This document shows positions 1-26,373 of a DNA stretch of 26,373 nt, one piece after another. Origin of the DNA: a virus; the IMG/VR virus record IMGVR_UViG_3300016486_000075, positions 1 to 26,373 of that record; one strand, written 5' to 3'. Position 1 is the stretch's first letter. Every line of letters starts with the position of its first letter. Position numbers and translations under genes: made by a program. Below the pieces are notes generated by a model. It did not search any database. It had not been told where the DNA came from and was given only the letters and a program-made list of their open reading frames with translations.

Positions 1-51
1 AGCCGTGAATTTTTGCAAAAAACCTCAAAAAATGACTACAAAATGAAAAAC

Positions 52-162
52 AGGCTTAAGAGCCACTGTTTATGCGACTTTTCGCGTAGTCATTTTTAAA
101 TCTAAAATGACAACAAAATGACCTACATTTTGAGACCCGCGTAAACAGGGGCTCTTAAGCCT
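52..162. repeat. 25-bp imperfect inverted repeat
   Basis: Positions 52-76 and 138-162 are reverse complements at 23 of 25 positions, with the core AGGCTTAAGAGCC facing GGCTCTTAAGCCT. The 61-bp centre contains three AAATGAC-type boxes. Such a structure could form a cruciform, or present two identical protein sites head to head. The function is unknown. Confidence 0.75.
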
Positions 163-190
163 ACTTCAATTAAGCAAAATGACAACATAA

Positions 191-218
191 ATGACTACAC
201 AATAGAATTTCATATAAT
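191..218 (+). promoter_or_regulatory. Candidate sigma-70-type promoter
   Basis: A perfect TATAAT at 213-218 lies 16 bases after ATGACT (191-196, four of six matches to TTGACA). Transcription would start near 225, so the palindrome array from 244 onward would be in the transcribed leader. The -35 element coincides with one of the AAATGAC boxes. It could drive the plus-strand packaging and structural operon. A/T-rich sequence makes chance matches common. Confidence 0.4.
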
Positions 219-243
219 GTTATTAGCTAAAAGCCATACGGCA

Positions 244-424
244 AATACTCACTAAGTCTTAGGAATACTCACTAAGTCTTAGGAACATAAATACTAAGAC
301 TTAGTGAGTATTGGCACTAAGACTTAGTGAGTACTGTACATTCATACAGCACTAAGACTTAGTGAGTACTGGCACTAAGACTTAGTGAGTACTGTATGTT
401 TATACAGCACTAAGTTTTGCTTAG
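244..424. repeat. Array of palindromic CTAAG-CTTAG elements
   Basis: Two tandem 20-bp units, AATACTCACTAAGTCTTAGG, occupy 244-263 and 264-283. Four copies in the opposite orientation begin at 294, 315, 350 and 373. The copies starting at 315, 350 and 373 contain CACTAAGACTTAGTG, a perfect palindrome with 7-bp arms around one base. A degenerate CTAAG-TTTTG-CTTAG follows at 410-424. Positions 315-372 and 373 onward form a 58-bp near-duplication, and each half carries a small hairpin (CTGTA/TACAG at 334-349, CTGTAT/ATACAG at 392-407). The dyad symmetry suggests sites for a dimeric DNA-binding protein, or transcribed hairpins. Confidence 0.85.
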
Positions 425-462
425 AGCTATGCTGCTTGGAATTGTGCAGCGCAATATTTATA

Positions 463-491
463 CCCCCCCCCAGGGCCTGGGTGGTGGTGGG
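463..491. repeat. C9 tract, 13-bp palindrome and G-rich run
   Basis: Nine consecutive C (463-471) run into the palindrome CCCAGGGCCTGGG (469-481), followed by a G-rich run with GG/GGG groups up to 491. The plus strand could fold the C tract against the G-rich side, or form a two-layer G-quadruplex. No T run follows directly, so it is not a typical terminator. Confidence 0.6.
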
Positions 492-517
492 TGTGTGCCA
501 GCACCGTTCGCAAACAA

Positions 518-587
518 TTTTTATTTTTTTATAAAACGGCTAACAGCAAAAACTTTTTATTTTTTTTATAAAACGGCTAACAGCAAA
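518..587. repeat. 33-bp A/T-rich tandem duplication
   Basis: Positions 518-550 and 554-587 are near-identical. Each has a T5-A-T7/8 run, then ATAAAACGGCTAACAGCAAA, differing by one T in the second run. The element is just upstream of the terminase small subunit gene. The long T runs would bend or melt easily. The function is unknown. Confidence 0.8.
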
Positions 588-652
588 CAAGCTACCAACT
601 AAAAATAAAATGACAACATGACAACATAACCTACACAAGGTAGAATTAGCGC

Positions 653-1108
653 ATGATGCAATCATTCTTATTTGAGCCACGAAAAGTCCAAGCGACTGAG
701 GCGCGCTTAAAAGCTATATTTGAAGCAGCGCGATTAGGTTTGCGTGGGGACACGTTAGCGTTAGCTGCGGGCATGATGCCGTCTGAGTACAGGCAATTGT
801 GCCAAATGGATCCTGTAGCTGAGATGGCAGAAGCGCAAGGACGCGCATACAGCGAGATGCAAGCGGCAACGATTGTAGATAAAGCCATTGCCGAAGGTGA
901 CGCTAAGATGGCGCTTGATAAATTAAAACACCGCCACGACTGGCAAGCCGCGCAACGCGTGCAGATTGACGTCACTCAACAGATCAGTATTGTTGACGCA
1001 ATGGCGTTGGCAGACAAATGCGTTGCGCAGGGGTTGGAGTACAACGACCCCGTGCAAGACGCCCCCTTTAAAATGATAGCTAAAGAAGACACACGTGCAA
1101 GAGATTAG
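653..1108 (+). CDS. terS: Terminase small subunit (putative)
   Basis: The 151-residue protein probably recognises phage DNA and loads the large terminase for headful packaging. Support is mainly positional: it directly precedes and overlaps an unmistakable large subunit by 14 bp. The length is usual for the family. The N-terminal half (about residues 12-60) looks helical and compatible with a helix-turn-helix, and a basic DKLKHRHDW segment lies near residues 88-96, followed by a VTQQISI strand. ATG 653 is chosen, with a weak AAGG 12 bases upstream; ATG 656 is equally possible. Sequence similarity is not strong enough to be sure of the family from reading alone. Confidence 0.65.
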   Translation: MMQSFLFEPRKVQATEARLKAIFEAARLGLRGDTLALAAGMMPSEYRQLCQMDPVAEMAEAQGRAYSEMQAATIVDKAIAEGDAKMALDKLKHRHDWQAAQRVQIDVTQQISIVDAMALADKCVAQGLEYNDPVQDAPFKMIAKEDTRARD

Positions 1109-2627
1109 ATACTCAGCCCAAGAAGAAATGGCGCTAATGAGTAGGCTATGGTCGCCTGCTATAAAAAACGACCCGTTAGCGTTTGTGCTGTTCACGTTTC
1201 CGTGGGGGCAAAAGGGCACACCGCTTGAGCACTTTACAGGCCCACGCAAATGGCAACGAGAAGTGCTACGCGATATAGCCCAACATATTAAAGAGAACAA
1301 CGGCAAGATTGACTTTAACACCTTGCGCTTGGCGGTAGCCAGTGGGCGGGGTATTGGCAAGTCGGCATTGGTAAGCTGGATAGTGCTGTGGTTTATGTCT
1401 ACTCGCGTTGGTGGCACGGGTATCGTGTCGGCTAACTCAGAAAGTCAGTTGCGAAGTGTGACGTGGGCTGAAATTACTAAATGGCTGTCGATGTCTATAA
1501 ACAGCTATTGGTGGGAGATTAGCGCAACAAGAGTGGCCCCCGCTAAATGGTTGGCTGAATTAGTTGAGCGCGACTTAAAGAAAGGCACGCGCTACTGGTC
1601 GCTAGAAGGCAGATTGTGGTCAGCAGAGAACCCCGATGCGTTTGCAGGTGTGCATAACTATGATGGCGTGATGTTGGTCTTTGACGAAGCATCAGGTATA
1701 GATGACTCTATCTGGGGTGTATCAAGCGGGTTCTTTACGGAGAACACACCGAATCGTTTTTGGTTGGCGTTCTCTAACCCCAGGCGTAACAGCGGGTACT
1801 TTTACGAATGCTTTAACGCCAAGCGTGACTTTTGGGTGACTAAGCAGATTGACGCAAGAACGGTTGAGGGTACGGATAAGAACGTGTATGAGCAGATTAT
1901 TGCTGAGTATGGGGCTGATTCGTACCAAGCGCACGTAGAGGTCTTTGGCTCATTCCCAAGCGAAGGCGATGATCAGTTCATACCTAGCCTAGTGGTGGAT
2001 GAAGCGATGGAGCGCCCCCTGTATAAAGATTTATCAGCCCCGATTGTGATTGGTGTTGACCCTGCACGGTTTGGTGCAGACGCAACCGTTATTGCGGTTA
2101 GGCGTGGCCGCGACATTATTGACATCCGTAAGTTCAGGGGTGACGATACGATGACAGTGGTTGGCCACGTCATTGAAGCCATAGAAGAATACAAGCCTGC
2201 GTTGGTTGTGATTGACGAAGGTGGGGTAGGCGGTGGGATCGTAGACAGGCTCAAAGAGCAACGCTATAAGATTCGCGGGGTTAACTTTGGCAGTAAGAGT
2301 AAGACACCACTCATGTACGGCAACTTGCGAGCCGAGATGTGGGGCAAGATGAAGGACTGGCTAAAGACGGCAAGCATACCGCAAGAGCGGGTGCTCAAGA
2401 CAGATTTAATTAGCCCTATGATGAAACCTGATTCTAAGGGTACAATCTTTTTAGAGTCAAAAAAAGACATGAAAGCGCGTGGCTTAGCCTCGCCTGATGC
2501 AGCCGATGCGATATGCGTGACATTTGCTTTTCCTGTGGCGCATCGTGAGTATAATGAAGCAGCACACAGAACACGACCTAACTTTCAAAACAGCAACAGC
2601 GTTGCAACTGGATGGATGGCATTTTAA
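1095..2627 (+). CDS. terL: Terminase large subunit
   Basis: This ATPase-nuclease motor (510 residues) pumps DNA into the prohead and cuts the concatemer. The N-terminal ATPase has Walker A SGRGIGKS at 83-90, Walker B MLVFDEAS at 193-200 and an AFSNP coupling-type motif at 225-229. The C-terminal RNase H-like nuclease shows VIGVDPARFGADA with D322, VVIDEGG near 374, and SPDAADA with D468/D471, which fits the metal-binding acid triad. The start is GTG 1095, preceded by AAGAAG and overlapping terS. ATG 1128, twelve codons on, is an alternative. A 50-residue gene follows immediately after the stop. Confidence 0.95.
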   Translation: MQEIRYSAQEEMALMSRLWSPAIKNDPLAFVLFTFPWGQKGTPLEHFTGPRKWQREVLRDIAQHIKENNGKIDFNTLRLAVASGRGIGKSALVSWIVLWFMSTRVGGTGIVSANSESQLRSVTWAEITKWLSMSINSYWWEISATRVAPAKWLAELVERDLKKGTRYWSLEGRLWSAENPDAFAGVHNYDGVMLVFDEASGIDDSIWGVSSGFFTENTPNRFWLAFSNPRRNSGYFYECFNAKRDFWVTKQIDARTVEGTDKNVYEQIIAEYGADSYQAHVEVFGSFPSEGDDQFIPSLVVDEAMERPLYKDLSAPIVIGVDPARFGADATVIAVRRGRDIIDIRKFRGDDTMTVVGHVIEAIEEYKPALVVIDEGGVGGGIVDRLKEQRYKIRGVNFGSKSKTPLMYGNLRAEMWGKMKDWLKTASIPQERVLKTDLISPMMKPDSKGTIFLESKKDMKARGLASPDAADAICVTFAFPVAHREYNEAAHRTRPNFQNSNSVATGWMAF

Positions 2628-2780
2628 ATGACTAAGAAACCTGGGCTTTACGCAAATATTAACGCCAAGCAAGAGCGCATCAAAGCAGGAAGCGGCGAAA
2701 AAATGAACAAAGTGGGCAGTAAGAACGCGCCCACAGCTAAAGACTTTAAAGATTCGGCTAAAACGGCTAAGAAAAAATGA
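2628..2780 (+). CDS. Small basic phage protein (50 aa)
   Basis: A 50-residue lysine-rich protein starts at the base after the terL stop and ends in an ATGA overlap with the GroES-like gene. It begins MTKKPGLYANINAKQERIK and ends in KTAKKK. It has the PGLYANI...K..RI..GS(G)EKM..PGSK pattern I recall from small proteins near packaging genes of other podo- and siphophages. No function is known to me. The strong basic charge suggests nucleic-acid or capsid contact (inference). The tight coupling on both sides argues that it is a real gene. Confidence 0.7.
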   Translation: MTKKPGLYANINAKQERIKAGSGEKMNKVGSKNAPTAKDFKDSAKTAKKK

Positions 2781-3040
2781 TTCGACCCTTGCATAACCAC
2801 GTCTTAGTCAAAGAAAACGCGCCAATCCCCCACCCGTTCTTGGTGTTGCCTTTAGAAGACACTTTAACGGGTACGGTTGTGGCTACTGGGCCAGGTAAAA
2901 GGCTACCAAACGGTAAATTACGGCCTATATTGGTGTCAGTAGGTGACAAAGTCAGGTTTAGCGGTACAATCGACGCAATGATTGATGGTTTTGCATTAAT
3001 GCAAGATAAAGACATTATTGGACTAGTCGATGAGCAATGA
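2777..3040 (+). CDS. GroES-like co-chaperonin
   Basis: The 87-residue protein resembles Cpn10/GroES, the lid of the GroEL folding chamber. It opens with IRPLHNHVLVK, matching the GroES start IRPLHDRVIVK. It has GTVVATGPGKRLPNGK and VSVGDKVRF strands in the expected order, and ends in the ALMQDKDIIGLVDE pattern like the GroES C-terminus. The mobile-loop region (about residues 13-30) is altered but retains hydrophobic FLVLP where GroES has the GroEL-binding IVL. It is coupled by ATGA to the 50-residue gene and overlaps the portal by 11 bp. It probably helps host GroEL fold a capsid or portal protein, as T4 gp31 does; the client is inferred. Confidence 0.88.
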   Translation: MIRPLHNHVLVKENAPIPHPFLVLPLEDTLTGTVVATGPGKRLPNGKLRPILVSVGDKVRFSGTIDAMIDGFALMQDKDIIGLVDEQ

Positions 3041-5177
3041 GAGCGACAATAAAGACCTTCTAGCCACAATGCGTAGCCGACTCACGTTGGCTATTTCTGC
3101 TTATGGCAGTTCACGTAACGATGAGCTAGATGATTTGCGCTTTATGGCGGGTAGCCCAGATAATCAATGGCAATGGCCTTCTGATGTATTATCCACACGT
3201 GGCTCGGTGCAAGGGCAGACTATTGGCGCACGGCCTTGTTTAACCATTAACAAGTTGCCACAACACGTCAACCAAATTACAAACGACCAACGTCAGAATC
3301 GCCCGTCAGGTAAGGTAATTCCTGCCAATGATGAAGCCGATGTTGAGATGGCGGACATATTTGACGGCATAGTGCGTCACATTGAGTATATGTCAGACGC
3401 TGATGTGGCGTATGACACAGCGTGTCAGAATCAAGTTACTTATGGCGAAGGGTACATCCGCATATTGACTGAGTACTGTGACGAAAATTCGTTTGACCAA
3501 GATTTAAGGATTGGGCGCATACGCAATAGCTTTAGCGTTTACATGGATCCTATGATACAAGACCCTTGCGGGGCGGATGCGCAATGGTGTTTTATTACAG
3601 AAGACCTATCTAGGGCAGAGTACGAACGGGCTTACCCCGATGCCATGCCTGTGTCGTCTATTCAGCAACAAGGCGTGGGCGATCAAGCGGTTAGCCAATG
3701 GTTAGCCGATAACACGGTTAGAATTGCCGAATACTTTTACCATAAGTACGAAAAAGCAGTTTTAAACCTTTATGCTGGTGAAATCACCGCATTTAAAGGC
3801 TCAAAAGAAGATAAGCAACTGGCTCAGATGGGCTACACGCCTATTCGCAAGCGTGACGTAGATCGTAAGAAAGTCATGTGGATTAAAACCAATGGCTATG
3901 AAATACTTCAAGAACAAGAGTGGGCAGGCAAGTGGATTCCTGTTGTCCGCGTTATCGGTAATGAGTTTGAAGTAGACGGACAGATTTACGTATCAGGTAT
4001 TGTGCGTAACGCTAAAGATGCACAGCGTATGTACAACTACTGGGTCAGTCAAGAAGCTGAGATGCTGGCGTTAGCGCCTAAAGCACCATTTATTGGCTAC
4101 GGTGGGCAGTTTGAAGGGTACGAGCATCAATGGAAAACAGCTAACACGACCAATTGGCCGTATTTAGAAGTTAACCCCGATGTGACCGATGGTGCAGGTG
4201 GCGTATTGCCCTTACCACAACGTGCCCCGCCCCCATTGCCGCAAACGGGCTTAATTCAAGCCAAGATGGGCGCTAGTGACGATATTAAATCGACTACAGG
4301 GCAATATGACTCAAGCCTTGGGCAAACGTCTAATGAGCGTTCTGGTCGGGCTATTTTGGCTCGCGAACGTCAAGGTGATGTAGGCACGTACCATTACGTT
4401 GACAACTTGGCTCGCGCTATCCGTTACGTGACCCGTCAATTGGTTGACATTATCCCCAAGATTTACGACACCCGCCGTATTGCTCGCATCATTGGCGTGG
4501 ATGGTGAAACTGACATGGCTAAGATTGACCCCATGCAGGCAGAACCCGTCAAAAAGATTGTTGATGAAAACGGCATAGTCATTGAGAAAATATACAACCC
4601 AAGCGTGGGTAAGTATGACGTGGTTGTGACTACTGGCCCAAGCTACATGACTAAGCGTCAAGAAGCTATGGAAGGCATGGCTCAGATTCTGCAAGGCAAC
4701 CCGAACCTTTGGGCAGTGGCTGGCGACTTGTTTGTTAAAAACATGGATTGGCCAGGTGCTGAAGAAATGGCAGAACGTTTACGCAAAACCATTGACCCTA
4801 AAGTATTGGCTGACCAAGACGAAGACCCAGCATTGCAAGCTGCTCAACAACAGATGCAAGCGATGGGGCAAGAAATGGATCAGATGCACCAGATGTTGCA
4901 AAATGTTAGCCAATCAATGGAAGCTCAAAAGCTCAAGATTGACGAATACAATGCGGAAACTAAGCGTATCTCTGCTGTGGCTTCAGGCATGAACCCCGAG
5001 CAAGTGCAAGAGGTTGTCATGCAAACGTTACGCGATGTGATGACCGCAGGTGATATGGTATCCGCACAACAAGCCCCTGAAATGCCTATAATGCCCGGGC
5101 AAATGCAAGAAATGCAACAAATGCAAGAAATGCAACCGATGCCTGAGCAAATGCCACAACAAGGACAAATGTTATGA
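3030..5177 (+). CDS. Portal protein, P22 gp1-like
   Basis: The 715-residue protein forms the dodecameric portal through which DNA enters and leaves the capsid. It resembles the P22-type portal in length and in the N-terminal pattern: a helical start, then ELDDLRFMAG, ARPCLTINKLPQHVNQI and DQRQNRPSGKVIPAN, then DTACQNQVTYGEGYIRI around residue 130. A long helical, Gln-rich stretch (about 600-650) leads to a Met/Gln/Pro-rich tail (about 680-715) of repeated MQEMQ units. In P22 the corresponding C-terminal barrel reaches into the head. It starts inside the GroES-like gene and its stop overlaps the next ATG by 4 bp. Confidence 0.92.
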   Translation: MSNESDNKDLLATMRSRLTLAISAYGSSRNDELDDLRFMAGSPDNQWQWPSDVLSTRGSVQGQTIGARPCLTINKLPQHVNQITNDQRQNRPSGKVIPANDEADVEMADIFDGIVRHIEYMSDADVAYDTACQNQVTYGEGYIRILTEYCDENSFDQDLRIGRIRNSFSVYMDPMIQDPCGADAQWCFITEDLSRAEYERAYPDAMPVSSIQQQGVGDQAVSQWLADNTVRIAEYFYHKYEKAVLNLYAGEITAFKGSKEDKQLAQMGYTPIRKRDVDRKKVMWIKTNGYEILQEQEWAGKWIPVVRVIGNEFEVDGQIYVSGIVRNAKDAQRMYNYWVSQEAEMLALAPKAPFIGYGGQFEGYEHQWKTANTTNWPYLEVNPDVTDGAGGVLPLPQRAPPPLPQTGLIQAKMGASDDIKSTTGQYDSSLGQTSNERSGRAILARERQGDVGTYHYVDNLARAIRYVTRQLVDIIPKIYDTRRIARIIGVDGETDMAKIDPMQAEPVKKIVDENGIVIEKIYNPSVGKYDVVVTTGPSYMTKRQEAMEGMAQILQGNPNLWAVAGDLFVKNMDWPGAEEMAERLRKTIDPKVLADQDEDPALQAAQQQMQAMGQEMDQMHQMLQNVSQSMEAQKLKIDEYNAETKRISAVASGMNPEQVQEVVMQTLRDVMTAGDMVSAQQAPEMPIMPGQMQEMQQMQEMQPMPEQMPQQGQML

Positions 5178-5536
5178 AGTGTTCGGATTTCATAGGTACG
5201 TTGTTTTTGGCTCGCGATGTCACGCATAGCGTTCATTTGAACACCCGCAGTTATTCTAAACATAAAACATTACAAAAGTTTTATGAAAACATTATTGGTT
5301 TAGCTGATGCGTATGCTGAGGCTTATCAGGGCAGACATGGTTTAATAGGCCCTATTGCGCTTAATTCAGCTAAAAAAACAACTAATGTAGTTGAGTTTTT
5401 AGAAGACCAATTAACTGAAATAGAAGCCAATCGGTACAAATTTTGCGACAAAGAAGACTCAACATTACAGCAATTGGTGGATAATATCATTGAGCTGTAT
5501 TTAAAAACGTTGTACCGCCTTAAATTTCTGGCGTAA
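5174..5536 (+). CDS. DUF5856-like protein
   Basis: A 120-residue, mostly helical protein resembles the phage family I know as DUF5856, with an early IGTLFLARDVTHSVHLNTRS motif, then FYENIIGLADAYAEAYQGR and EFLEDQL. The H-x3-HLNT and E/D-rich helices recall ferritin-like four-helix proteins, but a complete di-metal site is not clear. It is coupled to the portal by ATGA and ends just before a strong ribosome binding site. The biochemical role is unknown. Its position suggests virion assembly or a small accessory task. Confidence 0.65.
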   Translation: MKCSDFIGTLFLARDVTHSVHLNTRSYSKHKTLQKFYENIIGLADAYAEAYQGRHGLIGPIALNSAKKTTNVVEFLEDQLTEIEANRYKFCDKEDSTLQQLVDNIIELYLKTLYRLKFLA

Positions 5537-5546
5537 GGAGAGTATT

Positions 5547-5849
5547 TTGGAACTTTTAAACCCTTTAGCTGATGCTAATTTTCCTGCACAAACCGTTGCT
5601 TTTACGGGTACGGCTGGTTCGACAACAGGCTGGAACGCAGGCCCGCAAGGCGTAGTAATTTGGGCAACTGAAGCCTGCTACGTTTTAGTAGGCGAAAACG
5701 CTACAGCTACAACTTCTAGCACTCCGATTCCCGCAAATACCCCGATTCCGTTTACAGTGCCTGGTGGTACAGGCGGTTTATGGCGGGTAAGCGCTATTCA
5801 AATATCGGCAGGCGGTACAGTTTACGCCAAACCTGTAAATATACGATGA
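5547..5849 (+). CDS. Beta-rich structural protein (unknown)
   Basis: The 100-residue protein is rich in Gly, Thr and Ala, with alternating hydrophobic strands and no membrane segment. It starts at TTG 5547, supported by AAGGAG six bases upstream. It ends in [11 protein letters not shown], and its stop overlaps the next ATG (ATGA, 5846-5849). Similar short beta proteins occur beside receptor-binding genes in podophages. A head decoration or fibre-base role is plausible, but I cannot name a family. Confidence 0.7.
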
Positions 5850-7660
5850 CTTGGGGCGATGGCGCTCGCAATGGGCTTTCTATTGGCTTATCTAGCCTTA
5901 TGGCGTTAGCTAAATCAGCGTTAGCCGCGGCGTTAAATTTAAACTTTATCGCCAACGACACGCTAGATCCTCGTATTACGTTTACGCGCGCGTCCACAGC
6001 TACCTACACAGATGTTGATGGCGTTCTCCAAACATCGGCTGTTAACGCGCCACGATTTGATTATGACCCTGTTACCCACGCGCCCTTGGGCTTGCTGCGG
6101 GAAGAGCAGAGGACTAATCTCGTACTAAACAGCGCGGTGCTGGTGACTCAGAACGTAACGGTTACAGCCGTTGCTCATACACTTAGTTTTTATGGCGCGG
6201 GTACAGTAACGTTATCAGGCACAGCAACAGCCACAGTCGTTGGTTTAGGTGCTTACCCATCACGCAAGACTTTTACTTTTACACCAACCGCAGGTACTTT
6301 AACCTTAACCGTTACAGGTTCGGTCACACTTGCACAACTAGAAGTTGGTGCATACGCTTCCTCATATATTCCAACAGCGGCATCACAAGTCACCCGCGCT
6401 GCCGATTCGGCTACGATGACCGGCGTTAATTTTACGTCTTGGTACGGCGCGGGCGGCACGATGATTGTTGATGTTAACATGCCCGTGTCGGGTATTATTT
6501 TGACCGCCGGTACAACAGATATGAGATCACCAGTTAATGGTGAGCGTATTTACGGGCAACCTTTCTTTCCTGCAACAACAAATACGTTAACTTTGGGTGT
6601 AGGTACATTTAGCCAAATCATTTATTACGCCAGCTATATCAATTACTCGGGGTTAATTACGCCTGTGGGCGCGCCTTCGTTAGCTTCCTTTGTAATGACC
6701 GTATTTATCAGTGCAGACGGTGGTACATTCCAATGGCCTAATCGTACAGGTACTCGTGGCGCAGTTATTAATTGGGGTGATGGTACAAGTGAAACCTCTA
6801 CAGGTGACTTGACTGCTAAGACTTATGCACTTGCGGGTTATTACGATATCAGTGTAACGGGTACATATACAGCGCCATTATTTAATAATGGTGGTGATAG
6901 GCTTAAATGTGTTGATGTACGTCAATGGGGTCAAGTCACAGGTATGACTACTTGGAATGCATCGTTTAGGGGTTGTGATAATTTAGTTGGGACAGCTACT
7001 GACGCACCTGTTTTAATTGGCGCGGTAAATAATATGTTTGAAGGCTGTACAGTATTTAACGGTGCAATAGGTAACTGGAACACAAGTGAAGTTACTAATA
7101 TGTCCCTTATGTTCTATCAAGCAACAGCATTTAACCAAGACATTGGTTCTTGGAACACAAGTGAAGTTACTAATATGAATAGTATGTTCTACGATGCAAC
7201 AGCATTTAACCAAGACATCGGTTCGTGGGATACAAGTGAAGTTACTGATATGACTAGTGTGTTCAACCGTGCATCAGCATTTAACCAAGACATTGGAAGT
7301 TGGAACACAAGCGCAGTTACTAATATGTTTGGTATGTTCGCAAACGTATCAGCATTTAACAACGGTGGTAGTGCAACTATAAACAACTGGAACACAAGTG
7401 CGGTTACTAATATGGCTTCTGTGTTTCAAAGCAATACAGCATTTAATCAAGACATTGGTTCGTGGAACACAGGTGCAGTTACTAATATGTTGCAAATGTT
7501 CCGACTCGCATCAGCATTTAACCAAGACTTATCGGGCATGGTAACAAGTCTAACAGCACAGCCAACCGCGTTCTCAACGAGCGCAAACGCTACTTTCGCT
7601 GACAACGCCAATGGGCTGAAGCCATACCTGTCTGATGGCGTGACTCAAATCACCACGTAA
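5846..7660 (+). CDS. Tail fibre/adhesin with PKD-like and DUF285 repeats
   Basis: This is a 604-residue receptor-binding candidate. Residues about 45-110 carry the phage-fibre motif [17 protein letters not shown] ... RFDYDP ... [15 protein letters not shown], followed by a Thr/Ala-rich jelly-roll-like stretch to about 190. A PKD-like segment with NWGDGTSE lies near 305-345. Residues about 400-560 are BspA/DUF285-type leucine-rich repeats of 25 residues with the core [16 protein letters not shown]. ATG 5846 is chosen because it forms an ATGA overlap with the previous gene; an in-frame ATG at 5780 would add 22 residues read through that gene. It probably binds host-surface protein or sugar. Confidence 0.82.
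7052..7530 (+). repeat. 75-bp tandem repeats encoding DUF285 units
   Basis: The anchor GCATTTAACCAAGACAT, or a close variant, recurs at 7052, 7127, 7202, 7277, 7352, 7439 and 7514. The period is exactly 75 bp (25 codons) except for one 87-bp step, a four-codon insertion in the fifth unit. The central copies are very similar at the DNA level, which suggests recent expansion by recombination. Confidence 0.9.
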
Positions 7661-7670
7661 GGAAAACAAA

Positions 7671-7979
7671 ATGTCTGATTTTTACCTAAAATTTGTTGAC
7701 GAAGAGCAAGCGCAAGAAGTTCTCTACACTAAAGTAGTAGACGAGTGGAGCGAAGACCCTGACGTTGAGCCTATCCCTTTGCGGTGGCATTATGTGCCGA
7801 ACTATGTAAACATTGACACGATTGGTGTGATCTACGAGCCTGCGCCTGACCTAGAAGATTATGTGCCTGTTCCGTATGAAGGTTGGTTTGTAAATGTGCG
7901 GGTAGTTAGCGAAGACCCAGACCCTCTGTTACCGTTTAGTATCGACCCACAGCCGTATCCTATTAGAATTTGGGCTTAA
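7671..7979 (+). CDS. Small acidic tail-region protein (unknown)
   Basis: The 102-residue protein is acidic and rich in Pro, Tyr, Trp and Val. It begins MSDFYLKFVDEEQAQEVLY and ends PYPIRIWA. It has no membrane segment and no catalytic motif that I recognise. AAGGAAAA lies just upstream of ATG 7671, and the next gene follows after 10 bases. Short proteins of this kind often follow fibre genes in phages and may be fibre chaperones or baseplate-like fittings; here that is inference from position only. Confidence 0.7.
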   Translation: MSDFYLKFVDEEQAQEVLYTKVVDEWSEDPDVEPIPLRWHYVPNYVNIDTIGVIYEPAPDLEDYVPVPYEGWFVNVRVVSEDPDPLLPFSIDPQPYPIRIWA

Positions 7980-7989
7980 AGGAATAATA

Positions 7990-9783
7990 ATGTCAGGTAC
8001 ACCTTCACTTTTTGCAGGCATTGGCGCTCAGCTTTTAGACAATAACGGTAAACCGTTAGCTGGGGGCAAATTATTTACGTACCTTGCGGGGACAACCGCA
8101 CCCATTGCTGTGTATACATCTCAAGCGGCGGCTACAGCACACCCAAACCCTATTATTCTTGATTCAGCGGGGCGCGTACCAACAGGTGAAATTTGGCTAA
8201 AAGAAGGTGATGCTGAATACTATAAATTTATAGTTAAAACTAGTACAGATGTATTGTTAAACACTTACGATTTTGTGCCTGGTACTTACGATAATTTAGA
8301 TTTAAATAGCCCAACAGGTTCTTCACTTGTCGGGTTTATACAAGCAGGAACAGGCGCGGTTGCTACTACTGTTCAAACCAAACTGCGTGAAACCGTATCA
8401 ATCAAAGATTTTGGGGCTGTTGGTGATGGGGTAACGGATGATACGGTAGCAATTCAAACAGCGATCAACGCTCGCGTTCCGCTTAATGTGCCCGTAGGCA
8501 ACTATTTAATTACTGCATCCCTTGTGTTGCCTAGAGGCACCACTATTACTGGGCAAAAAACACAGACTTATGGCATAGATGTAGAGGCTCAAAGCTCTAA
8601 GTTTATATTTTCTGGTATTGGTTCTGACAATTTTGGGATGGTTCCAGTTACATCGCAAAATACAATGAATATTAGACTTGATAGTATGTTTTTTGAGGGC
8701 GATAACATATGCAACGGTTTCAGCGCAGCAAACCCATCGTACTGGGTGCGTGAAGTTCAAATGCGTGACTGTTCATTTAAAAGATTTGTTGTTGGTATTG
8801 ATTTAGCTTTGTCATGGGCTAGTCGGTTAGATAATGTAGCTGTTGCGGCTACATCTATAGGTTTAAAATTGGCTGGCGGGACAAGCCACACTTGGACTCA
8901 TTTGCGTTTTGATGGGTTTACGAAAGCCACTAATAATACTGGCGTATATATAGACGGAAACCCAACTAACATTGTTATTACAGGCGGTTTTATCCAAAAT
9001 TATAAAACTGGTTTTTATTTAAATACTGACCCCGATATTAAAGTTCAATCAGTTGATTTAGAATATATGGATGTAGGTGTCAAATTAGGTAACTTATCAA
9101 ACTCAAAAGCTGTATTTGATTCATGCGCTTTTGGACTAGATGACAACGGCGTATGTTTTTCATTAGAAGGCTTGGTTTCTGAAGGAAGTAGAATATATTG
9201 CCTTTCACCAACAGGAAGAAGCGCATGGTTTTCTGGCGCCAGCTTCGCCTACCATAGCTGGGCGCTTGGTTACTTCTTAAAATCAAACGGTGGCAACTTT
9301 AACTTTACAACAACAAATAACAAACAAGCCTTTTTTATACAGGCCGAATATTATGAAATAGTGTACGGCGGGTTAGAGGAGGCGTTAATCCCTTATATTT
9401 CTCAAATAGAATCAACAAAATTTGGGAAAATTAAAGTTTTATTGGCGAGAACAGACGATGTTATTAGCTACAGAACTTTAGCTAATATGCAAGATTCTTT
9501 GACTGTTTATGACGCAACATCTAATATTTATTATAACGAATACACTAGGGGTAACGGCGGGACTAACGGCGCTGTATTAACCGCAAGTTCTTGGGATCCT
9601 CCTGGAAGTGACACCGCAGTTCCATTAGTTTCAGCCGTTTATTTTAGAAGTGATCCAGCTACAACTGGGATACAAGGCGCCGCAGTATCAATGGCTGGCG
9701 CAGGCGTTCCCTTAACATTTAACGACACGTTGCAAACAATTACTGTTGGCGGGACAAATTTGCAAGTTTACTTTAAGGTGTAA
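7990..9783 (+). CDS. Tailspike with pectate-lyase-type beta-helix
   Basis: This is a 597-residue tailspike. Residues 1-100 resemble a virion-binding head domain, with LLDNNGKPLAGGKLFTYLAG, YTSQAAATAHPNPIILDSAG and GEIWLKEGDAEYYKFIV. Residues about 133-155 carry VSIKDFGAVGDGVTDDTVAI, the signature entry to a pectate-lyase-3 right-handed beta-helix, which runs to about 420. The C-terminal 170 residues are less typical and more A/T-rich at the DNA level, suggesting an exchanged specificity domain. Such trimers usually cut or bind surface polysaccharide. The ribosome binding site AAAGGAA is nine bases upstream. The substrate cannot be told from sequence. Confidence 0.88.
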   Translation: MSGTPSLFAGIGAQLLDNNGKPLAGGKLFTYLAGTTAPIAVYTSQAAATAHPNPIILDSAGRVPTGEIWLKEGDAEYYKFIVKTSTDVLLNTYDFVPGTYDNLDLNSPTGSSLVGFIQAGTGAVATTVQTKLRETVSIKDFGAVGDGVTDDTVAIQTAINARVPLNVPVGNYLITASLVLPRGTTITGQKTQTYGIDVEAQSSKFIFSGIGSDNFGMVPVTSQNTMNIRLDSMFFEGDNICNGFSAANPSYWVREVQMRDCSFKRFVVGIDLALSWASRLDNVAVAATSIGLKLAGGTSHTWTHLRFDGFTKATNNTGVYIDGNPTNIVITGGFIQNYKTGFYLNTDPDIKVQSVDLEYMDVGVKLGNLSNSKAVFDSCAFGLDDNGVCFSLEGLVSEGSRIYCLSPTGRSAWFSGASFAYHSWALGYFLKSNGGNFNFTTTNNKQAFFIQAEYYEIVYGGLEEALIPYISQIESTKFGKIKVLLARTDDVISYRTLANMQDSLTVYDATSNIYYNEYTRGNGGTNGAVLTASSWDPPGSDTAVPLVSAVYFRSDPATTGIQGAAVSMAGAGVPLTFNDTLQTITVGGTNLQVYFKV

Positions 9784-9786
9784 GAT

Positions 9787-9921
9787 ATGATATTGGACTG
9801 TTTTAACTTGCGCGTTGAGGATTGTGTTTTATCATATAAACCAAAATTAACTTTATTAAAACGTTTAATTAATTTAGTAAAGGTACTATTCAAAAAGTTA
9901 TGTACTACCCTCAAGCGTTAA
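9787..9921 (+). CDS. Possible 44-aa basic peptide
   Basis: A short reading frame starts three bases after the tailspike stop, with AAGGTG six bases before its ATG. The product, MILDCFNLRVEDCVLSY followed by a Lys/Leu-rich tail ending TTLKR, has three cysteines and a basic amphipathic C-terminal half. It has no recognisable family. The ribosome binding site and the lack of overlap support a real gene, but the length and A/T bias make chance possible. Confidence 0.4.
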   Translation: MILDCFNLRVEDCVLSYKPKLTLLKRLINLVKVLFKKLCTTLKR

Positions 9922-9949
9922 TTTCGGCTAAACTGGCAGCAATAACAGC

Positions 9950-10222
9950 ATGAAGCACATTTTACCAGCCCTCTTAGCCCAGCTTTTACTCTCACCCTTT
10001 AATTGGTGGCTTGGTGCATTATTTGCAATTGGGTACTATTTAGGGCGCGAGATGGCGCAAGCTGAATACCGAGTCATTCTTTATTTCTATGATGGTAAGC
10101 GGGTAAATATGCCTTGGTACGGCGGCTTTGAGCGTAGGGCTTGGAATACTAAAAGCATTTTAGATTGGGCATTGCCAACTTTAGCTGTTTTAATGGTAGC
10201 GCTAGCGTCAAGTTTAGTTTAG
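9950..10222 (+). CDS. Small two-helix membrane protein
   Basis: The 90-residue protein has a hydrophobic N-terminal segment (about 3-30, ALLAQLLLSPFNWWLGALF), a central polar part with REMAQAEYR and NMPWYGGFERRAWN, and a second hydrophobic segment (about 70-89, WALPTLAVLMVALASSLV). I recall similar proteins in podophages near structural genes, without known function. It could be a lysis accessory or host-membrane protein. It is not clearly a holin, since a better holin candidate sits next to the endolysin. The ribosome binding site is poor. Confidence 0.65.
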   Translation: MKHILPALLAQLLLSPFNWWLGALFAIGYYLGREMAQAEYRVILYFYDGKRVNMPWYGGFERRAWNTKSILDWALPTLAVLMVALASSLV

Positions 10223-10258
10223 TAGTACATTATTACTGTATCGGCCCAGTAGACCGAG

Positions 10259-10272
10259 GATTCTAAGGAATC
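10259..10272 (+). promoter_or_regulatory. Hairpin and 4-codon ORF at scaffold start
   Basis: GATTC-TAAG-GAATC forms a perfect 5-bp stem holding the AAGGAA ribosome binding site. ATG 10273 directly after it opens a four-codon frame (MSNE, stop at 10285-10287) that runs across the scaffold ATG at 10280. The arrangement could tune scaffold synthesis by competing or coupled initiation. The role is inferred. Confidence 0.35.
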
Positions 10273-10279
10273 ATGTCAA

Positions 10280-11065
10280 ATGAGTGAAGAAGTCCAAAAC
10301 TTAGCGGAAAGTACAGAAGTACCCGTGCCAGAGCAGGAAGTCACAGCGGCTACCCAATCTGAAGAAACACAAACGCTGGAAGTAGAGCAGACAGAAAACA
10401 CCAAGTCATTCTCGCAAGAAGAACTTGATGCTATTGTCAGCAAACGGCTTGCAAGAGAGCAGCGAAAATGGGAAAGAGAAACGCGAACGCGACAGGAACA
10501 AACCCCTGTTACGCCTAGATATACTCCCGCGCTAGACCAATTTGAATCAGTAGAAGCGTATGCCGAAGCATTGGCTACACAAAAAGCCGAGCAAATGGTA
10601 CAGCAAAGAGAAGCTCAAAAGCAGCAATCGCAAGTCTTAGACGTCTATAACGACCTTGAAGAAGAAGCGCGAGGTAAATACAACGACTTTGAACAAGTCG
10701 CGTATAACCCTAACCTTCCAATCACGACTGTTATGGCTGAAACGATTCGATCTTCGGATGTAGGGCCTGATGTAGCTTACTACTTAGGTGCTAACCCCAA
10801 AGAAGCCGATCGTATTTCTAAACTAGCTCCTTACTTACAAGCAAAAGAATTGGGTAAGATCGAGGTTAAAGTAACCGACAATCCACCCACCAAGAAAACG
10901 TCAAGCGCCCCCGCGCCGATTAGCCCTGTTACTGCTCGTGGTAACTCCGCAAAGTCTTATGACACAACAGATTCACGCTCTATCAAAGATATGAGCACAT
11001 CTGAGTGGATTGAGGCAGAACGGGCAAGGCAAATCAAAAAGTGGGAAGCGCAACGCAACCGCTAA
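10280..11065 (+). CDS. Capsid scaffolding protein
   Basis: The 261-residue protein directs coat assembly and leaves before or during packaging. It sits directly before the coat gene. It has an acidic Glu/Gln/Thr-rich N-terminus (about 1-45), a charged helix with SQEELDAIVSKRLAREQRKWERE at 44-66 that is typical of phage scaffolds, a Gln-rich middle and a basic, helical C-terminus ending WEAQRNR. The P22 scaffold uses a basic C-terminal helix-turn-helix to bind coat, and the charge pattern here is similar. Seventeen bases separate it from the coat GTG. Confidence 0.88.
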   Translation: MSEEVQNLAESTEVPVPEQEVTAATQSEETQTLEVEQTENTKSFSQEELDAIVSKRLAREQRKWERETRTRQEQTPVTPRYTPALDQFESVEAYAEALATQKAEQMVQQREAQKQQSQVLDVYNDLEEEARGKYNDFEQVAYNPNLPITTVMAETIRSSDVGPDVAYYLGANPKEADRISKLAPYLQAKELGKIEVKVTDNPPTKKTSSAPAPISPVTARGNSAKSYDTTDSRSIKDMSTSEWIEAERARQIKKWEAQRNR

Positions 11066-11081
11066 CTTTTAAGGAAATATC

Positions 11082-11178
11082 GTGGCTAATTCGATTCTCA
11101 CAATTGATATGATTACAAGAAAAAGTTTAGAAATACTTGAAAACAATCTTGTACTCACCCGTAACGTTAATCGTCAGT
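11082..11178 (+). CDS. Major capsid protein, exon 1
   Basis: This exon encodes residues 1-32 and the first base of codon 33 of the coat protein. It starts at GTG 11082, with AAGGAA (11071-11076) upstream, and reads VANSILTIDMITRKSLEILEN and onward to VNRQ. The frame would stop at the TAA one base later if unspliced. Ending the exon after T11178 and joining A11916 gives CAG-TAT-GAC-GAT, so the chain continues NRQ-Y-DDSFALQGAKIGATLR, as expected for this family. The exon was recognised from the frame, the splice chemistry and homology; splicing is not demonstrated here. Confidence 0.88.
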
Positions 11179-11915
11179 AAACGAAAGTCTAGCTGACGCT
11201 AAACCCCGTTAATTGCTGGAAACCCCTTAGAGCATCATGCACCACAGCGCAATTGGAAACGATAATCGCGAAGGTTTGAAAAGAATGATGATTGGGCAAT
11301 CAGCAGCCAAGCGTCTTATCATTAAACATGGTATGATGAAGGTTCAACGACTAGTTGGAAACAACGTAGAGCCAAGTGGCTCGAAAAGCGGGGCAGACAT
11401 AAAACAGCCGATAGAAAGTAGGTTTTTTGCCAAAGTCAAGAAGTCTGACAATGGTTGCCACGAATGGACTGGGAGTATCGCACCAAATGGTTACGGTAAC
11501 TTTCATAGAGACGGGAAAACAGCATACGCCCACAGAGTAGCGTGGGAGTTAGCGAATAACACAGTAGCTGCGTATGTGCTGCACACTTGTAATAATCGCA
11601 AATGCGTTAACCCAGACCACCTGTTTACTGGCTCCTTTAACGACAATATGACCGACATGGTTAGTAAGCAACGTCAAGCACATGGTGAACGTAACGGACA
11701 CCACAAATTGACAGCCGACCTAGTAAGGCAGATACGTTCTGAAATCGGGTTGCAGCGAGAAATCGCCGCTAAGTACGGAGTTACAGCATCGTTAGTTTCG
11801 ATGATTCGTAGCGGTCGAATTTGGCGTCTTGTTTGAAGATATAGTCTGTTCTGCGGTGAAAGCCGTAGCTGCGTAAAGCGGGCATAGCCTAACGACCTAT
11901 GCTGAACATAAAAAG
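11179..11915 (+). ncRNA. Group I self-splicing intron in capsid gene
   Basis: A 737-nt intron with the classical conserved elements: P AATTGCTGGAAACCCC (11211-11226), Q AATCAGCAGCCAAGC (11298-11312), R GTTCAACGACTAG (11342-11354) and S AAGATATAGTC (11836-11846). P1 pairs exon CGTCAGT (11172-11178) with the internal guide GCTGACG (11192-11198), giving the hallmark U-G wobble at the splice site. P3 is CCCCGT/GCGGGG (11204-11209/11388-11393). P7 is GACTA/TAGTC (11349-11353/11842-11846). A P7.1-type hairpin GAGCC-AAGT-GGCTC lies at 11369-11382, suggesting subgroup IA. P9-like hairpins sit at 11851-11868 (GAAA loop) and 11882-11902. It ends in G11915. The HNH gene is inserted around P8. Confidence 0.93.
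11237..11836 (+). CDS. HNH homing endonuclease in intron
   Basis: This protein would cut intron-less coat alleles and so spread the intron. The core is CHEWTG ... NGYGNF ... YAHRVAWEL ... VLHTCNNRKCVNPDHLFTGS, an HNH-3 type nuclease with the histidine in the AHR strand and the C..KCVNPDHL ligand loop. DNMTDMVSKQR follows, then a C-terminal helix-turn-helix (about 155-199, LTADLVRQI ... IAAKYGVTASLVSMIRSGRIW). The frame is open from ATG 11237 (199 residues), but the first part overlaps the Q and R elements. ATG 11285 (AAGG ten bases upstream, 183 residues) or ATG 11336 may be the true start. The stop overlaps the S element. Confidence 0.9.
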   Translation: MHHSAIGNDNREGLKRMMIGQSAAKRLIIKHGMMKVQRLVGNNVEPSGSKSGADIKQPIESRFFAKVKKSDNGCHEWTGSIAPNGYGNFHRDGKTAYAHRVAWELANNTVAAYVLHTCNNRKCVNPDHLFTGSFNDNMTDMVSKQRQAHGERNGHHKLTADLVRQIRSEIGLQREIAAKYGVTASLVSMIRSGRIWRLV

Positions 11916-13021
11916 ATGACGATTCGTTTGCATTACAAGGCGCTAAGATTGGCGCCACATTGCGTATCCGTTTACCTGACCGTACTTTAGTAACCGACGG
12001 TGCAACCCTTGCGGTTCAAGATGACAATGAGCAATTTACAACTCTAAGCGTTTCTTCGCAAAAGCATATTGGCGTAAACTTCAGTTCAGCCGAATTGACA
12101 ATGCAAATGGATGACTTTGCAGAACGTGTGCTTAAGCCTCGTATCAGCCAATTGGCTGCTTCAATTGACGCAAACGTTGCTGACAGCTATTTGAGCATTG
12201 CCAACACTGTTGGTACGCCAGGCTCAACACCTTCGACTTCTTTAGTCTTGTTGCAAGCTCAACAAAAACTAAACGAAAACGCGGCTGTTATGTCACCACG
12301 TTACGCAACTGTTAGCCCCGCAGCCAACGCAGGTTTGGTTGAAGGCTTAAAAGGTTTGTTCAATCCTACTGACACCGTTTCACGCCAATTCAAAAATGGC
12401 ATGATGGGTACAGGCGTATTAGGCTATGAAGAAATCAACATGAGCCAATCAATCAAGCAATTTACGACTGGTACTCGTGGTGCAACAGGCAACACAACTT
12501 CTGCTGCTGTGGCCGCTGAAGGCGCTACATCAATTGCGCTGACCGTGGCTTCGGGTGTAACAATCAAAGCGGGTGACGTTTTCACAATAGCTGATTGCTT
12601 TGCTGTTAACCCGCAGACTCGTGAATCTACAGGTTCATTGGCTCAGTTTGTTGCTGTCGCTAACGTAACCGCTTCTGGCACTGCTGTGACTGTTACTGTT
12701 GCTCCTGTCTACTCAGCCGCTAGCCCATTGGCTACGGTTGACGTCTTGCCTGGTACCGCTAAAGCTGTTGTGTTTGTTGGTGCTGCAAGCACACAATATC
12801 CACAAAACTTGGTCTACCATAAAGATGCGATCACTTTTGCAACCGCTGACTTGCTTATGCCTCAAGGTGTAGACATGGCATCACGTCAAGTGCATAACGG
12901 CATTTCAATGCGTATTGTTCGTCAATATGACATTAATAATGACCGCATGCCATGTCGAATTGATGTACTCTATGGTTTTTCAGTGATTCGCCCACAAATG
13001 GCCGTTCGTTTATGGGGTTAA
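11916..13021 (+). CDS. Major capsid protein, P22-type, exon 2
   Basis: The main exon of the coat protein; the spliced product is 400 residues. The sequence matches the P22 coat-like family: GAKIGATLRIRLPDR early, then SVSSQKHIGVNFSSAELTMQ, a helical LKPRISQLAASIDANVADSY spine, VMSPRYATVSPAAN, GTGVLGYEEINMSQSI, a beta-rich insertion with VTIKAGDVFTI, and the closing VNGISMRIVRQYDINNDRMPC-type segment (here HNGISMRIVRQYD) before RIDVLYGFSVIRPQMAVRLWG. No sensible start lies in the exon: TTG 11960 begins mid-domain. The gene ends just before a strong terminator. Confidence 0.93.
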
Positions 13022-13029
13022 ACCTAATT

Positions 13030-13055
13030 GCTCCCGCTTCGGCGGGGGCTTTTTT
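13030..13055 (+). terminator. Rho-independent terminator after capsid gene
   Basis: An 8-bp stem, GCTCCCGC/GCGGGGGC, closes on a TTCG loop and is followed directly by six T. It lies eight bases after the coat stop. It would terminate or attenuate transcription, giving high coat and scaffold mRNA relative to downstream tail genes. Confidence 0.9.
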
Positions 13056-13108
13056 AAGTTTTTTTAATAAAATTATTATGGCAATTTGCTGTTGTAGTGT
13101 AAAGTAAA

Positions 13109-13131
13109 CTAGGGGGCTTACTGCCCCCTAG
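13109..13131. promoter_or_regulatory. Perfect 9-bp stem-loop before tail operon
   Basis: CTAGGGGGC-TTACT-GCCCCCTAG is a perfect inverted repeat with no T tail, ending 16 bases before the next ATG. It could stabilise processed mRNA, act as an RNase site or be a protein operator. No good sigma-70 promoter was seen between it and the terminator. Confidence 0.55.
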
Positions 13132-13147
13132 CCTAACAAGGTTTCCT

Positions 13148-13375
13148 ATGCACATTTATCTGCAACACCCTAAGCACGGCGCAAAAGTAGCCATTTCAGA
13201 CCAAGAAGCCCAACAAGACATTAAAAACGGTTGGTCGGTCTTTGACCCTAGCGCAACAATTAAACCTGCTGATGACGCGCCTAGCGCGCCACAAGCCACA
13301 GATACGCTTATAATTAACCAATTGCCTGCACAGCGCGGGCGTAGACGCAAAAACGCAGACACGCAAGAGGAATAA
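13148..13375 (+). CDS. Small head-region protein (unknown)
   Basis: The 75-residue protein begins MHIYLQHPKHGAKVAISDQEA, includes an NGWSVFD strand, then a disordered Pro/Ala stretch and a basic RGRRRKN patch. The N-terminal pattern is one I recall from small proteins between coat and head-completion genes in several phages. No role is known. A/T-poor and evenly coded, it precedes the gp4-like gene by three bases and has AAGG about nine bases upstream. Confidence 0.75.
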   Translation: MHIYLQHPKHGAKVAISDQEAQQDIKNGWSVFDPSATIKPADDAPSAPQATDTLIINQLPAQRGRRRKNADTQEE

Positions 13376-13378
13376 GCT

Positions 13379-14089
13379 ATGGCTACTGCTGGTGATATTA
13401 TTAACGGTTCGCTACGGCTTATCGGTCAATTAGCCGAAGGCGAAGTGCCCTCAGCGGACACCGCGCAAGACGCCTTAAACGCCATGAACCAGATGATTGA
13501 TAGTTGGTCAACTGAACGGTTAGCAGTGTTTGCTACCCAAGAGCAAGTGTTTATATGGCCCACAAGCGCTGCGTCAAGAACGCTTGGGCCAACAGGTGAT
13601 TTTGTAGGTGAACGCCCAATTAAAGTTGATGATTCAACTTACTTTAAAGACTCAACAAGCGGGTTGTCGTTTGGCATTAAGTTAATTAACCAACAACAAT
13701 ACAACGCTATTGCGCTTAAAACGGTGACGAGTACTTACCCACAAGTTATGTGGGTTAACGAGACTTACCCAAACATTGAAATGACAATTTACCCCATGCC
13801 TTTTAAAGCGCTTGAGTGGCATATTGTTTCGGTTCAACCGTTAAGCTCGGCGGCTACGCTTGCTACAGACTTGTCTTTCCCTCCTGGCTATTTGCGAGCG
13901 TTTCGCTACAACTTGGCTTGCGAGTTAGCGCCTGAGTTTGGCGTTGAGCCAAGCCCACAGGTGCAACGCATCGCCATGACTTCTAAGCGTGATTTAAAGC
14001 GCATCAACAACCCAGATGATGTAATGGCTATACCTTACCCACTTATCGCTAGACGCCACCGATACAATATTTACTCAGGCAGCTTTTAA
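13379..14089 (+). CDS. Tail accessory factor, P22 gp4-like
   Basis: The 236-residue protein closes the portal after packaging, attaching as a ring beneath it in P22. It begins MATAGDIINGSLRLIGQLAEGE ... ALNAMNQMIDSW, the typical gp4/head-completion helical start, and later has the PPGYLRAFRYNLACELAPEFG helix conserved in this family. It has a good AGAGGA ribosome binding site and overlaps the gp10-like gene by one base (TAATG). The family assignment is by pattern and by the gp4-gp10 gene order, and is consistent with P22. Confidence 0.88.
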   Translation: MATAGDIINGSLRLIGQLAEGEVPSADTAQDALNAMNQMIDSWSTERLAVFATQEQVFIWPTSAASRTLGPTGDFVGERPIKVDDSTYFKDSTSGLSFGIKLINQQQYNAIALKTVTSTYPQVMWVNETYPNIEMTIYPMPFKALEWHIVSVQPLSSAATLATDLSFPPGYLRAFRYNLACELAPEFGVEPSPQVQRIAMTSKRDLKRINNPDDVMAIPYPLIARRHRYNIYSGSF

Positions 14090-15531
14090 TGAAGACGCCA
14101 ATATTGGGTTCGGCTTATATTGCTAGGTCTGTCAGTGCGGCAGACGCTAGAATGATTAACTTGTACCCCGAAGTTATCCCCGAAGGCGGTAAAGAGCCTG
14201 CTTACTTGCAGCGCACACCAGGGCTAGAATTTTTACAGACTGTAGGCACGGGGCCTATTCGTGCATTGTGGGCGCATCAAACGCGTGGCGATGACTTCTA
14301 TGTAGTAAGTGGCAATGAAATATACAAACTTACAGAGCTTACCAGTACACCAATAAAAATAGGCAACGTAACAGGTACAGGCCCCGTGTCTATTGCGGAT
14401 AACGGTACACAATTGTTTTTTGCTTGTAACCCTGACGGTTACATTTACAACGAAGCCACTAACGTATTCGCCAAAATTATAGACCCTGATTTTGCGGGCG
14501 CGGTGACAGTCTGTTACCTAGATGGCTACTTTGTATTTAACCAGCCCAACAGTCAAATTATTTGGGTAACGCAACTGCTAGACGGTACATCCGTTGACCC
14601 GTTAGACTTTGCAAGTGCTGAAGGCTCGCCTGACGGTGTAGTAGCGATTATCGCTGACCATCGAGAACTGTGGGTGTACGGCACGGACACGGTTGAAGTT
14701 TGGTATAACCAAGGGGGCGCTGATTTCCCTTTGCAACGCATACAAGGCGCGTTTAACGAAATCGGTTGCGCGGCGGCGTTTACTCCCGCCAAGCTAGACA
14801 ATGGTTTGTTTTGGCTTGGGCAAGACGCTAGAGGCCGCGGCATTGTTTACCGTGCTAACGGCTATACAGGTCAACGCATCAGCACTCACGCGGTTGAGTA
14901 CTCGATACAAAAGAATTTAAACATGAACGATGCGGTAGGCTACACCTACCAGCAAGACGGTCATGCGTTTTACGTGCTGAACTTTCCAACAGCCAATATC
15001 ACTTGGGTTTTTGACGTGGCAACAGGCGCGTGGCATGAACGTGCAGGGTTTGATAACGGTGTGCTTACCCGTCATCGTGGCAATAACCAATGCAACTTTC
15101 AAGGCAATACGGTTATTGGCGACTACGAAACAGGCGCTATTTACAAGTACAACCTAAATGTTTACGCTGATAATAATGAGCCGCAGAAATGGCTACGCTC
15201 ATGGAGAGCGCTACCTACAGGGCAAAACAACTTAAAGCGTACCGCACAGCACAGTTTGCAACTAGATTGCGAAACAGGTGTGGGGTTAAATGACGGCCAA
15301 GGTAGCGACCCTGCTGTCATGCTACGTTGGTCTGATGATGGTGGCCATACATGGTCAAACGAGCATTGGCGCTCAATGGGCAAGATTGGGCAGTACGGCT
15401 ACCGTACCATTTGGCGCAGACTTGGCATGACTGAAAAGATACGTGATCGGGTGTACGAGGTAAGCGGTACAGACCCAGTTAAGATTGCAATTATGGGCGC
15501 TGAATTAATACTGAGCCCGACTAATGGCTAA
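14089..15531 (+). CDS. Packaged-DNA stabilisation protein, P22 gp10-like
   Basis: This 480-residue beta-propeller-like tail hub follows gp4 in the P22 tail, plugs the portal and receives the tailspikes. The N-terminus LGSAYIARSVSAADARMINL and YLQRTPGLEFLQTVGTGPIRAL are typical of the gp10 family, followed by many short beta blades such as VSIADNGTQLFFACN, HRELWVYGTDTVEVWYN, GLFWLGQDARGRGIVYRANG and WRRLGMTEKIRDRVYEV. It starts one base inside gp4's stop and overlaps the next gene by eight bases, indicating co-translation. Confidence 0.9.
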   Translation: MKTPILGSAYIARSVSAADARMINLYPEVIPEGGKEPAYLQRTPGLEFLQTVGTGPIRALWAHQTRGDDFYVVSGNEIYKLTELTSTPIKIGNVTGTGPVSIADNGTQLFFACNPDGYIYNEATNVFAKIIDPDFAGAVTVCYLDGYFVFNQPNSQIIWVTQLLDGTSVDPLDFASAEGSPDGVVAIIADHRELWVYGTDTVEVWYNQGGADFPLQRIQGAFNEIGCAAAFTPAKLDNGLFWLGQDARGRGIVYRANGYTGQRISTHAVEYSIQKNLNMNDAVGYTYQQDGHAFYVLNFPTANITWVFDVATGAWHERAGFDNGVLTRHRGNNQCNFQGNTVIGDYETGAIYKYNLNVYADNNEPQKWLRSWRALPTGQNNLKRTAQHSLQLDCETGVGLNDGQGSDPAVMLRWSDDGGHTWSNEHWRSMGKIGQYGYRTIWRRLGMTEKIRDRVYEVSGTDPVKIAIMGAELILSPTNG

Positions 15532-16312
15532 TACCGTACCTATTACCCCGCCACGAGTGCCGTTGGTTGACCCCCGCACGGGGGATGTATCGCGCGAGTG
15601 GTACAGGTTTTTCTTTAGTCAATTTACCATTACTGGCTCAGCTTCGGGCGTATTTCCTGTTACTAGCGGTGGCACAGGCTTAAGCACAATACCAGCCAAT
15701 GGCAAGTTGCTAATCGGTAATGGTTCTGGGTACGCGTTGAATCAACTTACCGCAGGGCAAAACATTGCTATCGGCAACGCGGCGGGCAACATTACGGTTA
15801 GCTTTAATGGTATTTTGCCCCTTGCTAACGGTGGTACAGGTGCTGACAACGCGGATGACGCCCGTACTAATTTAGGCGCGACAATAATTGGTAGCAATTT
15901 ATTTACTTTACCCGACCCATCCGCCGTAACTTTCCCCCGATTTAATGTTGACAATACTGTATCGCCTTTAAACGCCACAGATTTTCGTTCGGCAATTGGC
16001 GCGGGGACTGTTACAAGCGTAGGCGGTACAGGTACAGTTAACGGCATTACGTTAACGGGTACAGTTACAACAAGCGGTAACTTGACCCTTGGGGGTACGT
16101 TGTCGGGGGTGGATTTAACTACCCAAGTAACAGGCGTTTTGCCTATCGCTAACGGCGGTACAAACGCTACAACAGCTACTGATGCCCGTACTAATTTAGG
16201 GCTTGGCACAATGGCTACGCAGAACACAGGCGCTACAGGATCATTTTTATCCGGCGATTTAACGCCTAAAACCATAACCGTTGTTAACGGCATTATTACA
16301 AGTATTGTTTAA
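15524..16312 (+). CDS. Short tail fibre/needle-position protein
   Basis: The 262-residue protein occupies the place of the P22 tail needle, but its sequence is fibre-like. The start PITPPRVPLVDPRTGDVSREWYRFF resembles virion-anchor segments. It then has repeated GVFPVTSGGTGLS, LPLANGGTGADNADDARTNLG and VLPIANGGTNATTATDARTNLG units. These are the beta-repeat type of phage fibre shafts. The last residues, TITVVNGIITSIV, may be a trimer tip. A role as a distal fibre or needle replacement is inferred from position. There is no coiled-coil needle. Confidence 0.78.
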   Translation: MANTVPITPPRVPLVDPRTGDVSREWYRFFFSQFTITGSASGVFPVTSGGTGLSTIPANGKLLIGNGSGYALNQLTAGQNIAIGNAAGNITVSFNGILPLANGGTGADNADDARTNLGATIIGSNLFTLPDPSAVTFPRFNVDNTVSPLNATDFRSAIGAGTVTSVGGTGTVNGITLTGTVTTSGNLTLGGTLSGVDLTTQVTGVLPIANGGTNATTATDARTNLGLGTMATQNTGATGSFLSGDLTPKTITVVNGIITSIV

Positions 16313-16323
16313 GGTAAAGTAAA

Positions 16324-16590
16324 ATGGAACAAACTATATTTAACTGGGTAGTAGGCTTTGCAGGCGCTTGCGGCGGCTGGATACTCAAGATTATTTGGGA
16401 CGCAATTACCAACCTTAAAGATGACATACGTCAGATAGAACGTGATTTGCCTGAAGTGTACGTGCGCCGTGATGATTTTAAAGAAGCCGTTAAAGAGCTA
16501 AAGACAGACATGAAAGAAGGCTTTAACAAGGTTGATTCTACGCTTGCGCTTTTATTTAAGAAGTTAGATGGTAAAGAGTCAAAGGATTAA
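16324..16590 (+). CDS. Membrane-anchored coiled-coil protein
   Basis: The 88-residue protein has one N-terminal hydrophobic segment (about 5-27, FNWVVGFAGACGGWILKIIW) and a long charged helix with heptad-like pattern (about 28-80). The family, with an ILKIIWDA-type segment followed by YVRRDDF, is common in phage structural or lysis regions and of unknown role. It could be a holin-like or virion entry protein. It lies 11 bases after the fibre gene, with AAGG upstream, and two bases before the cupin gene. Confidence 0.72.
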   Translation: MEQTIFNWVVGFAGACGGWILKIIWDAITNLKDDIRQIERDLPEVYVRRDDFKEAVKELKTDMKEGFNKVDSTLALLFKKLDGKESKD

Positions 16591-16592
16591 AG

Positions 16593-17030
16593 ATGTTAAC
16601 TGTACCTGAGCATATGAACCAAAAAGTAGATGCGTTGCAAGCCGCAATGCTAACATTGCCTCAGTACGAACCACCTACTGAGCATCTTTTTCACGGCGGA
16701 ATGTATTGCCGTCAAGTGTGGCGGCCAGCAGGTTGTACAATTGTGGGGCGCGTACACAAAAAAGAACATTTTTACATGGTTGTGTCTGGTACGGTTTGTG
16801 TAACGACAGACGATGGTGTGCAAACCATAACAGGCCCAACATTGCTTTGCAGTAAGCCAAGCACCAAACGTGCAGTCCATGCTTTAACAGATGCGCTTTG
16901 TATGACTTTCCACGCAACAGATGCCGTTGACGTTGAGCAAGCCGAGCAAATGTTAGTAGAACCCGATCCTAGTAGCCCGTTTACGCTAGGTAATAAAGTT
17001 AAACAATCAGAATTAGAGGTGTCAATATGA
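16593..17030 (+). CDS. Cupin-fold phage protein
   Basis: The 145-residue protein has the strand order of a small cupin: HGGMYCRQVWRPAGCTIVGRVHKKEHFYMVVSGTV around 35-70, then VCVTTDDGVQTITGP and the closing HALTDALCMTFHAT. H63 of KKEHF and other histidines could bind a metal, but the canonical HxH motif is not intact. It lies between a membrane protein and the ejection genes, with an ATGA overlap to the next. Similar proteins occur in podophage structural regions with no known substrate. An enzymatic role is not supported and a structural role is possible. Confidence 0.65.
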   Translation: MLTVPEHMNQKVDALQAAMLTLPQYEPPTEHLFHGGMYCRQVWRPAGCTIVGRVHKKEHFYMVVSGTVCVTTDDGVQTITGPTLLCSKPSTKRAVHALTDALCMTFHATDAVDVEQAEQMLVEPDPSSPFTLGNKVKQSELEVSI

Positions 17031-18130
17031 GTTTCGTAGCAGCAGCCGTTATAAGTGGCGGGGTAGCATTAGCCGCCGGTGCAATGAGCGCATCCGCCGC
17101 AGGAAGTGCAGCTTCAGCGCAAGCTAACGCAGCGAATAACGCCGCCGCTCTGCAAGCGCAGTCTAGTAAAGACCAGTTAGCGCTTCAGCGTGAGATGTAC
17201 AACCAACAACGGGCGGACATCGCACCGTATCGCCAAGCGGGTTTAACCGCACAAAACCGATTGTTAAGCTATTTAGGGTTAGACCCTAGCCAAAGCGGCA
17301 TGGCGCCCGTATCTACTTTTGATGAAGCAGGCTATCGCAAGGCTATGGATGCGTACAATTCTGGTCAAGGCGGCGTGACTGGTGGGCCTGAAGGTGGTCG
17401 ATACCTTATAGAGCCAGGATACTTCCAAGAAAGTACCCAAGATAGCGGTGGGCAAACTTGGGTTCCCGCCAAGTACGGTACATTTTCGGGTGGTGCAGGT
17501 GCTGGGGCTGCGCCTATGGCGATGCCGACACGAGAACAGTTTACAACCAACATGCCTGTAGATCAGTTGCAAGTTGACCCTAACGACCCTAGTTTTGGTA
17601 AGTACGCTCGTGACTTTAACATGACCGACTTTACTGAAGATCCAGGCTATGCGTTTAGAATAAATGAAGGTCTTAAAGCTGTCGACCGGCAAGCCGCCGC
17701 ACGTGGCGGTCTTATCTCAGGTGCAGCGCTTAAGGCTTCGCAACGTTACGGGCAAGATATGGCGTCGCAAGAATACGGCAACGCATTTAATCGTTACCAA
17801 GTCAACCGTAGCAATCAGCTTAACCCGCTTATGAGCATTTCTGGTTATGGGCAACAAGCCACAAACCAATTAGGTCAGTACGGGACAAACTTTGCTTCTA
17901 ATGCGTCTAACACAATGGGTGCGGGCGCTACCGCACAAGGTAACTCTTTAATGCAAGCGGGCAACGCTCGTGCTTCTGGCTATGTTGGTCAAGCCAATGC
18001 GCTTAATAGCGCTTTGGGCGGGGTTAGTAACATATTTGGGCAGTATAGCGCTATGCAAAACAACCCTTATGGCGGCAGTTACGCTCCAGACCAGACGGTA
18101 GATCTTGGTGTAGGAAATTATTCGTTTTAA
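17027..18130 (+). CDS. DNA transfer/ejection protein, gp7-like
   Basis: The 367-residue protein is probably carried in the head and sent into the cell with DNA. The N-terminus, VAAAVISGGVALAAGAMSAS followed by an Ala/Gln helix, looks membrane-active, and DQLALQREMYNQQRADIAPYRQAG is typical of the DNA-transfer p32/gp7 class. The middle is Gly-rich. The later FTEDPGYAFRINEGLKAVDRQAAARGGLISGAALKASQRYGQDMAS segment (about 205-250) is a hallmark of this phage family. A GAGGTG ribosome binding site and an ATGA overlap tie it to the cupin gene. Confidence 0.85.
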   Translation: MSFVAAAVISGGVALAAGAMSASAAGSAASAQANAANNAAALQAQSSKDQLALQREMYNQQRADIAPYRQAGLTAQNRLLSYLGLDPSQSGMAPVSTFDEAGYRKAMDAYNSGQGGVTGGPEGGRYLIEPGYFQESTQDSGGQTWVPAKYGTFSGGAGAGAAPMAMPTREQFTTNMPVDQLQVDPNDPSFGKYARDFNMTDFTEDPGYAFRINEGLKAVDRQAAARGGLISGAALKASQRYGQDMASQEYGNAFNRYQVNRSNQLNPLMSISGYGQQATNQLGQYGTNFASNASNTMGAGATAQGNSLMQAGNARASGYVGQANALNSALGGVSNIFGQYSAMQNNPYGGSYAPDQTVDLGVGNYSF

Positions 18131-18148
18131 CGAGCAAGGAATAAAAAA

Positions 18149-19693
18149 ATGGCTATTGACGCACGTATCGCCTTAGCAGGGCGGGCGCCTAATGTACCTA
18201 ACTTATTAGGTATGCAAGGTGAAGCCGCTGTCACGAATAATCTGTTGGCTAAAACTGACCTAATGAAACAGGAAGCAGCCACGCTTAAAGATGAAACTCA
18301 ATACAGCACCGCCATGATGCGTTCTAAAGACGCTTTGCGGTTTGTAAACTCGCCAGATGCGTATATGGCTTGGCATAACTCCAACCACAGCGACCCTGTG
18401 CTTGGGCCAATGCTGGCAAAAATGGGCATTACCGCTGACAGCGGTCGTGCAAAAATTATGCAACAACTTAGTCAGCCTGGTGGTCTGGAAACATTAATTG
18501 GTCAGTCAGCGTCAAGCATTGAAAAGTTAGCTTCTACTATGAGCGCTCAAGGCGCTGATGCTAGAGGTAGGGCAACAGCGCAAACTGAAAATGCTCGCCG
18601 GCAAGCTATGATTGACAGCGTTATGGGTAACGGGCAAACTAACGCACTTGCGACGCCGCCTGCGTCAAGCAATGCTTTAGCCATGCCCGTTGCGCCGCCG
18701 AGAGATACGACGGTTAACGCCGAAGGCTCACCTAATGCGCTCAGGCAAGATTATAGCGCTACGCTTGCGCAACAAGACGCAACAGCGGGGGCTTTACCTC
18801 TTCCTCCTCAAGCAACTGGCGGCGCTGACCCTAGATTGGCGCAAGTTGCACAGTTTCGTGCGCTTGCCGCTAGAGGTGTTCCTGGAATGTCGCAGGCAGC
18901 AGATCAGTTACAGAAAGCAGTTGAGTTTGACCAAAAGCAAAACCCAACAATGGAATTGAAAGATCGTTTTGTTCCTGTTGGCAAGAATGTCTTTGATCGT
19001 CAAACACAGAAGTTTGTTTCACCCCCTACACCTGATGACGTTAGCGAGATAATTCCTACACTTGAAAAAGGTGAAAAATGGAATTCAGACACGCAGCGCG
19101 TTGAGGCTGTGCCTGGAAGTAAATTGTACATAACGCAAAACAGTAAACAAAATAAAGATTTGCAAACCGTTAAAGGTGTTAACACCAAAACCGAACAAGC
19201 GTTGGCAAAGATAGATGAAATTCTATCGCCAAACAATGCTAGCGCCTTTGAGGGTAATTTTGGCGGCTATAACGCTTACACTTCACAAATGCTACCTGGT
19301 GAAAACAGTAATCTACGTAAGAAAATTGATTCGTTTAAATCTAACATGAAAGCCGTTGGCCTTGAGTTGATGCGATCAGGCGGTTCTATTGGTCAAATGA
19401 CTGAAAAAGAATGGCCTATTGTTGAGCAAATGATTGGCTCGCTTGACCCAGTAATGGGTGAAGAAGACGCTCGTATGGCATTTCAAAAGATTAGGGCGCG
19501 TATGCAACGCATTGCTGATGATGCTAATGAGATCTATGACAACAATTGGTCTGACACCCAGTACTACGCGCCGGATAAAAAGGGTAACACAAAACGCGCA
19601 GGTAGCGTAATTGTTAATGTTAATGGCGCTGACTACACATTCCCTAACGCTGAAGCTGCCAATAACTTTAAACGAAAAGCGGGGATTAAATAA
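18149..19693 (+). CDS. Internal virion/ejection protein (gp20 position)
   Basis: A 514-residue, largely helical protein sits between two ejection-type proteins, in the place of P22 gp20. It has a helical N-terminus with NNLLAKTDLMKQEAATLKD, an Ala/Gln/Pro-rich linker about 150-230 and a C-terminal region with GGYNAYTSQMLPGENSNLRKKIDSFKSNMKAVGLELMRSGGSIGQMTEKEW. That last pattern also occurs in podophage internal proteins. No enzyme motif is seen. Its good AAGGAA site and position favour a capsid-internal role; sequence homology to gp20 is not evident by eye. Confidence 0.75.
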   Translation: MAIDARIALAGRAPNVPNLLGMQGEAAVTNNLLAKTDLMKQEAATLKDETQYSTAMMRSKDALRFVNSPDAYMAWHNSNHSDPVLGPMLAKMGITADSGRAKIMQQLSQPGGLETLIGQSASSIEKLASTMSAQGADARGRATAQTENARRQAMIDSVMGNGQTNALATPPASSNALAMPVAPPRDTTVNAEGSPNALRQDYSATLAQQDATAGALPLPPQATGGADPRLAQVAQFRALAARGVPGMSQAADQLQKAVEFDQKQNPTMELKDRFVPVGKNVFDRQTQKFVSPPTPDDVSEIIPTLEKGEKWNSDTQRVEAVPGSKLYITQNSKQNKDLQTVKGVNTKTEQALAKIDEILSPNNASAFEGNFGGYNAYTSQMLPGENSNLRKKIDSFKSNMKAVGLELMRSGGSIGQMTEKEWPIVEQMIGSLDPVMGEEDARMAFQKIRARMQRIADDANEIYDNNWSDTQYYAPDKKGNTKRAGSVIVNVNGADYTFPNAEAANNFKRKAGIK

Positions 19694-19694
19694 T

Positions 19695-22100
19695 ATGGAT
19701 TACGCCGCGTTAGCTAAAGAGTTTGGGGGTACGCTTTCAGCTCCACCTACGGATTTAGCCGCGCTTGCGGCTGAATTTGGGGGGTCAATAACCACACCAC
19801 CATCACAGTACGGTAGCGCTGTCCCCCAACTAGATGCAAGCGGAGGCGTAGCTAGACCGCAGGATGCTATACCCCGAGAGCGGGAGCCGTCGCCTAGTGT
19901 GCTTAATTACGCAATCGGGATTCCTGAAACGGCGCTTGCTCTGGGCAGCGGTATGGTAGCAGGCGCTGTAGCGCCTTTTGCCGCAGCGGGCAGAGAAATA
20001 TTAAGCGGGCAATATGGTAGCGGTACACCTGAAACAGAACAATTTGCAGAACAACTTCAAAGCCGCATGACGTATCAACCTACTTCGCTTTCAGGTCAGC
20101 AAATGACTGGCGCAGCGGGCGAAGCAATGCAAGGTTTAAACCTTGAAGCAATACCGTTTTCACAAGGTATGACAGCTGCGGCTATGGGGCCGGCTGCATT
20201 GCGGCAAGGTACTAATCTTTACGCAAGAGGTACAGTAAAAGCTGGCGAAGCCATAGAAAATATACCTATCATAAAGGCTAGGACTGAAGCTACGGCGGCA
20301 AAAAATTTATCAGAAAGCTATAAAAACGCGGCAAAAATAGAAGCCGCGCAGTTAGCTGAAAAACATAACGTTTTAATAAATCCAGACATATCTAATCCAA
20401 CAGCAAAAAATCGCATAAAAGGCGCTATTGCGGGGGATCAAAACGTTTCCGAAAAAATGGCGGAAAAAAACCAATTTACTTTTAACAAAGTTGCTAGGGA
20501 AGACGTAGGTATTCCCGAAACAAAAATATTAAACGCAAAAACTTTTGATGAGGCTCACGCAGCGCCTGAGTTAACCGCGCCATACGAAAGAGCAAAATCA
20601 ATTCCAAAAATTAATATTTACGACGATGTTTTAGCTGAAATAGATAGCCTTAAAACTAAAGATTTATTAGGTGATACAGCTGAAAATGCTGCACAATTAA
20701 ACAAGTATATTGATGACGTTAAAGCTAAAATTGCCGCAGGCGGTGACGGTAATCTTTTTGTAGATAGCGCGCGTCAACTTAGAAAAGAATCACAAGATAT
20801 ATATTCAAAACAACACGCGCCAGGAGGCCTTAGTGTAACGGAACGCAATTTAGCTGACGCTAAAATGGGCTTGGCTGACGCGGTAGAATCTTTAATCTTA
20901 GATTCTTTACCTTTAAAAGATAGGAACGCATTTTTAAAAGCTAGGGAACAACACGCAAAATTATACACATTAGAACAAGCAACTAATCTTGCTACTGGTC
21001 AAGTAGAGCCTAAATTTTTTGCAAAAATGATAGATGATAGGAAACCTGTTAGCGGCAATATGCGTGATTTAGGTCTTATCGTTGCCAATAACCCAGATAT
21101 AGCTGGGCAAGCGGCAAAACAACCTTGGAGCATTCCTAGAATTACAAGAGCTACTTTACCCGGGCTTATAGGCGGCGCTGTTGGTACTGCTATTGGCGGC
21201 CCTTTTCTTGGTGGCCCAATAGGTTTGACACTTGGTACCGCGGCAGGGGGAGTTGGTAGACGCGTATTAACTAAAAATATGCTTTCACCAAAGTATCAAA
21301 GCAAAAACGCTGTACCTAAAGACTATCGCCCCCAGCCACAAGTTAACGCTTTGCGCCCCGTCGAGCCTGGTGAAGCTAACATCGTACCGTTTGATCCTCG
21401 CAATGCGGTTATGCCGCCTGAAGCACCTGGGCCTAATTTTACCCGCCAACAAAACCCTATATTTGGGACTGACCCTACTACTTTTACCGCACAACGTGGG
21501 CTTCCTAATGAAATGCCTAAACAACTTTATGAAGCGCAAAAACAAGCTGACCTTGCCCAAGGGTTTAGAGAAGCGGATGAACGCGCGCCAACGCGTGGCG
21601 GCATAGCGTTTGACCTTGACCCCATCACAGGTAGGCTTGTTGAACCAAAAGCAACCGGCGCTTCCATTCCTACACCTAGTAGCCTACAGGCGGCGGTAAC
21701 AAAGCTATCAAGCGGGCAACCTTTTGCGCTGCAAGCCGACGAATTGGCTGCTTGGAATTACACTAAAACTAATATAGGTGAAGTGCTGCCAGGCTTTAAA
21801 AATCTTAGCGACAAAGTTATCGCTGAGCGTATGATGGATCGCGCTTGGGTCGCGGATGCCGTTAAAAAAGCACGTCAAAAAGCGCAAGCTTTTGATGAGT
21901 TAGCCAAGCGTTCGCAACAAGCGGCAGAAAAGTTTGAAGCTCAAGCGCAACGTGAAAGAATGTTAGACCTAGCAGAAGAACTTGAGTCACGTTTTACATC
22001 TAGACCCGACAACAGTCGCAAAGGTCAAGGGCCTAAAACCCGTGAAGCGATACGCAATCGTTTAGTCGGTGGCGATAACTTCAACAACTTAAGGGAGTAA
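19695..22100 (+). CDS. Internal virion protein, gp16 position
   Basis: An 801-residue protein starting at ATG 19695, one base after the previous stop; an upstream in-frame start would overlap that gene. The N-terminus has two 18-residue copies, DYAALAKEFGGTLSAPP and DLAALAAEFGGSITTPP. A Gly/Ala hydrophobic segment near 75-100 (IPETALALGSGMVAGAVAPFAAAG) and a Gly-rich hydrophobic stretch near 490-520 (LIGGAVGTAIGGPFLGG...) suggest membrane insertion. Between them is a long helical region, more A/T-rich than its surroundings. The end is charged and helical. The position matches the third ejection protein of P22; the muralytic domain of some such proteins is not recognisable. Confidence 0.78.
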   Translation: MDYAALAKEFGGTLSAPPTDLAALAAEFGGSITTPPSQYGSAVPQLDASGGVARPQDAIPREREPSPSVLNYAIGIPETALALGSGMVAGAVAPFAAAGREILSGQYGSGTPETEQFAEQLQSRMTYQPTSLSGQQMTGAAGEAMQGLNLEAIPFSQGMTAAAMGPAALRQGTNLYARGTVKAGEAIENIPIIKARTEATAAKNLSESYKNAAKIEAAQLAEKHNVLINPDISNPTAKNRIKGAIAGDQNVSEKMAEKNQFTFNKVAREDVGIPETKILNAKTFDEAHAAPELTAPYERAKSIPKINIYDDVLAEIDSLKTKDLLGDTAENAAQLNKYIDDVKAKIAAGGDGNLFVDSARQLRKESQDIYSKQHAPGGLSVTERNLADAKMGLADAVESLILDSLPLKDRNAFLKAREQHAKLYTLEQATNLATGQVEPKFFAKMIDDRKPVSGNMRDLGLIVANNPDIAGQAAKQPWSIPRITRATLPGLIGGAVGTAIGGPFLGGPIGLTLGTAAGGVGRRVLTKNMLSPKYQSKNAVPKDYRPQPQVNALRPVEPGEANIVPFDPRNAVMPPEAPGPNFTRQQNPIFGTDPTTFTAQRGLPNEMPKQLYEAQKQADLAQGFREADERAPTRGGIAFDLDPITGRLVEPKATGASIPTPSSLQAAVTKLSSGQPFALQADELAAWNYTKTNIGEVLPGFKNLSDKVIAERMMDRAWVADAVKKARQKAQAFDELAKRSQQAAEKFEAQAQRERMLDLAEELESRFTSRPDNSRKGQGPKTREAIRNRLVGGDNFNNLRE

Positions 22101-22103
22101 ATC

Positions 22104-22484
22104 ATGGATCCTTTTACCATCTTAGCCGCGCTTGGCCCATTAGCCGTAGACTTAGGCAAGTCGCTTATCGGGCGGTTCATAGCGCCTGACGGGTTTAAAC
22201 CTACAAACATTGACGACTACACCAAAATGAAAAGTGTAGACCTTCAGATGTTTAAAGCAATGAACGACGCAGGCGGCACAAACCCTAGCTACCCTTGGGT
22301 TGAAGCTGTTGTACGTTTAATGCGCCCGGGTGTGGCGTTGCTTGTGCTAGGTACTTGGGCGTACATGGAAGTGACAGGTGATGCTTCGGCAGCTGTTGCA
22401 AATTTTGCAAGTGCTGTAGGCTTTTATTTGTTTGGTGACCGCACCTTGTTCTACTCAAACCGTATGCTTAACTCAGGCAAATAA
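22104..22484 (+). CDS. Holin, GTA-type three-TM family
   Basis: The 126-residue membrane protein would form pores in the inner membrane to release the endolysin. Hydrophobic segments are about 4-26 (FTILAALGPLAVDLGKSLIG), 71-90 (RLMRPGVALLVLGTWAYMEV) and 95-112 (SAAVANFASAVGFYLFGDR). The VVRLMRPGVALLVLGTW and FYLFGDRTL patterns match the three-TM holin family first named in gene-transfer agents. It directly precedes, and overlaps by one base, the endolysin gene, and it has AGGGAG upstream. Confidence 0.82.
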   Translation: MDPFTILAALGPLAVDLGKSLIGRFIAPDGFKPTNIDDYTKMKSVDLQMFKAMNDAGGTNPSYPWVEAVVRLMRPGVALLVLGTWAYMEVTGDASAAVANFASAVGFYLFGDRTLFYSNRMLNSGK

Positions 22485-23092
22485 TGATAAGCGCAAAAGA
22501 TTTAAGCGTCATTAACGTACCGCCTGCCGCCGCGGAGAAATGGACACCGTACTTAAACATGTCTATGCTTAAGTATGACATCAACACACCCCAACGACAG
22601 GCCATGTTTTTAGCCCAGCTTGCGCATGAGTCGGCAAACTTTCGCGCTACAGTAGAAAATTTTAACTACTCAAGTGAAAGACTACAGAAAGTTTTTGTTA
22701 AGTATTTTTCTACAGAAAGTATTGCGGCGGATTACGCAGGACACCCTGAGCGAATTGCTAACTTAGTATACGCTAACCGCATGGGCAATGGGGATGAGGC
22801 ATCAGGTGATGGTTGGCGTTTCAGGGGGCGTGGGCTTATACAATTAACAGGGCGCACAAACTATGCGCTTTACAGTTTACAAAATGCCAACAACGCGCTA
22901 ATAGAACCTGAATCAGTAGGCCGAATTGAGTTAGCAAGTGATTCAGCCGGATGGTTTTGGTCAACCAACCGACTGAACCAGCTATCAGATACGGGCGATA
23001 TCCGCGCCGTTACCCGTCGCGTTAACGGTGGATTTAACGGTTTAGATGATCGGCAAGTCAAGTACGAACGGTTGCTTGACGTGCTGTCTTAA
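22484..23092 (+). CDS. Endolysin, GH19 chitinase/lysozyme family
   Basis: The 202-residue enzyme hydrolyses peptidoglycan at lysis. It has FLAQLAHESANFRATVENFNYS (about 42-63), with the family's catalytic glutamate at E49 in HES and a second acid at E58, then GRGLIQLTGRTNY (115-127), AGWFW (about 154) and VTRRVNGGFNGLDDR near the end. These are in the usual order for GH19 phage lysozymes. No signal peptide is seen, so export relies on the holin. Its 3' end overlaps a minus-strand gene by 51 bp. Confidence 0.92.
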   Translation: MISAKDLSVINVPPAAAEKWTPYLNMSMLKYDINTPQRQAMFLAQLAHESANFRATVENFNYSSERLQKVFVKYFSTESIAADYAGHPERIANLVYANRMGNGDEASGDGWRFRGRGLIQLTGRTNYALYSLQNANNALIEPESVGRIELASDSAGWFWSTNRLNQLSDTGDIRAVTRRVNGGFNGLDDRQVKYERLLDVLS

Positions 23093-23224
23093 ATGTATTT
23101 CTTGATACCGTTTCCACTTAGCTACTATTGCTGGGTCTTCTGACGCAGGTGTCCAGCCCAAGCGCCTAAACGTTACCATTACATCGGTGGCTACCGCTGG
23201 CGTATAAATGTAATCATCAATCAT
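23042..23224 (-). CDS. Small phage protein, end of minus operon
   Basis: The 60-residue protein reads MIDDYIYTPAVATDVMVTF then RRLGWTPASEDPAIVAKWKRYQ. The pattern TDV...FRRLGW.PPSEDP...KW..YQ is one I recall from short proteins of phage early regions, without known function. ATG 23224 overlaps the upstream zinc-ribbon stop (ATGA), which supports the start. Its last 51 bases are antisense to the endolysin end, so the two operons converge with no visible terminator between them. Confidence 0.7.
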   Translation of the reverse strand: MIDDYIYTPAVATDVMVTFRRLGWTPASEDPAIVAKWKRYQEIHLRQHVKQPFVLDLPII

Positions 23225-23391
23225 TTGTGTGCCTTATAAAAACGATGGCACCAATCGCAAAGGCCATCTATTAAGTTGGTGTTAACTTGCCCGCATGTAT
23301 CGCATGGGGCGTGTACGTTGCGCCGTACAACTGGGGTATGCTCACGCCTAAACGACCGACGTATTGCGTCAAACAGTTTCTTTACCTTCAT
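23221..23391 (-). CDS. Zinc-ribbon small protein (56 aa)
   Basis: A 56-residue basic protein, MKVKKLFDAIRRSFRRE and then a CDTCGQ ... CDWCHRFYKAHK region with two CxxC pairs about 15 residues apart, which is a typical zinc-binding knuckle arrangement. It starts after AGAGG, inside the DUF3310 gene by 23 bp, and is coupled by ATGA to the next gene. It may bind nucleic acid or protein, but no family can be named. The coupled overlaps and the cysteine pattern make a chance frame unlikely. Confidence 0.78.
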   Translation of the reverse strand: MKVKKLFDAIRRSFRREHTPVVRRNVHAPCDTCGQVNTNLIDGLCDWCHRFYKAHK

Positions 23392-23590
23392 GTTGTCGCC
23401 TCTTTATTTCACGGTTGACGTACCAAACTGCTTTCTGTAAATCTTCTACGGCGTCGGCTTTTAAATCACTACGCCAAATGTACTTGACTGCATTGCCTAA
23501 ATTAAAATTCATGTGTTCAGTTATCTGAATACACTCAACGCCTGACGGGTGGCTTTTATAGTGTGGTGGGTGGTTAACTAAATCGCTCAT
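23369..23590 (-). CDS. DUF3310 family protein
   Basis: The 73-residue protein reads VNHPPHYKSHPSGVECIQI, then TEHMNFNLGNAVKYIWRSDLK and DAVEDLQKAVWYVNREIKR. This matches the DUF3310 phage family, which usually begins with the HPPHY motif and has the F..GNA.KYI.R core. The function of the family is not established; some members are fused to nucleotide-related proteins. The gene overlaps both neighbours, by 4 bp upstream and 23 bp downstream, in the compact early operon. Confidence 0.9.
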   Translation of the reverse strand: MSDLVNHPPHYKSHPSGVECIQITEHMNFNLGNAVKYIWRSDLKADAVEDLQKAVWYVNREIKRRQHEGKETV

Positions 23591-23775
23591 CCCTTTACAG
23601 CCTCCCGCATGAGTTTGATACGTTCACGTGATGCTCTAAGCGAGCAGTAACGCCTGTGCAAGCGTTCAAGCATTGACGCGCGTTTGTGTGTAGAACGTTC
23701 TAATACAAGCGCTTCTGACACTTCTTCTTCAGTCATGCGCCCGATCTTAGCGTTAAGACTTCGCCATGTTTCCAT
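23587..23775 (-). CDS. Helical early-region protein
   Basis: A 62-residue, strongly charged and helical protein: METWRSLNAKIGRMTEEEVSEAL and then ERSTHKRASMLERLHRRYCSLRASRER. The pattern WRS.N.KIG.MTE.EV is recurrent in small proteins of proteobacterial phages, function unknown. ATG 23775 is preferred over TTG 23778. Its stop overlaps the DUF3310 ATG (ATGA), and its start lies within the end of the upstream 53-residue gene. Confidence 0.75.
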   Translation of the reverse strand: METWRSLNAKIGRMTEEEVSEALVLERSTHKRASMLERLHRRYCSLRASRERIKLMREAVKG

Positions 23776-23914
23776 CAATTTTCTGCTCCAGTTCAGTTAT
23801 TAATTTGTTTAACCTAAAAATACTTCGCTCACTTGCGTTGTGCTGGCGTATGACGATACGCCGTTCAGCATAAGCAGCCTTTAGCTTGGCTTGCCATAGT
23901 TCCTTATGTTTCAT
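23753..23914 (-). CDS. Small basic coiled-coil-like protein (53 aa)
   Basis: A 53-residue frame, MKHKELWQAKLKAAYAERR and then NKLITELEQKIDGNMAKS, begins in an ATGA overlap with the helicase stop and ends 23 bp inside the next gene. It is charged, with heptad-like Leu/Ile spacing in its second half. No family is recognised. The overlaps on both sides, typical of this operon, support a real gene. Confidence 0.68.
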   Translation of the reverse strand: MKHKELWQAKLKAAYAERRIVIRQHNASERSIFRLNKLITELEQKIDGNMAKS

Positions 23915-25302
23915 TTGAGTTCTTCCAAAGCAATGTCAGACAACGCTCGTTTATCTTGTAGTGCTGACCAAATGCGTTCGTCAACCGTTCCTTTAGCCAG
24001 CAATAAATAGCACCATACGGCTTGCGTTTGCCCGCCACGATGCAGTCTGCCTACTGTTTGTTCGTACAGTTCTAAGCTCCACGGTAGCGATACAAACACC
24101 ATACGGCAACCGCCAAACTGTAGGTTTAACCCGTGCCCCGCGCTCTTAGGGTGAACAAGTAGCAGCTCTACTTTACCTGCGTTCCAATCTTTAATCGCGT
24201 TTGCATCATCCAGCGTAACGGCTTTGGGGTAGCGACGTTTAAGTTCCGCAAGTTCTTCCTTATAGTTGTAAACAATGATGGTGTTAGCGCGTTGGTTCTC
24301 ATCTAGTATTTCGTTTAACAAATCAAACTTGTGGCCAGATAAAAATATAGGCGTTTGCGTGACGATAAACTTACCTGGCTTATCAGGGTTTGGTGTCTTA
24401 CGGGTATCGTAAACAAACCCCGACGCAATTTGTTGCAACTTGCTAGTGACTACCGCAGCGTTAGCGGCGATAGTTTTAACATCCCCTAGCTCTAGTACAA
24501 AGTCGCGCTTCATACGGTTGTACTCATCCATAAGCATGGCGCACTCCATGGGCACAACGTGCAAGGGCGGCAGCTTATCTTTGTACTCACCAGGCTCAAG
24601 CAAATACGTTGCGTGTTTAATTTGCGCCATCACACGCCCAAGCGCACCCACACGCGGAAACCATTGCCCGTACTCAGGGTTTAATAAAATAAAATTCTTT
24701 TGCATGAACGCGCCTTTAGAACGCCCAAGCAAATCTTGGTCAATGATTTTGCATTGCCCGAATACATCTTCTAACCCGTTAGAAGTAAAGCTACCCGTTA
24801 GGCCCCAGCGCATGTTGATGTCTTTAAGCATGACTTCAAATGCTTTAAAGCGTTTGCCTGAAGGGTTCTTAAGTTTAGTTAACTCGTCACACACCACGCC
24901 ATCAAATTTAAACTTCTGTTCAGACAACCATTGTAGGTTCTCGTAGTTGGTAACGTACACGTCAGCGGACGCAGCAAGCGCTTTCTTACGTTGTGCAGGT
25001 GTGCCAGTCACCATCGACAATCGTAAGCTTGGCGCCCACATAGGAGCTTCCGTAGGCCATACGTCTTTAGCTACCCGCTTAGGCGCTAAGACTAACCAAC
25101 GCTTAACTAACTTATCGCGCAAACTATCTCCCATAGCGGTTAACGTGATTGCCGTTTTTCCCGCACCTACAGGCGCTAACACCATAGCGCGATTAACTTG
25201 GTAAAGAAAATCGGCTGCTGTATCTTGGTAAGGTCTAAGTTTCAAGCGTTCTTCTCCTTTAGTTAGCCCGACCCATTCGCGCTTTGGGGGTGCTGCGTTC
25301 AT
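23911..25302 (-). CDS. SNF2-family DNA helicase
   Basis: A 463-residue ATP-driven DNA translocase of superfamily 2, probably used in replication or recombination. RPYQDTAADFL (23-33) is the Q-like region. Motif I is APVGAGKT (43-50). Motif Ia is LVLAPKRV (70-77). Motif II is VVCDEL (136-141) in place of DEAH/DEAD. Motif III is GLTGSF. Motif V is VHPKSAGHGLNLQ and motif VI is QTVGRLHRGGQ (415-425). These are all in correct order for SNF2-type phage helicases. The GGAGG ribosome binding site is six bases upstream of its ATG. It overlaps both neighbours by 4 bp. Confidence 0.93.
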   Translation of the reverse strand: MNAAPPKREWVGLTKGEERLKLRPYQDTAADFLYQVNRAMVLAPVGAGKTAITLTAMGDSLRDKLVKRWLVLAPKRVAKDVWPTEAPMWAPSLRLSMVTGTPAQRKKALAASADVYVTNYENLQWLSEQKFKFDGVVCDELTKLKNPSGKRFKAFEVMLKDINMRWGLTGSFTSNGLEDVFGQCKIIDQDLLGRSKGAFMQKNFILLNPEYGQWFPRVGALGRVMAQIKHATYLLEPGEYKDKLPPLHVVPMECAMLMDEYNRMKRDFVLELGDVKTIAANAAVVTSKLQQIASGFVYDTRKTPNPDKPGKFIVTQTPIFLSGHKFDLLNEILDENQRANTIIVYNYKEELAELKRRYPKAVTLDDANAIKDWNAGKVELLLVHPKSAGHGLNLQFGGCRMVFVSLPWSLELYEQTVGRLHRGGQTQAVWCYLLLAKGTVDERIWSALQDKRALSDIALEELK

Positions 25303-25709
25303 TTTGCCTCCATTATTGCTTGCAAGTTGGCCGCCATCAACGCTTTACTATGCTGGTCTGCGGCTTTTCTTGTTAGGTGAATTAAGCCTGCATCAAGAAT
25401 TTTACAATCAATAGATTCATCATACCAAGACACAGAATAAGAATGTCCAGATGCGTCAGCTATAAAGTATAGAGCGTGTTTAGTTAATGCTTTATTGTTT
25501 GGCGCAGGAAACTTTACCCCCGCTAAATCGCACATCGTGACTGGTGGTGCGGTTGGCTTTATGCCTATTGCGTAAATAAAATTAGGGCAAACAAGCACCT
25601 CTTCTAAGTAAGATGCTGACCAAGTTTTTGAATCTGCTAACAAAACCCAAAGTTGTTGGTCGGTATCCTTAAGCCATTGCTTGATTAGTTCTGCTTGTGG
25701 GTGCTTCAT
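25299..25709 (-). CDS. Unknown early protein
   Basis: A 136-residue soluble protein beginning MKHPQAELIKQWLKDTDQQLW, with ADSKTWSASYLEEVLVCPN and a YSVSWYDESIDCKILDAGLI strand. It ends in a helical QHSKALMAANLQAIMEAK tail. I see no catalytic motif or known domain. AAGGAA lies six bases before the ATG, and the upstream gene's TAA stop sits inside that ribosome binding site. It is coupled by ATGA to the helicase, so a role in replication or host takeover is possible. Confidence 0.7.
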   Translation of the reverse strand: MKHPQAELIKQWLKDTDQQLWVLLADSKTWSASYLEEVLVCPNFIYAIGIKPTAPPVTMCDLAGVKFPAPNNKALTKHALYFIADASGHSYSVSWYDESIDCKILDAGLIHLTRKAADQHSKALMAANLQAIMEAK

Positions 25710-25710
25710 A

Positions 25711-25923
25711 TTATTTCCTTACTTTTTGATTGTGTAGGAATGTTGCTCTTGCTTTTATATCTTCTATCTTGGCAATTATGTGATTGCTTACATCAAAGCC
25801 ATGATTTTCAATTATTCGTAGCTTGATTTTGTCAATCTGCATGTGTTCATAATCCGTGCCTTGATATTTATAAAGCAAATAATTAAGGAACTCCATATCG
25901 CTTTTTAGCTTAACGCGGGTCAT
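25711..25923 (-). CDS. Unknown helical early protein
   Basis: A 70-residue, helix-forming protein, MTRVKLKSDMEFLNYLLYKY and then DKIKLRIIENHGFDVSNHIIAKIEDIKARATFLHNQ. No family is recognised and no metal motif is visible. The start is supported by AGGGGA just upstream and by the 4-bp ATGA overlap with the preceding gene. It stops one base before the next ATG. Confidence 0.65.
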   Translation of the reverse strand: MTRVKLKSDMEFLNYLLYKYQGTDYEHMQIDKIKLRIIENHGFDVSNHIIAKIEDIKARATFLHNQKVRK

Positions 25924-26345
25924 CTTATCCCCTGTATATGGTTTAAATACAGCAAATTAACTACACGTTGTTGCTTCATGTTTCTCGCAGGTACAAGTGC
26001 ACGATTAATTGCGTCATACCGAGCGCCAATTGTTTGGGTAATTTTTTCTTCTTTCGTAACTTTGCGTTCTTGGTATTGCCTAGAGATAGGCGCAAACTCA
26101 TCGGGTTGGTCGCCTATACTGAACTTTGCGTGTGGCCTTAACTTTGGCGATTTTTCCCAACCCGAAACGTAAATAATTCGATTTCTGCGTAACGTTGCAA
26201 CGGTTGCGTTAATCGCCCTTACCAAAACGTTTGGTAAATGCTCTGCAATGTCTTGCCTAGTAACTGTTTTCTTAACCATCAACAGTTGCAAAATATTTTT
26301 TGCGGTTGAATTTTCTTTATCTAAGTAATCTTGTATCGTAGTCAT
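25920..26345 (-). CDS. Winged-helix-like DNA-binding protein (putative)
   Basis: A 141-residue basic protein. Residues about 10-60 have the order of a winged helix: KNILQLLMVKKTVTRQDIAEHLPN, then a recognition-helix-like VRAINATVATLRRNRIIYVSGW with a wing-like turn. This resembles phage MarR-like/DprA-type wings that read DNA ends or operators. The rest is charged and has no clear domain. ATG 26345 is chosen because GAGGG lies seven bases upstream; ATG 26366 would add seven residues. It is the first gene of the minus operon in the window and could control early genes (inference). Confidence 0.65.
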   Translation of the reverse strand: MTTIQDYLDKENSTAKNILQLLMVKKTVTRQDIAEHLPNVLVRAINATVATLRRNRIIYVSGWEKSPKLRPHAKFSIGDQPDEFAPISRQYQERKVTKEEKITQTIGARYDAINRALVPARNMKQQRVVNLLYLNHIQGIR

Positions 26346-26373
26346 GTCATTACCCTCGTTATCCATGCGTCTA

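Follow-up and report, generated by a model that had tools for sequence, protein, structure and literature searches.

Coat gene and splice joint

The window, that is, the whole stretch of DNA analysed here (26,373 nt; positions 1 to 26,373 of IMG/VR record IMGVR_UViG_3300016486_000075), contains a coat gene in two parts; all window features described below lie on the plus strand. Exon 1 (11082..11178) comprises 32 codons from a GTG start plus the first base of codon 33, and its N-terminus matches that of 81 intronless relatives, namely the closest coat genes in IMG/VR and two GenBank phages (H1 and H2). Exon 2 (11916..13021) matches P22_CoatProtein (PF11651; 2.5e-30) at 106.1 bits, above the Pfam cut-off of 24 bits. 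A scaffolding protein gene lies immediately upstream of the coat (10280..11065; phrog_8865 head scaffolding protein, 2e-31) and a P22-like portal is among the neighbours (Pfam P22_portal, 2.8e-174), so score and neighbourhood together identify the coat as P22-type. Elsewhere in the window, a GroES-like co-chaperonin (2777-3040; Cpn10, 1e-8) is encoded between the large terminase and portal genes, and a 626-aa protein with DUF285 repeats (5780-7660; 2.8e-62), a repeat best known from Mycoplasma surface proteins, between the portal and tail-spike-like genes.

The original prediction held that a P22-type coat frame halts after 32 codons and that joining T11178 to A11916 restores the motif NRQ-Y, and both statements were borne out. 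From GTG 11082 the frame runs for 32 codons into a TAA made of T11178 and the first two bases (AA) of the intron; with 11179-11915 taken out, an open 400-aa coat reading ...NLVLTRNVNRQ-Y-DDSFALQGAKIG... results. The same joint is uninterrupted in 81/81 intronless relatives and is therefore independent of any intron model. On letters alone the joint is ambiguous by one base, A being the first letter of both the intron and exon 2. In group I introns, a U precedes the 5' splice site and a G ends the intron; this rule, together with the T-starting introns of relatives L171 and L173, pins the joint to 11178/11916 (L-numbers are labels of relatives' contigs, mostly from IMG/VR). The gene is split as predicted, and the predicted resumption of the frame 738 nt on needs correction: the intron is 737 nt long, 738 being the coordinate difference.

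Group I intron and its fold

The intron (11179..11915; 737 nt, ending in G) is recognized by the Rfam group I covariance model RF00028, whose match at 11141-11868 spans the full model (1-253) at 81.8 bits (E 1.3e-19) against a gathering score of 50 bits and is the sole Rfam match above cut-off in the window; relatives have introns at the identical site. This was the search proposed with the prediction of a group I intron, and on both points that could be checked by computation the prediction stood, a covariance-model match being present and the homologues agreeing with the joint.

Pairing was assessed in a structural alignment of the window with 30 distinct introns (31 rows in all), in which the predicted P1 with its U-G wobble, P3 and P7 were all recovered. 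P1 joins the exon strand GUCAGU (11173..11178), whose terminal U pairs with G, to the internal guide strand GCUGAC (11192..11197), with 186/186 cells paired; the U-G pair at the 5' site is found in all alignment rows and the terminal G in all extracted introns. A compensatory change across the splice site occurs in L171, where GTGAGT in the exon (Q to E) is matched by GCTCAC in the guide, turning C-G into G-C, and this is the one P1 pair with a double-sided change. A proposed P10 strand, GUC (11187..11189), could pair with exon 2 GAC (11918-11920); the three pairs form in 29/30 introns, with a double-sided change once (AUC/GAU in one intron). Within the core, P3 (CCCCGU at 11204..11209 with GCGGGG at 11388-11393) is paired in 184/186 cells with double changes in two pairs, P4 in 186/186 cells, and P7 in 122/124 cells. 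The 5' strand of P7 (ACUA, 11350-11353) closes the R element (11341..11353), and its partner (UAGU, 11842-11845) lies in the S element (11836..11847), which is delimited by the RF00028 match and the alignment. The P7.1 and P7.2 hairpins (11354..11382) show double changes in 4/4 and 4/5 pairs, and the P9 hairpin with its GAAA loop (11851..11868) is paired in 186/186 cells with double changes in 5/6 pairs. P1, P3, P7.1, P7.2 and P9 are thus maintained by covariation. A P8 helix (AGAC/GUCU) was proposed and then dropped, with pairing in just 58/120 cells of the alignment; P9.1 and P9.2 are poorly registered in the 31 rows and neither is claimed.

Introns of subgroup IA have two hairpins between P7 and P3, and here P7.1 and P7.2, both present and covarying, lie between the P7 5' and P3 3' strands. 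We assign the intron to subgroup IA, within which it may be IA2-like. Subgroup IA is the usual one among phage introns (PMC11878797).

HNH endonuclease gene

The intron also holds, as predicted, an open frame for an HNH endonuclease of up to 199 aa (11237..11836), matching phrog_1872 (9.9e-31) and other HNH families in PHROGs, and the HNH_3 domain at 25.5 bits, barely above the Pfam cut-off of 24.8 bits. Its start is uncertain (ATG 11237, 11285 or 11336) and it terminates at the edge of the S element; it occupies the stretch between the P3 and P7 3' strands, which by position is the P8 loop. In most relatives the frame is open from within the ribozyme core to the S-element stop; in L100, L169 and L170 only a later start is available to it, and the start is not fixed across relatives. 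A phmmer search of the PDB returned no credible chain for the HNH protein and no endonuclease match, I-HmuI included.

Two relatives depart from this arrangement. L098 has a 320-nt version of the intron in its coat gene, without the endonuclease gene, and L210 has a different HNH gene (1573-1968, minus strand) inside an intron whose ribozyme, guide and coat site are as in the window, an endonuclease swap. Since one form lacks the frame and the other has exchanged it, ribozyme and nuclease are separable, as expected for mobile introns. A free-standing HNH gene, 42% identical to that of the window, is found in MW202691 (26358-26801; hit H63), where it directly follows a P22-like coat gene that appears to lack an intron.

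Distribution of the intron in related viruses

Introns of relatives were gathered by three scans, for an intron 3' end beside the coat joint, for the HNH protein and for the P1/guide motif CAGTAAACGNAAGTCTAGCTGAC. The closest copies, from other IMG/VR samples, have the same junctions and are 100% (L099 and L151) and 98.6% (L003) identical to the window's intron; where they align with it, L099 and L151 represent nearly the same phage. The exact motif occurs in 38 IMG/VR contigs, in all 38 within P22-like coat genes at the end of exon 1. These contigs share one insertion codon and include coats about 36-40% identical to that of the window; in 37/38 the joint restores the coat frame with NRQ-Y or a near equivalent, and the remaining contig, L211, is cut off. 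More divergent introns occupy the same coat codon in L100, L169, L170, L171 and L173, and the intron-bearing coats as a whole range from near identity down to about 36% amino-acid identity with that of the window. A search of 84,980 species genomes of bacteria and archaea gave no match to the exact motif, and hence no prophage source was found. A split coat gene in L083 (GenBank MW202674; 3001-4528), considered as a second GenBank case, was dropped for want of an RF00028 match at E 0.1; its annotation divides this P22-like coat into two pieces separated by a short gene, which may reflect a frameshift or an intron missed by Rfam.

The window is the lone intron bearer in its clade of the coat tree, which has 55 rows, 54 of them intronless (95% branch support), and the intronless L084 falls within an intron-bearing clade, next to L208. 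Intron cores are 77-87% identical and HNH proteins 56-62% identical where coats are 36-47% identical; the core of the window is 86% identical both to that of L171 (coat 43%) and to that of L119 (coat 77%). Homing fits this pattern, because presence is patchy and core similarity ignores coat distance; part of the high core identity could be due to constraint and not to recent transfer.

The target, GTCAGT or GTGAGT, is present in 25/25 intron bearers and 17/55 intronless rows (Fisher 7e-10), a difference that corresponds to only 2-3 independent changes on the tree, so the link between intron and target codon is statistically inseparable from ancestry. The intronless set was picked for closeness to the window's coat; frequencies of filled and empty sites are therefore no estimates. 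The window's nearest intronless relatives read CGC where intron bearers read CGTCAGT (with one exception, CGTGAGT), a difference that we take as a lead only. Across the 48 nt that open exon 2, identity of the window is 67-81% with intron bearers and 65-71% with its intronless sisters; from +200 to +700 the order is mostly reversed, with the window nearer its intronless sisters. This contrast is no more than suggestive of a co-conversion tract in exon 2.

Further insertion sites in a sister coat lineage

Additional inserts were found in a sister P22-type lineage whose coat is about 39% identical to that of the window and whose intronless members read ...LLTINMITREAVRLWKNSNAFLQNVDMQYDD... L115/L216 has inserts at three points of a single gene, following T-I, N-A and V-D; L090/L221 has the first (T-I) and third (V-D), L114/L220 the third (V-D), and L224 and L274 the second (N-A). 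Rfam matches above cut-off were obtained for two of the three inserts of L115 and both of those of L090; the middle insert of L115 had no Rfam match at E 0.001. L109 is also a sister P22-type coat gene among those with one to three introns in the first 31 codons.

The three sister-lineage sites and that of the window make four insertion sites in the first 33 codons. We suggest, tentatively and as a doubtful rather than a favoured extension, that these codons are a hotspot for serial, independent group I invasion, in which the window's intron would represent one site-specific lineage spread over very different coats; its bearers may profit from cleaving the coat genes of relatives in the same cell, and relatives may escape by synonymous replacement of CGT with CGC.

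Proposed mechanism and alternatives

The locus has the anatomy of a group I intron, an exact joint and conserved, covarying helices, and its insertion site is fixed in dozens of phages with a patchy distribution. We give a probability of about 95% to the element being a mobile, site-specific group I intron with an HNH homing endonuclease, and from sequence we infer splicing in the cell, DNA cleavage and homing. The coat pre-mRNA would fold into a ribozyme, with the intron sitting in coat codon 33; an external guanosine would attack just 3' of U11178, the U of the P1 U-G pair. The end of exon 1 thus freed would then attack after G11915, joining 11178 to 11916 and yielding the 400-aa coat. Unspliced RNA would give only a 32-residue stub, and virion production can soundly be expected to depend on splicing. 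At the DNA level, the HNH endonuclease would cleave alleles that lack the intron, at this conserved coat site or close to it, and the intron would be copied in by repair.

An intron that still splices and has lost its mobility, with an HNH protein that is unmade or inactive and with vertical inheritance, would account for a frame that extends into the ribozyme core and lacks a clearly conserved start, and for the joint climb of intron and coat divergence within the near clade. However, the frame is intact in nearly all relatives and stops at a constant place, the positions of the window and L084 in the coat tree do not match their intron status, and L210 has a different HNH gene in the same intron; we regard loss of mobility as unlikely.

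Much less probable still is a broken coat gene, in which the insert goes unspliced and the phage either is defective or begins the coat at a second start codon inside exon 2. A TTG start at 11960 would permit the latter, but every relative conserves the N-terminal arm, pairing in the core is maintained, and dozens of independent contigs share the arrangement with exon 2 intact. Nothing was found in favour of an assembly chimera, in which the intron of another phage was joined to this coat gene; independent assemblies carry the intron at 98.6-100% identity with the same junctions, and these contigs from other samples (L099, L151 and L003) refute assembly error, leaving it a negligible probability. 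The mobile, spliced intron is thus our preferred reading.

Known systems and significance

Phage introns of the SPO1 I-HmuI type are IA introns with HNH genes and two hairpins between P7 and P3, as in the window, and orf142 of phage Twort has three group I introns in one gene. The latter parallels L115 in the number of introns per gene and differs in gene and phage, the three of L115 falling within about 31 coat codons. In Bastillevirinae phages, introns are mostly IA-like with HNH genes in a loop; they occupy DNA polymerase, terminase, ribonucleotide reductase and other genes, whereas that of the window is in the coat gene (PMC11878797). The closest published parallel in gene type is mycobacteriophage LittleE, whose major capsid gene intron contains an endonuclease gene and was shown to splice by RT-PCR and N-terminal sequencing (PMC3706429). 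As in the window, a tailed-phage major capsid gene is interrupted, the endonuclease gene lies inside, U precedes the intron and G ends it; unlike the window, the capsid is of the HK97 type from a siphovirus, the intron is about 819 bp long at a different insertion site, and the endonuclease gene is on the opposite strand and was likened by its authors to LAGLIDADG proteins (PMC3706429). A group I intron in the capsid-subunit gene of lactococcal phage Tuc2009, as cited in PMC3706429, is similar in kind and concerns an unrelated phage and another site.

Capsid-gene introns with endonuclease genes are thus already established, and the rarity implied by the original prediction was overstated, given these published cases and how common the same intron is in related uncultured phages. 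Our search, confined to open-access papers, found no description of a group I intron in P22-type coats; what is added here is an unusually well populated site family. An intron endonuclease of phage PhiPA3 is reported to aid the phage against a co-infecting rival (PMC11620839), which makes the competition reading worth testing in P22-type coats.

Automatic annotation would misread coat genes of this group as two pieces. The coat gene is normally the most heavily expressed late gene; with the intron in it, efficient RNA folding would be a precondition for every virion. The family amounts to a natural experiment: at a single site it offers about 30 introns that differ from one another, in coats whose identity runs from 36 to 100%, with both occupied and empty alleles and with forms whose ORF is missing or swapped. 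Homing, co-conversion and target escape can therefore be tested directly in a capsid gene.
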